Below, piece after piece: positions 1 through 64,000 of a stretch of DNA of 64,000 nt. The stretch lies in NCBI GenBank assembly GCA_016208975.1, contig JACQXA010000001.1, positions 65,834 through 129,833 on the forward strand, given 5' to 3'. How positions within the stretch are numbered: position 1 is the first letter of the stretch; each line of letters starts with the position of its first letter. The notes under the pieces are model-generated. The model saw only the letters and a list, made by a program, of their open reading frames with translations. It was not told where the DNA came from and searched no databases. Made by a program: the position numbers and the translations under genes. This stretch comes from Nitrospinota bacterium. GTDB taxonomy: Bacteria > Nitrospinota_A > UBA7883 > JACRLM01.

Positions 1-1350
1 CGCCTGGCCGCGGAACTTGATGGCATTTCCGATAAGGTTCGTGACGAGTATCCTTACGCTGTTGGAGTCGGCCATCACGAATGGCAGGCCTTTCCATTCT
101 ATTTTTGCCCCCGTTTCCCTCACCAGCCCTTCAAGGTCTCCAACGGCCTCCCTGATGATCTCGTTTAAGTCCACGCGGGTTATCTGCCGCTCCAGCCGTC
201 CGGTTCTCGAAAGCTGGCGAAGGTCTTCGATCTGTTTTTTCATCCGGTCCGACGATAGAAGGATGAAGTTGAGGTCCTCCCTGGCTCTTTTGGATATGTC
301 CTCTCCCAAATCCCCCTTCAGAAGCTGGCAGTAATTGGATACCGTCCGTAACGGTTCCAGCAGGTCGTGGCTTGCGATGTAAGTGAATTCCTCCAGCTCC
401 TTGTTCATCCTCTCCAGCTTGCGCGCGTGGCTTCTAACCGTCTCTTCGGCGCGTTTCCGCTCCGTGATGTCCCTGGCTATGGCGATGATAATCAGCTTCC
501 CGTCATCCTGGGTCAGCGAGCTGAGCCGCAATTCCACGTCGAACCGGCTACCATCCTTTCGATGATGTACAGTTGTTATCTCGCTGGCCGCCCCATGGCC
601 TTCGATAACCTTGTAAAAAATAGACTGCAACTGCTCTTCAGAATACTCGGGCATCACGTCCTGAGGGCCCATTAGCAACAGTTCCTCCGCGTAATAGCCC
701 AGCACATTAACGGCGCTCTTGTTGAAATCCACAAAACGCATGATGGCGGGGTTTATCAGGAAAACACAGTCGGGGGAAGTGTCCATGGCGGCTCTGAACC
801 TTTTCAAGTCCAGAACCGCGTGATTGCGGTCGTCCAGGATCCTGCTTGTGTAGGTTTCATTGACCCTGGCCAGATCCAGCGCCTTGCCGAAGTTGTTGAG
901 TATCGGCTGGAACACCTGGGTTATCGGCAGGTCGGTCACCGGTTTTTCGGGGGAGAACAACAGGAACAGGCTATTCTCCGGCACTGGCAGACGCAGGGCC
1001 ACTGTGAATCGTTTATGGATTGGTAATTTGATATCCCACAGAGCGTTATCCTCAATAAGCGCCGCCGGGCCGGCAACAAGGGATTGGGGCAGGGTGAACA
1101 CTTGCCCTTTCAGAACCGCCAGTTCCGGAGAGCAGATTACGGCTTCCAGTAAATATTTCCGGCCGGGATCGGAATTGTTGCTGGCCCTTTCAATCCTTTC
1201 AGGTATGGCAGATAAAAACATGCCGCAGGGAAAAGAGGTGTGGTACATAAGCCGCTGGAGTGTTTTCTCAATTAGCGGTTGGGCATGGGTGGCTCCGCCG
1301 GTGAGGAGGGCCATTTCATAAAGGATTGTCAGTATATGCTCTCTGTTCAT
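1..1350 (-). CDS. PAS-domain sensor histidine kinase (3' end beyond window)
   Basis: The frame stays open from ATG at 1350 to the window edge, giving about 450 residues. The first ~180 residues are an unrecognised, possibly GAF-like sensing region. A PAS domain follows (about 185-310, starting near MDTSPDCVFLINP), ended by a typical ITERKRAEE linker. A phytochrome-type dimerisation/phospho-acceptor motif ASHDLLEPLR lies near residue 326 and an N-box TNLIGNAIKF near 440. The rest of the ATPase domain is outside the window. No membrane segment is visible, so the kinase is probably cytoplasmic. It overlaps the upstream FIST gene by an ATGA junction, implying translational coupling and a shared signalling role. 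Its ligand and response regulator are unknown. Confidence 0.9.
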   Translation of the reverse strand, partial: MNREHILTILYEMALLTGGATHAQPLIEKTLQRLMYHTSFPCGMFLSAIPERIERASNNSDPGRKYLLEAVICSPELAVLKGQVFTLPQSLVAGPAALIEDNALWDIKLPIHKRFTVALRLPVPENSLFLLFSPEKPVTDLPITQVFQPILNNFGKALDLARVNETYTSRILDDRNHAVLDLKRFRAAMDTSPDCVFLINPAIMRFVDFNKSAVNVLGYYAEELLLMGPQDVMPEYSEEQLQSIFYKVIEGHGAASEITTVHHRKDGSRFDVELRLSSLTQDDGKLIIIAIARDITERKRAEETVRSHARKLERMNKELEEFTYIASHDLLEPLRTVSNYCQLLKGDLGEDISKRAREDLNFILLSSDRMKKQIEDLRQLSRTGRLERQITRVDLNEIIREAVGDLEGLVRETGAKIEWKGLPFVMADSNSVRILVTNLIGNAIKFRGQA

Positions 1351-2492
1351 AAATTGTCCCAGGAGGCGCACACTATCGTTCCGTTATGGAAAAGGGGATA
1401 ACCTCCCTGGATAGAGCTTCCTATTTCACCAAGAGATAACGCTCCGGCGATGCGCGCCGGGGACAGGCGCTCCGACAGAGCCCCTAACTCGTTCTCCGCG
1501 GCCGCCCCAAGATGGAGCCGCCGTCCCGCGCAGTAGAAAGTAAGCACGAAATTCCGGTATTTGTTTTTCAGCCGGTCAGTCAAGGCGTCCACAGTGGCCG
1601 TTGATCCGCTTTCCGGGGCGGCAAGCAGGGTCAGAATGGCGTTTTCCGGTATCTCTCCCACGCAAAATAAAGACCCATCCTCTTCCAGCGCCACGGGAAT
1701 GCGAACTAAAACCTCGTCGTCGGCCCGGATGATGCCGAAGGGGAAATGAACACCCATCTGGTAGAAATTCTCTTTCGTCACCTCCACGCCATACCGGGAT
1801 TGCGCCATCCGGGCGTACACCTCGAAGGCTGGTTTCCAGTCTATATTGATAATGCGGTTGCCGCTGGTGGATGTGGCGGTGATCATCTCTTCCGGCATTA
1901 TGTATCCGTGCTCCAGGCTGGCCCCTTCGTGGTCCGGCAGGATTAGCGCAAGTAGAGCGTCACCGGTGAATTCTTTCTCCGTAAATACGCAAGGCATGGG
2001 CTGGAAAGTTTCGCTCCCGGCGTTAACGCCCATATAGCTGACCATGTCCGCCAGTTTGAAATAAAGTGAATCCAGGATGGTGGCGATGGTGGGTATCATG
2101 GCGTCAATGATTAGAAAAAGGGTGTCTTTTCGCCCTTTTTGACCGCTGGCCGTCACGAACCCGGCAAGTTCTTCAATGGAAGAGTCCAGCGCATTACCGT
2201 GTTTGGACAACCCTTTCAAGACAATGTGCGCGGGCATCCGTTTGAGGAGCGAAATAAGAATGCCCCGTTTCTTGAATGCGCCGTCCACAACAAGTTCCGG
2301 GAATACAGCCCCGGCTAGTGGTATGCCTAGATCGCTAAAGATTTTCTGGAGGCCAGGAACGGCGTCCTTTTCCGCCTCACAAGCCAGCGCCAAAACGCCC
2401 ATTTGAGGATTGTCACGCCGCCATGAGATGAGAATTTCGTTAAGGTCGGCGTAATCCACGGATTCGAGATAGACGAACTTATCCACTTCCAT
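1347..2492 (-). CDS. FIST domain sensory protein
   Basis: This 381-residue protein resembles the FIST_N plus FIST_C family, a predicted small-ligand (possibly amino-acid) sensor usually linked to kinases, cyclases or chemotaxis proteins. The N-terminal half has the family-like stretch around ALACEAEKDAVPGLQ and AGAVFPELV; the C-terminal half contains SYMGVNAGSETFQP and the segment NIDWKPAFEVYA. There is no signal peptide or membrane segment. A purine-rich GAGGGGG lies about 7 nt before the ATG. The gene couples directly to the downstream histidine kinase (ATGA overlap), so it probably supplies the ligand-sensing input to that kinase. Family assignment is from motif recall, not a search. Confidence 0.75.
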   Translation of the reverse strand: MEVDKFVYLESVDYADLNEILISWRRDNPQMGVLALACEAEKDAVPGLQKIFSDLGIPLAGAVFPELVVDGAFKKRGILISLLKRMPAHIVLKGLSKHGNALDSSIEELAGFVTASGQKGRKDTLFLIIDAMIPTIATILDSLYFKLADMVSYMGVNAGSETFQPMPCVFTEKEFTGDALLALILPDHEGASLEHGYIMPEEMITATSTSGNRIINIDWKPAFEVYARMAQSRYGVEVTKENFYQMGVHFPFGIIRADDEVLVRIPVALEEDGSLFCVGEIPENAILTLLAAPESGSTATVDALTDRLKNKYRNFVLTFYCAGRRLHLGAAAENELGALSERLSPARIAGALSLGEIGSSIQGGYPLFHNGTIVCASWDNL

Positions 2493-2592
2493 ATGGTGTC
2501 CCCCTCACCGAAATTCAGGCCGGAGCTACCCTGCCGCAAAGCCCTATGTTTATGATTCATTTTACCTTTGAATTACTGGCGCTTAACCATAA

Positions 2593-2681
2593 TTTTTCCT
2601 GCCTCTTCTAAATAAGCCAGGAATCGTTTAAAATCCCTGATAGGGATGTATTGAAGATAACTTTATTCCGGATTGGCCATG
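2593..2681 (+). repeat. Duplicated 5' region, copy 1 (upstream of pterin dehydratase)
   Basis: This stretch closely matches 3117-3206. Both contain a 21-base identical block beginning CCTGCCTCTTCTAAATAA and both end in the identical TTCCGGATTGGCCATG. In the second copy those last bases encode ispF codons FRIGH, so the pterin dehydratase start region appears to derive from the 5' end of ispF, or the reverse. Confidence 0.8.
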
Positions 2682-2927
2682 TCATCAGAAAAATGGACGG
2701 AAAATGGCGGGGCGCTCTCCCGGATTTTCAAATTTGGCGCATATCTGGATGGGGTGGAGTTCGCCAGAAAAGTGGCGGTGATAGCCGATAAACAGGACCA
2801 CCATCCCGATATCACGATCGGATACCGGAAAGTCACCGTAACCGCCACCACCCACGATAAAGGCAACACGGTGACGGAAAAAGACTGGAGCCTGGCCCAG
2901 GCCATAGATGAAATTGGCGCCGATTGA
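2679..2927 (+). CDS. 4a-hydroxytetrahydrobiopterin dehydratase (PCD/DCoH family)
   Basis: An 82-residue protein beginning MSSEKWTENG; a TTG two codons earlier is possible but less likely. It carries the family motif: aromatic/hydrophobic helix, DHHPDITIGY with the paired active-site histidines, then VTVTATTHDKG and a closing helix ending EIGAD. The family dehydrates 4a-hydroxytetrahydropterin formed by aromatic amino-acid hydroxylases. Some bacterial members assist molybdopterin or other pterin metabolism, and no hydroxylase gene is visible nearby. The last 29 bases from codon GAA of EIGAD through the stop are repeated downstream of the adjacent MITE copy (3093-3121), so the gene end has been duplicated. 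Confidence 0.85.
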   Translation: MSSEKWTENGGALSRIFKFGAYLDGVEFARKVAVIADKQDHHPDITIGYRKVTVTATTHDKGNTVTEKDWSLAQAIDEIGAD

Positions 2928-2938
2928 CATTGGTTTTT
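2910..2938. repeat. 29-bp direct repeat left of MITE copy A
   Basis: This sequence spans the end and stop codon of the pterin dehydratase gene. It is identical to 3093-3121 on the other side of the 151-bp MITE copy A. It is either an unusually long target duplication or the product of a local duplication preceding or accompanying insertion. Confidence 0.9.
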
Positions 2939-2940
2939 TC

Positions 2941-3091
2941 GGTAGTGACTCAGTTTGAAAGTACAGGGGAGATTCTTCACTTACGCTCAGAATGACAATA
3001 TAAAAGCCGTTGATAACATTGTCATCCTGAGCGAAGCGCAAGCGGAGTGAAGGATCTGTCTATTATTTGAGATTCAAACTGAGACACCACC
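2941..3091 (-). mobile_element. MITE-like dispersed element, copy A
   Basis: About 151 bp with inverted ends (GGTAGTGACTCAGTTTGAA at the left; the complement of GGTGGTGTCTCAGTTTGAA at the right) and a long internal inverted repeat built on TCATTCTGAGCG and TCATCCTGAGCG arms. It encodes no protein. The same element recurs at 12520, 28385, 57112 and twice at 62418-62667. Copy A lies between the two 29-bp direct repeats. Strand is given relative to the copies at 12520, 28385 and 57112. Confidence 0.85.
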
Positions 3092-3092
3092 C

Positions 3093-3206
3093 GAAATTGG
3101 CGCCGATTGACATTGGTTTTTACCTGCCTCTTCTAAATAAGCCCGGAATCATTTAAAATTCCCTATTCAGCTTAATTGGAGATCAATTTGTTCCGGATTG
3201 GCCATG
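3093..3206. repeat. 29-bp direct repeat plus second copy of the duplicated 5' region
   Basis: Bases 3093-3121 repeat the 3' end of the pterin dehydratase gene. Bases 3117-3206 repeat the block found at 2593-2681 and run into the first codons of ispF. The simplest reading is that dehydratase and ispF were once directly adjacent here and that MITE copy A was inserted between two copies of the 29-bp sequence. Confidence 0.8.
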
Positions 3207-3667
3207 GGTTTGACGCGCACAGGCTGGTTGAAGGCCGCAGGCTTGTGATTGGCGGGGTGGAACTGGACTTTCCCCTGGGTCTTCTGGGCCATTCGGACGC
3301 CGATGCGCTGGTCCACGCCGTTTGCGACGCTTTGCTTGGCGCCTCGGCGCTGGGGGATATAGGAAAGCTGTTTCCAGACAGTGACGCTAAATACAAAGGG
3401 ATCTCAAGCATCGCCCTTCTTGAAGAAGTGTCTGGCAGATTGCGCAAAGCCGGATTTTCGATAATGAATGTGGACACCACCATCGCCGCCGAGGCCCCCA
3501 AAATGGCGCCTCATTCAGACAAGATGCGCGAAAACCTCGCCAAGGCCATGGGTATCGAGCCGGGCCAGGTGTCCATTAAAGCCACCACCACCGAAAAACT
3601 CGGGTTCACCGGCCGGGGTGAAGGCATCGCCGCGTGGGCCGTGGCCCTGATCACTTCGACCAAGTGA
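3188..3667 (+). CDS. ispF: 2-C-methyl-D-erythritol 2,4-cyclodiphosphate synthase
   Basis: About 160 residues, full length for IspF. This enzyme of the non-mevalonate isoprenoid pathway converts CDP-methylerythritol 2-phosphate to the cyclic diphosphate. Visible motifs: N-terminal FRIGHGFDAHRL with the zinc-binding Asp-x-His, LGHSDADALVHAVCDALLG with a further zinc histidine, GDIGKLFPDSD, and the C-terminal IKATTTEKLGFTGRGEGIAA. I chose TTG 3188 because GGAG sits 6 nt upstream and the protein then starts MFRIGHGFDAHR like its relatives; an in-frame TTG at 3176 is the alternative. The stop overlaps the gltX start (GTGA). Confidence 0.95.
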   Translation: MFRIGHGFDAHRLVEGRRLVIGGVELDFPLGLLGHSDADALVHAVCDALLGASALGDIGKLFPDSDAKYKGISSIALLEEVSGRLRKAGFSIMNVDTTIAAEAPKMAPHSDKMRENLAKAMGIEPGQVSIKATTTEKLGFTGRGEGIAAWAVALITSTK

Positions 3668-5088
3668 ACGCGACAAGAGTAAGGTTCGCCCCAAGCCCCA
3701 CCGGCTCCTTGCACATGGGGAACCTGCGCACGGCGTTGTTCAACTGGCTTTTCGCCAGGAAAACGGGGGGCAAGTTCATCCTTCGAATAGAGGATACAGA
3801 CGTTTCCCGCTCTTCCGCCGAAGCGGAGGTGGAGTTGATGGAGACGCTGAAAACCCTGGGGCTGGATTGGGACGAGGGCCCGGACATCGGCGGCCCCTTT
3901 GCCCCCTACCGGCAAAGTGAAAGGGTTGGGCTGTATCAGAAAGCCGTGGAGCGGTTACTGGCCGTTGGGAAAGCCTATCCATGCTTTTGCCAGGTTGACG
4001 AGCTGGAAGCGGAGCGGGCTGGGCAGATTGCCTCTAAAAAACCGCCACGGTATTCGGGAAAATGCGCCAACCTTACCCCGGCCGAACAGACCGCCCTTGC
4101 CAAAACCATAAAACCTGTTTACAGGTTCCGGGTGGACAAGGATGTATTGGGGTTTGAAGACGGTGTGCGCGGCAAAATAATGTTCAACACCGCCGATTTC
4201 GGCGATTTCATATTGCTCCGCTCCAACGGAACGCCTTCATACCATCTGGCCTCGGCGCTGGACGATGTGGAGATGGGGATTACCGATGTTATCCGGGGGG
4301 AGGACCATCTTTCCAACACGGCGAAACATCTTCTTATCATGCGGGCGCTGGGCGCCCAGCCGCCACGGTATTACCACTTGTCCATAATTCTGGATAGCGC
4401 GGGCAAAAAGCTTTCCAAACGGGCCGGTGGAACCAACGTGAAATCTCTGCTGGATCAGGGTTATCTGCCATCGGCGATAAACACCTCTGTCGCCATGTTG
4501 GGCTGGTCCGGCGTTTCTGGCGCCGAGGCGGAGCCGCTTTTGAAACTGGCGGAGATGTTCGATATTGGCGCCGTATCCCGGGCCCCGGCGCATTTTGATT
4601 TAAAACGGCTGGACCATATAAACTCCCGCGCCATGAAAAAACTTTCCCCCGGGGAAAAAGTGGCGGCCCTAAAACCGGCGCTGGCCTGGGCGGGGTTTCC
4701 GTTCGATAAGTTTTCAAGTGACGTTTTGGAGAAAATAATAGTGGCCGTGGCCGACACAATAAACGCCCCTGGCGAGGCTCCGGAAATTGCCATGCAGTTC
4801 ATCAAAAGGCTGGAGCCGGACGATTCGGCCATGCAGGCCCTTCAAATGCCCTCCGCGGGGGATGTGATATCGGCGTTGAGGGAGGCCGTCTCCGCTGTAA
4901 CCGACCCGCAGGAAATGATAGACTCCGCCATGGGCAAAAGCGGGGCCAAGGGTAAGAATTTTTTCTGGCCCGCACGCGCCGCGCTCACCGGCAGGGTGGC
5001 GGGCCCCAACTTGAAAGAGCTGTTGGCGGCCATGGGGCCGGCCGAAATAAAAGACCGTCTGGAAAAGATATCAACACCACGGAGCTGA
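3664..5088 (+). CDS. gltX: Glutamyl-tRNA synthetase
   Basis: A class I aminoacyl-tRNA synthetase of about 475 residues charging tRNA-Glu (possibly tRNA-Gln too in a lineage using the transamidation route). It starts at GTG 3664, overlapping the ispF TGA, and begins MNATRVRFAPSPTG. The HIGH-type signature appears as LHMGNLRTALFNWL, the KMSKS-type loop as KLSKRAGG near residue 250. RIEDTDVSRS and the DDVEMGITDVIRGEDH segment are standard. A longer in-frame reading from GTG 3634 lies inside ispF and is unlikely. It forms a tight cluster with ispF and cysS, a common bacterial arrangement. Confidence 0.96.
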   Translation: MNATRVRFAPSPTGSLHMGNLRTALFNWLFARKTGGKFILRIEDTDVSRSSAEAEVELMETLKTLGLDWDEGPDIGGPFAPYRQSERVGLYQKAVERLLAVGKAYPCFCQVDELEAERAGQIASKKPPRYSGKCANLTPAEQTALAKTIKPVYRFRVDKDVLGFEDGVRGKIMFNTADFGDFILLRSNGTPSYHLASALDDVEMGITDVIRGEDHLSNTAKHLLIMRALGAQPPRYYHLSIILDSAGKKLSKRAGGTNVKSLLDQGYLPSAINTSVAMLGWSGVSGAEAEPLLKLAEMFDIGAVSRAPAHFDLKRLDHINSRAMKKLSPGEKVAALKPALAWAGFPFDKFSSDVLEKIIVAVADTINAPGEAPEIAMQFIKRLEPDDSAMQALQMPSAGDVISALREAVSAVTDPQEMIDSAMGKSGAKGKNFFWPARAALTGRVAGPNLKELLAAMGPAEIKDRLEKISTPRS

Positions 5089-5089
5089 C

Positions 5090-6544
5090 ATGGCCCTGCG
5101 CGTTTACAACACATTGACCCGGAAAAAAGAGCTGTTCGAGCCCATCACGGCCCCGAAAGTGGGGATGTACGTTTGCGGCGTAACGGTTTACGACTTGTGC
5201 CACATAGGCCACGCCCGCGCCGGAATAGTGTTTGACGTGGTTTACCGCTACCTGAAGTTCCGTGGGTATGACGTTTATTATGTGCGCAACATCACCGACA
5301 TAGACGACAAGATTATAAACCGGGCCAACGAGCGCGGCTTGAACTGGGCCGACGTGGCGGAAAAATACACCGTGGAGTTCCATGCCGATATGGACGCGCT
5401 GGGCCTGCTTCGCCCCAACGAAGAGCCTAAGGCCACGGGCCATCTGGCGGAGATGTTCGAGATTATAGCGACGCTGGTTGAGAAGGGGCATGCCTACCCC
5501 TCTGAAGGATCTGTGTATTTCGCCGTCCGCAGTTTTAATGGTTACGGAAAACTTTCTGGAAAAGACCTGGAGGATTTATTAGCGGGCGCCCGGGTGGATG
5601 TGGACGAAACCAAACGCGATCCGCTGGACTTCGCCCTGTGGAAAGCCGCCAAACCCGGCGAGCCGTCTTGGGATTCCCCCTGGGGGCCGGGCAGGCCGGG
5701 GTGGCATATAGAATGCTCCGCCATGGGCCGCAAATACCTGGGCGACTCTTTCGACATCCATGGCGGCGGCAAAGACCTGGTGTTCCCGCATCACGAGAAT
5801 GAGATAGCCCAGTCCGAGGCTTCTTCCGGCCAGCAACCGGCGCAATATTGGATACATAACGGGTTCGTCACCGTGAACTCAGAAAAAATGTCCAAATCGC
5901 TGGGCAACTTCTTCACCATTAAAGACCTGCTTGGCCTTTATAACCCCGAGGCGGTGCGGCTGTTCCTGCTTTCCAGCCATTACCGGAGCCCCATAGATTT
6001 CGCCGACGTGTTCGTGGCCGAGGCGTACAAGAACCTGGCCCGGTTCTACGAGCTGTTGGCCTTCGCCGGGGAACTGGGTGAAGTGGCGGAGCAATCCCCC
6101 GCGCCGCAAGGTGTAAGAGAGCAGTTCATTGAAGTGATGGATGACGATTTCAACACCGCCCAGGCGCTGGCCGTTATGAACAACGAGTTAAGAAGGGTCA
6201 ACCAGCTTCGCGCGGAAATGGGCAAGCTGAAAAAGAAATCCCCGGAGTTTAAAAAAGCCGCCGGTGAGGTTGTGGCCGGGGCCATGGCAATAAAAGAGCT
6301 GGGCGGGGCGTTGGGGCTGTTCCAGCAAGAACCGGAAAAGTTCCTGAGCCTTGCTAAAACTGAAAAACTGAAAGAGGCGGGCCTTACCGGAGAGATGGTG
6401 ACGCAAATGATCAAGTCCCGGACTGACGCGCGTCAAAATAAGGACTATAAAGAGTCCGACAGGATTCGCGACGAGCTGGCCTCTAAAGGTGTGCTGTTGC
6501 ACGATACACCCGAGGGCACCGGCTGGTCGGTGAAATTCGAATAG
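5090..6544 (+). CDS. cysS: Cysteinyl-tRNA synthetase
   Basis: A 484-residue class I synthetase, full length. It contains [19 protein letters not shown] (zinc Cys and HIGH motif), [13 protein letters not shown], the zinc-binding segment [15 protein letters not shown] with [13 protein letters not shown], and KMSKSLGNF for the KMSKS loop. The C-terminal helical domain (ARVDVDETK.. to [15 protein letters not shown]) is present. ATG 5090 follows the gltX stop by one base, with GGAG at 5081-5084 as ribosome-binding site. It is translated with gltX and followed after four bases by rlmB. Confidence 0.97.
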
Positions 6545-6548
6545 CAAA

Positions 6549-7304
6549 ATGAAACGCCATCATCACCGCCCGGGCAGGGATAAGGAGATAATCTTCGGCG
6601 TCAACCCTGTTATGGAGGCCCTTCGCGCGGGCAAGCGTAAATTCCACCGGCTGTATGTAAAAGGTGGTTTTAAACCCGGCGGCCCGGCGGACATTTTGAT
6701 AGAAATGGCCAGGGAGAAGGGAGTCCCCACCGTCACCAACACCGGCGAGGAGCTTAACAGGCTAACCGATTCTGACGGCCATCAGGGAGTGGCGGCGCTG
6801 GTGTCCCCCTATGAATATGAAAAGCTGGACGACGCCATCGAACGGTTACGCTCCAAACCATTCCCCACGCTTATAGCGTTGGACAGTGTGCAGGACCCGC
6901 GAAATTTCGGCGCCATTATCCGTTCCGCCGAAGCCTTCGGCGTGGATGGGATTATTTTCCCGCAAGACAGGGCCTCCACTTACACACCCACCGCCGCAAA
7001 AGCTTCCGCCGGGGCCGGGGAGCGGATGAACCTTATTAAGGTGGTGAACCTGGCGGAGACCATCCGGAAAATTTCGGACGAAGGCTACCATTGCGTGGCG
7101 CTGGAGGAAGACGCGGAAGAAAATTTCGATAAAGCCCCGGAAGGGCCGTTTGTAATGGTGTTCGGCGGCGAAGGGGTGGGGGTGCGGCCATTGGTAAAAA
7201 CCCGGTGCGGGCATGTGGCGAAGATACCCATGAAAGGGGAGATAGGCTCGCTGAACGTATCCGTTGCGGCGGCCATCGCCCTTTACATCGCTTCGTTACG
7301 CTAG
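6549..7304 (+). CDS. rlmB: 23S rRNA 2'-O-ribose methyltransferase of the RlmB/TrmH group 3 type
   Basis: A 251-residue SpoU-family SPOUT methyltransferase, expected to modify G2251 (E. coli numbering) of 23S rRNA with S-adenosylmethionine. After a basic N-terminus (MKRHHHRPGRDKE) comes the substrate-binding domain starting IIFGVNPVMEAL. The catalytic domain contains LDSVQDPRNFGAIIRSAEAFG (motif 1), VMVFGGEGVGVRP (motif 2) and IPMKGEIGSLNVSVAAAIAL (motif 3, the knot). The gene follows cysS by four bases, an arrangement common in many bacteria. Confidence 0.93.
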   Translation: MKRHHHRPGRDKEIIFGVNPVMEALRAGKRKFHRLYVKGGFKPGGPADILIEMAREKGVPTVTNTGEELNRLTDSDGHQGVAALVSPYEYEKLDDAIERLRSKPFPTLIALDSVQDPRNFGAIIRSAEAFGVDGIIFPQDRASTYTPTAAKASAGAGERMNLIKVVNLAETIRKISDEGYHCVALEEDAEENFDKAPEGPFVMVFGGEGVGVRPLVKTRCGHVAKIPMKGEIGSLNVSVAAAIALYIASLR

Positions 7305-7560
7305 GGGTAGGCAGTGTCCTGATTTGATTTTAAGGAACGCGCCTTCTATACCCTTTCACCTGATGGGGAGGGGTTTTGGGAGAGTGTTATATTCCTGATT
7401 CTTACCCATAGCCACCTACTCACCGCTTCCCCGGGGTTGCCCGACCCCGGTTCCTAATTCTTCACCACTCTTCGATGGAAAGGGTCTGGGGGATTTCCGC
7501 ATTTGCCAAGTATCCCCTCCAGCGGTTAAAATTAACATTTATGGACACTTCGGCGGTTAA
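7305..7560. other. Intergenic region with one REP-like palindrome
   Basis: No gene is seen. The palindrome CCGGGGT..ACCCCGG at 7431-7450, preceded by CACCGCTTC and followed by GGTTCCTAATT, belongs to the dispersed REP-like family found elsewhere in the window. A stretch near 7312 (GGCAGTGTCCTGATTTGA) faintly resembles a MITE end and could be a decayed copy, but this is weak. Confidence 0.6.
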
Positions 7561-7914
7561 ATGAAACAGTCTAATAAACCATCCATACGCCGGTGGCTAA
7601 TGGCCGGGCTTGCCATAACCCTTATGGGGGCGTTTTTCGCGTTCGGCCCGCAGGCCTGCTCCACATCCTCCACAGCGCAAGAGCCGGGGGACACCACGCC
7701 CACGGAGGAGTTTTGCGGCTGGTCCACCGAAGGGTATTGCGAGAGCGATATGGATTGCGTGGTTAGCGGATGTTCTTCCGAGGTGTGCCAGTCCACCAGG
7801 GAAAGCGAATATAACACCATTTGCCAATGGCGGGATTGTTACGATCCGGAGCCGTACCAATTGCATTGCGGATGCGTAAACAGCGCCTGCCAATGGGGTA
7901 ATGGCAGTACGTAA
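7561..7914 (+). CDS. Secreted Cys-rich protein (eight-cysteine-cluster type)
   Basis: A 117-residue protein. The N-terminus has a signal-like pattern: basic KQSNKPSIRRW, then the hydrophobic LMAGLAITLMGAFFAFG, then PQAC, which could act as an imperfect lipobox. The mature part is short and contains ten cysteines spaced as in eight-cysteine-cluster proteins: FCGW, YCESDMDC, GCSSEVC, ICQWRDC and HCGCVNSAC. Such proteins are expected to be extracytoplasmic and disulfide-bonded; their function is unknown. The stop codon directly abuts the nadA ATG (7915), so it is co-transcribed with nadA, though a functional link is not evident. Confidence 0.75.
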   Translation: MKQSNKPSIRRWLMAGLAITLMGAFFAFGPQACSTSSTAQEPGDTTPTEEFCGWSTEGYCESDMDCVVSGCSSEVCQSTRESEYNTICQWRDCYDPEPYQLHCGCVNSACQWGNGST

Positions 7915-8838
7915 ATGGAAACCACGGCGATAGACATAAAGAAATTGCAGGGGGAAATCCGCCGCCTTCTGAATCAGCGAAAAGCCGTTCTGCTGGCCCA
8001 TAACTACCAGCGGGACGAGATTCAGGAGATAGCCGACCTTGGCGGTGACTCGCTGGAGCTTTCCCGCAAAGCCGCCACCACGGACGCCGAGGTGATAGTT
8101 TTCTGCGGGGTGCATTTCATGGCGGAAACCGCCGCCATTTTATCGCCGCGCAAAACCGTGCTTCTGCCGCGTATGGAGGCCGGTTGCCCCATGGCGGACA
8201 TGATAACCGCCGATAAGCTCAGGAAGAAAAAAGAGGAGCTCGGGCCAAACGTGCCTGTGGTTACCTATGTTAACTCCACCGCCGACGTAAAGGCGGAGTC
8301 GGACATTTGCTGTACATCCGCCAACGCCGTGAGGGTGGTGAACTCGTTGCCGCAGGAGCGGGTGTTGATGACGCCGGACATGAACCTGGCCAAATACGTC
8401 CAAAGGAACACCACGAAAAAAATAGAGTGGTGGAAGGGCTTCTGCCCAACCCATCACCTGCTGAAACCGGAAACGGTGATAGCGCTAAAAGTGAAATACC
8501 CCAACGCCAAAGTGGCGGCCCATCCCGAATGCGCCCCGGAAATACTGGATCTGGCCGATCACGTCTGCTCCACCTCCGGCATGTACGCTTACGCTCAAAA
8601 GGAGAGTGCCCGGCAGTTCATAATCTGCACCGAAAGCGGCATCCTGTACCGGCTAAGGAAAGAAAACCCGGAGAAAGAATTTATTCTGGCATCCGAAGAC
8701 CTAATGTGCCCCAACATGAAAGTCACAACCCTCGAGGACGTTTACGAGGCGCTGGTGGAGATGAAACACGTTATAACCGTGCCGGAAGATATCAGCGCCA
8801 AGGCCAAACAGGCGCTGGATAAAATGCTGGCGGTTTAA
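7915..8838 (+). CDS. nadA: Quinolinate synthase A
   Basis: A 307-residue [4Fe-4S] enzyme that condenses iminoaspartate with dihydroxyacetone phosphate to quinolinate in de novo NAD synthesis. Motifs include [38 protein letters not shown] (first cluster Cys), [49 protein letters not shown] (second cluster Cys) and the final [20 protein letters not shown] (third cluster Cys). Length is normal for the three-domain enzyme. No nadB or nadC is in the window. The ATG follows the preceding stop without a gap. Confidence 0.96.
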
Positions 8839-8909
8839 GGACCTTACGGTGTCATCCCCGGCCAAGCGACAGCGTGAGCCTGGATAAGGGCATATAATGG
8901 AAGGCCCGG

Positions 8910-8930
8910 ATGCCGGGTCAAGCCCGGCAT
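8910..8930. repeat. Palindrome of the TGCCGG..CCGGCA type
   Basis: An 8-bp perfect stem ATGCCGGG / CCCGGCAT with loop TCAAG. Related palindromes lie at 36021-36039 and near 43978-44000. The preceding GTCATCCCCGGCCAAGCGACAGCG (8851 on) also recurs near 35947, marking a second dispersed palindromic family. The rest of 8839-9036 holds no gene. Confidence 0.7.
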
Positions 8931-9036
8931 GACCATGTCCGGCCTCTTGTCATGGTGAGCCAGTCGAACCGTGACTAATGAACTCCTTGATCCTTCGGCA
9001 GACTTGGGGTGACCCGTCACCGGGAAGGTTCGAAGG

Positions 9037-9231
9037 TTATTTCCGGCCCATTTTGCAAGTGTTGATCCCCAACAACTGGTAAGGAGGGCACCAGCCCAAC
9101 GCGCCGGTGACAATCGGTATTATCCCAAGCCAGCCCCAGGCGGTTTGAGGGCCCACGAAAACCAGCGAAATAAGCGCAAGACCCACAACAACCCTTACGC
9201 CCCGCTCGATAGGGTGAATGTTCGTTAACAT
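9037..9231 (-). CDS. DUF2892 inner-membrane protein
   Basis: A 64-residue protein with the DUF2892 (YgaP-tail-like) pattern: N-terminal NIHPIERGVRVVVGLALI, a first membrane helix, the turn GPQTAWGWLGIIPIVTG, a second helix, and the terminal LGWCPPYQLLGINTCKMG with two conserved cysteines. Function is unknown; relatives are often next to rhodanese or thioredoxin genes. It stands alone here, between nadA and the M23 gene. A second DUF2892-like gene at 50177-50386 belongs to the thioredoxin/RND operon. Confidence 0.8.
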   Translation of the reverse strand: MLTNIHPIERGVRVVVGLALISLVFVGPQTAWGWLGIIPIVTGALGWCPPYQLLGINTCKMGRK

Positions 9232-9332
9232 GACTAATTCTCCATGACGGTTTGATTAATTCCTGAAATAAGGAAATTACTACCCTCTCTCATTAGATAC
9301 CGGACCGGGCCGGGAGATTCAACCGGAATTGG

Positions 9333-10121
9333 TTAACGTTCGGTGGCGATGGTGGCTATTTGCGGGTTTTTGCTGGTCAATGTGGGCATGTACCGGGCCG
9401 GATCCACCGGTTTGCGGTCTATCCTCAGCTCGAAATGGCAATGGTAACCCGTGGCCCTGCCGGTGCGGCCAACGCCAGCCACCGTTTCGCCCTGTTTTAC
9501 CTCTTGCCCTTCGGCCACCATGTTTTCGTCGTTATGGGCGTAAACCGATATGGTGCGCCGGTCATGCTTTAAAATGACGATCTTCCCGTAACCTGCCGGG
9601 CCCCATCCGGCGTATATCACTTTACCGTCGGCAATGGCCATTATTGGCTCACCTTTGGGCGCCCGCAGGTCTATCCCGTCATGTTTGGATTCATGCCGGA
9701 TGCCGAAATGCGAACCTATGGAGACTGACCGCAAGGGCCATATGAATTTCCCTTCCATAACGGGGTAATAAACTTCTTCAACACCCTCGTCTTTCATGGC
9801 CAGCGTGGGCCTGTTTTCTACCGCTCGTTTATTGCCGGGGGTTATGACAAGCCTTGCGCCGACATCAAGTGACCGCGCATCGGATATCCCGTTTTGGCCC
9901 TTCAACGTCTGCACGGAAATGCCATAACGCTTGGCGATGCTGTAAAGGGTGTCGCCCCGTTTCACCACATGGTATTTGGCGGTTCTATTCGAGGTGAAAA
10001 GGCCGCCGGTTTCGCTGTCTCCCCGGTTGTACACATTTTTGGAAATATCCGCCCGTTCGGCGCAAGAGGCCATGAACAGGCCCGATATGACCAGCGCAAG
10101 GGTGATAAGGCGTTTAGTCAT
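9333..10121 (-). CDS. LysM/M23 murein peptidase-family lipoprotein (NlpD-like)
   Basis: About 262 residues. Starting at ATG 10121 the protein has a signal peptide MTKRLITLALVISGLFMASC with a lipobox cysteine. A LysM domain follows (YHVVKRGDTLYSIAKRYG), then a C-terminal peptidase-M23 domain with SKHDGIDLRAPKGEP (zinc His/Asp), GKIVILKHD, ISVYAHN and YHCHFELRI (remaining zinc ligands). All catalytic positions seem present, so it could be an active endopeptidase or an amidase activator like NlpD. It lies 4 nt behind the LOG-like gene; a TTG start at 10139 would overlap that gene and lacks a ribosome-binding site. Confidence 0.88.
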   Translation of the reverse strand: MTKRLITLALVISGLFMASCAERADISKNVYNRGDSETGGLFTSNRTAKYHVVKRGDTLYSIAKRYGISVQTLKGQNGISDARSLDVGARLVITPGNKRAVENRPTLAMKDEGVEEVYYPVMEGKFIWPLRSVSIGSHFGIRHESKHDGIDLRAPKGEPIMAIADGKVIYAGWGPAGYGKIVILKHDRRTISVYAHNDENMVAEGQEVKQGETVAGVGRTGRATGYHCHFELRIDRKPVDPARYMPTLTSKNPQIATIATER

Positions 10122-10125
10122 CACC

Positions 10126-10602
10126 TCAACGAAGCCCAAGACGGTTAAACACGTTTTCCACAGCCTCCCCAGGGGTTGCGCAGGGCATAACGCCCTTAAC
10201 GCCGCTCCATGCGCCCAGCGCCGCCACCGGTTTTCCCAGTTTCAGCGCCACGGCTATCTCAGACAAAGTCCCATACTCCCCATCCACTGCCACAAGACCC
10301 ATGGCGGTGTGGGCGATTATCACGTTTCGCCCGTGCCCCATGTTGGTGATTACGGGAACACGCACATATTGGTTCATCCCCCGCGTATCCGCGCCGGGCA
10401 GAACGCCTATCACCAGTCCGCCTGCTTCCGATGCGCCTTTGGAGGCGGCTTCCATCACGCCACCCAGGCCGCCGCAAACCAGCGCGGCGCCCCGTTGCGC
10501 CAGCAATTTACCAATCTCGTAAGCTTTTTCCGCTGTATCCGGGCCGCAAAAAGAGGCCCCGATAACACCGATGATAAGCGAAGGCTCCGGCGGGCCGTTC
10601 AC
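10126..10602 (-). CDS. TIGR00725-type (LOG/MoCo-carrier-like) Rossmann protein
   Basis: A 158-residue protein starting at GTG 10602, overlapping the stop of the upstream gene (GTGA). It has the nucleotide-binding pattern of the lysine-decarboxylase-like/LOG superfamily: IIGVIGASFCG, ALVCGGLGGVMEAASKGA, GLVIGVLPG, RNVIIAHTAMGLVAVDGEYGTLSEIAVAL. The GEYGTLSE segment corresponds to the PGGxGTxxE motif with the first residues altered, as in the TIGR00725 subgroup. Its substrate is unknown; related proteins hydrolyse nucleotide monophosphates or bind molybdenum cofactor. Operon: ferritin-like gene, this gene, M23 peptidase. Confidence 0.8.
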   Translation of the reverse strand: MNGPPEPSLIIGVIGASFCGPDTAEKAYEIGKLLAQRGAALVCGGLGGVMEAASKGASEAGGLVIGVLPGADTRGMNQYVRVPVITNMGHGRNVIIAHTAMGLVAVDGEYGTLSEIAVALKLGKPVAALGAWSGVKGVMPCATPGEAVENVFNRLGLR

Positions 10603-10841
10603 AGGTCTTTCATAACCTTAAGGCCCAACCTTTTTTTAATCTGGTAGTACCGTTCTTTTAAAACATGCTCATGGGCTTCCTCATCCTGCGCCAGCCGTTG
10701 GAACATTTTCTTTGCTTCCTCGTCCACAGCCAGTTCGTATCCGCGAAGATACCGGGCGCGGGAGCTTTTTTCCTCTTCAATGGCTTCTTCGAGGATATCC
10801 AGCAATAATTCCTCTACCGGCCTTTTGCTCTTGTCGCCCAT
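10599..10841 (-). CDS. Small rubrerythrin/ferritin-like two-helix protein
   Basis: An 80-residue, highly charged alpha-helical protein. Helix 1 (LLDILEEAIEEEKSSRARYL) and helix 2 (EEAKKMFQRLAQDEEAHEHV) match one half of a rubrerythrin-type diiron bundle, with ExxxE/ExxR and ExxH motifs. A full ferritin-like domain needs four helices, so two subunits would have to dimerise to make a metal site. No cargo-loading or encapsulin gene is visible nearby. It is first in the small minus-strand operon with the LOG-like and M23 genes. Confidence 0.7.
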   Translation of the reverse strand: MGDKSKRPVEELLLDILEEAIEEEKSSRARYLRGYELAVDEEAKKMFQRLAQDEEAHEHVLKERYYQIKKRLGLKVMKDL

Positions 10842-10897
10842 GGTTTGTCAGGATATTAACAAATGGCTATATATTAACATTAATTATCCGAGAATTA

Positions 10898-12034
10898 TCA
10901 TACTTTCGACATGGGGTCGAATAGTTTCTGATATTCCTCCATGGCATGTTTATCGGTCATCCCGGCTATATAGTCGCAGATCAAACGGTTTTTGTCTTCG
11001 CTGTCCAGGTGGCGGCTTACCTGGGGAGGCAAAATTTCCGGCCTCCGGTGATATTTCTCGAATAGTCCGGTTACGATGTTGTACGCCTTCTCCTCCATAC
11101 GGATCACCCGGTAATGGCTGTACATGCGCTCCTTCAGGAACTTTTTCAGCTCCATGTGGGCGCTTCGCATCCCTGGCGTAAAATCCACCGTAATGGCGGG
11201 GGCTTTCCGGGTATCATCCGGGGAGGATATTTTCATCCGCTCCACGTTATTTAGCGTGGCGGCAAGAACATCTGTCACCTGCGCGTTGATGATACTTCTT
11301 ATAACGTAATGCCGGGCCAACCGGGGGGACATGTTCGGCACACGCTGGGCCGCCTCGTGAAACCTGCGCCATAAAGGAACCTCGTCCAGCGACTCCTGGA
11401 TCAGAAGACCGGAAGCTATACCGTCGTCCAGGTCGTGGCTGTTATAGGCTATGGAATCGGCCAGGTCCACAAGCTGGGCCTCCATAGCGGGGAACTTGAA
11501 ACCGTTGAACTCCTCAAACTCCGGATTGGCCGGGCGTTTGGAATGTTTGGCGATGGCCTCGCGGCTTTCCCATGTAAGGTTTATCCCGCGAAAATGGGGA
11601 TACCGGTTCTCGATATGGTCCACTATGCGCAGGGCATGGGCGTTATGCTCAAACCCGCCGTTGTGTTTCATCAGCGTGTCCAGCGCCCGCTCGCCGGAAT
11701 GGCCGAAGGGCGGGTGCCCCAGATCGTGGGAGAGGGCGATTGCCTCGCAAAGGTCTTCGTTCAGTTTTAGCGCCCGAGCCATGCTCCGGGCTATCTGCGC
11801 CACCTCGATGGTGTGGGTCAGGCGGGTGCGGTAATAATCCCCCTCGTGATAAACGAAAACCTGGGTTTTATACTCCAGCCTGCGGAAGGCGGAGCTGTGG
11901 ATCACCCTGTCGCGGTCGCGCATGTAGCGGGTGCGGAACGGGTGTTCTTCCTCGGCGTGGCGCCGGCCACGGCTTTCCGCGCTTTTAGAGGCGTAAACCG
12001 CCAGCCCCGGTTCAACAGACTCTTGCCCGCTCAT
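10898..12034 (-). CDS. dGTPase-like deoxynucleoside triphosphate triphosphohydrolase
   Basis: A 378-residue HD-domain enzyme that hydrolyses dNTPs to deoxynucleoside and triphosphate. Hallmarks: RDRVIHSSAFRRLEYKTQVF, then the metal site TRLTHTIEVAQIARSM and ALSHDLGHPPFGHSGERAL (His, His-Asp), the FEHNAHALRIVDH segment, and LADSIAYNSHDLDDGI with the last aspartate. Length fits the type 2 dGTPase-like family. It is probably expressed with the ferredoxin gene 29 bp upstream. Confidence 0.92.
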   Translation of the reverse strand: MSGQESVEPGLAVYASKSAESRGRRHAEEEHPFRTRYMRDRDRVIHSSAFRRLEYKTQVFVYHEGDYYRTRLTHTIEVAQIARSMARALKLNEDLCEAIALSHDLGHPPFGHSGERALDTLMKHNGGFEHNAHALRIVDHIENRYPHFRGINLTWESREAIAKHSKRPANPEFEEFNGFKFPAMEAQLVDLADSIAYNSHDLDDGIASGLLIQESLDEVPLWRRFHEAAQRVPNMSPRLARHYVIRSIINAQVTDVLAATLNNVERMKISSPDDTRKAPAITVDFTPGMRSAHMELKKFLKERMYSHYRVIRMEEKAYNIVTGLFEKYHRRPEILPPQVSRHLDSEDKNRLICDYIAGMTDKHAMEEYQKLFDPMSKV

Positions 12035-12063
12035 GCGCTCTGTTTATACCTCAGTTGAAACGG

Positions 12064-12393
12064 TTATCCGAAAATCTCCGGGGGCAGAATCAGCCTTTCC
12101 ACCGGCTTGCCCTGGATGAAATGGTTCTCGAAAATCTCGGCCACGTCCGCTTCGGTCACATTGCCGTACCACACGTTTTCAGGGTAAACCACCACCAGCG
12201 GGCCGTTTTGGCACGGGCCCATGCAAGAGCGGGCGCCGGTAACCATCACCTTGTCGTACATGTTTTTCTGGTTGAGAAGGTCGGCGAATTTCTGCCACAC
12301 GCCCATGGCGTTTTTCTGGGCGCAACTTCCCCTGGGGTGCCCCTCGGGCCGCTGGTTTACACAAATGAAAACGTGATACTTCGGTTTCGGCAT
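12064..12393 (-). CDS. Thioredoxin-like [2Fe-2S] ferredoxin
   Basis: A 109-residue protein of the thioredoxin-fold [2Fe-2S] ferredoxin family. Cluster cysteines are in HVFICVNQRPEGHPRGSC (two) and TGARSCMGPCQNGP (two), the C-x(n)-C...C-x3-C pattern of this family. It is a small soluble electron carrier. Partner enzymes are not adjacent: the downstream gene is the dGTPase-like enzyme. The start ATG follows AGTTGGAGAGAT. Confidence 0.9.
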   Translation of the reverse strand: MPKPKYHVFICVNQRPEGHPRGSCAQKNAMGVWQKFADLLNQKNMYDKVMVTGARSCMGPCQNGPLVVVYPENVWYGNVTEADVAEIFENHFIQGKPVERLILPPEIFG

Positions 12394-12519
12394 ATCTCTC
12401 CAACTCCATACCGTTGATTATTTCTTTAAATGACATACCGCCAAGCCTTCATGGCGGTTTATATAAAGTCCAGAAAGTATAAAACATGGGGGCGTGAAAG
12501 TATAGGCATCATAGCAGGG
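12394..12519. other. Intergenic, no feature seen
   Basis: This short stretch upstream of the ferredoxin gene presumably holds its promoter. I see no clear motif before MITE copy B begins. Confidence 0.5.
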
Positions 12520-12671
12520 GGTGGTGTCTCAGTTTGGATCTCAAATAATAGACAGATCCTTCACTTCGCTTGCGCTTCGCTCAGGATGACAATGCGATCA
12601 ACGGCTTTTATATTGTCATTATGAGCGTAAGTGAAGAATCTCCCCCTGTACTTTCAAACTGAGACACTGCC
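12520..12671 (+). mobile_element. MITE-like dispersed element, copy B
   Basis: A 152-bp element from GGTGGTGTCTCAG to CTGAGACACTGCC. The flanking octamers are TAGCAGGG (12512-12519) and TGGCAGGG (12672-12679), differing at one position, as expected for a slightly decayed 8-bp target-site duplication. Confidence 0.87.
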
Positions 12672-12717
12672 TGGCAGGGGCGCCCCTGTTGTCGCCCTTC
12701 TTTTGTTTACCGCTTCA

Positions 12718-12736
12718 CCGTGGTCGCCGACCACGG
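12718..12736. repeat. REP-like palindrome
   Basis: Palindrome CCGTGGTC-GCC-GACCACGG preceded by CGCTTCA and followed by TTCC, matching the dispersed family consensus. The remaining bases to 12857 hold nothing recognisable. Confidence 0.8.
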
Positions 12737-12857
12737 TTCCTTCATTTTAACCAGTCATTGATGTGATGGTCTGGGGAGGGAGAAGAATTGAAATTATCAA
12801 CATTGAGCCGTCTACGGGAAAGCGAGCAAATGTCAATTACGAGAATCGTGGCGCTGA

Positions 12858-15374
12858 TTACAAATAACCCCACTTCCTCATGAGGGTTTCCAGCTCCGAG
12901 TCCAGCTTGGCTCCCTCGGCTTGATCGGCCCGCCACTTGCGGAACGGTATGTTCACTATGTAAACGCCGTCTTTTTTCATCCGCTCGTCGGCCAGCCGTT
13001 CCGGGTCGCCCAGGAAGAAATGCTCTTTCCCGGCGGTCACGGTTACAGGGCCGGCAGGGGCGGGGAGCGCCATGGAACCCAGGTTTACGCTACCTTCCGC
13101 CAGCGGATTGCCATCGCCGTCCATGGTTTTTATAGTTACAGGGGCGTTGAACGGCTCCACCTCGAAGAATATACGCACATGGCTACCGATTCCTTTGAGA
13201 TTTACAACGCGCCTGTTGGTTGCGCTTTCATCCACTGCGGTTTTCAAATTAGGGTTGCCTTCCGCCGGGGCTGTTTCCAGAAACACAAACCTGCCGGTGG
13301 TGGATATGTCCAGCCGGATACTCTTTAGCTTGTCCACCCCCCGGGCTGTAATCTTGTGGATGTTTATATGCTCGGGATATTCACTGTCGAACCGCTCACG
13401 CAACTTAACGGTCAATTCGGTATTGGTTTGGGATAGGTCTTGGGTTTCAGCGGGATCGGCGTTGATGTCGTAAACTTCCTCACGCACGGAACGGGGTTTT
13501 TTTAAAGCCCCATCCAAAGTTCGCGGCATTTCCAGCCCGCGCCGGAGATATTTAAAACCGTCCGGCGTTACCATGCTCCACACTTGCTCACCTTCGGCGG
13601 TAAGGATCCGGGTTTTCAAACCCTCCGGGGCGTCGCCGCCTTTCATGATGGGGGCCAGGCTTTGGCCGTCCCACTTTACTTTAGTGTTCAGGCCAGCCAA
13701 ATCCGCAAGCGTTGGAGCCAAATCAAAAAGCCCGGCCTGGGCGTTGCTGGTCAAACCGCGCTTTGCGTCAGTGGCGCCATTAATGATCAACGGAACCCTG
13801 ATCTCTTCTTCGTAAAGGGTATGGGTGTGGGTGGCTGTGATAAGTTCATAATCCCCCTTGGGATGCGCCTTGAACGCGCCGTTACGATAAATCACAATGC
13901 CATGGTCGGCCGTTACCACAATTATGGAGTTTTTCGACAACCCCAGCTTGTCCAGCGCCGTAAGGAATTTGCCAAGATAATCGTCGGCATAGGCCGCCAC
14001 GCCCCGGAACATCATGGCCTGGGGATTGAGTAGATATCGGGACTGCGTAGTTAGCCCGCGCAGGAAATATTTCACCGGCGGGCGGAAAGGGCTGTGGGCG
14101 GTGTTAAGCGTGAACATCATGAAGAACCGCTCGTCCCGGTGGACTTTAAGCCATCTTATGCCTTCGGTGGTGACAAACTCCGTGTCGAAAGGCTGGCGCT
14201 GTATGTCTATGGCCTCATCGAATCCCAAATGAAGCCCTACGGGCCCGCCATCGTAAACGAAGGGGTTGTTCCCAACAGAGATGGTGGTGTAACCGTTTTT
14301 CCGGAACTCCTCCGCCAGCGAAGGGATGGAACGCCGGTTATAAACGGCTTTTTCCTCTTTCAGATAACTCCACCGGTCGGCGTATCCGAACTTGGGAACC
14401 ACCGTTCCGGTGAAAATGGAAGCGAACGACCCGCGTGACCAGTTTCCGTGGGACCGGACGTTGTTAAAATTCACCCCATCCGCCGCCAGCCTGTCCATGT
14501 TAGGCGTAAGGCCAGCCACTTCCGGATTGTTGGCGCCTACAAAATCCGCCCGCAAAGTGTCCAATACCACCACAATTACGTTCGGCTTGCCGTTATGCGC
14601 TGGAGTGTAAATCCGCGGCAGGCCGATAAAACCGTGGGACAGGGAGTTATCCGCGGATTTGGCTGTGAAAGTGAGGGTAACCTTTTTACCGGCGAAATGG
14701 GCCAGGCTAACCTCGTGTTCGTGCCATTTACCGTTCCACCAGCCGGAATCTATCTTGATAAATTTAATAAAAGAGCGGTAAAGCTCATCGTTTTCGCTCC
14801 AGGGGAATTTTGGCTCCGGCCCGCGCCGGTCATTGAACAACGTTTGTTTATTTCCCGCCGCATCCTGGGCAGTCAAAGTAAAAGTCACAGGCGCCAGCTC
14901 TTTTTCGTTGAGTCTGCTTAGTATTGAGCTTGAGAAACGAAGCGTGGCGCCTTCGGGAATTTCGAGGGTGTATGAAACTTCCGCCGGGGTAGGCATGTAT
15001 AGGGCGTTCATCTGCCGCAGGAACATGGCGTGTTTGCCCTGGGTCATGCTGACGGCGGTTTTAGCGTTATTCGCAAGTTTGGCGAAGGGGTATTCGGCGA
15101 AAAAATCCACTCCGCCCAACGCTCCCAATCCCACGGGAAGGCTGGGAGCCCACACCTTGGCGTTGTCCAGTTCGAAGAGGAGGTCCTTATAAACTGTCAA
15201 TGGCTGTTTTGGCGAAGTGTCCGCGTCTTTCAAAACCTCCAGCGGATCGTCCACCCTGGCGGGGTTCGGCAAGGCGAATATCATGTAGAAAGCGAACCAC
15301 CCCGTGAATACCACCAGAAATGTAATCGCCAGCGCCTTGGCCAGGCGGCGGGCGAGGCGGGGAATGGTCACCAT
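12858..15374 (-). CDS. Membrane-anchored alkaline-phosphatase-superfamily (sulfatase-like) protein
   Basis: An 838-residue protein with one N-terminal membrane anchor (about residues 12-33, ALAITFLVVFTGWFAFYMIF), then ~240 residues of probable beta-sandwich, and a sulfatase domain from NVIVVVLDTLRADFVG. Metal-site motifs DTLRAD and VTADHG are present. The usual C/S-x-P-S-R formylglycine motif is missing: the position reads GNWSRGSFASIFTG, so a Ser/Thr nucleophile as in phosphodiesterases or phosphoethanolamine transferases is possible. The domain lies on the periplasmic side. The gene overlaps the preceding sulfatase-like gene by 7 nt and was probably co-translated with it. Substrate unknown. 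Confidence 0.82.
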   Translation of the reverse strand: MVTIPRLARRLAKALAITFLVVFTGWFAFYMIFALPNPARVDDPLEVLKDADTSPKQPLTVYKDLLFELDNAKVWAPSLPVGLGALGGVDFFAEYPFAKLANNAKTAVSMTQGKHAMFLRQMNALYMPTPAEVSYTLEIPEGATLRFSSSILSRLNEKELAPVTFTLTAQDAAGNKQTLFNDRRGPEPKFPWSENDELYRSFIKFIKIDSGWWNGKWHEHEVSLAHFAGKKVTLTFTAKSADNSLSHGFIGLPRIYTPAHNGKPNVIVVVLDTLRADFVGANNPEVAGLTPNMDRLAADGVNFNNVRSHGNWSRGSFASIFTGTVVPKFGYADRWSYLKEEKAVYNRRSIPSLAEEFRKNGYTTISVGNNPFVYDGGPVGLHLGFDEAIDIQRQPFDTEFVTTEGIRWLKVHRDERFFMMFTLNTAHSPFRPPVKYFLRGLTTQSRYLLNPQAMMFRGVAAYADDYLGKFLTALDKLGLSKNSIIVVTADHGIVIYRNGAFKAHPKGDYELITATHTHTLYEEEIRVPLIINGATDAKRGLTSNAQAGLFDLAPTLADLAGLNTKVKWDGQSLAPIMKGGDAPEGLKTRILTAEGEQVWSMVTPDGFKYLRRGLEMPRTLDGALKKPRSVREEVYDINADPAETQDLSQTNTELTVKLRERFDSEYPEHINIHKITARGVDKLKSIRLDISTTGRFVFLETAPAEGNPNLKTAVDESATNRRVVNLKGIGSHVRIFFEVEPFNAPVTIKTMDGDGNPLAEGSVNLGSMALPAPAGPVTVTAGKEHFFLGDPERLADERMKKDGVYIVNIPFRKWRADQAEGAKLDSELETLMRKWGYL

Positions 15375-17455
15375 GAATAATCCCGCCGGTCGAACAGATA
15401 GCCCTGGTATTCCTTGGTGGAATTTTCCGGCCGGGCCACCTCATTCAGCTTGCCCATCATTTTGCGCAGGGCCTCGGGATTCTCTTTGGAAATGTCATGT
15501 TGCTCCTCCGGGTCATTCCCCAAGTCATAAAGCTCCGTCACCACCCCGTTTTCGGTGGGCATCACTATCAACTTGTGGGCGCCGTCGGAAACGGCCCGGT
15601 GTTTGGCCATCACCACCAGCGGCTGATAACGCTTCTTTAACGCAACTTCGTTCCGCCAGTCCGGATCCACCTCGCAAAGCTGTGTGATGCCGGGATAATG
15701 TATCCGCGAATTCTGGAAGAAGAATGGTCCCTCGTCCACATACCACAGGCCGGACTCGGTGTAAGTTAGCCGGTGGCCGGTCTCGGCGCCGCTGATAAAG
15801 GGCAGGACCGATTTCCCTTCCGCGTGGAACTTGTCGTACCCGGCAAGCTCGGCCATGGTGGGGGCCAGGTCAATCATCCTGGTCTGGTAATCCACCTTCA
15901 CTCCTTTGTTTTTTAGCCAGGGGGCGTGGATTACCACCGGCACGGTAATGGCGTGGGGCCCTCGCAAATGGTTGCCGTGGCCTATCTCGGCCCGGTATTC
16001 GAAGAAGTTCTCCCCATGGTCGCCGGTGACGATTATAGCGGTGTCTTCGCCGTAACCCATGGCGGCCAATGTTTCTCTCAGTCTGCCTATCTGCTCGTCG
16101 GTGGCGCGCAGGCCGCCGTCGAACAGGTCTATCACCTGCTGGACGTCGGCGGGGGTGTCGTTATCGTTTTTCATCAACAGGTTCTTTTTCTGGAACCTGT
16201 AATTGCCGCGATATGCCGGGTCGGCATACTGCCGGTAATATGGCCCCGGCGCGGCATATGGCATGTGCGTGGCGGAATAGAATATCGCCAGGAAAAACGG
16301 TTTCTCCCCCCGGAACGAGCGCAGGGTTTTAATGGCCTTGTCCGTAAGCGCCGCAGGGTCGCAATTATAAGAAAGTTCCCGGATGGAAGGGAAAAGCGTG
16401 TGCCCCAGCGGATTGTTGAAAAATGCCAGCGCCGCCGGATGTATCTCCAGGTTGCGCATTTTCACCACTTCGTCGAAGGTCAGGTCCGGCGTGTCCACCG
16501 TTTGGAACCCGAAATCTATCCGGGGGAAAATGTCCCCGGCGAAATCGGATACCACCGCTGTTTGCCACCCGTCCTGGGCCAGGATTTTAGGCAGGGGAGG
16601 GTGGACGAGCCTTCTTTGTTCCGCCGTTGGGAACATGTGGCGCACACCATGACTCATGGGGTAAACCCCCGTCATCATGGAGACCCAACTGGGGAACGTG
16701 CGGGGCAGGTCCACAATGTTTTTCGTGAACAGGGCCCCTTCCCGCGCCAAATCGTCTATTTCCGGCGTGGTGTCCCTTTTGTATCCATTGCTGGTAAGGT
16801 GATCGGCCCGCAAAGAATCCAGAACGATCAATACTACGTTCCGCTTTTGGGAATGAGGCGTCTGGGCCGGGATGGCCCCGGCGATTTCCCATAACAGGAA
16901 CACCGCCACCGCCGAAACCGTGGCCGCCGCCCGTTTCTTTGAAAACGTCACCCATTGCGTGATGGATACGGCTGGAGCTAGCGCAAGACCTGCGATCAAT
17001 GTGTATAAAGCCCAATCGGCCCAGGCAGGCTCAATATATGCCGTTGGGGAGAACACAATTTCCCTCAGCCACGGTTTGCCATCCAGGAACGGCCCGTCGT
17101 AAAACTGGGGCTGGTGTAGCAGTGTCTTGAACTGCGCCGAGACGAAAATAAGAATGGGCGCGCCGAGGGTTGCTATCCAGCCGCCGCCGAACTTGCGGGC
17201 ATAAAGGCCCCCAAGCAGGCCGCTAATGCCGCCAATAGCTACGAAAACAGCCAAAATGTATATCTGGTAACCGATGTTGAACCAGAAATAGTTGGACTCC
17301 ACAAAATCCTGCAGAGTCTTGTCCGTCTCGCCCATAACCTCAAAACCGGAATAGGCGCCGATTTCCAGCAGGAACCACGCGGCGAATATAAGCCCGCCCG
17401 CCAGGATGGCGCGTTTGAGGGATGGGCTTTTTCCCGGTTTAAAAGGAATGTTCAC
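15368..17455 (-). CDS. Multi-pass membrane sulfatase-like (LtaS/PEtN-transferase-type) protein
   Basis: A 695-residue protein with about five N-terminal membrane segments (residues ~15-230, including GLIFAAWFLLEIGAYSGF and ILAVFVAIGGISGLLGGLYA) followed by a periplasmic sulfatase-superfamily domain. VVLIVLDSLRADHL carries the metal aspartates and VTGDHGENFFEY the second metal site. The nucleophile region reads LPRTFPSWVSMMTG, with Thr where arylsulfatases have modifiable Cys or Ser, and Trp instead of Arg. This favours a transferase or phosphodiesterase role, perhaps modifying envelope glycans or lipids, over sulfate hydrolysis. It lies 7 nt after the Crp/Fnr gene and overlaps the second sulfatase-like gene. 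Confidence 0.82.
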   Translation of the reverse strand: MNIPFKPGKSPSLKRAILAGGLIFAAWFLLEIGAYSGFEVMGETDKTLQDFVESNYFWFNIGYQIYILAVFVAIGGISGLLGGLYARKFGGGWIATLGAPILIFVSAQFKTLLHQPQFYDGPFLDGKPWLREIVFSPTAYIEPAWADWALYTLIAGLALAPAVSITQWVTFSKKRAAATVSAVAVFLLWEIAGAIPAQTPHSQKRNVVLIVLDSLRADHLTSNGYKRDTTPEIDDLAREGALFTKNIVDLPRTFPSWVSMMTGVYPMSHGVRHMFPTAEQRRLVHPPLPKILAQDGWQTAVVSDFAGDIFPRIDFGFQTVDTPDLTFDEVVKMRNLEIHPAALAFFNNPLGHTLFPSIRELSYNCDPAALTDKAIKTLRSFRGEKPFFLAIFYSATHMPYAAPGPYYRQYADPAYRGNYRFQKKNLLMKNDNDTPADVQQVIDLFDGGLRATDEQIGRLRETLAAMGYGEDTAIIVTGDHGENFFEYRAEIGHGNHLRGPHAITVPVVIHAPWLKNKGVKVDYQTRMIDLAPTMAELAGYDKFHAEGKSVLPFISGAETGHRLTYTESGLWYVDEGPFFFQNSRIHYPGITQLCEVDPDWRNEVALKKRYQPLVVMAKHRAVSDGAHKLIVMPTENGVVTELYDLGNDPEEQHDISKENPEALRKMMGKLNEVARPENSTKEYQGYLFDRRDYSW

Positions 17456-17462
17456 GGTTTAA

Positions 17463-18140
17463 TCAGTCGGCGAAAATTTCTTCCAGCGCGGGCATCTTGT
17501 GGATGGTTATCTTCTTTCCGTCCACCGAGATCACCCCGTCTTCCCGCAATTTTTTCAGGCTCCGTTCCACCACTTCGAAAGAGGTGCCAATAATCTCGGC
17601 CATGTCTTTTCTTGTCATGTTCAGCGTTAAAGCCACTCCGCCGGGAGTGGTTACGCCCATATCGGCTGAAAGTTTGGACAACAACCGGGCCAGGCGTTTT
17701 TCCACGGGTTGCACGGCGATGGAGCCCAGGTTGGCGGTAAGCTCCCTAAGTTTTGCGCCAAGCCCCACTATCATCATTACAGGCACTTCCGGCGCTTTCC
17801 TGAAAAGCTCCAGGAACGTTTCGGAAGGAATGGCGGCCGCCGTCACCTCATCCATGGCCACGCAGGAGGCTGGGTATGGCTTGCTGTCCACCGCCGCCAC
17901 TTCCGCCACCATCTGCCCCGGGCCGAATATGCCCATGATTGCGTTTTTTCCGCTGGCGAATTCTTTAACTATCTTTACGCTACCTTTCACTACCAGGTAA
18001 ACCTTGTGGGCGTCCTCACCCTCATGGAACAGGTAGTCTCCCTTGGTGTAATTCCTGATTGCCATCCGGGACGCCAGCCACGAAGCGGTTTCATCGGAAA
18101 GTTTTGAAAACAGCCGTATCTTCTTAAGTTGTTCGTTCAT
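17463..18140 (-). CDS. Crp/Fnr-family transcriptional regulator
   Basis: A 225-residue regulator with an N-terminal cyclic-nucleotide-binding fold (YTKGDYLFHEGEDAHKVYLV to KAPEVPVMMIVG) and a C-terminal winged helix (TRKDMAEIIGTSFEVVERSL). The recognition helix keeps the Glu and Arg positions that contact the TGA core in Fnr-type proteins. There are no clustered cysteines for an Fe-S centre, so it is not a classical FNR; a DNR/NNR-like (heme, NO) or other ligand is more likely. It is divergent from the oxidase-like gene at 18265, with a perfect FNR-type palindrome between them, and it heads a run with the two sulfatase-like genes. Confidence 0.9.
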   Translation of the reverse strand: MNEQLKKIRLFSKLSDETASWLASRMAIRNYTKGDYLFHEGEDAHKVYLVVKGSVKIVKEFASGKNAIMGIFGPGQMVAEVAAVDSKPYPASCVAMDEVTAAAIPSETFLELFRKAPEVPVMMIVGLGAKLRELTANLGSIAVQPVEKRLARLLSKLSADMGVTTPGGVALTLNMTRKDMAEIIGTSFEVVERSLKKLREDGVISVDGKKITIHKMPALEEIFAD

Positions 18141-18183
18141 TATTCAAAGGTTCGTTTAGAATAACTTTTAAGTTTATCAGCTT

Positions 18184-18226
18184 TATGATTTTCATCATAG
18201 GGGATGATTACCGGATGATTTATGTT
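18184..18226 (+). promoter_or_regulatory. FNR-type operator and class II promoter
   Basis: TATGAT-TTTC-ATCATA (18184-18199) is a perfect 6-4-6 palindrome close to the FNR/DNR consensus TTGAT-N4-ATCAA. A -10-like TATGTT lies at 18221-18226, which would put the site centre about 41.5 bp before a start near 18233, the class II activator position, for the gene at 18265. The site is also 51 bp from the start of the divergent Crp/Fnr gene, so autoregulation is possible. Confidence 0.7.
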
Positions 18227-18264
18227 CAAATTGTACTGGTTTATTCGATGTTGAAAGGTTTGGA

Positions 18265-19242
18265 ATGGACAAGAACGCGAAACTGTTTATAAAGGCCTCC
18301 ATAATTTACCTTGGGCTGGGCGTTTTCATGGGGTTTCATCTGGCGGTTTTCGAACACGCCAGGGCGGAGCTACGGTTCGTCCACGTCCACATGATGTTGC
18401 TGGGGTTCTTGTCCATGATGATATACGGCGTGGCCTATCACATCCTTCCCCGGTTCAACGCCAGGCCTGTGCCTTACCCCGCGCTTATCCCCGTCCATTT
18501 CTGGCTGGCCAACATCGGGCTTTGGACAATGTCCGCGTTTTACATCATGGGCGGGTACTGGACGGGAGGCATGCCAAGAGCATTGTTCGGCGCGGCCGGG
18601 GCGCTGGAGGGTATCGCCATTTTCATATTCATCGTGAACATCTGGGGGGTTCTGAAGGAAGAAGACGCGCCCGCCGAGGCGGAAAAGTTCCCGGTGACCC
18701 CCACGCCAAGTCCCACTACCCCGACAGCCCCATCAGGCGGGGAGCCGGTAAAAGTGGGCCCTTCCATGAAAATAGGGGACATTCTGGATAAATGGCCCCA
18801 TCTGGAAGAGATATTTAACCAGCACGGGCTGGACAGCGTGGCCAATCCATCGGCCCGCGCCACCGTTGGCAAGATGATTACCCTGGAAATGGCCGCAAAG
18901 AAGGCTGGCGTGGGATTATTCAATCTCATCGCCGCGTTGGAGGGGAAAAAACTTGTAACAGGTTCAGATGAGGATGCGCAGGCTCCGGCGCATCCGCAGG
19001 GTTATCTCAAGCTGGGCGCCCAGATTGAACGGGGAAGCCTGGCCCACGCCAAAACGCAGATAGGCAACCTGCTGGAGGTCTATCCGGAAGTGAAGCCCGT
19101 GTTCGAGAGCAATTACGGCTCCGCATGTTTCACCTGCCCAGGCCAGAAGACGGAAACGGTGGAGCAGACAGCCATGATGCACAACATGCCTGTTGAGAAA
19201 ATCCTTGACGAAATAAATGGCATTATCCAGAATGTAATATAG
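18265..19242 (+). CDS. Four-helix heme-copper-oxidase-like membrane protein fused to two DUF1858 domains
   Basis: A 325-residue protein. Residues ~8-130 form four membrane helices resembling the start of cbb3/NorB-type subunit I, with histidines in FVHVHMMLLGF and the motif YGVAYHILPRF. A Pro/Thr-rich linker (~140-160) leads to two DUF1858-like domains: MKIGDILDKWPHLEEIFNQH and TQIGNLLEVYPEVKPVFESN, the second ending in CFTC and a helix. DUF1858 is found with hybrid-cluster and NO-related proteins, suggesting reactive-nitrogen or redox sensing. The gene lies behind a strong FNR-type site. Function is inferred, not known. Confidence 0.75.
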   Translation: MDKNAKLFIKASIIYLGLGVFMGFHLAVFEHARAELRFVHVHMMLLGFLSMMIYGVAYHILPRFNARPVPYPALIPVHFWLANIGLWTMSAFYIMGGYWTGGMPRALFGAAGALEGIAIFIFIVNIWGVLKEEDAPAEAEKFPVTPTPSPTTPTAPSGGEPVKVGPSMKIGDILDKWPHLEEIFNQHGLDSVANPSARATVGKMITLEMAAKKAGVGLFNLIAALEGKKLVTGSDEDAQAPAHPQGYLKLGAQIERGSLAHAKTQIGNLLEVYPEVKPVFESNYGSACFTCPGQKTETVEQTAMMHNMPVEKILDEINGIIQNVI

Positions 19243-19287
19243 CGGCTGAAATTATAGCCGGTTCTCATCAAACAAAGGATGGACAAC

Positions 19288-19425
19288 ATGAAACGCGGAA
19301 ATAACGCCGATTGCGCCGCTGTAAATAGCGGGTCAGCGGGTTTTTTGCGTTTTACCCAACCCCAATTCCGCAAAAAGCCCCAACAAGGCGCAAAGGCGCG
19401 CGCCCAACAAGCGGCGCGGGCCTAA
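19288..19425 (+). CDS. Possible 45-residue basic peptide
   Basis: ATG 19288, preceded by AAAGGA eight bases upstream, opens a 45-residue reading frame with an Arg/Lys/Gln-rich C-terminus (RKKPQQGAKARAQQAARA). It ends exactly at the start of a terminator hairpin. I know no homologue and the composition could be fortuitous; it might instead be an untranslated 3' region or small RNA. Confidence 0.25.
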   Translation: MKRGNNADCAAVNSGSAGFLRFTQPQFRKKPQQGAKARAQQAARA

Positions 19426-19458
19426 CCGGCGGCTTCGAAAGCCATACCGGTTTTTTCT
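19425..19458 (+). terminator. Rho-independent terminator
   Basis: Stem ACCGG..GGCTT pairing with AAGCC..CCGGT around loop CGA, followed by TTTTTT. It ends the transcript from the oxidase-like/DUF1858 gene before the glutamate synthase operon. Confidence 0.8.
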
Positions 19459-19591
19459 AACACAATCAGTTAGTTTTAGGTTTGCGCCTGACCATGGAAT
19501 TGTTAAAATTCACGTTTACGGTTTTTTTGGATATGGATAGTTTTTCACCCTATTGCGCCCCTGCCGGGGGTGAAGAGGCGAAAGAAGGAAG

Positions 19592-21160
19592 ATGAGCGGA
19601 TATGTAGTTCCCCTCTGGGAAAACAAAACGGCCCCTTGCGGCGGCCTTAACGGTTGCCCGGCCAATACCGATATAGCGGCGGCCCTTCACGCGCTGTCCC
19701 GCAACGAGCCCGGAAAGGCCTGGCGCATCATGATGGACAGCCACCCGTTAAGGGGGGTGCTGGGCCGTGTTTGTTACGGTTTTTGCGAAACGCCCTGCAA
19801 CAGGGGCAAGTTCGACCAGGCGATTTCCATACAGATGCTAGAGTCGGTGATCGGCGACCACGGGTTCGATCCTTCCTACCGCCCGGCAATGGCGGCTCGC
19901 AACGGCAAAAAGGTGTTGATAGTGGGCGCTGGCCCCGCCGGTCTTGCGGCTGGCTGGTTCCTCAACCTCGCCGGGTACAAGGTGGATATCCACGAGGCGG
20001 ATGAAAAGGCCGGTGGCGTATTAAGATACGGCATCCCCCAGTACAGGCTTCCCAGGGAAGCGCTGGACAGGGAGATAGGCCTTATAGAAGCATGTGGCGT
20101 GGAAATAAAAACCGGCAAGAAAACAACCCCCGCTGACGTGAAAAAACTCTTGGTCAACGGGTATCATGCGGCCATCGTGGCCACCGGCGCCGGGAATGGC
20201 AGGAAAGCCGGAATAACCGGCGAAGACAAAACTTTAAACGGTATCGAGTTCCTTCGCGCCGTCAACACCGGCAAAACCGGCCCAAACCATTTCACCGGGA
20301 AGAAAGTGGTGGTAATAGGCGGTGGTAACGTGGCCATGGACGCATGCCGGTGCGCCACCCGGCTTGGGGCCGTATCGGTGAACACACTCTACCGCCGGAC
20401 AGAAAACGAAATGCCAGCCCACGCAAATGAAGTGAAGCAGGCGCGGGAAGAAGGGGTGGTGTTCGAGTTCCTGGTGGCGCCGGAATCTTACGACGGCAAG
20501 GTTTTGAAGAGCCGGAAAATGCGCCTTTCCGGCGACGACGAGTCGGGCCGGGGCAAGCCTGTTCCCACCGGCGAAGTGATAACCACCCCGGCGGACGTGG
20601 TGATAATGGCCATCGGCCAGGAGCCGGAGAAATGGGAGATGACCGGCGTCTCCAACGTTTTCTTCGCCGGTGACGTTTTGCCGGACTCCAGGGGGACCGT
20701 CATACACTCCATCGCCGCGGGCAAAAAAACGGCTGAGGGCGTTCACAAGCTTCTTTCCGGAGCCTCCATGTTCGCCCCGTCGGGTGAAGAGGTCACCTAC
20801 GACAAGATGAACGTGAAACGCTATTTCGTTGAATCAGCGCGGATACGCAACCGCACGGCCCCCGCTAAAAAGCGGATTGCCGGTTTTGAAGTGATTGAGC
20901 AGGTTGTAACCCTGGAAGAGGGCATTCTGGAATCAAACAGGTGTTTCCGGTGCGGCATGTGCATCGGAGGGTTGAACTCCGATTGCGACTGGTGTTTCCG
21001 CGCATGTGGAGATAAAAAGGGAATAGAGAAGGCCATGGTGGAATGGACCCCTGAGGGGAAGCTGTTCAGCCGGGGCGATGATTGCGATTACTGCGGCCGG
21101 TGCTGGGAGGATTGCCCCCGTTACGTGGTGCGGCCTGTGGAAGTGGAGGAGGTGGAATGA
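19592..21160 (+). CDS. Glutamate synthase beta-subunit-like NAD(P)H/FAD oxidoreductase with extra Fe-S sites
   Basis: A 522-residue flavoprotein of the GltD family, which passes electrons from NAD(P)H to the synthase subunit. The N-terminus has a Fer4_20-type cysteine domain (APCGGLNGCPANTDIAAAL; CYGFCETPCNRG). The FAD site is VLIVGAGPAGLAAGWFL and the NAD(P) site VVVIGGGNVAMDACR, with ending motif NVFFAGDVLPDSRGTVIHSI. A C-terminal extension holds additional cysteine clusters, CFRCGMCIGG..CDWCFRAC and CDYCGRCWEDCPR, suggesting further 4Fe-4S centres. AAGGAAG precedes the ATG. It heads a four-gene operon that together reconstitutes glutamate synthase. Confidence 0.88.
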   Translation: MSGYVVPLWENKTAPCGGLNGCPANTDIAAALHALSRNEPGKAWRIMMDSHPLRGVLGRVCYGFCETPCNRGKFDQAISIQMLESVIGDHGFDPSYRPAMAARNGKKVLIVGAGPAGLAAGWFLNLAGYKVDIHEADEKAGGVLRYGIPQYRLPREALDREIGLIEACGVEIKTGKKTTPADVKKLLVNGYHAAIVATGAGNGRKAGITGEDKTLNGIEFLRAVNTGKTGPNHFTGKKVVVIGGGNVAMDACRCATRLGAVSVNTLYRRTENEMPAHANEVKQAREEGVVFEFLVAPESYDGKVLKSRKMRLSGDDESGRGKPVPTGEVITTPADVVIMAIGQEPEKWEMTGVSNVFFAGDVLPDSRGTVIHSIAAGKKTAEGVHKLLSGASMFAPSGEEVTYDKMNVKRYFVESARIRNRTAPAKKRIAGFEVIEQVVTLEEGILESNRCFRCGMCIGGLNSDCDWCFRACGDKKGIEKAMVEWTPEGKLFSRGDDCDYCGRCWEDCPRYVVRPVEVEEVE

Positions 21161-22392
21161 GCGGCGCGGACCTTTTGACAAAAGACTGGCCAGACTTGTC
21201 CGGCCTGCCCGATAACGGCCCCATTACCAGGGCGGATTGCGCTTCCAACGGCGTTTCCCCCGGAGCCTGCGGGCTGTACGCCGCCATTGGAGAGGTGAAT
21301 CTGCGCGCTTCGCTGGAATCCGCAAAGACCATGCAGGCCCGGGGCACTTACGGCGCGGGCGTATTGCTTCGGGGCATCTATCCCAAACGGGCGGATTTTT
21401 ACGCCTTCCACGTCCTTTACAGGGACCGGGAAGTGGCTAAGAACCTGGAGCCGCTTATCACCGAACACAAACTGGGTATGCGCCATTACGGCGAAATGGA
21501 ACCGCTGGTTACGCCGGAAGCTTATCGCAAATATTCCCTGCCGGAAATGCGGCGTTATTTCCTCAGCACCCCCACGGAAGACGAGATGATGCGCAAGACC
21601 CACACCAGCGACGAAGACCTGCACGTGCGCCGGGTTGTGGAGAGGTTCAACAATTCCTATATGGGCGAGGCCAGGATTTTCTCCTCTGGCAAGAACCTTG
21701 GGGTGTTCATTACCGCCATGGAGCTGAAAGACACCATAGACGCTTTCGAGCTTTACCAGTACGCCGAAAAACCGCTTTCGGCCATTATGATACACATGCG
21801 CTGGCCCACAAGCATTGTGTCTTCCGGCATCTGGTGGGGCGCGCATCCCATAAGTTTCCTTAATTCGGCTATTATCCACAATGGCGACTTGTCTTCCGCC
21901 CCGTCCAACGCCATCGGCCTTCAGGCCGGCGACGTGAAAAGGTGCGTTGGCACCGACTCGGAGGCCATCCTGCTGGAGGTGGATGACCTGGTGGGCAAGA
22001 ACCTGGATTACCAGAAAATAGAATGGGTGATGTGCCAGAAGTTCCCCCAGGAGCTTTCCACCCTAACGGCGGATGAGCGGGCGGAATACATGAAACTGGT
22101 GTCCGACCCCATCCTGGCCCGATACAAAATGAGCGGCCCCTCTTCTTTTGTGGCCCTCGTTGGCGACAAGGTTATCGCCGGGCGGGACCGGGACGGTTTA
22201 CGCCAGCTTTGGATGGGCCGTTCATCCGACGGGAAAACGGCCATCTGGGGTTCCGAGGAGAAGGTGATTTATCACAGCGCCTGGATCGCGCAGAAGGATT
22301 TCAAATCGGTCAACTGCGAGCCGGGACGGCTGGTGGCATACGAGATAAAGAACGACGGTTCCATTGATGGAGTGTTCGGTGAAACTCTCTGA
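21157..22392 (+). CDS. Glutamate synthase glutaminase-domain protein (class II amidotransferase)
   Basis: About 411 residues beginning MSGADLLTKDW, overlapping the previous stop (ATGA) with GGAGGAGG just upstream. It resembles the stand-alone N-terminal nucleophile glutaminase domain of GltB: the likely catalytic cysteine is in GACGLYAAIGEVN near residue 38, so a short propeptide would have to be removed. Supporting segments are IHMRWPTSIVSSGIWWGAHP, FLNSAIIHNGDLSSAPSNAIGL and GTDSEAILLEVDDLV. It would release ammonia from glutamine for the synthase subunit encoded next. A frame extending upstream to 21082 is only the GltD gene read in another frame. Confidence 0.85.
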   Translation: MSGADLLTKDWPDLSGLPDNGPITRADCASNGVSPGACGLYAAIGEVNLRASLESAKTMQARGTYGAGVLLRGIYPKRADFYAFHVLYRDREVAKNLEPLITEHKLGMRHYGEMEPLVTPEAYRKYSLPEMRRYFLSTPTEDEMMRKTHTSDEDLHVRRVVERFNNSYMGEARIFSSGKNLGVFITAMELKDTIDAFELYQYAEKPLSAIMIHMRWPTSIVSSGIWWGAHPISFLNSAIIHNGDLSSAPSNAIGLQAGDVKRCVGTDSEAILLEVDDLVGKNLDYQKIEWVMCQKFPQELSTLTADERAEYMKLVSDPILARYKMSGPSSFVALVGDKVIAGRDRDGLRQLWMGRSSDGKTAIWGSEEKVIYHSAWIAQKDFKSVNCEPGRLVAYEIKNDGSIDGVFGETL

Positions 22393-23959
22393 AAGAAAAA
22401 TAGTATATGAACGGCCGCTGAAAGTCGGCATCGGCCGGATGGGCGGGCCGTACAAGGTTACGGTGGATCCGGACAAGTGCGTGTGGTGTTACACCTGTAT
22501 GGGCGAGTGCACCCACAACCTCACAGACAAGAACCGCAAGACAGGTGTGTTCGAAGGGGTAAACGTATATCTTGACGCCAAAGGCAGAAGACTGCCCGAA
22601 AGCGCCTCGGCGCAGGCGGCAAGCGTCGTACAGCATTTGCGCGTGCAGGATGAGGACTGTTGCAACTGCAAACGGTGCGTTGCCATGTGTCCCACCGACG
22701 CCATAACCGTGGACAACAACCCGAACTTCCAGGTGATAGGCACACCGGCCCACGGAGCGCAGGTCATCTTCCAGAACCTGTACAGGTCTTTCGGCCAGCG
22801 TATGACCAGCTCCATGATGGACTACAACCAGCCGCCGGACTACGAGGATTTCCACATAGACGCCTCCATAATCCTCAACCCCCAGCGTGACAACGTAAAC
22901 GAGTTCGCGGGCCAGCTGTCGCATTGCTATCTGGGAAAGAACCCGGAGCGGCGCCTGCGGGTGAACACGCCCGTTCTGGACTCGCACATGAGCTACGGCT
23001 CCAACAGCCACGAGGCCATGTTGTCGCGTATTCTGGCCTCGGTGGAGTTGGGCCGGCCGTTTTTCGCCGGCGAGGGGTATCTTCATCCGGATTTCGCCCC
23101 GGCCTTCAAACATTGCATCCTGCAGTTCGGCACCGGCGGGTTTGGCCCCTGGGTGGATTTAAGCCAGTTCCGGGGCATATCCATGAAGTACGGGCAGGAC
23201 GCCAAAAAAGGCAAAGGCGGAAAACTTCCCGCCCCGAAGAACGACTGGGAGATAGCGTTAATTCGCTGTATAGAGCCATACAAAGATGTGAATTCGCCGA
23301 ACCCACAGCATCTCCAGTATTCCATCGAGGAGCTTAGGATGCGCATCGCCAGCCTGCGGGCGGCGCTGGGGCCCAACAAGCTGGTTGGCGCTGACATTTA
23401 CGGCACCATCTGGAACGTGAACCACATCGTGGTGGCCCTTGCCCGGGCCGGATTCGATTATATAACCCTCCGGGGTGGCGGTGGCGGCACTGGCGCGGCG
23501 TCTATAACCGATTTGCAGAACCGTGGCATGAACACCCTTTATATCGGCAAGATCGCCCATGACGCGCTGGTGGCCGAAGGGTTGCGCGAGAAAGTCTCCC
23601 TCATAGGCGAGGGGGGCATTATGAACCCGAAAATGGCCATGCTGGCGCTGATGGTGGGCTACGATTTCGTGGGCACTGGAACCCGGCATCTTATCCCGCT
23701 GGGTTGCACCATGTGCAGACGGTGCCATACGGGCCAGTGCGCCTGGGGCATCACAGCCAGGGCTTACGGGCACAGGATAGACCCGGAAGACGGCGCCCGG
23801 CGGATAGTGAACATGATGAGCTCTTGGAAACGGGGCATGGAAGGGCTGGCGGCGGGTCTTGGTTTCACCACCCATGAAGACGTGGTGGGTTCCAGGAAAT
23901 TCCGGTATCACGGCTCCAACCCCTTGCTGTTTGAGACTTTCGGCAAACAGCCGTTCTGA
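22379..23959 (+). CDS. Glutamate synthase central FMN domain protein with ferredoxin-like N-terminus
   Basis: About 526 residues. The N-terminus carries 4Fe-4S motifs (DPDKCVWCYTCMGECTHN; CCNCKRCVAMCPTDAITVD). The remainder is the GltB central/FMN synthase domain, with IASLRAALGPNKLVGADIYG, DYITLRGGGGGTGAASITDL, GKIAHDALVAEG, VSLIGEGGIMNPK and the 3Fe-4S cluster segment LIPLGCTMCRRCHTGQCAWGI. This is the archaeal-type subunit making glutamate from 2-oxoglutarate and ammonia. I chose GTG 22379 because GGAG lies 6 nt upstream; ATG 22367 is an alternative. It overlaps the glutaminase gene by 14 nt. Confidence 0.9.
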   Translation: MKLSERKIVYERPLKVGIGRMGGPYKVTVDPDKCVWCYTCMGECTHNLTDKNRKTGVFEGVNVYLDAKGRRLPESASAQAASVVQHLRVQDEDCCNCKRCVAMCPTDAITVDNNPNFQVIGTPAHGAQVIFQNLYRSFGQRMTSSMMDYNQPPDYEDFHIDASIILNPQRDNVNEFAGQLSHCYLGKNPERRLRVNTPVLDSHMSYGSNSHEAMLSRILASVELGRPFFAGEGYLHPDFAPAFKHCILQFGTGGFGPWVDLSQFRGISMKYGQDAKKGKGGKLPAPKNDWEIALIRCIEPYKDVNSPNPQHLQYSIEELRMRIASLRAALGPNKLVGADIYGTIWNVNHIVVALARAGFDYITLRGGGGGTGAASITDLQNRGMNTLYIGKIAHDALVAEGLREKVSLIGEGGIMNPKMAMLALMVGYDFVGTGTRHLIPLGCTMCRRCHTGQCAWGITARAYGHRIDPEDGARRIVNMMSSWKRGMEGLAAGLGFTTHEDVVGSRKFRYHGSNPLLFETFGKQPF

Positions 23960-24003
23960 CGGGTTTTACATAGCATCAACTGCTCGAACAGGAGAAGAAG
24001 GCC

Positions 24004-25038
24004 TTGGAGGAACTGGTTTTAAACAACGGCGTGGATGAAAACAGCGTGGCCGCCATGGTGGCCGGGCGGAACGCCGTCATCATAGACTGCGGCGTGATGG
24101 ACATGAACGGCGAGAAGCTCAACGGCCTGATGAAAGCCGCCAGGGCCGCCGGTGTGACAGACTTCACGCTGAACAACGTTTGCGGCCAGACGCTCATAGG
24201 CACTGGAGTGTCCGGCCCGGCCAAAATTTCCGTTTACGGAATAATGGGCAACCATTCCGCGGCGTTCATAGACAAAATCCAGCTGAACACTTACCCAACC
24301 AAGTTCCCGAACAATGTCTGGTGTCCGGGGGACGCCCAGGTGGCCATCGGCAACACCTCCAATCCCACGGAGCTTAACATCGGCGGCTCTGTGGACGACC
24401 TTTTCGCCTCTTATTGCCCGTCTGGCCTGTTCCGGGTGGCGGGGCAGGGGGGCAACCGGTGCGGTTTGCGAGCCGGGGCCGGCATCCCCCACGTGTGGCG
24501 CGAGATTGACTATTCAAGCTACGAGGGGCTTTCCAAGGAGGAAACCAAAGAGACTCTACTGCTAACCTATCAGAGCCGCAAAGCCAGGATCATGGCCCAC
24601 GGGTGGGAGTCGTTCCAGCAGGAATACAAGCAGATCGTGGAGAACCGCAACCCACCGGTGATAGTCATAGGCAGAAGGGTGCGGGACTATTTCATGGAAT
24701 ACGCGCAGGGTACCATTGGCGTTATCCTGAACGTATATGACATACCAAAACCGGCCGGTTATTACATCTGCTCGGGGATGACGGCGGGACACGCCTATAT
24801 CCGAGGCGGCATAGAGAAAGAGCAGTTGGGGGCCAGAGTTAAATTCGGAAAGCCTGGCGATCCGGATTACGAGTTTCTAACCGGGCAGATAAACAGTTTC
24901 TTCGAAACGTTCAAGGACAGGATGAGTGACACCTATATGGAAAAACTCAATGGGTTTATTGACAGGTTCCGGAAGGATCCTTCAACCATCCTTGGCGAGT
25001 TCAAGAAGATAATTCCGGAGACCGGCGCTGGCCATTAA
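24004..25038 (+). CDS. Glutamate synthase GXGXG (GltB C-terminal) domain protein
   Basis: A 344-residue protein beginning at TTG 24004 after AGGAGAAGAAGG. The first ~190 residues fit the right-handed beta-helix GXGXG domain that forms the scaffold of Glt[65 protein letters not shown]. The C-terminal part (about 200-344) is of unknown type and includes [21 protein letters not shown]. With the three preceding genes it completes a split glutamate synthase. Its stop overlaps that of the convergent chemoreceptor gene within TTAA. Confidence 0.85.
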
Positions 25039-28000
25039 AAATGGCTGAAATCGCCGTCGTCAAAGTGTGGCGCGGCGGCGCCTTCGCTGGCCTGTACGGT
25101 ACCCTGACCTGGTTTTGAGAAGCTGGTTCCGCCTCCCTTGGCTATCAGCTGTTTAAGGATATGCTCGCCGTATTTCCGGTCGTCTTTCTGGATGTGGTTG
25201 TTCAGCCAGTTCCGCACGAAACCTAACAGCTTCAACACCGAAGGATTGCGGCCTTCTATGAAATCCTTATACAGCTTGCTCACGTTGTTGAGCAGTTCAG
25301 TATGGATTTTCTTGTGGGCGGGGAAATCCGGGTAACCATATTTTGTCATTAGCTCCTCTTCCTGGGAGAGGTGCGTTTTGGCGTAATCCAGCAGGCCGTC
25401 CAAAGTTTTTCCGATAACGTCCCGGTCATGTCCCGCCTGTTCGGAATCGTAAAGGGTGTTAAGGATTACGATCAGCTTTTTATGTTGTTCATCCATCTCC
25501 GGCACACCGGTGCCGAACACAGCCGGATCCCACTTTATCCTTTGGCCGTGATAATCGCCATGGTCGGCCGCATGGGCGGCGGCCGGGGTAAATACAGCCG
25601 ATGACGGCCTGGGCGCTGATTTGCCGGTTTGTTTCAGGATGTATTCGCCGTATTTTTTGTCTTCTTTCTGGATGTGGTTGTTCAGCCAGTTGCGGACGAA
25701 TCCAAGCAGTTTCAATACCGATGGATTGTGCCCTTCCACGAAATCCGTGTAAAGCTTGGTCACGTTGTGCAGAAGGTCGGTATGGATTTTCTTGTGGTTG
25801 GGGAAATCCGGGAAGTTGAATTTCTTCATCAACTCCTCTTCCTCGGAAAGGTGCGTTTGGGCGTATTCCACCAAACCGTCCAGGGTTTTGTTGATCACGC
25901 GCTTGTCATGCCCTTCCTGCTCGGCGTCGAACAGCCCGTTGAGGATATTGATGAGCTTCTTGTGTTGCTCGTCCATTTCCGGTATGCCGGTTCCGTAAAC
26001 CGCCGGATCCCATTTGATCCGCTTTCCGTTATCTCCAGCGGAAAATGAGCGGACTGGCGCCATGGACTGCGCGGTGAACGACGCCGAAGATGGCGGCAAA
26101 GCCTTCACTGAGCCGGTGAAATCTTTCAGCTTGAACCGGGACAGCATCTCTCTTAGCCGTTCCGAATTGCCGGACAGGTCTATAGCCGCCGCCGCGGTCT
26201 GTTCGGCGATGGCCGCGGTCCGCTGGGTCACTTTGTCTATCTCGGCCAGGCCTTTATTGACCTCGTCTATGCCTACCGCCTGTTTGTTGGACGATTCTGC
26301 GATTTCCCTCACCAAGCCTGTAACCTTGGTGACCTCCGCCACGATAGACTCCAGAGCCAGGGCGGTCTTGTCGGCTATCTCGGCTCCGTTCCTGGCTTTT
26401 ATCACAGAACCTTCTATAAGCTCCGCCGTCTCCCGCGCCGCCTGGGCGCTCCTGGCGGCAAGGTTTCGCACCTCTTCGGCCACCACGGCGAAACCCTTTC
26501 CGTGCTTACCGGCCCGGGCCGCCTCCACCGCCGCGTTGAGCGCCAGGAGGTTCGTCTGGAAAGCAATCTCGTCTATGACCTTGATGATCTTGAAGATGTT
26601 CTGGCTGGAATCGTTGATCTCCGCCATGGCCCCTACCATCTCTTTCATCTTGGTGTTGCCCTCTTCGGCGGCGTGCCGGGAATGTTCCGATAACCGGTTG
26701 GCCTGACCGGCGTTTTCCGCGTTCTGTCTGGTTTGGGCGGCTATATGCTCTATGGAACTCTTAATCTGCACCAGCGCCGAAGCCTGCTGGGTGGAACCAT
26801 TGGAGAGCGCCTGGCTGGATTCGGACACTTGGCTGGAGCCGGAGGCTAAATGGTTTCCAGCGGAGTTTATTTGGAAAATAAGATAGTTCAGATCTTCCAC
26901 GGTTTTGCGAAGGGCGCCCATGATGACATCCCGTTCATCCTTGGGGGAGGCTTCCATGGTAAGGTCGCCTTCTGAAAGAAGCTGGAGCGCCCCCACCACC
27001 TCATATTGGAGGTTGTCCGCAAAATCGTCCATGGCTCTGGCCATCTGCCCGATTTCGTCGGTGCGTCCCAAATCAAGCCTCTCTTCCAGATGCCCTTTGC
27101 CCATCTCCTGGATCATGTGGATCACCCTCTCCATGGGCTTGGTAATGGCCCTGGTGACTATTACCGTGGGGATAATGCCCACCATCAAAGCCATAAGGAT
27201 GAGGATGGAAGAGGCGGTGTTGGCTTCTAAAAACAGGGTTTCAGCCCGGCCCCGCAGTTGGGAGCTTCCCGCCGCCGTCAGACGCCGTATTTCATCTATG
27301 TTGGAGATCATCCGGGCGGATTCTTTTTCCACCTGGGCGGAGTGGGTCACAAGCCTGGCCAGTTCGGCCTTGTAATTATCCAGCTTGCCTCCCAGCGGGC
27401 CGCCCGCTTTGCCGGAAACGCCTATGAGGCTTTCCATGCTGTCGGACAGGTTGTTTATGTTTTTCGCCGTGGGACTGAAATGGAACACCGCCTTGCTGTA
27501 TTCCACTTTGCGGAGCCTTTCGCGCAGTAGCGGGTCTGAAACCATCCGGAACATTTCATCCGCCATGGAGTCTGTCCTGGCGTAGGCGTTCTGGGCGGGT
27601 TGATAGGCCGACATCAGGTTGTTGAAGCTTTTTTCGTAGCTTTGGACTGCGCCTCTGATCTTTTCTAACAGCGCCAGGTCTTCTTCTTCCGCGTGGGAGT
27701 TCTGGCTGATGGTTTTATAGTCGTCCTCATACTCGGAAATAAGGCTCTTTATGGCGGACGACTGCTTGTCACCGAAAGCCGGGTTGTTCCCGCCGTAAAG
27801 CAGGAAATCGCTTTGGGCCACGTTGAGCTTGTTGACCATGGCGTTGAGGTCGAGAAATTGCAGGTCCAGCTGGGAAACGTTGGTTAGCCTGCTTATGTAA
27901 GTGTAGCCGGTTATTCCAAGAATAAGGGCCAACAGCACCAGACTGCCGTGGCTGTTATAAAGTTTAAGACTAATGCTGGTGCGCTTGGCCGCCGCGCCGA

Positions 28001-28289
28001 AAGACACCACCAGCGGCGCCACGATAAGCACCGTTACAGCGATGATGACAACCCAGAACACCGCGGAGAACGACGAGGTGTCCTCGCTAATCTCCTGAGT
28101 ATCGCCGCCTTTGTGGTTTTCAAGCCAGTTGGTGGAGAGGATTTTGGCGCTTTCCGCGTCAACTATGGACGAGACCCGGGCCTGATCCCCAGCTCTGGAC
28201 GAAACGGCCTCTTCCGCCGCCAATACCGCCGATGGCGTGTACGCAGTAAAGAAAACGACAAGAAAAAACGAAATGAGCAGTCTTTGCAT
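25035..28289 (-). CDS. Methyl-accepting chemotaxis protein with two C-terminal hemerythrin domains
   Basis: About 1084 residues. Starting at ATG 28289 (GGGGG upstream) it has a signal-like start [20 protein letters not shown] and a membrane segment near residue 80. A helical sensor region (~100-360) leads to another membrane segment, then HAMP ([20 protein letters not shown]) and the MCP signalling hairpin with [18 protein letters not shown]. The tail holds two near-identical bacteriohemerythrin domains, each with MDEQHKKLI, THLSxEEELM (HxxxE), HKKIH and HIQKxDxKYGE/[10 protein letters not shown] (HxxxxD), so diiron O2-binding ligands look complete. It probably couples oxygen or redox state to motility. 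An ATG-less longer start at 28340 is possible but less likely. Confidence 0.92.
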
Positions 28290-28384
28290 GAATGCCCCCG
28301 GAAACAAAAGACTGATTTTGAACGAAGATTGGATTGACACAATTTACTCTAACGGCAATGGAAAAGCAACGGATAAAGTTTTAG

Positions 28385-28535
28385 GGTGGTGTCTCAGTTT
28401 GAATCTCAAATAATAGGCAGATCCTTCACTTCGCTGGCGCTTCGTTCAGGATGACAATGTTATCAACGGCTTTTATATTGTCATTCTGAGCGTAAGTGAA
28501 GAATCTCCCCTGTACTTTCAAACTGACACACTACC
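28385..28535 (+). mobile_element. MITE-like dispersed element, copy C with perfect 8-bp target duplication
   Basis: A 151-bp element, GGTGGTGTCTCAG to CACACTACC, flanked by identical octamers AGTTTTAG at 28377-28384 and 28536-28543. The right octamer contains the stop codon of the porin gene, so the insertion landed at the very end of that gene without changing its product. Confidence 0.9.
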
Positions 28536-28539
28536 AGTT

Positions 28540-29925
28540 TTAGAAGTCCATCTGGGCACGAAGGGCCACTATTGTAATGTCCCTGTCTTGAGCGGTTGGC
28601 AGGTTGGAATGCAACTGAACGTCCGGGGTTATGGCTATCATCGGGTTAAGCCTGGCGTTGTAGTAAATTTCCAATGCGGTCTGGCCATCGGAATTGGCTG
28701 AATTATCAATGTTATCGTTTAAGCCAAGCCTGGCGTAGCCTATGCCTATCAAATCATCCCACCGGCCCCACAACCCGCCGGAGAATGTAAGCCCGCCGGA
28801 AGCCATGGACGCCACACGGTTCTCTTTTATAGTGTCGTCCGTAGTGGCGTAACGCAGGAAGAAGCCCATATGGTCGGTCACGAACTGGTCGAAACTCAAA
28901 CCCATCACCCGGTTGGACCTGGTTTCAGCGCCACCCAGGTCATGGTACTCCCGCCCGTCGCTCACATAATAGAACCTGTAATTCCCCTCCAGCCCGCCCA
29001 TGCTGGGCCTGAACGAAAGCTGGGCCACCAAATATGGGTTCCTTTCCAGATGGTCGAACCCGGAATGGGCATAAATGGCCTGAAACTCCGCCCAAGGCGC
29101 TGGGGTTAATATAATCCTCAAAGCCGGGGAAAACAAAGGCTCCAGCGATTTGCCCACTATGCCTGAAGCCCTGTTAAAAGCGCCTGAAACAAAAGCTGTT
29201 TTCTCGCTCCCGGCCAATATGTTCTCGTCGAAAAGGGAGCTTACATCCATCTTCCCGGCGCTTATGATGAACCTCTTTTCCAGAAAAAGCCCTTCCAGAT
29301 AAGCGTGGGAGATAATTATCCCTTCATCTTTATCTCCAGCCAGCCGCTCGGCGCCATAATTCACCGGTATATCGGTGGCCAACGCCGGATCCAACCCTCT
29401 ACCAGACCATGCTTTGGCCCCGATGATGAGGTAATAAATATCATTCTGGCTATATACTATTTCCATATCCAGAACGGCGCTGGCGTTGGTTTGTCCATCG
29501 CCCCGGGCGGTTTTGGAGGAGCCCTGCAATATGCCTGTGAGCCCGCCTGTGAACTCTGGCCCCCGGGAGTATTTTTCCTCGGAAAATACCAGTGGCGTGG
29601 TGGTTTCACCTTCCAAAAGTTCCCCTTCGGCGCCAGCGGGAGGTTCAGATTCCGGATTAACCATGGGCTCCGGGGATGTTTCCGCGGTGGGGGATGGCGC
29701 TTCACCCTGTATGGTCAATTCTTCAATTAATTTCTCAAGGTTGCGCCGGTGTTCTTTCTCCTGTTCAAGCTCCTCGGTAATCCGTTCAAGCTGTTCTTCT
29801 ATGGCTTTGATTTTACTGTTGGAATCCGCAACTGAGGGGGACGGGAAAAGGGCCGCGCCGAAGGCCATGAAAAGTATAGGAAAAGCCGATTTTCCCACTA
29901 CAACCTTATGCTCAAAAAACTTCAT
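28540..29925 (-). CDS. OprB-family-like outer-membrane porin with N-terminal coiled coil
   Basis: A 461-residue protein with a signal peptide (KSAFPILFMAFGAALFPSPSVA), a coiled coil (about residues 38-72, KIKAIEEQLERITEELEQEK), a Pro/Glu-rich linker, and a ~340-residue beta-rich C-terminal domain ending in Phe (LRAQMDF). Segments such as GKMDVSSLFDENILAG, SGAFNRASGIVG, NPYLVAQLSFRP and VMGLSFDQFVTDHMGFFLRY resemble the carbohydrate-selective porin OprB family. It is predicted to be an outer-membrane trimer with a periplasmic coiled coil. Transported substrate unknown. Confidence 0.8.
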   Translation of the reverse strand: MKFFEHKVVVGKSAFPILFMAFGAALFPSPSVADSNSKIKAIEEQLERITEELEQEKEHRRNLEKLIEELTIQGEAPSPTAETSPEPMVNPESEPPAGAEGELLEGETTTPLVFSEEKYSRGPEFTGGLTGILQGSSKTARGDGQTNASAVLDMEIVYSQNDIYYLIIGAKAWSGRGLDPALATDIPVNYGAERLAGDKDEGIIISHAYLEGLFLEKRFIISAGKMDVSSLFDENILAGSEKTAFVSGAFNRASGIVGKSLEPLFSPALRIILTPAPWAEFQAIYAHSGFDHLERNPYLVAQLSFRPSMGGLEGNYRFYYVSDGREYHDLGGAETRSNRVMGLSFDQFVTDHMGFFLRYATTDDTIKENRVASMASGGLTFSGGLWGRWDDLIGIGYARLGLNDNIDNSANSDGQTALEIYYNARLNPMIAITPDVQLHSNLPTAQDRDITIVALRAQMDF

Positions 29926-30011
29926 GGTTTACCGGACATATCAAAAATCATATCGTGATCGCTAAGTATATCCGAGAATTGATATAAAGTCGCGGAGCTA
30001 TCCGATAAAAA

Positions 30012-30470
30012 ATGTTTGGTGTCGCCCGCCTGTATGTGAAAACGGCGCTGGTTTTTTTCGGCGCGGGCCTTTTCCTGGGGGGCTGGATTTTGGCCCAACA
30101 GGTTTTGGGTTTTGCCGTGGCCTCCGCCGGGACGCTGATGTCGGCCCATACCCATCTTACGCTGGTGGGGTTCATGACCATTCTCATCATGGGTGTGGCT
30201 TACTGGATGTTTCCGCGCCCCGCCAGGGAGGACATGCGGTACAGCCCCAAAATGGCGGAGATAAACTATTGGCTCATCACCTTGGGCACGGCCATAAGGG
30301 CTATGGGGGAGGTGGGCATGGCTTTCTCGCCCAATACTGGCCTTTGGGCGCCGGTTACGGTGGGCGCGGCAATGCAAATAGTAGCGGGCTTCATTTTTAT
30401 ATGGAACATCTGGAGCAGGATACGCTCCATTGGAAGCGCCCAGCGGGAAGCGAAAGGGGAGAAGTTTTAA
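30012..30470 (+). CDS. Small four-helix cbb3/NorB subunit-I-like membrane protein
   Basis: A 152-residue protein with four membrane helices, resembling the truncated heme-copper oxidase module at 18265: SAHTHLTLVGFMTILIMGVAYWMFPRP parallels VHVHMMLLGF..GVAYHILPRF there. Two histidines in SAHTH could bind heme. It is too short to be an oxidase by itself. The next gene, encoding a siroheme-type protein, starts two bases after its stop and is presumably co-expressed. Role likely in anaerobic or nitrogen-oxide redox chemistry; this is an inference. Confidence 0.7.
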   Translation: MFGVARLYVKTALVFFGAGLFLGGWILAQQVLGFAVASAGTLMSAHTHLTLVGFMTILIMGVAYWMFPRPAREDMRYSPKMAEINYWLITLGTAIRAMGEVGMAFSPNTGLWAPVTVGAAMQIVAGFIFIWNIWSRIRSIGSAQREAKGEKF

Positions 30471-30471
30471 A

Positions 30472-31173
30472 TTGAGCGGATGCGGGAATAGAAAAAGGAT
30501 TGAGACGGACGAGAACGGCGAGGAGGAACGGAAGGGGACTTTTGCGCCTTTCATATCCGCCGGGGTCATACCGGTGGCAGAGCTGAAAACCCTTGTAGCG
30601 CAAATGGAAGCCGAAGGGGCGGACAATATAAAGCTCACCGGCGAGATCATCTTCGTATGGGGCGATGGAAAAGTTCCCGAAGATATAGAAGGGCGTTCCG
30701 GCCGGAAGGCTAACACCTTTAAGGCTGGCGGCGTGCGGCCTGTAAAAATGTGCTCGGCGGAGACATTCTGCCGCCGGTTCAAAAAACCGGTGTTGGGCCT
30801 GGCCATGCGGATAGACGAACTGTACCGTGGAGTTGAACTGCCAATGAAACTGGCCATAGGCGTGGCCGGGTGCCAGCGGTCTTGCAGTGAGCCCGCCACC
30901 AAAGACATAGGTGTTATAGCCAATCCCAGGGGGTACGAAATACTGGCGGGAGGCGCCGCCGGGTTTAAACCCGGGATCGCCACGCGGCTGGCGGTGGTTT
31001 TAACCGAGGAGGACGTTATAAAAACCGTAGGCCGCATCATAGGATACTTCTCAAAAAACGCCATCAAAGGGCACAGGCTTGGCGCGGTGATAGAGAAAAA
31101 CGGTTGGGAACCTTTTAAAGCCCATGCGCTGGAAGGGGTGAAGGTTTTGGAAGAGGACAATCCGGGGGAATAA
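30472..31173 (+). CDS. Siroheme/[4Fe-4S] sulfite-nitrite reductase-like protein
   Basis: About 233 residues from TTG 30472 (GGGGAGAAG about 10 nt upstream). It has one copy of the nitrite/sulfite reductase half: an N-terminal ferredoxin-like region (GVIPVAELKTLVAQMEAEGAD) followed by the siroheme-Fe4S domain with C-x5-C (CSAETFC) and C-x3-C (GVAGCQRSCSEP). Canonical assimilatory reductases have two such halves, so this short form is like the small uncharacterised siroheme proteins of anaerobes; its activity is unknown. It overlaps the convergent gene at 31115-31480 by 59 bp. It probably works with the membrane protein just upstream. Confidence 0.8.
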   Translation: MSGCGNRKRIETDENGEEERKGTFAPFISAGVIPVAELKTLVAQMEAEGADNIKLTGEIIFVWGDGKVPEDIEGRSGRKANTFKAGGVRPVKMCSAETFCRRFKKPVLGLAMRIDELYRGVELPMKLAIGVAGCQRSCSEPATKDIGVIANPRGYEILAGGAAGFKPGIATRLAVVLTEEDVIKTVGRIIGYFSKNAIKGHRLGAVIEKNGWEPFKAHALEGVKVLEEDNPGE

Positions 31174-31480
31174 ACGCGCAAATCATCGGCGGGGAGCCGA
31201 TAAGGCTTTTCCCCAGCCCGGCGTTATGGGTGGATACGGGGCCATCGTACCGTTCCAGCCCCATTATCTCCAGCGTCGCCTCCCACAGCTCGAAATGACT
31301 CTGGCTGAACACCGGGAAAAGGCCCATCTGCCCGCATCGGGCCACAACCGCTCTTGCCTCCATAGGGGCGAAGGTTTCATAGCAATTGGGCGAACGCTCG
31401 CCGGACAAAAACATTTCCAGCTCCCGGTTAAACCATAAGGCCGCGCCGTGAGCCGGTGGGATACCCATTTTCTTTTTCAT
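31115..31480 (-). CDS. Hypothetical protein
   Basis: A 121-residue reading frame from ATG 31480 with AAAGGA about 8 nt upstream. I recognise no family. It is soluble, with three or four scattered cysteines (NCYETFAP, VARCGQMG, ICAFIPPDCP), an aromatic central stretch SQSHFELWEATLEIMG, and a proline-rich tail (PPDCPLPKPSPLPAHGL) that lies opposite the end of the siroheme gene. The good ribosome-binding site argues that it is real; the last ~20 codons could be frame noise. Confidence 0.55.
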   Translation of the reverse strand: MKKKMGIPPAHGAALWFNRELEMFLSGERSPNCYETFAPMEARAVVARCGQMGLFPVFSQSHFELWEATLEIMGLERYDGPVSTHNAGLGKSLIGSPPMICAFIPPDCPLPKPSPLPAHGL

Positions 31481-31716
31481 TTGTGCCGTCCTTTATTCGA
31501 AACGCCGCCGTTTGCAAACATCGGTCTCCCGCGGCCTGCAAGCCGCGCCAATGAAGAAGGTAGCCCAGTTAAATTACAAAATCACTATAACCTGATAAAG
31601 AAGTTAAACTTGGCAAACCTGAAGGACTTGAAAAACCTGATAAACCTGAAAAACGCCGCTTGTGTTGTGAAACGGCTTTATGCGACGCGCGCCCGTTGCC
31701 GGTTTTCGCCGCTTCA
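31481..31716. other. Intergenic, no gene seen
   Basis: Contains AT-rich simple runs around 31610-31660 (repeated AAACCTGA/GAAGGACTTG-like phrases: CTTGGCAAACCTGAAGG, GAAAAACCTGATAAACC) and a basic-coding-like stretch. No start with a ribosome-binding site or family match. Confidence 0.5.
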
Positions 31717-31800
31717 CCGAGGTCGCTGACCTCGGTTCTTGTTGCTTCGCCGAGGTCGCTGACCTCGGTTCTTAAATAATCCGTGGCCGGGCGGCCACGG
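31717..31800. repeat. Cluster of three REP-like palindromes
   Basis: Two identical palindromes CCGAGGTCGCTGACCTCGG (31717-31735 and 31750-31768) and a third, CCGTGGCCGG-GCGGCCACGG (31781-31800), in opposite arrangement and followed by GGAAGC. They form a multi-stem structure upstream of the thioredoxin gene. Confidence 0.85.
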
Positions 31801-31883
31801 GGAAGCTTTACGTTGATTATTTCCCGGGTTGAGGCTACACTTTTAACCATTCTTTCGGGAACTTTTGAATCAGGAGAAGCGCG

Positions 31884-32210
31884 ATGTCCGAGAACGTTGA
31901 AACATATACCGATGACAATTTCAGCGAAAAGGTTGTTAAATCCGAAAAACTGACCCTTGTGGATTTTTGGGCCGAATGGTGCGCCCCGTGCCGCATGATC
32001 GCCCCCGTGGTGGAAGAGCTTGCCAAGCAGTACCATGGCAAGGTGAACGTGGGCAAGGTGAACGTGGATGAGAACAACAAGATCGCCACTCAATACGGCA
32101 TCCGCTCCATACCCACCCTGCTGTTCTTCAAGAACGGGCAAATTCTAAAACAGGTGGTCGGCGTGCGGAGCAAAGCGGAGCTGGACGAGATAATCTCGCA
32201 GAACGCGTAA
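31884..32210 (+). CDS. trxA: Thioredoxin
   Basis: A 108-residue thioredoxin with active site WCAPC in LVDFWAEWCAPCRMIAPVVEEL and the cis-Pro loop RSIPTLLFFKNG. WCAPC replaces the common WCGPC (the second thioredoxin at 49829 has WCGPC). It is a cytosolic protein disulfide reductase. The ATG is preceded by AGGAGAAGCGCG. A strong terminator follows 25 bases after the stop, so it is monocistronic. No thioredoxin reductase is in the window. Confidence 0.95.
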   Translation: MSENVETYTDDNFSEKVVKSEKLTLVDFWAEWCAPCRMIAPVVEELAKQYHGKVNVGKVNVDENNKIATQYGIRSIPTLLFFKNGQILKQVVGVRSKAELDEIISQNA

Positions 32211-32234
32211 CCGGTTTTTCAGCGAAACACTAAG

Positions 32235-32265
32235 CGGGCGCTTTAACCGGCGCCCGTTTTTTTTT
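32235..32265 (+). terminator. Rho-independent terminator of the thioredoxin gene
   Basis: Stem CGGGCGC / GCGCCCG with an 8-base loop followed by nine T residues. Confidence 0.92.
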
Positions 32266-32268
32266 GGA

Positions 32269-32913
32269 TTATTCCCGGTTCAGGTACTTTACGCTTATCT
32301 CTTCCGGGTCCAGCCCCAGGGCCTTGGCGTATGCCTTTAAAAACCCTTTCATGAAAACCGGGGCCGGGAAACTTTTGCTGTCTTCCCTCTCTATGGCTTC
32401 CAGGTAAGATTTCTTTACCTTGGTTTGCGAGGATATCTCATCCAGCGACGCGCCTTTGGCCAGGCGTATGTTCTTAAGATGGGCCCCGGTTACAGGCCCC
32501 GTGTTAAGCGCCGGGGGTGGGGTGCCCGGCACATGGACATGGCTCTTATCCTGATTCTGACGCGCCGCCTGTGGCATGGAAGCCCCCGCCCCATGGAAAG
32601 ATTCCAACAGCCTTTTACGGCGTTGTTCCGCGCCGGTGGAGGGCGCTTTTGTATCGGCGGTAACGGTTTGTTTCAAAGCCGCGTCATATTCAGCGCGAAG
32701 GGCCGGGTTAATGAGCGTTTCAAACGCCAGCTGGACCCGTTTTATCATCCATTGGCGTTCCGCTTCGGAGATGGCGCCGTAAGCCGCCCTGGAGTTTTCG
32801 CTGTAAACCGACGCCAGATAAAGATAGGCCCGTTCCACCTCCTCCTGGGAGGCGCGGGGCTGAATGTTCAGCAGTTCGTAATAGTCCAGCTCTGCTATCT
32901 TTTTGCGTTTCAT
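32269..32913 (-). CDS. J-domain-like/RodZ-type HTH fusion protein
   Basis: A 214-residue soluble protein. Residues ~9-85 resemble a J-domain (LDYYELLNIQPRASQEEVER to AFETLINPALRAEYDAAL) but the HPD tripeptide needed to stimulate Hsp70 is absent. After a linker, residues ~143-210 form a RodZ/HTH_25-like helix-turn-helix (LKNIRLAKGASLDEISSQT, KKSYLEAIE, FMKGFLKAYAKALGLDPEEI). It overlaps the ParA/MinD gene upstream by ATGA, so the pair is a unit. A role as an adaptor or positioning partner of the ATPase is a guess; regulation of a target gene is the alternative. Confidence 0.75.
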   Translation of the reverse strand: MKRKKIAELDYYELLNIQPRASQEEVERAYLYLASVYSENSRAAYGAISEAERQWMIKRVQLAFETLINPALRAEYDAALKQTVTADTKAPSTGAEQRRKRLLESFHGAGASMPQAARQNQDKSHVHVPGTPPPALNTGPVTGAHLKNIRLAKGASLDEISSQTKVKKSYLEAIEREDSKSFPAPVFMKGFLKAYAKALGLDPEEISVKYLNRE

Positions 32914-33869
32914 GAACTGATAAGGTTCAACTGGTTGCTTTTAGCCCGTTCCGGCGCAAGCTTTAACAGTTCTTTCAAAATCAGGCTGAAATGGGCCGCC
33001 GTCTCGCTTTTTCCATACTCCACCAGGAATGGCGTGTTCCTGCGGAACGAGTGGGGGACACGCTCGTCGAACGGTATGATGCCCGCATAATCCATATGGA
33101 TGCCGTAGAACTTGTTTACGATCTCGCAGATGGAGGGGCCCAGGTACCTGTCGTGCCGGTCCCGGGCCTGGTTCACCACCAGTTTAAACTCCATCTCGTA
33201 AAGGGCCTTGGCCACTTTTTCGGCCACCTGGCTGTCGGTTTTTTCTATCTTTTCCAGTATGGATTCCAGCCGGGCTATCAGGTTGCCTTCGCCCATGTCG
33301 CCGAAACCTTCGTCCAGATATTCCTCGAACAGCGGCCTGTCCACGATGTTTTTAAGCTTTCGATGGATAGAGGCCCGGATAAACCTGTACGCCGTTTCCA
33401 CCGCCGTGGGTTCGGGGGTTATCAACATCACCTGAATATGACCCTCCAGGAAAAAATCCGCCGCCTGGAAGTTTGTGCCGGGGCCGATGTCCAGAAACAG
33501 ATGTTCGCAGGGAATGGACCGAAGACGTTTTACCAGTTTGGTTTTGACCGCGGAGTTTGGATTGGCCGCGTTGATGGCGTCCTTTGCGCCGGGGATAAGC
33601 CTTAGGTTGTTGAAGGGAGTGGGGACTATAACATCCGAAAGGTCCGCCACGCGGCCTTGCAGGAAATCCGACAGGGTTTTGGATGGATGTTTCATGCCCA
33701 GGGCGGTATGGGCGTTGGCGCATCCCAGGTTGCCATCGAACAAGATGACATCTTTCCCATCTCTGGCCAAAAGTATGGCCAGGTTCGTCGCAAGCAGGGT
33801 TCTTCCGGAGCCGCCTTTGCCGCCCCCGAAGGACCAAATTACTTTTTCCTGTTCGCTGGAAATATCCAC
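32910..33869 (-). CDS. MinD/ParA-family (FlhG-like) ATPase with altered P-loop
   Basis: About 320 residues. GTG 33869 is chosen because a purine run AAAGGGGGGGG lies just upstream; an ATG at 33908 lacks a ribosome-binding site. The deviant Walker A reads GGGKGGSGRTLLATN: the signature Lys is kept, but the usual P-loop Lys before Thr is Arg. The Walker B/switch regions fit: VILFDGNLGCANAHTALG, LFLDIGPGTNFQAADFF, VMLITPEPTAVETAY. Near relatives are MinD/FlhG-type positioning ATPases. No flagellar or min genes are adjacent. The stop overlaps the start of the J-domain/HTH gene. Confidence 0.85.
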   Translation of the reverse strand: MDISSEQEKVIWSFGGGKGGSGRTLLATNLAILLARDGKDVILFDGNLGCANAHTALGMKHPSKTLSDFLQGRVADLSDVIVPTPFNNLRLIPGAKDAINAANPNSAVKTKLVKRLRSIPCEHLFLDIGPGTNFQAADFFLEGHIQVMLITPEPTAVETAYRFIRASIHRKLKNIVDRPLFEEYLDEGFGDMGEGNLIARLESILEKIEKTDSQVAEKVAKALYEMEFKLVVNQARDRHDRYLGPSICEIVNKFYGIHMDYAGIIPFDERVPHSFRRNTPFLVEYGKSETAAHFSLILKELLKLAPERAKSNQLNLISS

Positions 33870-34231
33870 CGCCCCCCCCTTTAAGGAGAAATGGATTAGA
33901 GTTGCCATGCTGATGAAGCACGGAGTGGGACTAAGACTCAAAAATAAAATGAAATGATACATCAATATAGCGGATATTCCAAAATATTTTATAAAAATTG
34001 CGGGGACCGGGGTCATGCGACTCCGGGGATGCTTGCGGTTTGGGTGGGCGGCTTTGGGGGTGCTAACTGGACAAGGGGGCTGGTGACCCCGGGGATGCTT
34101 AACAGGGAATGAGGCTTTAAACTGGCCGGGTAATGCTTGATTTGGGCTTACCCTTTGGAATACCATTACGTGTTTTCGCCAAGCGCGAACCTAGCAGTAA
34201 CGAAATCTAAAAAGAGAGCAAGGTTTTGAAG
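33870..34231. other. Intergenic region before the deoxyhypusine-synthase-like gene
   Basis: AT-rich near 33930-34000 (GATATTCCAAAATATTTTATAAAAATT), likely with divergent promoters, then a G-rich stretch with GGGACCGGGGTCATGCGAC and GGTGACCCCGGGGATGC, which look like degenerate REP-type palindromes. No coding frame is supported. Confidence 0.5.
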
Positions 34232-35320
34232 ATGGTTGACCATATCAAGGGTAAGAGGATCGAACCGGCCAGGATTAAAAAAGGGATGGCCGTTGACGAG
34301 CTTATAGACGGTTTCTTTAACGCCTACAACGCCGCCAGGCTGGCGGAGGCCTGCCGCCTGCTGGAAAAGAAGATACTTTCCAATGACACCACGCTGGGCA
34401 TCTCCCTCACCGGCGCGCTTACCCCGGCGGGGCTGGGCTCTTCCTGCCTTGTTTCATGGATAGAAAACGGCTGGATTGACTATATCTCCACCACAGGGGC
34501 CAACCTTTATCACGACCTGCATTTCGGGCTAAACCTGCCGCTCCACAAGTCCACCCCCTTTGTGGACGATACGGAGCTGAGAAAACACGGCATCATCCGG
34601 ATTTACGACATCGTTTTCGATTTCGAGGTGCTGGCCCGGTCGGATAAATATGTTTTCCATCTTCTGGAGCAGGCGGAGTTCAAACACAGAATGGGCACCG
34701 CCGAGCTTCACAACCTGATGGGCAAATATGTGGACGCCACCGAGAAAGAAACCGGCTCCCAAGGCTCCACCGTATTAGGCGCCGCTTACCGGAACGCCGT
34801 GCCGGTGTTCTGCCCGTCTCCTGGCGATTCCACCATCGGCCTTAACGCCGCCGCGCTAACGTTGACCGAGCCGGGGCATGAGATAGACCCCATCCGCGAT
34901 GTCACCGAAAGCACCGCCATAGCGCTCCACGCCAAGCGGAGCGGTAAAAGCGCCGTGCTGATATTGGGCGGTGGAAGCCCGAAAAATTTCCTGTTACAAA
35001 CCATTCCACAACTGGACGAGATAATGGAGATCCACGTGGAAGGGCACGACTATTTCATCCAGATAACCGACGCCCGGCCAGACACCGGCGGCCTTTCCGG
35101 CGCCACCCCGCACGAGGCGGTGAGCTGGGGCAAGGTAAACCCGGTTATGATCCCCGACACCGTGGTGGGATATATGGACACCACCATCGCCCTGCCGCTG
35201 ATGACTTCGTATCTGCTAAACCGTATTGGGCCAAGAAAGCCCAAGAGGCTGTACGACCGTCGCGACGAGCTGGTGGCCAGGCTCACCGAAGAGTATAAAG
35301 CCGCGCAGGCGGGCAAATAA
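34232..35320 (+). CDS. Deoxyhypusine-synthase-family protein
   Basis: About 362 residues from ATG 34232 (a TTG two codons earlier is possible). It matches the deoxyhypusine synthase family: LTGALTPAGLGSSCLVSWIE, ISTTGANLYHDLHFGL, GSTVLGAAYRNAVPVFCPSPGDS, ESTAIALHAKRSGKSAVLILGGGSPKNF, ITDARPDTGGLSGATPHEAVSWGKVNP. The last segment includes the lysine that forms the enzyme-imine intermediate (SWGK). Bacteria lack eIF5A, so the likely reaction is aminobutyl transfer from spermidine to a small amine (homospermidine synthase-like) or an unknown substrate. The downstream lipoprotein gene may share its transcript. Confidence 0.9.
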   Translation: MVDHIKGKRIEPARIKKGMAVDELIDGFFNAYNAARLAEACRLLEKKILSNDTTLGISLTGALTPAGLGSSCLVSWIENGWIDYISTTGANLYHDLHFGLNLPLHKSTPFVDDTELRKHGIIRIYDIVFDFEVLARSDKYVFHLLEQAEFKHRMGTAELHNLMGKYVDATEKETGSQGSTVLGAAYRNAVPVFCPSPGDSTIGLNAAALTLTEPGHEIDPIRDVTESTAIALHAKRSGKSAVLILGGGSPKNFLLQTIPQLDEIMEIHVEGHDYFIQITDARPDTGGLSGATPHEAVSWGKVNPVMIPDTVVGYMDTTIALPLMTSYLLNRIGPRKPKRLYDRRDELVARLTEEYKAAQAGK

Positions 35321-35334
35321 TTAACGGCGTGGGT

Positions 35335-35919
35335 ATGACAATGAAAAGCAGTTATTTCCGCAAGAGTATCGCCTTTGGCGCTGTGCTGGCCCTTTCCATG
35401 TTTACCGGGGCGTGTCAGGACCATCATTTCGAGCCGTATGAGAAGATAGGCCCACTGCCGGAGCCCAAGCCGGTTCCAGCGGAAGAAAGAAAGGCTCAAC
35501 CATCAGCCCCGGCGCCCGCCATGCCCCCGCAGACAGCGCCATACTCCATGGGAGGCGCGTCTGCGCAGGCGCCAGCGGGATTCGCCGGTTTGATAGTTTC
35601 CGGCCGGGTGGAGCTTTCGCCCGCCACCGCTTCCAGCGCCCCGCAGGGGTGGACGTTGTACGTAATCGTGCGGCCCAAAGAAGGCGGCCCGGCGCTGGCG
35701 GCGAAAAGGTTTGATAAACCCGTGTTCCCCATAAAATTCGAACTTACCGAAAAAGACCTGATGATGGGCACGCCCACCGCCGGAATGGAGATTAGCGTGG
35801 AAGCGCGATACGATTCCGACGGCGACCCGATGACCAAGAAGCCGGAAGACTGGATAGGGAAGGCGGCCCAACCAGCGCCTATAGGTTTCAAAGGGGCCAT
35901 TATCACCCTGGCAAGATAG
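35335..35919 (+). CDS. Lipoprotein with CycH/CcmH-like C-terminal domain
   Basis: About 195 residues. A lipoprotein signal (FRKSIAFGAVLALSMFTGAC) is followed by a Pro/Ala-rich linker (~30-75) and a ~115-residue domain: IVSGRVELSPATASSAPQGW, LYVIVRPKEGGPALAAKRF, PIKFELTEKDLMMG. This resembles the C-terminal domain of c-type cytochrome biogenesis protein CcmH/CycH (GRVEL..LFVFARP..PxAVKRL). No other ccm genes are present. The start codon is uncertain (GTG 35329, ATG 35335 or ATG 35341). Confidence 0.7.
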   Translation: MTMKSSYFRKSIAFGAVLALSMFTGACQDHHFEPYEKIGPLPEPKPVPAEERKAQPSAPAPAMPPQTAPYSMGGASAQAPAGFAGLIVSGRVELSPATASSAPQGWTLYVIVRPKEGGPALAAKRFDKPVFPIKFELTEKDLMMGTPTAGMEISVEARYDSDGDPMTKKPEDWIGKAAQPAPIGFKGAIITLAR

Positions 35920-36020
35920 GCGGGGTGAGTTAGCGCATAGCTTCGTGTCACCCCGGCCAAGCGACAGCGCGAGGCGGGGTCTGCGCCTGCCAAGGTCACG
36001 GGAAAGAATTTAGGCCCAGA

Positions 36021-36250
36021 TGCCGGATCAAGTCCGGCATGATAACGCTTCGCTTCACCGAAGTCGCTGAGAGTAATGCTTCTCCGAGGTCGCCTGACCT
36101 CGGTCTTTAATTACGGCTTGGGAGTCGTGGTCGGGCGACCACGGGGAAGCTGGAGTTTCTTTGTACTTCACCGGGGATTTTGTGCTTCACCGAGGTCGCC
36201 TGACCTCGGTCTTTAATTATGGCCTTGGAGTCCGTGGTCGGGCGACCACG
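36021..36250. repeat. REP-like palindrome cluster with a duplicated unit
   Basis: TGCCGGATCAAGTCCGGCA (36021-36039) belongs to the second palindrome family. Two copies of a composite unit then follow (about 36077-36150 and 36184-36256), each with CCGAGGTCGCCTGACCTCGG (36083-36102; 36190-36209), GTCTTTAATTA, and an opposite-sense GTGGTCGGGCGACCAC palindrome ending GGGGAAGC. The region 35920-36308 otherwise holds no gene. Confidence 0.85.
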
Positions 36251-36308
36251 GGGAAGCGATAAGGGCCAAGCCTTGAATCATGTCTTTCTTCCACCGTATG
36301 CATTTCCC

Positions 36309-38990
36309 CTAATTCAACTGCAAGCTCTTCGCCACTCTCCGTATCTCCTCCTCGAACCTCTCTCTTGTAAAGTTGGCGTTGTGGGCCATTTCTTCACGGA
36401 TCTGCTCGAAGTAGCGTTCTTTCTCTTTCTGGAAACTGGTGTCCAGCTCGGCTTTTTTGTTCATGATGTCGGTTATCAATTCCTGACGGCGGCGGTACTC
36501 TTCGGTTTTCAGCTCCATCCGTAGCATGTCGAAACGTTTCAACCGCTCTACGTTCAATTCATTTTCCAGCTGGGACAACCTGTCGGCCTCCCTGGCGCGG
36601 ACTTCTTCCTCCATCCCCTTCAAACGGGTGGCGCGTTCGGCTTCCAGCTGGGTGTCCAGCTGGGCCAGCCGTTCGGCCAGTTTGGATTGCACATCCGTTT
36701 CCACATCCCGTTTGGCCCGTTCGCGGAAAATGCCCACTTCGTCCTGAACTTTCCGTTCCAGATGGCGTTTATCCATATCCGCGTCCAGCATGGCCCGTTG
36801 CGCCAGTTTTTCCTTTTCGGCGGCTATTTGCGCTTCCAGCGCGTTCCTGCGTTCGGCCCGGGCGATTTCCATTTCTTCGTTCAGCTTCTCCCAAAGCTCT
36901 ATTTTCAGCCGGTCGGTTTCGTACCGCACCCATTCTTCCTGTTTACGCCACAACCTCTGCTTCCGGTCCTCCAGGCGCTCCACAAGGCTTTTTTCATGGG
37001 TGTCGTATTCTTTACGCAACGCTTCCAGGCGGCTGGCTTTCTCTTCGGCGATGGATATGTTTATCTCCCGGGCGCGTTCTATGCGCTCGTTCTCCATTTC
37101 CTGCTCCAACGCTTTGCGTCTTTTTGCGCGTTCTTCGGATATCTCCACTGCCAGGGTTTCCACGGCGGCCCGGCGGGCGTTTTTGGATTCCTCCTCCATT
37201 GCCAGGGCCAGGCGCTCTTTCTCCGCTGCGGCTTCCTGGCGGCTTTTGGCCACCAGCGAGTTCTTTTTGGACTCCAGCTCCAGCGCCATCAAATCTTCGG
37301 CCTGGCGTTGACGTTTTTGGAGAGTGGCTTTTATTTTCCCGGCGGCGGTCCTGTAACGCTCGGCCAGACGGCTGTCCAGGAACCTTCGGCGGAGGGCTTC
37401 CTCGTCGGTCATGCGGGAATCCACCAGGGCCAGCCGCCGTTCCTTTTCTTCCCGCTCCCACCTGCTCAACCGCTCCACATGACGCAGGCGCAGGGAGTCC
37501 AGCTCGGCCTTCAATGAATCCAACGCCCAGGATTTTTCCACCTCCAACCGTTCTTTCATTTCCAGTTCCATCCGGAACAGCCGGGGCCGCATGTCGGCGG
37601 TCATCTGGGCCACGGCCTCTTTATGCTCGGTCTCTATCTGGCGCAACAGCCGCGCCCGGGCCTCCTGTTCCTCATTCACAAGCCGTTCGGCCAACGATTC
37701 GCGGGCGGTGGTCTCGTCGGCCCGCAACCTGTCGCCCATTATCCTCATGCGGGCCTCGCGCTCGGCCTCTATCTCTCTTTTCACCAGCTCCAGCTTTCCG
37801 GTTTTTTCTTTTTCCACCTCGGCGTTCATCCGCTCGGCCATGCCAAGCCGCATGCTTACCGCCTCGTGGGCCAGGGAGCCTATGGAGTCGTTCCGTAACC
37901 GGGATACTTCCGCCTCCAGTTCCCCGATGCGCCGCGAGCGTTCCTCTGTGATGAGCGAATCTATGGCCGCCAGCCGTTCACGTTTGGCTTCTTCCACCGC
38001 CGCCTGAATGGACTGCTTACGCTCAGTTTCGAGGGTGACCATGCTCTGGGAAATATCGTCTATCAGCCGCGCCCGGAGGATGGCGGTTTCTTTCTCCACC
38101 TCTTTTTGCATGGCGGCGCGGATCTCTGCGGCCTCCTGTTGCGCTTCCAGCATGGCGGCGGCCCGTTTCATTTCCATATCGCGCTTGAACTGCTCCTCCC
38201 ACTCGGCGAAAGCGCGCAGGGCGTCGTTACGTCTTAACTCCATCTCTTCGGCCAGGCCCGCCTCAGCGTCGGCCCGGGCTTTGTGGCGGATGTCTTCTAT
38301 CTCGCTGGACAGCTCGCTTTTCAGGCGAAGCCGCTCACGTTCCACCTCGTCCACCATTTCATGGGTCTTGCGCTGACGGAAAGCGTCCACCTCGGTATGC
38401 ACCTGATGGGTAAGGCGGTTGCGTTCCAGTTCGGATTTGCGCCTTAAGGCGGACATGGCGTGGGAGTTTTGCCGGTCATATTCCGTGTCGAAAAAGGCGG
38501 TGAGCCTCATTATTTCCTGGTGGGCCTGGTTTAAAAGCGATTTGGAGAAAAGCTCCGTTTCCGCCTGCGCGTCTTCTTTCAGCCTGGCCTTTAGCTTTGA
38601 AATGTCCTCGAAGATAAGCTCCTGCTCGGTGTCGCGGATTTTGCCGGTTTCTTCCTTGATAGAGGCGATTTTCTTTAAACGCTCCTGCTCCAGCTCCTGC
38701 CATACCACTTCACGGATATGTTCCACCTCGCGTTTGGAGCGGGTGTATGTCTCTTTCCTTAACCGTTCGTAAAGGTCTTCCAGTTCCGCGTTGGCCTTGT
38801 CCTTGCGCGATTTTATATAGCCGTCCAGCCCATCCAGCCCCTTTTTGCGCAGGGCTGTTATCTCGTCTTCCAGCTGGGCCAGCCGCTTCATCCGCTCATA
38901 TTCGATCTCGCCGCGCAACTCTTCCAGCATCCGCTCCCGCTCACTGCCACGGGAAGCGTTTGGGGCGGGGTTCCAATAAAATTCGCTCAT
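36309..38990 (-). CDS. Very long, highly charged coiled-coil protein of unknown function
   Basis: An 893-residue protein with no signal peptide or membrane segment. After a short N-terminus (MSEFYWNPAPNASRGSERER) almost the whole length is Glu/Arg/Lys/Ala-rich helix with heptad-like character: EELRGEIEYERMKRLAQLED, LEQERLKKIASIKEE, ETERKQSIQAAVEEAKRERL, ENERIERAREINISIAEEK. It ends FEEEIRRVAKSLQLN. Tyr, Cys and Pro are nearly absent. This suggests a filament, scaffold or SMC/bactofilin-like structural role; I recognise no named family. It is monocistronic behind a near-consensus promoter carrying a palindromic operator. Confidence 0.8.
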   Translation of the reverse strand: MSEFYWNPAPNASRGSERERMLEELRGEIEYERMKRLAQLEDEITALRKKGLDGLDGYIKSRKDKANAELEDLYERLRKETYTRSKREVEHIREVVWQELEQERLKKIASIKEETGKIRDTEQELIFEDISKLKARLKEDAQAETELFSKSLLNQAHQEIMRLTAFFDTEYDRQNSHAMSALRRKSELERNRLTHQVHTEVDAFRQRKTHEMVDEVERERLRLKSELSSEIEDIRHKARADAEAGLAEEMELRRNDALRAFAEWEEQFKRDMEMKRAAAMLEAQQEAAEIRAAMQKEVEKETAILRARLIDDISQSMVTLETERKQSIQAAVEEAKRERLAAIDSLITEERSRRIGELEAEVSRLRNDSIGSLAHEAVSMRLGMAERMNAEVEKEKTGKLELVKREIEAEREARMRIMGDRLRADETTARESLAERLVNEEQEARARLLRQIETEHKEAVAQMTADMRPRLFRMELEMKERLEVEKSWALDSLKAELDSLRLRHVERLSRWEREEKERRLALVDSRMTDEEALRRRFLDSRLAERYRTAAGKIKATLQKRQRQAEDLMALELESKKNSLVAKSRQEAAAEKERLALAMEEESKNARRAAVETLAVEISEERAKRRKALEQEMENERIERAREINISIAEEKASRLEALRKEYDTHEKSLVERLEDRKQRLWRKQEEWVRYETDRLKIELWEKLNEEMEIARAERRNALEAQIAAEKEKLAQRAMLDADMDKRHLERKVQDEVGIFRERAKRDVETDVQSKLAERLAQLDTQLEAERATRLKGMEEEVRAREADRLSQLENELNVERLKRFDMLRMELKTEEYRRRQELITDIMNKKAELDTSFQKEKERYFEQIREEMAHNANFTRERFEEEIRRVAKSLQLN

Positions 38991-39147
38991 CTGGCCAATA
39001 CCTTTTGTTTTGGTTTGCGGAACCCGGCGGGTGGAACAAAATGGGATAGCGGGGGGCGAACAGACAAACTACGGCGTGAAAAGTTGCGTTCAGGCGAAGC
39101 CATAAAAAGCCCTCAACCGGAAATTTAGACCCACCAAAGATTATGGG

Positions 39148-39176
39148 ATATTACAGGTTTATACCTGTTCTGTCAA
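39148..39176 (-). promoter_or_regulatory. Near-consensus sigma-70 promoter with embedded palindrome
   Basis: On the minus strand TTGACA (39176-39171) and TAATAT (39153-39148) are separated by exactly 17 bp. The spacer region contains the perfect 6-4-6 inverted repeat ACAGGT-TTAT-ACCTGT (39153-39168), placed where a repressor would block polymerase. It points to the coiled-coil gene starting at 38990, leaving a leader of about 150 nt. Confidence 0.8.
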
Positions 39177-39203
39177 GTATTTCCGGGTGTTAGGGCTGTT
39201 TTC

Positions 39204-40076
39204 TTAAAAACATTCCTTGGCTATTTTAAGGCAGGTTTCCGCCCGGTTAAGGGTGTATAAATGCACCCCCGGAGCGCCTTGCTTTAGAAGCTCTTTGGCC
39301 TGGGAGATTGCGTGGGCTGTGCCTATTTCCGCCACGGCGTCCTGGCCTTCATTTTCTCCGGCTTTCTCCAACTCCGCCAGTAACGAGGGGGGCAGGGTGG
39401 CGCCGCACAGGGAGGCTATCTTTTTTATAGTTCCCAGATTGATGATGGGCAGAACGCCGGGGATGATCGGTTTGGTTATACCGGCGCTTCGGGCCCGTTC
39501 CACGAACTTCCAGTACAGATCGTTATCGAAAAACAGCTGGGTGACGGCAAAATCCCCCCCGCAATCCAGCTTGTTCTTAAGCTGATGCAGGTCATCTTCC
39601 GCCGACACGGCTTCGGGATGGGTTTCCGGGTATGCGGCAACCCCAACACCGAACCGGGTGAAGCCGTTCCGGATGAAACGCACCAGGTCGTCGGCATGGG
39701 TGAAGCTCTGGTTCGTGGGTTTGAACGCGCCATCGCCCCTTGGAGGGTCTCCCCTTAAGGCCAGAACGTTGTCTATCCGCGCGGCGGAGAGTTTGTTCAG
39801 GAAATCGGCCAGGAACGCGTCGGACGCGCCCACGCAGGTAAGATGGGCCATGGGCTCCATGCCGTACTGGTTCTTTATTTTGTCCACTATGTCCAGCGTG
39901 TTGGACTGGGTGCCGCCGCCAGCGCCATAAGTAACAGAAACGAATAGAGGATTCGTGGATTTTAGCTTCTCCACAACCTTGAAAAAGTCTCCCCATGCTT
40001 CCCTTTCCTTGGGCGGGAAGAACTCCAGAGACAGGAACTGGCCTTTTTTTTCGTGTAAAAGTTCGGCTATTCGCAA
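39204..40076 (-). CDS. metF: 5,10-methylenetetrahydrofolate reductase
   Basis: About 290 residues, the standard MetF length, when started at TTG 40076 preceded by GGGGAG 7 nt upstream; an upstream in-frame ATG at 40175 would add 33 unlikely residues. This FAD enzyme makes 5-methyl-THF for methionine synthesis. Motifs include LSLEFFPPKE (substrate Glu), FVSVTYGAGGG, HLTCVGAS, NVLALRGDPPRG, FAVTQLFFDNDLYWKF and PIIPGVLPIIN. It ends GVHLYTLNRAETCLKIA. No methionine synthase is adjacent. Confidence 0.95.
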   Translation of the reverse strand: MRIAELLHEKKGQFLSLEFFPPKEREAWGDFFKVVEKLKSTNPLFVSVTYGAGGGTQSNTLDIVDKIKNQYGMEPMAHLTCVGASDAFLADFLNKLSAARIDNVLALRGDPPRGDGAFKPTNQSFTHADDLVRFIRNGFTRFGVGVAAYPETHPEAVSAEDDLHQLKNKLDCGGDFAVTQLFFDNDLYWKFVERARSAGITKPIIPGVLPIINLGTIKKIASLCGATLPPSLLAELEKAGENEGQDAVAEIGTAHAISQAKELLKQGAPGVHLYTLNRAETCLKIAKECF

Positions 40077-40208
40077 GAAACAACTCCCCAATAAAACGCG
40101 AAATTGCCCTTTAGCGTAACCGTTTGTATTGGAAACGGGGGCTTTAGGGCGTGGGGTTATTATAGACGGTAACAACGGGTTGATGTCAAAAATAAAATGG
40201 AAAACAAC

Positions 40209-40237
40209 TTGACTAAACCTTTATAATTTATGACAAT
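40209..40237 (+). promoter_or_regulatory. Promoter of tRNA-Val
   Basis: TTGACT (40209-40214) and GACAAT (40232-40237) with 17-bp spacing, ending 12 bp before the mature tRNA 5' end. Confidence 0.6.
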
Positions 40238-40249
40238 TATTCATTTTAT

Positions 40250-40324
40250 GGGCGCGTAGCTCAGGGGGAGAGCGCTTGCTTGACACGCAAGAGGCCGGAG
40301 GTTCGAAACCTCCCGCGCCCACCA
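40250..40324 (+). tRNA. tRNA-Val (anticodon GAC)
   Basis: A complete cloverleaf: acceptor GGGCGCG pairing with CGCGCCC, D arm TAGCTCAGGGGGAGAGC, anticodon stem CTTGC/GCAAG enclosing TTGACAC (anticodon GAC), T arm GGAGG-TTCGAAA-CCTCC, and an encoded CCA end (40322-40324). The short variable loop fits a class I tRNA. Confidence 0.97.
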
Positions 40325-40413
40325 TCGCGCCACAGGTTGTGTTACAGCCGCGGTTCCAGCGCCGGGCTTGGGTTGCTGGCGTGAAATCAGCGGTTTTATT
40401 GGAGGTTTAGAGT

Positions 40414-41010
40414 ATTAGCAAGTCTTTAAGGGTTAACAGCCAGATCAGGTCGTACCAGGTGATGGTAGTGGGCGCCGATGGGGCCCAGCTTGGCGTTATG
40501 TCGGTGGAAGAAGCGTTAGGCCATGCGGCGGACGCGGAGATGGATCTTGTGGAGGTTTCTCCGAACGCCACACCGCCGGTATGCAAGATAATGGATTTCG
40601 GCAAATTCAAATACCGGCAGAACAAGAAATCCCACGACGCTAAGAAAAAGCAGAAAATAATAAAGCTTAAGGAAGTTAAAATAACGCCCGGCACCGAGGA
40701 GCACGATTACCAGTTCAAACTTAGCCACGCCAGAAGGTTTCTGGGCGAAGGCGACAAGGTGAAAGTGGCTGTGTTCTTCCGTGGCAGGGAGATAACCCAT
40801 GCGGAACTGGGCCTCCGGATCCTGCAGAGGTTCGAGGCGGACCTTACGGAAATCGCCGTGGTGGAGCAGGAGGCCAAGCAAGAGGGCAGGAACATGTTAA
40901 TGATCTTCGCCCCTAAAGCAGGCGGTGAAAGCGCGGCCAGGAAAGCCAAGCCCAAAACCGATGACGATGACCAGATGGAAAACTCCGGTGATGCCGGGGA
41001 AACAGAGTGA
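40414..41010 (+). CDS. infC: Translation initiation factor IF-3 (AUU start)
   Basis: About 198 residues when read from ATT 40414, which has GGAGG exactly 8 nt upstream (40401-40405). The frame then gives SKSLRVNSQIRSYQVMVVGA, the normal IF-3 N-terminus, which a start at GTG 40459 would remove. The protein has the N-domain, a Lys-rich linker (KYRQNKKSHDAKKKQK) and the C-domain (KEVKITPGTEEHDYQFKL, HAELGLRILQRF). infC is the classic gene with an AUU start that IF-3 itself discriminates against, giving autoregulation. It heads the infC-rpmI-rplT operon. Confidence 0.93.
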   Translation: MSKSLRVNSQIRSYQVMVVGADGAQLGVMSVEEALGHAADAEMDLVEVSPNATPPVCKIMDFGKFKYRQNKKSHDAKKKQKIIKLKEVKITPGTEEHDYQFKLSHARRFLGEGDKVKVAVFFRGREITHAELGLRILQRFEADLTEIAVVEQEAKQEGRNMLMIFAPKAGGESAARKAKPKTDDDDQMENSGDAGETE

Positions 41011-41028
41011 ACGGAAGGAGTTCGAAAA

Positions 41029-41223
41029 GTGCTGAAAACTAACAAAGGCGCCGCCAAACGGTTGCGGGTGACCGGATCTGGCAAAGTAAAACATAAAAAA
41101 GCGTTCTTGCGCCACATACTCACCAACAAAACGGCGAAAAACAAACGCCAGTTGAGGAGCGCCGGCTTGCTGGACAAGGCGGACGTGAAAGAGGCCAAGC
41201 GCCTGTTGCCGTACTCTTTTTAA
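41029..41223 (+). CDS. rpmI: 50S ribosomal protein L35
   Basis: A 64-residue basic protein beginning at GTG 41029 with AAGGAG upstream. Family features: KTNKGAAKRLRVTGSGKVKH, KKAFLRHILTNKTAKNKRQL. It lies 18 bp after infC. Confidence 0.96.
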   Translation: MLKTNKGAAKRLRVTGSGKVKHKKAFLRHILTNKTAKNKRQLRSAGLLDKADVKEAKRLLPYSF

Positions 41224-41274
41224 GGCTGGTATAAATCCAGCGGTTTTAGAAAACTCAATCAGGAGTGAACTGTA

Positions 41275-41643
41275 ATGCCTAGAGCGACTAATAATCCGGC
41301 TTCCAGGGCCCGGCGGAAAAAAGTGCTGAAAATGGCCAAGGGCTATTTCGGCTCCCGGGGAAGCCAGTTTCAGAAAGCAAAGGAAACCGTAACCCGCGCC
41401 CTTAAATACGCCTATCGCGACAGGCGCGCCAGGAAGCGGGATTTCCGCGGCCTTTGGATAGTGCGTATCAACGCGGCGGTAAGGATGGAGGGGTTGAACT
41501 ACTCCACATTCATCGCGGGTCTCACCAAGGCCGGTGTATCGGTGGATCGCAAGATCATGGCCGACCTGGCTGTTAGAGAGCCGGAGGCTTTCAAGAAGCT
41601 TGTTACCTTGGCCAAGGAGAGCCTGGCGGCCACCGCCGCCTGA
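41275..41643 (+). CDS. rplT: 50S ribosomal protein L20
   Basis: A 122-residue 23S-binding ribosomal protein: [78 protein letters not shown]. It needs no other factor in this operon; in other bacteria L20 binds its own mRNA and represses rpmI-rplT. AGGAG precedes the ATG and a terminator follows. Confidence 0.97.
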
Positions 41644-41691
41644 TAGCGGTTTAACCGCTGTTAAAGCTCTTTTCTTCGCTGAAACATAACG

Positions 41692-41727
41692 GGTTCGCGG
41701 ATTACTTGAAGTCCGCGAACCTTTTTG
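41692..41727 (+). terminator. Terminator of infC-rpmI-rplT
   Basis: A 10-bp perfect stem GGTTCGCGGA / TCCGCGAACC with a 10-base loop followed by TTTTTG. Confidence 0.9.
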
Positions 41728-41877
41728 TTTTTGGCTTTCCAAGCGCCTTAACCCCGCCTGATAAAAACTCTTGAACTGCGGCCAGATGGCCTATATTATG
41801 TATTGGCAAGTGATTCAAATAGATAAGCCGCATTAGCAAATGTTTAACTTCAACGCTTGACCGGGGTCGGCTGAAAG

Positions 41878-42177
41878 ATGGATTTTTCGCGTCTTGATAG
41901 TGTTCTAGAGAGCCTGGACGTTCTCCTGGAGCAGATCGAATCCATGAAGGAAGAGAACCGGGAGTTGAAGCGGAAGATCTACGCGCTGGAGCTGAACCTG
42001 GCCCAGGCCAAAGCCGCCGCCACAAACGACGCGCTGAAAGCGAAACATTCTAACCTTATCGAAGAGCGCGACCGGCTGGTGATGGACCGGGAACTTATGC
42101 GAAAGAAAATCGAGAGCCTGTTGAGCCGTATAGACGCGGCCATCGAGACGGAGGAAGGAGCGCCGCACGTTGAGTGA
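41878..42177 (+). CDS. ZapB-like coiled-coil protein
   Basis: A 99-residue soluble coiled coil: LESLDVLLEQIESMKEENRE, KRKIYALELNLAQAK, RDRLVMDRELMRKKIESLL. Its size and position immediately before a zapA-like gene suggest the cell-division factor pairing ZapA-ZapB, which tethers the FtsZ ring. Sequence similarity between coiled coils is weak evidence, so the identity is inferred mainly from context. The zapA gene overlaps its end. Confidence 0.65.
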   Translation: MDFSRLDSVLESLDVLLEQIESMKEENRELKRKIYALELNLAQAKAAATNDALKAKHSNLIEERDRLVMDRELMRKKIESLLSRIDAAIETEEGAPHVE

Positions 42178-42487
42178 CAACCGAACCGTCCGGATAAAGA
42201 TCCATGGCCGGGAATACACCATAAAGTCGGCGCAAGACCCGCAGGTCACCAAGGAATACGCCGAGTATATAGACAGGAAGATGCGGGAAATATCGCACAA
42301 GAGCGGCTCTTTCGACACCAACACCGTTACGGTGCTAACCCTGCTCCAGATAACCCACGAGCTTTTTTCCATGCGGAAAAACGTGGACCGGCAAGGGCTG
42401 GATTACAACGAGCGAATGGCGAAGATTATAGAGAAGCTGGACAAGATGACCGGCAAGGGCGGCGTGCAGACAACGCTGGTGGATTAG
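42170..42487 (+). CDS. zapA: Cell division protein ZapA
   Basis: A 105-residue ZapA/YgfE-family protein: VRIKIHGREYTIKSAQDPQV, KEYAEYIDRKMREI, VTVLTLLQITHELFSMRKNV, ending in a coiled coil. It dimerises and cross-links FtsZ filaments. It begins at TTG 42170, overlapping the upstream gene by 8 nt. Its stop overlaps that of the convergent SGNH gene in TTAG. No 6S RNA gene is visible downstream, unlike in many proteobacteria. Confidence 0.85.
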   Translation: MSDNRTVRIKIHGREYTIKSAQDPQVTKEYAEYIDRKMREISHKSGSFDTNTVTVLTLLQITHELFSMRKNVDRQGLDYNERMAKIIEKLDKMTGKGGVQTTLVD

Positions 42488-43482
42488 TTTACCAGTTGTC
42501 CCCCCAAAAAATCAGCCATCACCTGATGCCCTTTTTCAGATAAATGGCAATCGTCGGCGTACAGGAAATAATCTTTCGAAGATCCTCCTGCGTTTAAAAA
42601 ATAGTCATGGGGGTCTATAAACTTTATGTTCTCCTGTGACAGATAACCGGCCACAAGCTTTCGAGCCTTCAATAACTCTGGCGTATTCTCCCTAAGCTGA
42701 TATTCGCTTGGCAGAAGGGTTACGATAAATTCCACATTCGCGGTTTTGGCCATACCGGCTATCTCTTTCAACGTTTTCATGGCGGCGATGAAGGATGGGT
42801 TAGTTTCGCCATACAAACCGGAGTTGAAAAGTGTGTATTGCCTGCTCCGGTCGAACGCCACGTTCTTTAGCAAAAGAAACAGTTTTGAATTGGCCTGCAA
42901 CGCCTGCATCAGCGGATGGGTGATACGCTTTACGGTGTTACCCTTATCATCCGGCTGGTTTCCCTTTAGCCCGTTATCCATATCGGCCACGTCGTTTATG
43001 CAGAAGAAGAGAACCACCTTTTTTATTCCTGGCGTAGAGCCAAGATATTGCTCCGCCGCTTGTTTGTACTGTACAGGGCCAGAGCCTATAACTGCGGAAT
43101 TTAACAACCTTACGCCGGGAAGCTTCTTTTGCAGTATGGCAACAAAAGTGCGCTCATCCTCCACGCCAACGCCGAAGGTTACAGAATCGCCAATCACAAG
43201 ATAGGATCCATCGGCGCCGGTTATGGGGGAGAAGGCGGTTTTCCTCATGCCAAGGCCGTCTATATGGGCCACAGCGCCGAAAGAGACCCCCTCGGAATCG
43301 GGAATGTTGCCGAAGATTTTTTCTTCCCTCTGGTTCCGGATAAGCGTTTTGGATGTGCCCTGGAAATTTATCTCCGGGAAAAAGAATCTGGCGCCAGCCT
43401 CAAGAACAATAAGAAAAACGCCAGCCACGGCCACGGACAACGCCAGTAGCGCCAGCCTGAAAACAAGCTTCTTCACCTTCAC
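42484..43482 (-). CDS. Membrane-anchored SGNH/GDSL-type hydrolase
   Basis: About 332 residues from GTG 43482 (another GTG at 43476 is possible; GGGGGG lies upstream). An N-terminal membrane anchor (FRLALLALSVAVAGVFLIVL) precedes an SGNH fold: block I YLVIGDSVTFGVG (nucleophile Ser), block II-III GSGPVQY and FFCINDVADMDN, and block V DDCHLSEKGHQVMADFL with the Asp-x-x-His dyad. Members deacetylate or esterify envelope polysaccharides. The catalytic domain is likely periplasmic. It is convergent with zapA. Confidence 0.85.
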   Translation of the reverse strand: MKVKKLVFRLALLALSVAVAGVFLIVLEAGARFFFPEINFQGTSKTLIRNQREEKIFGNIPDSEGVSFGAVAHIDGLGMRKTAFSPITGADGSYLVIGDSVTFGVGVEDERTFVAILQKKLPGVRLLNSAVIGSGPVQYKQAAEQYLGSTPGIKKVVLFFCINDVADMDNGLKGNQPDDKGNTVKRITHPLMQALQANSKLFLLLKNVAFDRSRQYTLFNSGLYGETNPSFIAAMKTLKEIAGMAKTANVEFIVTLLPSEYQLRENTPELLKARKLVAGYLSQENIKFIDPHDYFLNAGGSSKDYFLYADDCHLSEKGHQVMADFLGGQLVN

Positions 43483-43501
43483 TATCCCCCCGAGTTGGAA
43501 T

Positions 43502-43521
43502 CCGTGGTCTGGCGACCACGG
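43502..43521. repeat. REP-like palindrome
   Basis: CCGTGGTCTGGCGACCACGG followed by GGAAGCGA, of the dispersed family, directly upstream of the SGNH gene. Confidence 0.8.
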
Positions 43522-43608
43522 GGAAGCGATAAAACATGTCACGCTAAATTATATACAGGAACGGGGTTTAAGGTAGTGGTATGGCTATTAAAATAGTGTT
43601 TACCGGTT

Positions 43609-43908
43609 TTAATCAATATTGCTGTCGCATGAGGTCCCGGCGGCAATCCATCTTCTGATCAGCCTGCCCGCCAGTTGGTCCAGCGGCGCGGGAACCCACG
43701 GGATGAACATGCGCGGGTTTGCCAAGGCGCCGCACATGTAGCGTTTTTCGCCATCGCTCCAGATGAGGGCGCCGCATGTCCCGCGAAACTTGAGGAAAAG
43801 CGCGATACCCACCGGGCACGGTTCCGCAATACAACATACCCCGCATCCGTTGCATGGCTCGCCTGTGGCTGGTTTTAGGGGCGCTTTGGGATTGATGACA
43901 GTATTCAT
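43609..43908 (-). CDS. Small Cys-rich (YkgJ-like/4Fe-4S-type) protein
   Basis: About 99 residues from ATG 43908 (MNTVINPKAPLKPATGEP). A compact cysteine cluster CNGCGVCCIAEPCPVGIALF is followed by GTCGALIW and KRYMCGAL, six or seven cysteines resembling the zinc/iron-binding YkgJ/CxxCxxCC family. The C-terminus (IRRWIAAGTSCDSNID) is charged. Function unknown; such proteins occur in many proteobacteria. A longer reading to 43998 starts in a REP-flanked region and is unlikely. Confidence 0.7.
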   Translation of the reverse strand: MNTVINPKAPLKPATGEPCNGCGVCCIAEPCPVGIALFLKFRGTCGALIWSDGEKRYMCGALANPRMFIPWVPAPLDQLAGRLIRRWIAAGTSCDSNID

Positions 43909-43941
43909 TGTGATATTTTCGCATGATTCAGCGATAAAGAA

Positions 43942-44148
43942 CCGTGGTCGGGCGACCACGGGGAAGCGAATGTTGTCATGCCGGACTTGATCCGGCATCC
44001 GGGCTTCACCCGTTTCGACATCAAGGCCCTGATCCCGTATAGGCGCTTTCGCGCCTTCCGGGATGACATGGCGTAAGCGATGAAAAAGGTTAAATCTGGA
44101 CGGCCACGGGGAAGCGGTGGAAGAGGAACCGTGGTCGGGCGACCAAGG
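43942..44148. repeat. REP-like palindrome cluster
   Basis: CCGTGGTCGGGCGACCACGG at 43942-43961; a TGCCGGACTTGATCCGGCA palindrome near 43980-43998; CGGCCACGGGGAAGCGG at 44101; and a decayed copy CCGTGGTCGGGCGACCAAGG at 44129-44148. The stretch 43909-44185 contains no gene. Confidence 0.8.
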
Positions 44149-44185
44149 GGAGGCGGTTATATTGAAAACGCGAGTCCGGTTATAA

Positions 44186-44410
44186 TCAGTTAGACTTAAT
44201 CAAATAATCCTTCATCAGTTTTGCCGCCAGTATTAACAGCGGCGTGGCGTGCATTATCAAATCGAAAATGTCTATGGGTTTGGTCAACACCCCATTCTTG
44301 AGCATGATTAACTTTTCCACCAGATGCGGCATGGGCGAGAACGGAGCCAGCGCCAACGCCACAGCCAGCGGTATTAATAGAGAGTAGGGGATAGAATCCA
44401 GCAGTTTCAC
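44186..44410 (-). CDS. Small membrane protein of RND-efflux operon
   Basis: A 74-residue protein (GTG 44410, AAAGGAGATAAC upstream) with two membrane helices: YSLLIPLAVALALAPFSPM and FDLIMHATPLLILAAKLMKD. Small proteins with the motif KPIDIFDLIMHATPL often follow RND permease genes in related bacteria. It is the last gene of the exporter operon; function unknown. Confidence 0.75.
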   Translation of the reverse strand: MKLLDSIPYSLLIPLAVALALAPFSPMPHLVEKLIMLKNGVLTKPIDIFDLIMHATPLLILAAKLMKDYLIKSN

Positions 44411-44431
44411 GTTATCTCCTTTTGGGGCCTT

Positions 44432-47400
44432 CTATACGTCTTTGCGGCCCCAGTTCTTGCCATCCACCATGAAGAACAGTACCGGTATCACGATAAGCGT
44501 GAGGGCCGTGGATGCCGTCATGCCGAATATAAGCGCCCAGCTCAAACCGCTCCACACCGGGTCCGCGGCTATCACCGCGGAGCCCAATATGGCCGCCGCG
44601 GCGGTGAGGGCTATGGGGCGGAACCTTATGGCTCCAGCCTCTATAATGGCATCCTCCACTGTGGCGCCTTCGTTCTTCTTGTCCAGTATGAATTCCAGAA
44701 GCACTATGGAGTTTCGCACAACTATTCCCGAAAGGGCGATGATGCCTATCATCGAGGTGGCCGAAAGGTAAACCCCCACAAGCGCGAAGCCGGGCATGAT
44801 GCCTATCATGGCCAGCGGGATGGAACCCATGATCACCAGCGGTATCATGAACGACCTGAACCGCCCAACGAGGATGAGGTATATCAGCACCACCGCCACC
44901 ACCATGGCCATGCCCAGGTCGCGCATGACGTCCCAGGTGAGTTTCCATTCGCCGTCCCACACTATGGTGTAGCCTTCGGGTAACGGGTTTTTCCAGAAAT
45001 GGATGATCATGTCCAGCACGGCGTAAACCGAGCCCCTGTCGCCCATCTCGCCGAACACATACACTACCGGCTCCAGGTTCTTGTGATACAGCGGCCGCTC
45101 TATCTCGCCGGGAATGATGGACACCAGCTCCGACAGGGGCGCGATAACCCCCTGCGGGCTCTTGATATACATCTTGTCCAAGTCGTCCGGGCTGGAGCGG
45201 GAGCCTTCCGGGTAGCGCATGAAAATGCCCACCGGGGTTTTCGCGTCGGTCACGTGCAGGGTGCTAACCACCGCGCCATTAACGCCCACGCGAAGCTCAC
45301 GCACGATGTCTTCGGTGGATACGCCGAGATATGTGGCTTTTTCCTTATCCACCTTCAAGTAATACTTGTGAGTTTTCTCCTTAACGGTGTCGTCTATGTC
45401 CGTAACCTCGCTGGTTCCGGCGAAAGCGTTTTTAACGTCCGTCGCCAGCTCGCGGGCCTTGTCGTAATCCGGGCCGTATATTTCCGCCACCAGGGTGGAG
45501 CGCACCGGCGGGCCGGGCGGGTCTTCCAAAACCTTGATGTTGGCGTTGAACGGTTTGCCCATCTCGTGAAGCCTGGGCCGGATGGCCAGAACTATTTCTT
45601 CCGACGAGCGGGGCCTGTCCGCCTTGTCCGAGAGGTTCACGCGGATGTCGGCGAAATGCTCCTGGTTGCGGAATGAGCTTCCGCGCAGGAGGCCGTTGAA
45701 ATCAATTACGGAACCCACGCCCACGAAGGTTTCGTAATCCGTCACTTCCGGGACTTTTGCAAGATACGCCCCCACGGCCCGGGCTAGCTCGTCGCTCTTT
45801 TCGTGGACAGTGCCGTTGGGCATGTCTATGGTTACAAGGAATGTGTTCTTGTTGGCCTTGGGCAACATGCGGAACTTAACAAGCTGAACCATGGGCATCG
45901 CTATGGCCACGAAGAACGCCACCAGTACGATAGTTAAAAACTTCATCCGTTTACGGTAATCGGTGAGCAGGGGGAGCATTATCTCCCGGTACTTTTTATA
46001 AAGCTTCTGCCCGGCCAGAGGTTGCGCTGAATGGTCGTCATGCACCTTTATAAGCCTGTAACTCGCCCACGGGGTAACGATGAACGCCACCGCCAGCGAC
46101 ACCAGCATGGCCACCGGCACGTTGAACGGTATGGGCGCCATGTAAGGGCCCATCATGCCCGTGACGAACGCCATGGGGATGAACGCCACGATGACCGTCA
46201 ACGTGGCCAGCACCGTGGGGGAGCCTATTTCGTTAACAGCTTCTATGGCGGATTTCATCCTGTCCTGCGCGCCCATCTTGTAGTGGCGGTAGATGTTTTC
46301 CACCACCACAATTGCGTCGTCCACCAGCAGGCCCAGCGAAAGGATTAACGCGAACAGGGTGATGCGGTTTATGGTTTGGCCGTAAACCATCCCCACGCCG
46401 AGGGTTACAAAAAGGGTGAGGGGTATGGCGATGGCCACTATCATGGACTCGCGCCAGCCCAGGGCGAAGTAGAGCAGGGCCACCACCACCAGTATGGATA
46501 TAACCAGGTGGAAAACCAGTTCGTTCACGGCGTGGTTGGCCTTCTCGCCATCGTTCCGGGTGATGTGGGCCTCCACACCCTGGGGTATCACACCCGATTT
46601 TTTCAACTCCTCCACGCGGTCAATTATCTTGTCGGCTATCACCACCGCGTTGAGGCCCCGCTTTTTGGCGATGGCCACGGTTACGGCGGAGCGTTCGGAT
46701 TTGTCCTGCTCTTTTGCGGCGGGGCCGAAACCGATACGGGTTTTGGCGTTGGTGTCCTCGAAACCATCTTCCACCTGGGCGATGTCTTTCAGCAACACCA
46801 GGCTACCGCCATAATTTGCCACCACCACATTGCCCACATCCTCCGCCGTCCGGAGGAAATCTCCGGTCTCCACGAACTGGAGTATGTCGTCTTTCGGGAA
46901 ATCGCCAACGGGCAAGTTGGAGTTGCTGATGCTGATAGCGGCGGCTATCTGCTGGGCGTTCAGGTTGTACTGGCTCACCTTCTCCGGGTCGAACACCACG
47001 TTCACCTGCCGTTTCCTGCCGCCGATAATGTTTGGGTTGGCCGTGCCGGGGATGCGCCGCAGATAGTCCAGCACATCTTCGGCGGTTTTGCGTAGCTCGC
47101 CGTCATTTTCAGTTTTCGAAGAGAGGGTAACGGCCACCAGCGGCACGTCGTCCACGTCCACAGGTTTTACTATGGGCTGGCTGGCCATTTCCGGCTTGCG
47201 GTCCAGGTTGCTCATTATCTTGTCGTACAGCCTCACCAGCGAGTTTTCCTTGTGCTCGCCCACGTAGAACCGGACGGAGACTATGGATAGCGAGTCCATA
47301 GAGACGCTGTAAACATACTCCACCCCCGGCAGTTCCCAGATGAGCGCCTCCATGGGTTTGGAGATATGCTCCTCCACCTCTTTGGCCGAAGCGCCGGGAT

Positions 47401-47581
47401 ACTGGACGAACACGTTGGCCGCCGGAACCGTGATTTGCGGATTTTCCTCGCGGGGGGTTATCACAAGGGCCAGCAGGCCGAAAAAAGTCACAAAAACCAT
47501 CAGCAGGATGGTTAGCTGGGAATTTATAAAATATCGCGCCAGCCGCCCGGCGAAATTCATTGAGTCATTCTTTTCTTCCAT
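44432..47581 (-). CDS. RND-family efflux permease
   Basis: A 1049-residue inner-membrane transporter with the AcrB-type layout: 12 membrane helices, two large periplasmic loops, and the conserved YALGWRESMIVAIAIPLTLFVTLG and RNSIVLLEFILDKKNEG helices. Opening residues YFINSQLTILLMVFVTFFGLLALVITPREENPQI and PGVEYVYSVSMDSLS are of the HAE1/HME type. It exports drugs, lipids or metal-related substrates by proton antiport together with the periplasmic adaptor and TolC proteins encoded upstream. The specific substrate is unknown; the thioredoxin and DUF2892 genes at the head of the operon point to redox stress. Confidence 0.95.
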   Translation of the reverse strand: MEEKNDSMNFAGRLARYFINSQLTILLMVFVTFFGLLALVITPREENPQITVPAANVFVQYPGASAKEVEEHISKPMEALIWELPGVEYVYSVSMDSLSIVSVRFYVGEHKENSLVRLYDKIMSNLDRKPEMASQPIVKPVDVDDVPLVAVTLSSKTENDGELRKTAEDVLDYLRRIPGTANPNIIGGRKRQVNVVFDPEKVSQYNLNAQQIAAAISISNSNLPVGDFPKDDILQFVETGDFLRTAEDVGNVVVANYGGSLVLLKDIAQVEDGFEDTNAKTRIGFGPAAKEQDKSERSAVTVAIAKKRGLNAVVIADKIIDRVEELKKSGVIPQGVEAHITRNDGEKANHAVNELVFHLVISILVVVALLYFALGWRESMIVAIAIPLTLFVTLGVGMVYGQTINRITLFALILSLGLLVDDAIVVVENIYRHYKMGAQDRMKSAIEAVNEIGSPTVLATLTVIVAFIPMAFVTGMMGPYMAPIPFNVPVAMLVSLAVAFIVTPWASYRLIKVHDDHSAQPLAGQKLYKKYREIMLPLLTDYRKRMKFLTIVLVAFFVAIAMPMVQLVKFRMLPKANKNTFLVTIDMPNGTVHEKSDELARAVGAYLAKVPEVTDYETFVGVGSVIDFNGLLRGSSFRNQEHFADIRVNLSDKADRPRSSEEIVLAIRPRLHEMGKPFNANIKVLEDPPGPPVRSTLVAEIYGPDYDKARELATDVKNAFAGTSEVTDIDDTVKEKTHKYYLKVDKEKATYLGVSTEDIVRELRVGVNGAVVSTLHVTDAKTPVGIFMRYPEGSRSSPDDLDKMYIKSPQGVIAPLSELVSIIPGEIERPLYHKNLEPVVYVFGEMGDRGSVYAVLDMIIHFWKNPLPEGYTIVWDGEWKLTWDVMRDLGMAMVVAVVLIYLILVGRFRSFMIPLVIMGSIPLAMIGIMPGFALVGVYLSATSMIGIIALSGIVVRNSIVLLEFILDKKNEGATVEDAIIEAGAIRFRPIALTAAAAILGSAVIAADPVWSGLSWALIFGMTASTALTLIVIPVLFFMVDGKNWGRKDV

Positions 47582-47624
47582 GACCGATACACCTTCGATG
47601 GAAAATCAGGTTTGAGTTGTGGGT

Positions 47625-48461
47625 TTACCGCCACCGGGCTTTGCCGTACATGCCGGCGCGCAATCCCTCGGTGAGAGGCAGGTCTATCCTCACAAGGAAA
47701 CTGTGGCTGGCCCTGTCTCCGGCGGGCACAATCTGCGCCACCGTGCCGCTGATGGTTTTATTTGGCAGAGCGTCCACCGTAACCTCCACCTTGTCGCCCA
47801 CACCTATCAGGTTGATGTCCGACTCTTTCACGCTGGTCTCGAACCGCAGGTTCTTCGTGTCCGCCACTTTCACCACCGGCTGGCCGGGGGAGGTAAGCTC
47901 ACCCACTTCCACCGATTTGCTTTCGATAACTCCATTTATGGGGGAAACGATATTGGTATAAGCGAGATAAACCTGGGCTTTGCGAAGTTCCGCCTCGGCC
48001 ACGGCCACACCGGCTTGGGCCCTTTGCATGGCCGTGTTCGCCTCGTCATATGCGCTCTGGGTGGTGGAACCCTGGCTCAAAAGCCTTTTCTGGCGGTCGA
48101 AGCCGAGGGTGGCGTTTTCGTAGGCCGCCTTGGCCGAATCCAGATGCCCGCGGGCCAGCGCCACATTGGCGCCCAGTTCGCCATCGTCCAGTTTCATTAT
48201 CACCTGGCCCTTTTTAACCGGTGAGCCCAAATCGCCGGATATCCGTACAACCTGGGCCGAAATCTTGGACGACAGGGTTATGGAGGCTTTGGAGGCCACC
48301 ACTCCTGTGGAAAGGATCAACGGCTGAGGAGCGGGCGCCGGAGCCTGCGCTGGTTGAGGGGCTTTTTGAGGTGCGGGTTGCGCCTGACCATGGGCTAGGG
48401 GCGCGGCTAGCGATAGGCCGGTTATGGCCGCGAAGAACGTGTTCATCCACAAAGATTTCAT
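47625..48461 (-). CDS. RND efflux periplasmic adaptor (membrane-fusion protein)
   Basis: A 278-residue MFP with a signal peptide (NTFFAAITGLSLAAPLAHGQ), a Pro/Ala/Gln linker, a lipoyl-like half (VVRISGDLGSPVKKGQVIMK), an alpha-hairpin (GHLDSAKAAYENATLGFDRQ to GVAVAEAELRKAQVYLAYTN) and the second half (IVSPINGVIESKSVEVGELT). The ATG overlaps the TolC stop (TAATG), with AAAGGAG upstream. It is shorter than MacA/AcrA (no clear membrane-proximal domain). Confidence 0.92.
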   Translation of the reverse strand: MKSLWMNTFFAAITGLSLAAPLAHGQAQPAPQKAPQPAQAPAPAPQPLILSTGVVASKASITLSSKISAQVVRISGDLGSPVKKGQVIMKLDDGELGANVALARGHLDSAKAAYENATLGFDRQKRLLSQGSTTQSAYDEANTAMQRAQAGVAVAEAELRKAQVYLAYTNIVSPINGVIESKSVEVGELTSPGQPVVKVADTKNLRFETSVKESDINLIGVGDKVEVTVDALPNKTISGTVAQIVPAGDRASHSFLVRIDLPLTEGLRAGMYGKARWR

Positions 48462-49801
48462 TACCGCTTCTCCTTTATTGAACCGCTATCCAGCCCAAGG
48501 GTTAGATCCAGCTTGGCGCGGGACAACAGCATCTCGTGATCGGACGCTATTTTGTTTAACCTTGCCCTTTCCAACTGGGTTTCGGAAGCCAGCAGGTCTG
48601 CGGAAGATTTCAGCCCTTCGATGAATTGCTGACTGATTATCCTGTGGCTCTCCTCGGCCAGCGACACCTGGCGAAGGGCTATCACGCTATTCTCAACGGC
48701 GGTCTTCAACCCGCTGATGTCCCGCTCAACTTCGGTCCTGATCGAATCTTTCAACAGGCGTTCATGGAATTTATGGGCCTCTTCCACGGCGCGGGCGGCT
48801 TTATACCTGGCCGCGTCACGCCCGCCGGAAAAAAGGTTCCATCTGGCTTCCACCGCCACCATGTACGATTCGCCGCCGGTTTTGGCCAGGTCTTCCTGAT
48901 TCCATTCATAATCAGCGGCCAGCCCCACCGAGGGTAAAAAACCGCCCGCCGCCGATTTAACGTCGTAACCGGCCATGGCTACCCCGGCGGAGGTTTTTTG
49001 CAAGTCCGCCCGGTTTTCATAGGCGACCTTCAGCGATTCATCCACATCCACCACACCCGGCTCAAAGGTGTATTCACCGAATTGGGGCGATAGCTCACCG
49101 GCGCCCAACAACGTTTTCAACGCGGATTTGGCCAGCTGGATATTGGCGAGGGTGGCGTTTATCTCTTTGCGGACCCGCTCGTAATTTATCTGCATGTCCA
49201 GCAGGTCGGAATTCAGCGCCATTCCCGCGTCAACCCGGTTCCGGGCCACTTTCAAACTTTCAAGAGCCAGCGATTTTGAATGTTCCAGCGTTTCGAGGCT
49301 CTTATTTAGAAGACTCAGGTTCAGCCAACCTTCAACCACCCTGAACGCCACCTCACGGCGGGTTTGTCCCAAATCCAGCTCCGCAATGCGGGCGGCGCTT
49401 TCGGCCTTGCGGTATTCGTTGTGTATCTGGCCCCCCGCGAAAAGGGGCTGACGTAGCGAAACCGCCGTCTTCCAGTTGGCCATCGCCTCGGGATTGTTAA
49501 GCGCCGAAGGCTCAAAATCCTGTTGGGCGATACGCTCCTGATTCAACCTGGCGCCGAAAGCATACATGGGGTTGTTGGTCTTGCTGTACGTTTCGCTGAC
49601 TTCCACCGTGGGCATAAACCCAGCCCTGGCCATGGATAACGATTCGTCCGCGGCGGTTTTTTGGGCGGCGGCGACCCTTACCTCCAGGTTGTTTTCCATG
49701 GCTATGGCCAAAGCTTCCGACAGGGTAATGGCCCCGGCGGAAAGTGGGGATAGCGTAGCGGAAAAAGAAAATAGAAGTCCCCAGAACCACATCATTCGCA
49801 T
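48461..49801 (-). CDS. TolC-family outer-membrane efflux protein
   Basis: A 446-residue protein with a signal peptide (WFWGLLFSFSATLSPLSAGA) and the duplicated TolC pattern: LSEALAIAMENNLEVRVAAA, RQPLFAGGQIHNEYRKAESA, FRVVEGWLNLSLLN, then VEARWNLFSGGRDAARYKA and a matching helical repeat. It provides the outer-membrane channel of the exporter. The stop overlaps the adaptor start, giving translational coupling. Confidence 0.93.
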   Translation of the reverse strand: MRMMWFWGLLFSFSATLSPLSAGAITLSEALAIAMENNLEVRVAAAQKTAADESLSMARAGFMPTVEVSETYSKTNNPMYAFGARLNQERIAQQDFEPSALNNPEAMANWKTAVSLRQPLFAGGQIHNEYRKAESAARIAELDLGQTRREVAFRVVEGWLNLSLLNKSLETLEHSKSLALESLKVARNRVDAGMALNSDLLDMQINYERVRKEINATLANIQLAKSALKTLLGAGELSPQFGEYTFEPGVVDVDESLKVAYENRADLQKTSAGVAMAGYDVKSAAGGFLPSVGLAADYEWNQEDLAKTGGESYMVAVEARWNLFSGGRDAARYKAARAVEEAHKFHERLLKDSIRTEVERDISGLKTAVENSVIALRQVSLAEESHRIISQQFIEGLKSSADLLASETQLERARLNKIASDHEMLLSRAKLDLTLGLDSGSIKEKR

Positions 49802-49828
49802 GGGTTTTTATCTCTTCCTTTACGGTTA

Positions 49829-50161
49829 TCAGCCTACGGCCGCGGCGCTGTCTATAAAATCCACCAGCGCCGGTTTTGGCACGGCGCCCACAATCTGGTT
49901 GGCCACTTTGCCGTTCTTGAACAGGATGAGCGTGGGGATGCCCCGGATGCCGTACCGGGCCGGTATCTGGTAGGCCGCCTCGGTGTCGCATTTGGCTATT
50001 TTCACCTTGCCCGCGTATTCACCGGCCAGCTCTTCGATAATGGGGGCGATCATCCGGCAGGGGCCGCACCAGGCCGCCCAGAAATCCACCAACACCGGAA
50101 TATCGCTGTTCAACACTTCCGTCTGGAAATTGTCGTCGTTCACATGCACCACTTTAGACAT
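49829..50161 (-). CDS. trxA: Thioredoxin (second copy)
   Basis: A 110-residue thioredoxin with the canonical active site WCGPC in LVDFWAAWCGPCRMIAPIIE and the cis-Pro loop RGIPTLILFKNG. GGGAGATT lies before the ATG. It is embedded in the sigma-54 operon between the DUF2892 gene and tolC, a grouping seen with RND exporters in several deltaproteobacteria. It may reduce envelope or exporter components. It differs from the thioredoxin at 31884 (WCAPC). Confidence 0.94.
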   Translation of the reverse strand: MSKVVHVNDDNFQTEVLNSDIPVLVDFWAAWCGPCRMIAPIIEELAGEYAGKVKIAKCDTEAAYQIPARYGIRGIPTLILFKNGKVANQIVGAVPKPALVDFIDSAAAVG

Positions 50162-50176
50162 GGCTAATCTCCCTTT

Positions 50177-50386
50177 TTATAGATCCTTCGAACGGACATG
50201 GGATTTAACACCGGCTTTGACCAAAATAGACTCCATCAGGCACCACCGGGTAAAGCCATGCTGGAAAAGATTCAGCCCGACGAAGGCCGTGAGGAACAGC
50301 CAGTAGGGGCTGTATATCTGGGAAAGGGTCAGCGAAACCAATATAAAAGTTCCCGCAATAACATGGATCATCTGTTCAGCGTACAT
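50177..50386 (-). CDS. DUF2892-like membrane protein, first gene of the exporter operon
   Basis: About 69 residues from ATG 50386 (MYAEQMIHVIAGTFILVSLT), with two membrane helices (IHVIAGTFILVSLTLSQIY and YWLFLTAFVGLNLFQHGFT) and WCLMESILVKAG. The longer frame to 50440 would overlap the sigma-54 promoter, so the shorter start is preferred. It is probably a small inner-membrane partner of the thioredoxin encoded next. Confidence 0.8.
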   Translation of the reverse strand: MYAEQMIHVIAGTFILVSLTLSQIYSPYWLFLTAFVGLNLFQHGFTRWCLMESILVKAGVKSHVRSKDL

Positions 50387-50423
50387 ATCAAAACTCCAAA
50401 ACGGTACTCTTGACCAAGTATAT

Positions 50424-50439
50424 AGCAACGAGCTTGCCA
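50424..50439 (-). promoter_or_regulatory. Sigma-54 (-24/-12) promoter
   Basis: On the minus strand TGGCAAGCTCGTTGCT matches TGGCACG-N4-TTGCW at all but one position; GG/GC spacing is correct. It ends about 38 bp before the DUF2892 start codon and drives the DUF2892-trxA-tolC-MFP-RND operon. Confidence 0.87.
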
Positions 50440-50523
50440 TAATGGGGCGCTGGCGTAAGACTAATATAATCGCGTAGGTACAGAGTCAAGCGATGAAAGG
50501 CCGCGTGATGGATGTTTCAGCAA

Positions 50524-50562
50524 GCAACATAAATGATGCAACATATGTTGCATCAGTTGCAT
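50524..50562. promoter_or_regulatory. Enhancer (UAS) with palindromic half-sites
   Basis: A perfect 22-bp inverted repeat at 50534-50555 is made of half-sites TGATGCAACAT and ATGTTGCATCA. Two further half-sites, GCAACAT (50524-50530) and GTTGCAT (50556-50562), flank it. Its centre is about 118 bp upstream of the sigma-54 -12 element, the usual position for an enhancer-binding protein. The regulator gene adjacent (50581-51930) is the obvious ligand. Confidence 0.85.
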
Positions 50563-50580
50563 AAAGGGGAGGGGAGTTGG

Positions 50581-51930
50581 CTAATGGATGTTAAGGGTTT
50601 TTATCTTCCGCCAGAGGGTGGTGCGGTTTATGCCGAGCATTTTAGCGGCCTTGGATTTTTGACCGGCGGTGATTTCCAGCGCCTCTTTTATGCGGGCGGG
50701 TTCATCCCCAGGCAGGTCGGTTAATGGCGTTGCCGGTGGTTTACCGGGGTAGGCGGTGGTCCGCAAAATCTCTTCCGGCAGGTCTTCCGGCTCTATAAGG
50801 CCCCCTTCGCAAAGGACGAAAGCCTGGGCGATGGCGTTTTCCAGCTCCCTTATGTTCCCCGGCCAGCGGTACCGGGCCATGGCTTTCATGGCCTCCCGGG
50901 AGATCCCTTTTATGGGTTTGCCGGTTTCGTTTCTCTGTTTTTCGATAAAGTGGTCCGCCAGCAGGGTTAAATCGTCTATCCGTTCCCTTAACGATGGCAG
51001 GTTTAAGCGCACCACTTTAAGCCTGTAATACAGGTCTTCCCGGAACAGCTTTTTCTCCACAAGTTCTTTCAGGTTTTGGTTGGTGGCGGATATTATCCGC
51101 ACGTCCACGTTGCGTTGCTGGGTGTCGCCCACTCTTTCTATGAGCTTGTCTTGAAGCACGGTGAGCAGTTTTACCTGGGTGGAGGGTGGGATTTCCCCGA
51201 TTTCGTCCAGAAATATGGTTCCGCCGTGGGCCAGCTCGAACCGGCCGATGCGGTCGCGATACGCTCCGGTGAAAGCGCCTTTCACATGGCCGAACAGTTC
51301 CGACTCCAGCAACGTTTCAGACAGCGCCGCGCAGTTCACCTTGATGAACGGCTCATCCCGCCGGCCCGATTTTTTATGGATGGCCTCGGCGACTAACCCT
51401 TTGCCCACGCCGGATTCGCCTTCTATCAAAACCGGCGCTTCGGCCTTGGCCACTTTATCTATAAGGGTGTAAACCTCCTGCATCTTGCGGTTGCGGCCGA
51501 TGAGCTTGAAATAGGAAGGGTGGGATTCCAGCCTTGTCTGCAGTTTTCTTATCTCGGAAATGTCATGGATGATGAGCATCACGCCGCCTTCTTCCCCCGC
51601 GGAGTCTCGCAGGATGGCGGTGGACATGATTACGGTGCGTTCGTCGCCGGTGTGGTCTATGAACTTGAAGGAATAGTTCTTTATAGGTTTCTTCTCTCTC
51701 ACGGTTTCCTGGAGGATGTCCTTGATGTCCACCAGCATCTCGTCGCAGAAACAGGATTTGCCCAGCGCCTCCTGCTTGGACACGCCGAAAAACCCCAGCG
51801 CCGCCTCGTTGATGTTTATCACCTTCATATGGCTGTCCAGCACGATTATGCCGTCGTGGACGGAGTTGAAAACCGCCTCCAGGTTGTCCTTGAGCGCCAG
51901 ACAGGCTTCGATGCGTTTGGTTTCATCCAT
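50581..51930 (-). CDS. PAS-domain sigma-54 enhancer-binding transcriptional activator
   Basis: A 449-residue activator. PAS domain (~residues 8-125, VFNSVHDGIIVLDSHMKVIN, with CFCDEM near residue 60), then an AAA+ domain with GESGVGKGLVAEAIH (Walker A), HVKGAFTGAYRDRIGRFELA (GAFTGA loop contacting sigma-54), GGTIFLDEIGEIPPSTQ (Walker B) and RWPGNIRELENAI; the C-terminus has a Fis-type helix-turn-helix (SKAAKMLGINRTTLWRKIKT). There is no receiver domain, so the signal is sensed by the PAS domain, perhaps through the cysteines. It lies just upstream of the UAS and the exporter operon it likely controls. Confidence 0.95.
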   Translation of the reverse strand: MDETKRIEACLALKDNLEAVFNSVHDGIIVLDSHMKVININEAALGFFGVSKQEALGKSCFCDEMLVDIKDILQETVREKKPIKNYSFKFIDHTGDERTVIMSTAILRDSAGEEGGVMLIIHDISEIRKLQTRLESHPSYFKLIGRNRKMQEVYTLIDKVAKAEAPVLIEGESGVGKGLVAEAIHKKSGRRDEPFIKVNCAALSETLLESELFGHVKGAFTGAYRDRIGRFELAHGGTIFLDEIGEIPPSTQVKLLTVLQDKLIERVGDTQQRNVDVRIISATNQNLKELVEKKLFREDLYYRLKVVRLNLPSLRERIDDLTLLADHFIEKQRNETGKPIKGISREAMKAMARYRWPGNIRELENAIAQAFVLCEGGLIEPEDLPEEILRTTAYPGKPPATPLTDLPGDEPARIKEALEITAGQKSKAAKMLGINRTTLWRKIKTLNIH

Positions 51931-51985
51931 GGGGGTATTTTAGCATTGCTGATGGAGCGGTGTTGAGGATGAGTTGGCGGAAAAT

Positions 51986-52104
51986 AAAAAAGACCGCCAA
52001 GCCCATCGCTGGAACTGGACGGCCCAAGGTTTACCCCGTGAAGGGGTAAGCCTGCGAAGTAAACTTCTTGTTATGAATTCCGCGCAGGCTCCTATCTGAT
52101 ACAG
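51986..52104 (-). ncRNA. tracrRNA of the type II-C CRISPR system (minus strand)
   Basis: On the minus strand, bases 52101-52077 match 25 consecutive bases of the CRISPR repeat (the anti-repeat, with TCAGATAGGAGCC and GCGCGGAAT). After it come a small hairpin GAAGTTTACTTC (52067-52056), a perfect stem TTACCCC/GGGGTAA (52049-52031), and a terminator stem pairing 52024-52015 with 52001-51992 followed by TTTTTT (51991-51986). Predicted start is near 52104, so the RNA is about 119 nt. It pairs with crRNAs transcribed from the array's minus strand. Confidence 0.87.
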
Positions 52105-52109
52105 CCAAA

Positions 52110-52138
52110 AATATAATATACTCTTATCCAATTCGCAA
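52110..52138 (-). promoter_or_regulatory. Promoter of tracrRNA (and divergent cas9 control region)
   Basis: Minus strand TTGCGA (52138-52133) and TATATT (52115-52110) with 17-bp spacing, giving a start near 52104. A plus-strand TATAAT (52112-52117) overlaps it and could be the -10 of cas9, so the two transcripts may share and compete for one promoter region. Confidence 0.65.
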
Positions 52139-52163
52139 TGATTTTCTTGCAAGGGGGATAGTC

Positions 52164-55145
52164 ATGAAAATACTGGGGCTGGATATTGGCACAAATTCCA
52201 TCGGTTGGGCGGTCATCGAACGGGATGACGAAAAACTGGACGACGTGGCCGGAACAGGCAAGATATTGGGCGCCGGAGCGCGGGTATTCACCGCGCCGGT
52301 GGAGGATAAAACAGAAGCGCCCAAGAATCAGGAGCGCCGGGCAAAACGAGGCGCGCGGAAAATCCTTGCACGAAGAAAAATGAGACGTGAACATCTAACC
52401 AACATCTTGGTATCCACCGAAATGTTGCCTTCCGATAAAGATGAGCGGGAAAAACTATTGAACACGATAAATCCGTATAAAGCCAGAGCCGAAGGATTGG
52501 ATGGCAAAATATCTTTGTACGAGCTGGGCCGCGCCCTGTTCCACATGAACAAACGGCGGGGTTTTAAGAGCAACCGGAATGCGGACAGAAAAGAAAAGGA
52601 TAAAGATAAAAGCAAAGTCCTCGACGCCATTAAAGATCTTCAGGGAAGGATAGATCACAACGCCCGCACCCTTGGAGAATACCTTTATAAACAAAATAAC
52701 AGCCTGCTACGTAAACAGTACACCCACCGCAATATGTACGAAACCGAATTTGAGAAGCTATGGGCAACACAAGCGGCTTTTCATCCGGAATTGACGCAAG
52801 AGCTTAAGATAAAAATCAACAAGGCCATATTCTTTCAACGTCCCTTAAAGTCGCAAAAAGGCCTTGTGGGCTTTTGCGAGCTGGAGCGGAAAATATGGCG
52901 GAAACCGGATGGTGGATTAATAGACAAAGGCCCGCGCCGGGCCGCCAAATCTCATCCGTTGGCCCAAAGGATAAGGATGCTTCAGGATGTTACAAACCTG
53001 AAGGTAAATGCCCAATCTCTTAAAAAAGATCAACTGAAAACGATCATCGAGGCTATTGACGGCAAGCAAAAGCTGACGTGGGCGCAGGTAAAAAAATCGG
53101 CGGGCATACACAAGGAAACAAAGCTGAACCTGGAGGAAACAGGCAAGAAGCATATTCCAGGCGATTACACTTCTTTTAATATTGCTAAAGCGCTTGGGGC
53201 AAAGTGGCAGGCTCTGGACGTTACACAGCGTGAAAGTTTATATACCGACCTTACCACCATAGAAAACGAAGCGGCATTAATAAAACGCCTCACAGAAGGT
53301 TGGGGCTTTTCAAAAGATGAATCGGAGGCGCTGGCAAAAGTAGAACTGGAGGATGGCTATGCCGCCCATTCACTGAAAGCTATCAAAAAGCTTCTGCCTC
53401 ACATGGAAGCCGGTTTAACTTATCCGGAAGCCAAAATAGCCGCTGGGTATGGCGGGGTAAGCGGCGCCAGCGAAGGATTTAATGTATTGCCGGAACCGCC
53501 GCAGGTACGCAACCCGGTTGTCCAGAAAGCTCTTTATGAAACCCGCAAGGTGGTAAACGCCATCATCCGCAAGTTCGGCAAGCCGGACATTATTCGCGTC
53601 GAGTTGGCTAGAGACGCAAAACAACCGAAAAAAGTTAAAGATGAACGGCACAAACAGATGCGTGACCGGGAAGCGGAAAATGAAACCATAGACGCCGAAC
53701 TGAAAAATGAATTCGGCGTAGCCAAACCTACAAGAGAAGACAGGGACAAATACCGGTTATGGCTTGAATGCAACCGCACAAGCCCATATTCCGGAAAAGC
53801 GATAGGCAAGCAGGAGCTGTTCACCGCCGATGTTCAGGTTGAGCATATCCTCCCTTGGCAAAAATCGCTGGACAATTCCTATATGAACAAGACGCTTTGT
53901 TTTCAGAAGGAAAATCTTGAGAAAGGGGACAACACTCCTTTTCAGGCATGGAGCCATGATGAACAAAAATGGGGTGAAATAGAAAAGAGAATAGAATCAT
54001 TACCGCTGGCCAAACGCCGCCGCTTCTACATGACCGAAATTCCCGATGGTTTTCTTGACAGCCAGTTGACGGACACACGATATATCACAAAGGAGGTATG
54101 CGCCTATCTGAAATCAACAGGTGTCCGGGTGGACACAAACAAGGGCCTGTTCACCGCATGGTTGCGCGGCGAATGGGGTCTTTACGATATTTTGCCCAAG
54201 CGTAACTACGATTTGAAAGCGGGTAAGGACCGTTCCGATCATCGCCATCATGCCTTGGACGCGATAGTGATAGCCCTCACAGGCCCGTGGCAGGTACACA
54301 TGTTTAGCAGGGCCACATCGCGCGGCGATGGCAGGTTGCGATATTCAAACTTCCCGGTTCCGTGGAAAGGATTCCGTGACGATGCGCAAGCCGCCATTGA
54401 CGCAATCATCGTCTCCCATCGCGCCACGCGGAAAATACGGGGGGCGCTACACGAAGAAACTTCGTATGGGGCGACATCGGAAAAAGGCGTTTTCGTCCGG
54501 CGAAAGACCATTGAGACCATGACATATGCCGAAGTGAAACGTATCCGTGATGAGCGCATTCGTGATTTGATCCTTAAACGGATTGAGGAGCATGGAGGCG
54601 ATTGCAAGGCGGCGCTCAAAACTGAGTTTGTAATCGGAAAGCATTCCGTGAAAAAGGCCCGGCTACTTTACTCAATTAATAACGCTTTCCCAATATTGGA
54701 CAAGAAAGGCAAAGAATACCGCTTTCTAGAATATGGAAAAAACCACCATATTGAAATAATCAAACCCAAATCATCCGGCAAATGGGAGGGATGGGAAGAA
54801 GGGGATATCGTGACTATGATGGAGGCGGCGCGGCGAGCAAGGCCCAGAAAAGGTGAGGAAAAACGCCCAATTATCAACACGATTTGCGGCCCGGATAATG
54901 AGCTTGTCATGTCACTTTCCATCAACGAAATGCTGAGGATGAACGTGGACGGTGATGTAAGGATATATAGGGTTCAGAAGTTGTCCAAAGGATATTACGT
55001 TTTTAGAGAGCATTGCTCTGCTGGCACAGAAGATGAAACAAAGCCGGCAATGTTGCGAATTCAAAGTATGGGCGCATTGATGAGTTACAAACCTGAAAAA
55101 GTGACGGTCTCACCTATCGGCGAGGTGTTCCCCGCCCATGATTAA
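52164..55145 (+). CDS. cas9: CRISPR-associated endonuclease Cas9 (compact, type II-C)
   Basis: A 993-residue RNA-guided DNA endonuclease. RuvC-I is ILGLDIGTNSIGWAV (Asp7); the Arg-rich bridge helix is QERRAKRGARKILARRKMRR (~55-76); RuvC-II is IIRVELARD (Glu480); HNH is VEHILPWQKSLDNSYMNKTL (catalytic His561); RuvC-III is SDHRHHALDAIVIAL (His696/Asp699). All catalytic residues look intact. The length and neighbouring genes (only cas1 and cas2, no csn2 or cas4) fit type II-C. The last codons overlap cas1. GGGGGAT lies 8 nt before the ATG. Confidence 0.97.
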   Translation: MKILGLDIGTNSIGWAVIERDDEKLDDVAGTGKILGAGARVFTAPVEDKTEAPKNQERRAKRGARKILARRKMRREHLTNILVSTEMLPSDKDEREKLLNTINPYKARAEGLDGKISLYELGRALFHMNKRRGFKSNRNADRKEKDKDKSKVLDAIKDLQGRIDHNARTLGEYLYKQNNSLLRKQYTHRNMYETEFEKLWATQAAFHPELTQELKIKINKAIFFQRPLKSQKGLVGFCELERKIWRKPDGGLIDKGPRRAAKSHPLAQRIRMLQDVTNLKVNAQSLKKDQLKTIIEAIDGKQKLTWAQVKKSAGIHKETKLNLEETGKKHIPGDYTSFNIAKALGAKWQALDVTQRESLYTDLTTIENEAALIKRLTEGWGFSKDESEALAKVELEDGYAAHSLKAIKKLLPHMEAGLTYPEAKIAAGYGGVSGASEGFNVLPEPPQVRNPVVQKALYETRKVVNAIIRKFGKPDIIRVELARDAKQPKKVKDERHKQMRDREAENETIDAELKNEFGVAKPTREDRDKYRLWLECNRTSPYSGKAIGKQELFTADVQVEHILPWQKSLDNSYMNKTLCFQKENLEKGDNTPFQAWSHDEQKWGEIEKRIESLPLAKRRRFYMTEIPDGFLDSQLTDTRYITKEVCAYLKSTGVRVDTNKGLFTAWLRGEWGLYDILPKRNYDLKAGKDRSDHRHHALDAIVIALTGPWQVHMFSRATSRGDGRLRYSNFPVPWKGFRDDAQAAIDAIIVSHRATRKIRGALHEETSYGATSEKGVFVRRKTIETMTYAEVKRIRDERIRDLILKRIEEHGGDCKAALKTEFVIGKHSVKKARLLYSINNAFPILDKKGKEYRFLEYGKNHHIEIIKPKSSGKWEGWEEGDIVTMMEAARRARPRKGEEKRPIINTICGPDNELVMSLSINEMLRMNVDGDVRIYRVQKLSKGYYVFREHCSAGTEDETKPAMLRIQSMGALMSYKPEKVTVSPIGEVFPAHD

Positions 55146-56019
55146 ACGCACGGTGGAAATATCATCGGGCGCGGCGCATCTTTCCCTCCGGCTCAAACAG
55201 CTTTCAGTTAAACGGGAAGGGGAGGATGAGGTGACCGTCCCGCTGGAAGACCTTGGGATTCTCGTCATCAGCCACCCCAATGTCTCCATCACCAACGCCC
55301 TTCTGGCGGAATGCGCCTCGCAGAACATAACCGTGGTGTTTTGTGACATGAAGCATAAACCAAGCGGTGCCATGTTGCCCTTCTCCGGCCATAGCACCCA
55401 GGCGGAAACCATGGAGGCGCAGATTGCCGCCAGCCAACCGGTGAAAAAACGGATATGGCAGTACATCATCGAGGCAAAAATCGCGGGACAAGCCAAAGCG
55501 CTGGAGGCGTGTAGTGGCAAAGGAAAAGCGCTTTTCGAAATGGCCAAACAGGTGAAATCCGGCGACACGGAAAACATGGAGGCCCGCGCCGCCCAATATT
55601 ATTGGCCCCGGCTTTTCGGCAAGGATTTCCGGCGGGACAGGGAGGGCGGCCCGCCCAACTCCATCCTTAACTATGGCTATACGGTCATCCGCGCATCGGT
55701 GGCGCGCGCTCTTGTGGGCTCCGGGCTTCACCCTTCCTTGGGTGTGCATCACAGGAACCGTTATGACAGCTTCCGCCTGGCGGACGACGCCATGGAACCG
55801 TTAAGACCAATAGTGGACATAAAAGCGTTCGAGTTGTGGAAGGCCAACCCCGAAGTTGAAGTGGAAAAAGAAACCAAACGGGCAATGCTGGAAATTCTTG
55901 GAATGGATTTGAGGTTTAACGGCGAAAAAGAGCCATTCATGGAAGCGATGGCCCATTACGCCGCCTCTTTGCGGCGCGCCATCGCCGAGGGAGCGCCGCT
56001 TACGATACCGGAATGGTAA
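55138..56019 (+). CDS. cas1: CRISPR adaptation integrase Cas1
   Basis: A 293-residue Cas1 of the type II group: MIKRTVEISSGAAHLSLRLK, the N-terminal beta domain, and the catalytic helical domain with ARAAQYYWPRLFGKDFRRDR (catalytic Glu region), NYGYTVIRASVARALVGSGL, HPSLGVHHRNRYDSFRLADD (catalytic His) and MEPLRPIVDIKAFE (Asp). It inserts new spacers with Cas2. The ATG overlaps the cas9 stop by 8 nt, so translation is coupled. It is followed by an unusual 163-bp palindrome-rich gap before cas2. Confidence 0.96.
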   Translation: MIKRTVEISSGAAHLSLRLKQLSVKREGEDEVTVPLEDLGILVISHPNVSITNALLAECASQNITVVFCDMKHKPSGAMLPFSGHSTQAETMEAQIAASQPVKKRIWQYIIEAKIAGQAKALEACSGKGKALFEMAKQVKSGDTENMEARAAQYYWPRLFGKDFRRDREGGPPNSILNYGYTVIRASVARALVGSGLHPSLGVHHRNRYDSFRLADDAMEPLRPIVDIKAFELWKANPEVEVEKETKRAMLEILGMDLRFNGEKEPFMEAMAHYAASLRRAIAEGAPLTIPEW

Positions 56020-56182
56020 CTATCTCGCGTTCCGCTCCGGTTTCTCCCCCTGCCAGAGGGGGAGTGGCTCCAAAGGAGCCGAGGGGGTGGGAGCTCAAAG
56101 CAAATCGCTTACCACTCCGGCGGCTTTGCCGCCACCCCTCCCCATAAAGGAGGGGAAAAGGTAACGGCATGGGGAAGGGTAA
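56020..56182. repeat. Palindrome-rich insertion between cas1 and cas2
   Basis: Four hairpins in about 120 bp: CTCCCCCTGCCAGAGGGGGAG (56045-56065 approx.), GGCTCCAAAGGAGCC, GGCGGCTTTGCCGCC and CCCCTCCCCATAAAGGAGGGG. This looks like an inserted REP-type element between two genes normally coupled. No coding frame is supported. Confidence 0.7.
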
Positions 56183-56515
56183 ATGACAAGCTTTGGGGGA
56201 TTCCGCTCCATGTGGATTGTGCTTATGTTCGACCTTCCAGTGGTGGAGCCGGAAGAGCGCAAGGATGCCAACAGGTTCCGGAAAGATTTAAAAGGGTGCG
56301 GCTTTACCATGATGCAATTGTCGGTATATGTGCGGCACGCCGCAAGCGATGAGAATGCCCAGATTCACCTGAAAAGGGTGAAAGGGCTTTTACCGCCAAA
56401 AGGTGAGGTGCGGGCGATATTGATAACCGATAAACAGTTTGAACGTATGCAGGTTTTCTATGGAAAAATGCGCAAACCGGCGGAACGCGCCCCGGCCCAA
56501 CTGGAGTTTTTATGA
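56183..56515 (+). CDS. cas2: CRISPR-associated protein Cas2
   Basis: A 110-residue Cas2 with the type II-C N-terminus (GGFRSMWIVLMFDLPVVE), RFRKDLKGCGFTMMQLSVYV, DENAQIHLKRVKGLL and VRAILITDKQFERM. It is the central dimer of the Cas1-Cas2 integrase. The catalytic-type Asp in MFDLP is present. The C-terminus (ERAPAQLEFL) is normal. The CRISPR array begins about 50 bp downstream. Confidence 0.95.
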   Translation: MTSFGGFRSMWIVLMFDLPVVEPEERKDANRFRKDLKGCGFTMMQLSVYVRHAASDENAQIHLKRVKGLLPPKGEVRAILITDKQFERMQVFYGKMRKPAERAPAQLEFL

Positions 56516-56526
56516 ATTGAAGGCTC

Positions 56527-56568
56527 TAATAGGCCCTGCAAAACCAACCGGTTCTGCAAGGCCTATTA
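56527..56568. other. Perfect hairpin at the left border of the CRISPR array
   Basis: Arms TAATAGGCC and GGCCTATTA (9 bp, perfect) enclose nested pairing TGCA/TGCA and AACC/GGTT around loop AACC. The right arm overlaps the first four bases of repeat 1. There is no T-run, so it is not a standard terminator for either strand; it may end or protect the minus-strand array transcript. Confidence 0.7.
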
Positions 56569-56995
56569 TATCAGATAGGAGCCTGCGCGGAATCCACAAC
56601 AGTACATAGATGGATAGATACATGGTGTGTATTATATCAGATAGGAGCCTGCGCGGAATCCACAACCAGCGTTGCTTCTTTGCCCATCCCCGTCATATTA
56701 TATCAGATAGGAGCCTGCGCGGAATCCACAACCGGTGTCCCCTAACTGCATGGCTTTCTCGGATTATATCAGATAGGAGCCTGCGCGGAATCCACAACAG
56801 CTGTAGATGGATAGATACATGGTGTGTCATTATATCAGATAGGAGCCTGCGCGGAATCCACAACTTGTTTGCGGCGGATGTCAATTTTTTTATTATTATA
56901 TCAGATAGGAGCCTGCGCGGAATCCACAACCTCTACCGAATCACCGGATACTCTGCATAATTATATCAGATAGGAGCCTGCGCGGAATCCACAAC
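56565..56995 (-). CRISPR. CRISPR array, seven repeats and six spacers
   Basis: Seven identical 36-bp repeats (plus strand ATTATATCAGATAGG...GGAATCCACAAC) at 56565, 56631, 56697, 56763, 56829, 56895 and 56960. Spacers are 30, 30, 30, 30, 30 and 29 bp. Read on the minus strand, the repeat begins GTTGTGG and ends TGATATAAT, as in type II-C arrays. Because the tracrRNA lies on the minus strand and carries the repeat's plus-strand sense, functional crRNAs must come from the minus strand. Each repeat ends in an extended -10 (TGATATAAT), so every spacer can have its own promoter. Spacers 1 and 4 share 24 nt. Confidence 0.96.
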
Positions 56996-57001
56996 GGCTT
57001 T

Positions 57002-57059
57002 ATGTTTCCCCGGAACCTAAAGGCCCCGGGAAAACATAAACCGGGGTCAGGGACCCCGG
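57002..57059. repeat. Hairpins flanking the array's right side
   Basis: An imperfect hairpin ATGTTTCCCCGG / CCCGGGAAAACAT (57002-57037) and a REP-like CCGGGGTC-AGG-GACCCCGG (57041-57059). This is the leader side if the array is transcribed on the minus strand; no coding frame is seen from 56996 to 57111. Confidence 0.65.
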
Positions 57060-57111
57060 CAGAGCAGGTTACGGAGCTGTTTAGCATTTGAGGGCAGGGG
57101 AGGGGGGAAAC

Positions 57112-57261
57112 GGTGGTGTCTCAGTTTGAATCTCAAATAATAGACAGATCCTTCACTTCGCTTGCGCTTCGCTCAAGATGACAATGTTATCAACGGCTTT
57201 TATATTGTCATTCTGAGCGTAAGTGAAGAATCTCCCCTGTACTTTCAAACTGAGACACTCC
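57112..57261 (+). mobile_element. MITE-like dispersed element, copy D
   Basis: A 150-bp element, GGTGGTGTCTCAG to CTGAGACACTCC. Flanks share GGAAAC (57106-57111 left; 57264-57269 right), a decayed target duplication. It lies between the CRISPR array and miaB. Confidence 0.87.
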
Positions 57262-57324
57262 TAGGAAACGGGGAGTTGTCCGCCCAAGGGGTCTCTCATG
57301 TTAAAATTAAAAATTTAGCTAAAC

Positions 57325-58638
57325 ATGACCCATAAGAAAAAACTGGCGATAATCACCTTGGGGTGCCAGATGAACCGGCACGATTCGGAATGGCTGGCGG
57401 GCGCCCTGGCGGATGAGTACGAATATACGGAAAACGAGACTCAGGCCGATTTCCTGGTGGTGAACACCTGCGCCGTAAGGGACAAGGCGGAGGCCAAATT
57501 CTTCTCGCTCATGGGGCGGTTGCGTCCATTGAAACACCAAAATAAAAACCTTGTGGTGGGCGTGGCCGGGTGCATCGCCCAGGAGCGTGGCGAGGCGCTG
57601 GTGCGGCGCGAACCTATCATAGACCTGGTTTTTGGCACCCGGGCGGTTCACAAAGTCCCCTCCATGCTCAAACAGTTCGAGGAGACAGGCCGCCCCCAGG
57701 TGGACACGTCTTCGGAGTCCGCTTTTGACGAGTTTCCCATGCGGCGGGAATCTTCCATCTCCGCCTGGGTGGCCATCATGCGCGGGTGTAACAACGCCTG
57801 TTCATACTGCATCGTCCCTCAAACCCGTGGCCCGGAAGAAAGCAGGCCGGTGGAAAGCATTTTGAATGAAGTACGGAACCTTGCGGAGAAAGGCTACAAA
57901 GAGATAACCCTGCTGGGGCAGAACGTGAACAGCTACGGAATGAACCTTTCGCCCCGGGCAACTTTTCCGGAACTTCTCCGGCGGATTCACGCTGTCTGTG
58001 GTGATATGAGGATCAGGTTCGTCACCAGCCACCCAAAAGACATGAGCGACGAGCTGATATCCGCCATGGCGGAGTTACCGGGGATTTGCCCTTCCATGCA
58101 TCTGCCTATCCAGTCCGGATCGGACAGGATATTGAGCCTGATGAACCGGAACTACACCGCCGCCCATTATTTCGACAGGGTGGAAAAGCTTAAAGCCAAA
58201 GTGCCCGATTTATCCATAACTACCGATATTATTGTGGGTTTCCCCGGTGAAGCTGAAAGCGATTTCGAGCAAACCGTTCAAGCGGTTTTACAAGCCCGGT
58301 ACGACAACATATATTTATTCAAATATTCGCCAAGACCCGGAACGGAAGCGGAGAAACTAATGGACAGGGTGGATCCGGTAGTGGCGCAAACCCGGTTCGA
58401 CCGGATTTTGGTCATGCAAAAGCGCATAACCAAAGAACGGTTCAAGGAAATGACAGGCAGGGATTCGGAGCTGTTGGTGGAAGGGCCAAGTAAACGGGAT
58501 CCGGCGCGGTATTGCGGAAGGAACCCGCAAAACATGATGGTGAATTTCGGCTCGGACAAGGATTTAACCGGCCGATTTGTTCATGTTAAGATAACTGGAA
58601 GCGGACAGCATAGCCTGGAAGGCAAGTTGGCCGGCTGA
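57325..58638 (+). CDS. miaB: tRNA-2-methylthio-N6-dimethylallyladenosine synthase
   Basis: A 437-residue radical-SAM methylthiotransferase modifying A37 of tRNAs reading U-starting codons. The N-terminal UPF0004 domain has cluster cysteines in ITLGCQMN, VVNTCAVRDKAE and GVAGCIAQERG. The radical-SAM motif is GCNNACSYCIVPQTRG (C-x3-C-x2-C), and the C-terminal TRAM domain contains RFKEMTGRDSELLVEGPSK and GRFVHVKITGS. Length and motifs fit MiaB. The dimethylallyl-transferase gene miaA is not in the window. Confidence 0.95.
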   Translation: MTHKKKLAIITLGCQMNRHDSEWLAGALADEYEYTENETQADFLVVNTCAVRDKAEAKFFSLMGRLRPLKHQNKNLVVGVAGCIAQERGEALVRREPIIDLVFGTRAVHKVPSMLKQFEETGRPQVDTSSESAFDEFPMRRESSISAWVAIMRGCNNACSYCIVPQTRGPEESRPVESILNEVRNLAEKGYKEITLLGQNVNSYGMNLSPRATFPELLRRIHAVCGDMRIRFVTSHPKDMSDELISAMAELPGICPSMHLPIQSGSDRILSLMNRNYTAAHYFDRVEKLKAKVPDLSITTDIIVGFPGEAESDFEQTVQAVLQARYDNIYLFKYSPRPGTEAEKLMDRVDPVVAQTRFDRILVMQKRITKERFKEMTGRDSELLVEGPSKRDPARYCGRNPQNMMVNFGSDKDLTGRFVHVKITGSGQHSLEGKLAG

Positions 58639-58661
58639 TTTAACTCCAATAAAGGCCGCGC

Positions 58662-59171
58662 ATGAGCGAACGCAAAGACATAGTCGAGATGAAGGTGGAA
58701 GGGCTGGTATTCGACCCTGTCACCAACACCCCCATAATTATTCTCAAGGATTCGGGCGGGGCAAAATCCCTGCCTATATGGGTTGGCTATCCTGAAGCCA
58801 CGGCCATAGCGCTGGAGATGGAGTCTGTGGCCACGCCACGGCCCATGACGCACGACCTTATCAAAAACCTTTTGGGTTCGCTGAAAGCCAAGGTGAACCA
58901 CATCACCGTGTGCGACCTGAAGAACAACACGTTCTACGCCATCATAAACATCACTATTAATGGCAATACTCTGGAGGTGGATTCGCGCCCGTCGGACGCC
59001 ATAGCGGTAGCCTTGCGGGTGAAAGCGCCCATATACGTTTCCAACAGCGTTCTGGAAAACGCAAAGACCATGGAAAACGCCGCTACGGCGCCGGAACCGG
59101 AAGATGAGGAAGCGTTCAAAAAATGGCTACACAACGCCAAACCATCGGACTTCGGAAGTATAGACCAATAA
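58662..59171 (+). CDS. Bifunctional nuclease-family (DUF151) protein
   Basis: A 169-residue protein of the BFN/DUF151 family, found widely in bacteria and plants: VEGLVFDPVTNTPIIILKDS, GAKSLPIWVGYPEATAIALE, RPMTHDLIKNLL, SRPSDAIAVALRVKAPIYVS. Reported members have RNase/DNase activity. The C-terminal tail (EDEEAFKKWLHNAKPSDFGS) is normal. It follows miaB by 23 bp and is probably co-transcribed. Confidence 0.9.
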   Translation: MSERKDIVEMKVEGLVFDPVTNTPIIILKDSGGAKSLPIWVGYPEATAIALEMESVATPRPMTHDLIKNLLGSLKAKVNHITVCDLKNNTFYAIINITINGNTLEVDSRPSDAIAVALRVKAPIYVSNSVLENAKTMENAATAPEPEDEEAFKKWLHNAKPSDFGSIDQ

Positions 59172-59187
59172 TTCCCCGCGAGAGGGT

Positions 59188-59496
59188 TTAAACCTTCTCC
59201 GCGTCCAGGCTTACCACGGCTTCGTTACCCGCCACTTCCGCGCTGTGCAGTTCCATGGCGGGCACAAAAATGGCCTCGCCGGTGGTGAGGATAACGGAGT
59301 TCCCGCCCATGGTGAATTTAAAATGGCCCGAAACCACTGCGGCCATTTTGTCGTAATGATGAATGTGGGGCGGGAAAACAAGGCCGGGAGGGTAAACATA
59401 TTCCACCGGCGCGAATCCCAGGCTGACGAGTTTTGTTTTTAACGAGTCTTTGGAAAAAGGGCCGTCTTCCCTCTCATCCCAGCGGAGGATATTCAT
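59188..59496 (-). CDS. Cupin-domain protein
   Basis: A 102-residue single-domain cupin: VYPPGLVFPPHIHHYDKMAA (motif 1, metal histidines HIHHYDK) and GEAIFVPAMELHSAEV (motif 2). Substrate and metal unknown; small cupins often detoxify or sense small carbonyl compounds. It is convergent with the nuclease gene. The start ATG 59496 lies near a C/G-rich run with a weak ribosome-binding site, so the exact start is uncertain. Confidence 0.8.
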   Translation of the reverse strand: MNILRWDEREDGPFSKDSLKTKLVSLGFAPVEYVYPPGLVFPPHIHHYDKMAAVVSGHFKFTMGGNSVILTTGEAIFVPAMELHSAEVAGNEAVVSLDAEKV

Positions 59497-59520
59497 CAGC
59501 AGGGCAGGGGGGGGGAAGGT

Positions 59521-59847
59521 TTAGTCCCCCAGCAGTTTGGTCCAGATAAACCAGCCCGCCACCAGGAAAAACGCCACCATAGCCATCAGGAAAGGCCCCG
59601 TGGCGGTGATGTTATCGTTTTTCAGGATGATTACCGTGATAAAAAGATAAGCCACAGCTGGAACATAAAGCAGAAGCTGTTGCCCGATATAGGCGGTCTT
59701 GTTATAGCTTATCAGACCGATGATTATTATTACCGGAACCAGCACATAAGGATTCACTATCAGGTCATTCACGGTTATGGTGGTAAAAAACACCATAAGA
59801 GCTTCAAAATCGAAGGAATCAACGAAAGATCTTAACTGGTCGTACAT
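59521..59847 (-). CDS. Three-helix membrane protein of unknown function
   Basis: A 108-residue protein with an amphipathic N-terminus (MYDQLRSFVDSFDFEALMVF) and three membrane helices: NPYVLVPVIIIIGLISYN, LLLYVPAVAYLFITVIILK and FLMAMVAFFLVAGWFIWTKL. I recognise no family. It is the first gene of a convergent pair with the cupin, about 25 bp apart. Confidence 0.65.
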   Translation of the reverse strand: MYDQLRSFVDSFDFEALMVFFTTITVNDLIVNPYVLVPVIIIIGLISYNKTAYIGQQLLLYVPAVAYLFITVIILKNDNITATGPFLMAMVAFFLVAGWFIWTKLLGD

Positions 59848-60036
59848 TATTGAGCCCCGATAGCCGGTTTATTTAAAATTACGATAAATGGTTTCAATGA
59901 GTTTTGTCAATAGCGCCCTTCGGGATTAAAGCACAAAACAAACAGCCTATACTTGACAAGTGTTATGCTAGAATGGCTCCAGCGAGCCAGGGAACACCGC
60001 TTTATTTTGTAACATTTATTCGCTCCGGAGGCTTTT

Positions 60037-60399
60037 GTGGCCCAGATCCTAGTAGTTGACGATTCCGCGTTTCAAAGATCCATTTTGAAAAAAGTCATCG
60101 AATCCGCCGGGCATTCGGTTATAGAGGCGCCCAACGGCAGGGAAGGTATAGAAAAGGCCACGGCCTTAAAACCAGGCTTGATAACCATGGATCTTTTAAT
60201 GCCTGATATGTCCGGGCAGGAAACATTGATGGAGATGAATAAGCTGGGGTTGAAAATCCCCACGGTCATCATTTCCGCCGACATACAGGAATCCACCAAA
60301 AAAGATTGCATGAACCTTGGCGCGGTAGGGTTTATTAATAAGCCGTTGCAGGGGCCATCCATAGAAGCGCTAATAAACCTTATCCGTTGTTACCTTTGA
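60037..60399 (+). CDS. CheY-like single-domain response regulator
   Basis: A 120-residue receiver: QILVVDDSAFQRSILKKVIE (acidic pocket Asp-Asp), KPGLITMDLLMPDMSGQETL (phospho-acceptor Asp in LITMD), TVIISADIQEST and GFINKPL (conserved Lys). It starts at GTG 60037 with GGAGG upstream. It forms an operon with a CheC phosphatase and a GGDEF protein, implying a chemotaxis-like pathway feeding c-di-GMP output. No CheA is in the window. Confidence 0.92.
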   Translation: MAQILVVDDSAFQRSILKKVIESAGHSVIEAPNGREGIEKATALKPGLITMDLLMPDMSGQETLMEMNKLGLKIPTVIISADIQESTKKDCMNLGAVGFINKPLQGPSIEALINLIRCYL

Positions 60400-60409
60400 G
60401 AAAGGCTTG

Positions 60410-61012
60410 ATGAACGCTCCTCTTTCCCCCCAACATCTGGACGCCCTGACCGAGATAGTGAACATCGGCGTTGGCAGGGCGGCCAACGTGCTCAACGAGA
60501 TGGTGGGAAGCCCTATCCAGCTAAAAGTGCCTTCGGTAAAAGTGGTGGATCCCGCCGGGATCCTGGATGAGTTGAGGAGCCACATAGGATTACGGGCCGC
60601 ATGCGTAAACATGCCGTTCCAGGGGTCGCTCACCGGGCTGGCCTCCATGGTGTTCCCGCCGGAGAGCGCCGTCAAGCTTGTGTCCTTGCTCACAGGGGAG
60701 GAGATAACCGGGGTTGAGATGGATTCGTTGATGGTGGAGACGCTCAACGAGATAAGCAACATCGTGATCAACTCCGTGATCGGCCAGATAAGCAACATGA
60801 TGCGCCAGAAAATATATTACTCTATCCCCACTTTCCACGGGGGGAAGGTGGAAGATATATTGACCCACAGCCTTTACAAGAACGGCAGGATAATCATCGC
60901 CAACGCCGAGTTCCAGGTGAAGGCCCACAACATACAAGGCAACATCATGCTGGTGTTCGAGATAGCGTCGTTTGAAAGCCTGATAAGCGCCATAGCCAGC
61001 GAGATCCAGTAG
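60410..61012 (+). CDS. CheC-family chemotaxis protein phosphatase
   Basis: About 200 residues from ATG 60410. It has two copies of the CheC/CheX/FliY signature Glu-x2-Asn helix: DALTEIVNIGVGRAANVLNE and ETLNEISNIVINSVIGQISN, plus VKLVSLLTGEEITGVE. CheC dephosphorylates CheY-P, here presumably the receiver encoded just upstream. The sheet-forming ends (FQGSLTGLASMVFPPE and FQVKAHNIQGNIMLVFE) are present. Confidence 0.9.
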   Translation: MNAPLSPQHLDALTEIVNIGVGRAANVLNEMVGSPIQLKVPSVKVVDPAGILDELRSHIGLRAACVNMPFQGSLTGLASMVFPPESAVKLVSLLTGEEITGVEMDSLMVETLNEISNIVINSVIGQISNMMRQKIYYSIPTFHGGKVEDILTHSLYKNGRIIIANAEFQVKAHNIQGNIMLVFEIASFESLISAIASEIQ

Positions 61013-61021
61013 CCATCCGCC

Positions 61022-62365
61022 ATGGCCGAGCCAGCCCAGGACATAAGCAAGTCTTTCGAGCTTTTCGATTATATGCCTCTGGGGGTTTTCGCCCTGAACA
61101 GCGAGATGGAGGTGGTTTTCTGGAACCTGATGCTGGAGATGTGGACGGGCATTCCCCGCCACGAAATAACCGGCCGGAGCATCCTTTTTTTCTACCCCCA
61201 TTTAAAACAGCCCAAGTACCTCCAGAGGATTAAAGATGTTTTCTCGGGTTCACCATCCGCCGTGTTCTCATCTTTGCTCCATAAATACATAATCCCGGTA
61301 AAGCTGGATGACAGCTCTTTCAGGACTCAACAGGCCAATGTATCCTCCATCACCGGCCGGGACGGAAAAACATACGCGCTGTTCTCGGTTCAGGATGTTA
61401 CCGAGCTGTCCAACCGGATAGCCGATTACAAAAAAATGCGGGACCAGGCGTTGCATGAAGTGGAAGAGCGCAAAAAGGCGGAGGAGAAACTGAAACTTGC
61501 CGCCACCGTGTTCGAGAACACCGCCGAGGCAATAATGATATTGGGCCGGAGCGGGGAGATAGACTCGGTGAACCACGCTTTCTCCGTTATAACCGGATAT
61601 GAGCCTATGGATGCGTTGGGGCGGGAGTTCCGGGAACTGCTTATATCAGACCGGCACGATTCCACTTTTATGGCAGAGTTCTGGTCGATCCTCATCGAGA
61701 CGGGCCGGTGGAAAGGGGAGATTTGGGCGCGGCACAAAAACGGCCGGGTGTTTCCCATCGAGGTGTCTTTGAACGTGATCATCGGCGAGTCGGGCCAAAT
61801 ATCACATTTTGCCGCCATATTCGACGACATTACCCAGAGAAAACGGACTGAAGAACTGCTCACCAGCATGTCTTACAACGATGACCTTACAGGAGTGGCC
61901 AACCGGCGCCATTTCAACGAGCGGTTGAATGAAGAATGGAGCCGCGCAGGCCGGAAGCATTATGATGTGTCGCTGATACTGCTGGATATCGACTATTTCA
62001 AGTTGTACAACGACACTTATGGCCACCAGGCCGGCGACGAATGTTTGAAGATGGTGGCGCACACCCTTTCAGGGCTGGTAAAAAGAGCCGGTGAACTTTT
62101 GGCCAGGTATGGCGGCGAGGAGTTCGCCATTATCGCCCCGGACAGCGATCAGGATAGTACGCTGGCCTTGTCTGAAAAACTTCGCTACGCAATAGAATCT
62201 TTGGATATTGCTCACAAACGGTCGCCTTATGGCAAAGTTACCATAAGTCTTGGTTTTGCGACCCTGGCCGCAAATACAGGTTTCACCGAAAGCGATTTGA
62301 TCCGGTTAGCCGACGAGGCCCTATATCGGGCCAAGGGCGGCGGCCGCAACAGGGTTGAGCAATAA
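61022..62365 (+). CDS. PAS-PAS-GGDEF diguanylate cyclase
   Basis: A 447-residue protein with PAS (~10-130, FDYMPLGVFALNSEMEVVFW), a short coiled coil, PAS (~165-280, ENTAEAIMILGRSGEIDSVN ending ITQRKRTEELL), and a GGDEF domain (~285-445). The active-site loop reads YGGEEFAII, with YNDDLTGVANRRHFNE at the start and VTISLGFATL after it. GGEEF is a common active form, so it should make c-di-GMP. An RxxD inhibitory site is not clear. It is the last gene of the CheY-CheC operon. Confidence 0.94.
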   Translation: MAEPAQDISKSFELFDYMPLGVFALNSEMEVVFWNLMLEMWTGIPRHEITGRSILFFYPHLKQPKYLQRIKDVFSGSPSAVFSSLLHKYIIPVKLDDSSFRTQQANVSSITGRDGKTYALFSVQDVTELSNRIADYKKMRDQALHEVEERKKAEEKLKLAATVFENTAEAIMILGRSGEIDSVNHAFSVITGYEPMDALGREFRELLISDRHDSTFMAEFWSILIETGRWKGEIWARHKNGRVFPIEVSLNVIIGESGQISHFAAIFDDITQRKRTEELLTSMSYNDDLTGVANRRHFNERLNEEWSRAGRKHYDVSLILLDIDYFKLYNDTYGHQAGDECLKMVAHTLSGLVKRAGELLARYGGEEFAIIAPDSDQDSTLALSEKLRYAIESLDIAHKRSPYGKVTISLGFATLAANTGFTESDLIRLADEALYRAKGGGRNRVEQ

Positions 62366-62400
62366 TTTCTGCGCATGAGCGCTGGCGAAGGATTGGGAAT

Positions 62401-62418
62401 CCGAGGTCAGCGACCTCG
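62401..62418. repeat. REP-like palindrome fused to a MITE copy
   Basis: CCGAGGTCAGCGACCTCG, a member of the REP-like family, directly replaces the usual left end of truncated MITE copy E. Confidence 0.8.
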
Positions 62419-62667
62419 TTTGAAAGTACAGGGGAGATTCTTCACTTACGCTCAGAATGACAATATAAGAGCCGTTGATAACATTGTCATCCTGAGCGAA
62501 GCGCAAGCGAAGTGAAGGATCTGTCTGTAGTGTCTCAGTTTGAAAGTACAGGGGAGATTCTTCACTTACGCTCAGAATGACAATATAAAAGCCGTTGATA
62601 ACATTGTCATCCTGAGCGAAGCGCAAGCGAAGTGAAGGATCTGTCCATTATTTGAGATGCAAACTGA
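62418..62667 (-). mobile_element. Two tandem MITE copies (E truncated, F nearly full)
   Basis: Copy E (62418-62526) lacks both terminal inverted repeats, beginning at GTTTGAAAGTACAGGGG and ending at GGATCTGTCT. Copy F (62527-62667) starts GTAGTGTCTCAG and ends at AAACTGA, missing only the last few bases. F supplies the 3' end of the tautomerase gene. The two inner segments are nearly identical, so this is either a tandem duplication or an insertion of one copy into another followed by loss. Confidence 0.87.
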
Positions 62668-62855
62668 AGTTCGACTTCTGAAAAAGGCACACCACCACGG
62701 GCCCAATGTTTTCTGGGCACATCGGTGATTATGCAGGTGAAATGCTCGGCGGGAATTTTTAAAACCTCGGCCGCCGCCGTGGTTACTTTCATCAACAGCT
62801 CTTTTTTAATTTCGTCGGGCCGGCCTTCGAACATCTCGATACGGATAATCGGCAT
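62607..62855 (-). CDS. Tautomerase (4-oxalocrotonate tautomerase family) with MITE-derived C-terminus
   Basis: An 82-residue protein beginning MPIIRIEMFEGRPDEIKKEL, with the catalytic Pro after the initiator Met and the family-like end ITDVPRKHWARGGVPFSEVE. Typical members are about 62 residues. Here the last ~18 residues (QFASQIMDRSFTSLALRS plus Gly) and the TGA stop are encoded inside MITE copy F. The insertion therefore replaced the original stop and extended the protein. Whether the tail affects activity or stability is unknown. Confidence 0.87.
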   Translation of the reverse strand: MPIIRIEMFEGRPDEIKKELLMKVTTAAAEVLKIPAEHFTCIITDVPRKHWARGGVPFSEVELQFASQIMDRSFTSLALRSG

Positions 62856-62873
62856 TATCGAAACTTGCCTCCT

Positions 62874-64000
62874 TTAAATATCCAGCTCACCACCGGCGTT
62901 TACAAATGCGGCGGAATTCTCTTTTATAAAATCATATCTGGCCGAAGCGTCTTTCCCCATCAGCCTGGTAACCGTATCCTCGACGGTCTCGGCGTCTTGA
63001 ATAGAAACTTTCAATAACTTGCGGCGGTTTGGATCCATTGTGGTTTCTTTTAGTATTTGCATAGGCATCTCGCCAAGACCCTTATACCGGTGAAGCTCCG
63101 GCTTTACGTTTTTAGGCGCCATGATCAGGATGGTGGCCTTTTCTTCATCGTCCTGGGCGTACTTAACAGTCTTTCCCAGTTCTATCCGGTACAGAGGTGG
63201 TTGAGCGAGATAAACATTACCTTTATCAATAAGTTGCGGCATGTAGCGGTAAAAGAACGTGAGCAGTAGCGCGCTTATGTGAGCCCCGTCCACATCGGCA
63301 TCGGTCATTATGATTATCTTCTCATAACGCAGTTTGGAGTAATCGAACGAGTCGCCTATGCCCGCGCCTATGGTTGTAGTTAACGCTTTGATTTCATTGT
63401 TATTGGCTAATTTTTCCGGGGTGGCGTTCTCCACGTTCAGGATTTTACCCCGCAAGGGTAGCACGGCCTGGATGCGCCGATCCCGCGCCTGTTTGGATGA
63501 GCCACCGGCGGAATCCCCTTCCACCAGGAAAAGCTCGCACATGGCCGGGTCTGTGGACGAGCAGTCCGCCAATTTTCCGGGCAAAGTAAGCCTATGACTT
63601 ATTGGGGTTTTCCGCATAACCGCCTCTTTGGCGGAGCGGGACGCCATCCGCGCCTGGGCGGCCAATATCACCCGGCTTATGATGGATTCCGCCGACGAGG
63701 GGTTTTCCAGCAAGTAACGCTCAAACGCTGTCCGCACCATGGCTTCCACAGCGGCTTGTGCCTCGGGATTGTTCAGCTTCTCCTTGGTTTGCCCTTGGAA
63801 CTGCGGGTTTGAGAGGAATATGGAGATTACAGCTGTTAACCCTTCCCGCACATCATCGGTGGTAATTGCTGGCGCCTTACCTTTGGGGGCAGTCCTTTCG
63901 ATATGGCTCCGGAGTATCTTCGTAAGGGCATTCCGCAACCCCGCCTCATGGGTTCCACCATCGGATGTGAACACGGAATTGGCGTAGGAATAAACTACGT
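62874..64000 (-). CDS. parE: Type IIA topoisomerase ATPase subunit, ParE/GyrB type (5' end beyond window)
   Basis: About 375 C-terminal residues; the frame is open to the window edge. Contains the second transducer part (VFTSDGGTHEAGLRNALTKI), the segment ISIFLSNPQFQGQTKEKLNN, the TOPRIM domain (CELFLVEGDSAGGSSKQARD, LPLRGKILNVENA, IIIMTDADVDGAHISALLLT) and the C-terminal tail (ELHRYKGLGEMPMQILKETT, RLMGKDASARYDFIKEN) ending GGELDI. KQARDR, the TFFYRYMPQLID segment and the absence of a GyrB insert favour ParE over GyrB, but I cannot decide firmly without the N-terminus and a tree. Confidence 0.9.
   Translation of the reverse strand, partial: VVYSYANSVFTSDGGTHEAGLRNALTKILRSHIERTAPKGKAPAITTDDVREGLTAVISIFLSNPQFQGQTKEKLNNPEAQAAVEAMVRTAFERYLLENPSSAESIISRVILAAQARMASRSAKEAVMRKTPISHRLTLPGKLADCSSTDPAMCELFLVEGDSAGGSSKQARDRRIQAVLPLRGKILNVENATPEKLANNNEIKALTTTIGAGIGDSFDYSKLRYEKIIIMTDADVDGAHISALLLTFFYRYMPQLIDKGNVYLAQPPLYRIELGKTVKYAQDDEEKATILIMAPKNVKPELHRYKGLGEMPMQILKETTMDPNRRKLLKVSIQDAETVEDTVTRLMGKDASARYDFIKENSAAFVNAGGELDI

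Follow-up and report, generated by a model that had tools for sequence, protein, structure and literature searches.

Positions 51986 to 56995 of the window, that is, of the whole 64,000-nucleotide stretch of Nitrospinota DNA analyzed here, very probably contain a type II-C CRISPR-Cas9 immune system that is complete and present in a single copy, and the sequence suggests that this system is probably functional and of an ordinary kind. ORF calling together with Pfam and NCBIfam models identified a cas9 gene (993 aa), cas1 and cas2; the locus also has a minus-strand tracrRNA and an array with seven identical 36-nt repeats. Neither a second Cas9 nor a second array was found when the 2.97-Mb genome was searched, and RNase III is encoded in the host genome. 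Four features place the locus in type II-C: cas1 and cas2 are present, with no csn2 (II-A) and no cas4 (II-B) within the locus; the Cas9 keeps both its RuvC and its HNH nuclease residues; a tracrRNA bearing an anti-repeat adjoins cas9; and the Cas9 groups with relatives that all come from II-C-like loci, in a tree without II-A or II-B rows. The first-pass annotation had described a complete type II-C locus, and this description was confirmed. The II-C assignment is supported in that the gene set is cas9-cas1-cas2 alone, Cas1 is of the NMENI family, and the neighbors (a PAS/sigma-54 regulator at 50581-51930, a MiaB-like radical SAM protein at 57325-58638 and a bifunctional-nuclease-domain protein at 58662-59171) are unrelated.

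The Cas9 protein

The cas9 gene (52164-55145, plus strand) is one open frame of 993 aa, matched over its full length by TIGR01865 (677 bits) and carrying the Pfam domains HNH_4, RuvC_III and Cas9_a. Its nuclease residues are D7 (RuvC-I), E480 (RuvC-II), E560-H561-N584 (HNH) and H693/H696/D699 (RuvC-III). In an alignment of 37 sequences, D7, E480, H561, N584, H693, H696 and D699 are invariant, barring one fragment that has no N-terminus. The intact 993-aa protein with Asp7, Glu480, His561 and His696/Asp699 that had been reported earlier is confirmed. The acidic residue of the HNH domain is Glu560, as it is in 24 of the 37 aligned relatives.

A structural prediction, which the first-pass annotation had proposed as a check, was made with AlphaFold from the alignment (mean pLDDT 82.8, pTM 0.58); given these two scores, the placement of the domains in the model is uncertain. 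When this model was used in Foldseek searches, Nme1Cas9 came first (E 6e-51, about 22% identity), followed by the Hpa, Thermo and Geo Cas9s, and the predicted fold agrees with that of all four enzymes. Small size was considered as a special trait and then dropped, since the protein is without only about 30 scattered majority columns of the 37-sequence alignment; 993 aa is the low end of the ordinary size range, complete relatives being 971 to about 1200 aa long among the best 80 of 496.

It is very unlikely that this Cas9 is of an unusual subtype, either II-D-like or new, instead of II-C. Such a reading could appeal to the compact size and to a weak match to the Cas9d model of NCBIfam, but this match reaches 110.6 bits against a cut-off of 375, so that membership in type II-D is not indicated. 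The full-length TIGR01865 match, the presence of Nme1, Hpa and Geo, all of them II-C enzymes, among the nearest structures, the gene set, the 36-nt repeats and the length of the relatives (970-1200 aa) all argue for II-C.

cas1, cas2 and the CRISPR array

The cas1 gene (55138-56019, plus strand) codes for a type II protein of 293 aa (TIGR03639, 294 bits) in which, according to the alignment, residues E148, H205 and E220 are retained. The cas2 gene (56183-56515, plus strand) codes for 110 aa (TIGR01573, 62 bits; Cas2_II in PADLOC). Overlapping genes had been claimed for this locus, and this holds for cas9 and cas1, which overlap by 8 bp, but not for cas2, which is preceded by a gap of 163 bp (56020-56182). 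This gap contains part of a dispersed palindromic repeat of the CTCCCCCTGCCAGAGGGGGAG type, with three weaker copies (78-84%) elsewhere in the genome. Between cas2 and the array is a hairpin (56527-56568) that is perhaps a terminator; a different hairpin occupies the same position in G022, the sister locus from the class of the window's host (L015/L016).

The array (56565-56995, crRNA predicted on the minus strand) consists of seven 36-nt repeats, letter-identical as the first-pass annotation had stated, and of six spacers, of which five are 30 nt long and one is 29 nt long. A genome search allowing 3 mismatches returned eight places for the repeat, namely the seven array repeats and one anti-repeat. 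The orientation of the crRNA was predicted from the pairing with the tracrRNA and from the GTTGTG start; in this sense the repeat reads GTTGTGGATTCCGCGCAGGCTCCTATCTGATATAAT, begins with GTTGTG and ends in a perfect extended -10 box (TGATATAAT). Because such a box ends each repeat, short pre-crRNAs are probably started within each spacer unit, each unit putatively giving its own transcript. This arrangement has been reported for Neisseria meningitidis, in which every repeat contains a promoter and RNase III is not required (PMC5052741, PMC10309648).

Spacers 1 and 4 (56601-56630 and 56799-56828) have a 24-nt block in common (TAGATGGATAGATACATGGTGTGT) with a one-base offset, and at the end predicted to be PAM-proximal they differ in all six bases. 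The six spacers are therefore not six unrelated sequences, and spacers 1 and 4 perhaps stem from a repeated viral sequence sampled in two different contexts. An Rfam match to sRNA P36 directly after the array was sub-threshold (E 0.017) and was judged to be due to chance.

The tracrRNA and guide architecture

The tracrRNA (51986-52104, minus strand) is predicted to start at about 52104 and to end in a hairpin plus U6 (51986-52025), in agreement with the divergent tracrRNA with its own terminator that had been noted before. A sigma-70-like promoter (TTGCGA-17-TATATT, 52110-52138, minus strand) lies upstream of the tracrRNA, 5-6 nt from the point where the RNA is predicted to start, in a region with 2 sigma-70-like sites as compared to 0.3 expected. 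The anti-repeat (52070-52101, minus strand) is the sole one in the 2.97-Mb genome, and in cofolding it forms a bulge-free duplex of 32 bp, two G-U pairs included, with the repeat. It is followed on the same strand by SL1 (52056-52069; GAAG-UUUA-CUUC), a linker (52050-52055; GCAGGC), SL2 (52031-52049; UUACCCC-UUCAC-GGGGUAA, then ACC) and the terminator hairpin (51991-52025, with U6 at 51986-51991). A consensus terminator scan did not list this hairpin, although it is seen in the fold. When RNAalifold was applied to the tracrRNA cores, covariation recovered the terminator stem alone; the evidence for SL1 and SL2 is therefore that of folds of single sequences and of alignment by eye.

The plan SL1, CG[C/U]AGG linker, SL2, ACC and terminator hairpin is common to more than 15 relatives. 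The guide architecture, thought possibly new in the first-pass annotation, is thus not new. The linker, as CGCAGGC (52050-52055), is perfectly complementary to GCCUGCG in the anti-repeat (52080-52090), and for this reason a fold-back is predicted for the tracrRNA when it is free. Among the relatives, this complementarity is perfect in L029, near-perfect in G022, L034 and L041, and absent from L014, L023 and L024.

Cas1-Cas2 complexes of this family are known to insert spacers. If the system works as its parts suggest, Cas1-Cas2 would insert 30-bp spacers between the 36-nt repeats, and the extended -10 boxes at the repeat ends would start short pre-crRNAs from the minus strand as they do in N. 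meningitidis. The tracrRNA would be transcribed from a separate promoter that lies upstream of cas9, and would pair with the repeat over 32 bp; the tracrRNA-crRNA duplex would be trimmed by RNase III, and Cas9 would hold the RNA pair via SL1, linker and SL2. DNA matching the spacer and having a PAM on its 3' side would then be cut, with HNH cleaving the target strand and RuvC the opposite one.

Relationship to other II-C systems

A single-sequence scan of genomes returned no relatives, but the family was found when an alignment of four sequences was used to scan the GTDB species genomes, giving 496 candidate Cas9 stretches of which the best 80 were kept. Among these 80, the nearest identity to the window Cas9 is 45% (L024). 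FastTree places the window Cas9 in a clade of 19 rows (support 97) together with proteins from Nitrosomonadales, Acidobacteria, Myxococcota, Lambdaproteobacteria, Methylococcales and Binatia MAGs, and in the IQ-TREE phylogeny it is a lone deep branch (support 94) at the base of a clade of Nitrosomonadales, Acidobacteria, Methylococcales and Binatia MAG proteins. Many relatives have the order of genes, the type of repeat and the modules of the tracrRNA in common with the window. In the host phylum, a Cas9 above the family cut-off was present in 4 of the 24 genomes examined, and in two of these (G003 and G013) the II-C lineage is quite a different one, whose repeats resemble those of Neisseria.

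The closest named relatives are those of Nitrosomonadales/Nitrosospira (L023, L024), Acidobacteria (L025), Gammaproteobacteria RIFOXYD12 (L026), Methylococcales and Binatia MAGs. Their Cas9s are about 34-45% identical to that of the window, their repeats agree at 22-28 of 36 bases, and their loci have the same order of tracrRNA, cas9, cas1, cas2 and array as well as the same tracrRNA modules; the window Cas9 branches outside all of them (support 94). No experimental characterization of these Cas9s was found in the literature searched. The closest repeat (29/36) is that of G022, where cas1 is 51% and cas2 62% identical and the tracrRNA linker is the same. The G022 cas9 is split over two contigs and about 41% identical over the C-terminal 565 aa, and the G022 anti-repeat differs in having an extra hairpin.

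Among studied systems, that of Nme1Cas9 (N. meningitidis; PDB 6JE4, 6JDV) has the same cas9-cas1-cas2 set and the same Cas9 fold (Foldseek E 6e-51). Its 36-nt repeats also begin with GTTGT and also have a TGnTAnAAT box at the repeat end, and its PAM lies 3' of the protospacer, as is predicted for the window. However, the Cas9 identity is just 22-23% in structural alignment, the repeat body differs, and the window tracrRNA has the bulge-free 32-bp duplex and the CG[C/U]AGG linker. ThermoCas9/GeoCas9 (PDB 9AR4, 8JTJ, 8UZA) gave the best PDB sequence matches (E 3.5e-64) and have the same domains, with 23% identity in structural alignment; in phmmer alignments, the N-terminal and nuclease parts align but the C-terminal PAM-interacting part hardly does. 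At 22-23% identity and with the C-terminus unaligned to Geo/Thermo by phmmer, membership in the Nme/Geo-type group of characterized enzymes with known PAMs is not indicated. Nesting within a characterized group with a known PAM, which the first-pass annotation had named as evidence against novelty, was not seen in a comparison that covered a minority of the characterized orthologs. By sequence, the window Cas9 is a distant relative of studied Cas9s within a well-known kind.

Three IMG/VR contigs classed as viral (L103, L104 and L105) encode a II-C Cas9, with cas1 and cas2 on two of them; these represent either phage-borne CRISPR or host contamination.

Spacer targets and candidate PAM

Matching of the spacers, proposed earlier as a way to derive the PAM, gave no protospacer in any of the collections searched. 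Exact IMG/VR scans, one each with the 24-nt block of spacers 1 and 4 and with 20-mers of spacers 2, 3, 5 and 6, returned none; when the six spacers were compared by blastn with 50,697 phage and 72,556 plasmid records, chance matches only were obtained; and none was present in the window's own genome or the 24 phylum genomes. Thirty-seven spacers from relatives had no match in phages.

Three spacers of the G022 array match, exactly or nearly so, contigs that belong to the G022 bin itself. Spacers 3 and 9 match a contig with genes for a major head protein, a portal/head-tail adaptor and a terminase, and spacer 5 matches a contig with an integrase; spacer 9 differs from its protospacer at a single position, the second base counted from the PAM. 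The 3' flanks in the crRNA sense (GCGGACTT, AAGTACCA and GGGAACCG) agree at G3, A5 and C6, giving 5'-NNGNAC-3'. When random triples are taken from these contigs, 1.2% of them (a chance of about 0.012) have at least three invariant columns of eight, and the 5' side of the protospacers has one invariant column. NNGNAC is thus a candidate PAM of the sister enzyme, and the match of its spacers to phage-like DNA with an agreeing 3' flank suggests that phage DNA is acquired by such systems. Relatives of the G022 phage in IMG/VR, about 80 in number, yielded no further protospacers. The phage-like contigs binned with G022 are L133 (G022:C156) and L132 (G022:C278); as they hold protospacers of its own II-C array, phage and host are linked.

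If the window enzyme is sister-like, its PAM may be near NNGNAC. This transfer is hypothetical because PAM-interacting domains change fast between close orthologs, and diverse PAMs have been reported for close II-C orthologs (PMC9433092). When relatives' spacers were compared to their own genomes, one further match was obtained, for spacer 6 of a Crenothrix array (29/30, 97%). The 3' flank of this protospacer (L149:500-529, G067:C84) is TTTATATT, unlike NNGNAC, which suggests that the Crenothrix branch has a different PAM. It is rather unlikely, but worth stating, that the window Cas9 represents a separate uncharacterized II-C lineage of less than 1000 aa that needs an uncommon PAM near NNGNAC and in which the tracrRNA fold-back would mask the anti-repeat until the crRNA arrives.

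Is the locus active?

The first-pass annotation took the system to be active. This is plausible, with the parts intact, the repeats identical and RNase III encoded; set against it are a short array, spacers without a matched target, and no sign of recent acquisition or expression. The locus might be intact and yet dormant, having been acquired and having taken up few spacers before adaptation or interference was lost. The six unmatched spacers, the repeat element between cas1 and cas2, the lone long branch of the Cas9 and the presence of a Cas9 above the family cut-off in merely 4 of 24 phylum genomes are in line with dormancy. Nevertheless, it seems improbable: the frames are unbroken, the repeats letter-identical, all catalytic residues retained, and the tracrRNA promoter and pairing intact, and missing targets are to be expected where hosts are uncultured and their viruses poorly sampled.

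With a probably functional system as the preferred reading, the locus adds a compact, deep-branching and apparently intact Cas9 with a defined guide, from a lineage without experimental work in the literature searched. It offers a candidate genome-editing enzyme, a branch for Cas9 phylogeny and, via the sister system, a concrete PAM hypothesis; the understanding of CRISPR is left unchanged by it.

A MITE-like element of 148 bp (57112-57259) has 15-bp perfect terminal inverted repeats (GTGTCTCAGTTTGAA), and about five further full or partial copies with 96-98% identity are present in the window, including those at 2944-3091, 12520-12668, 28385-28532 and 62418-62667.
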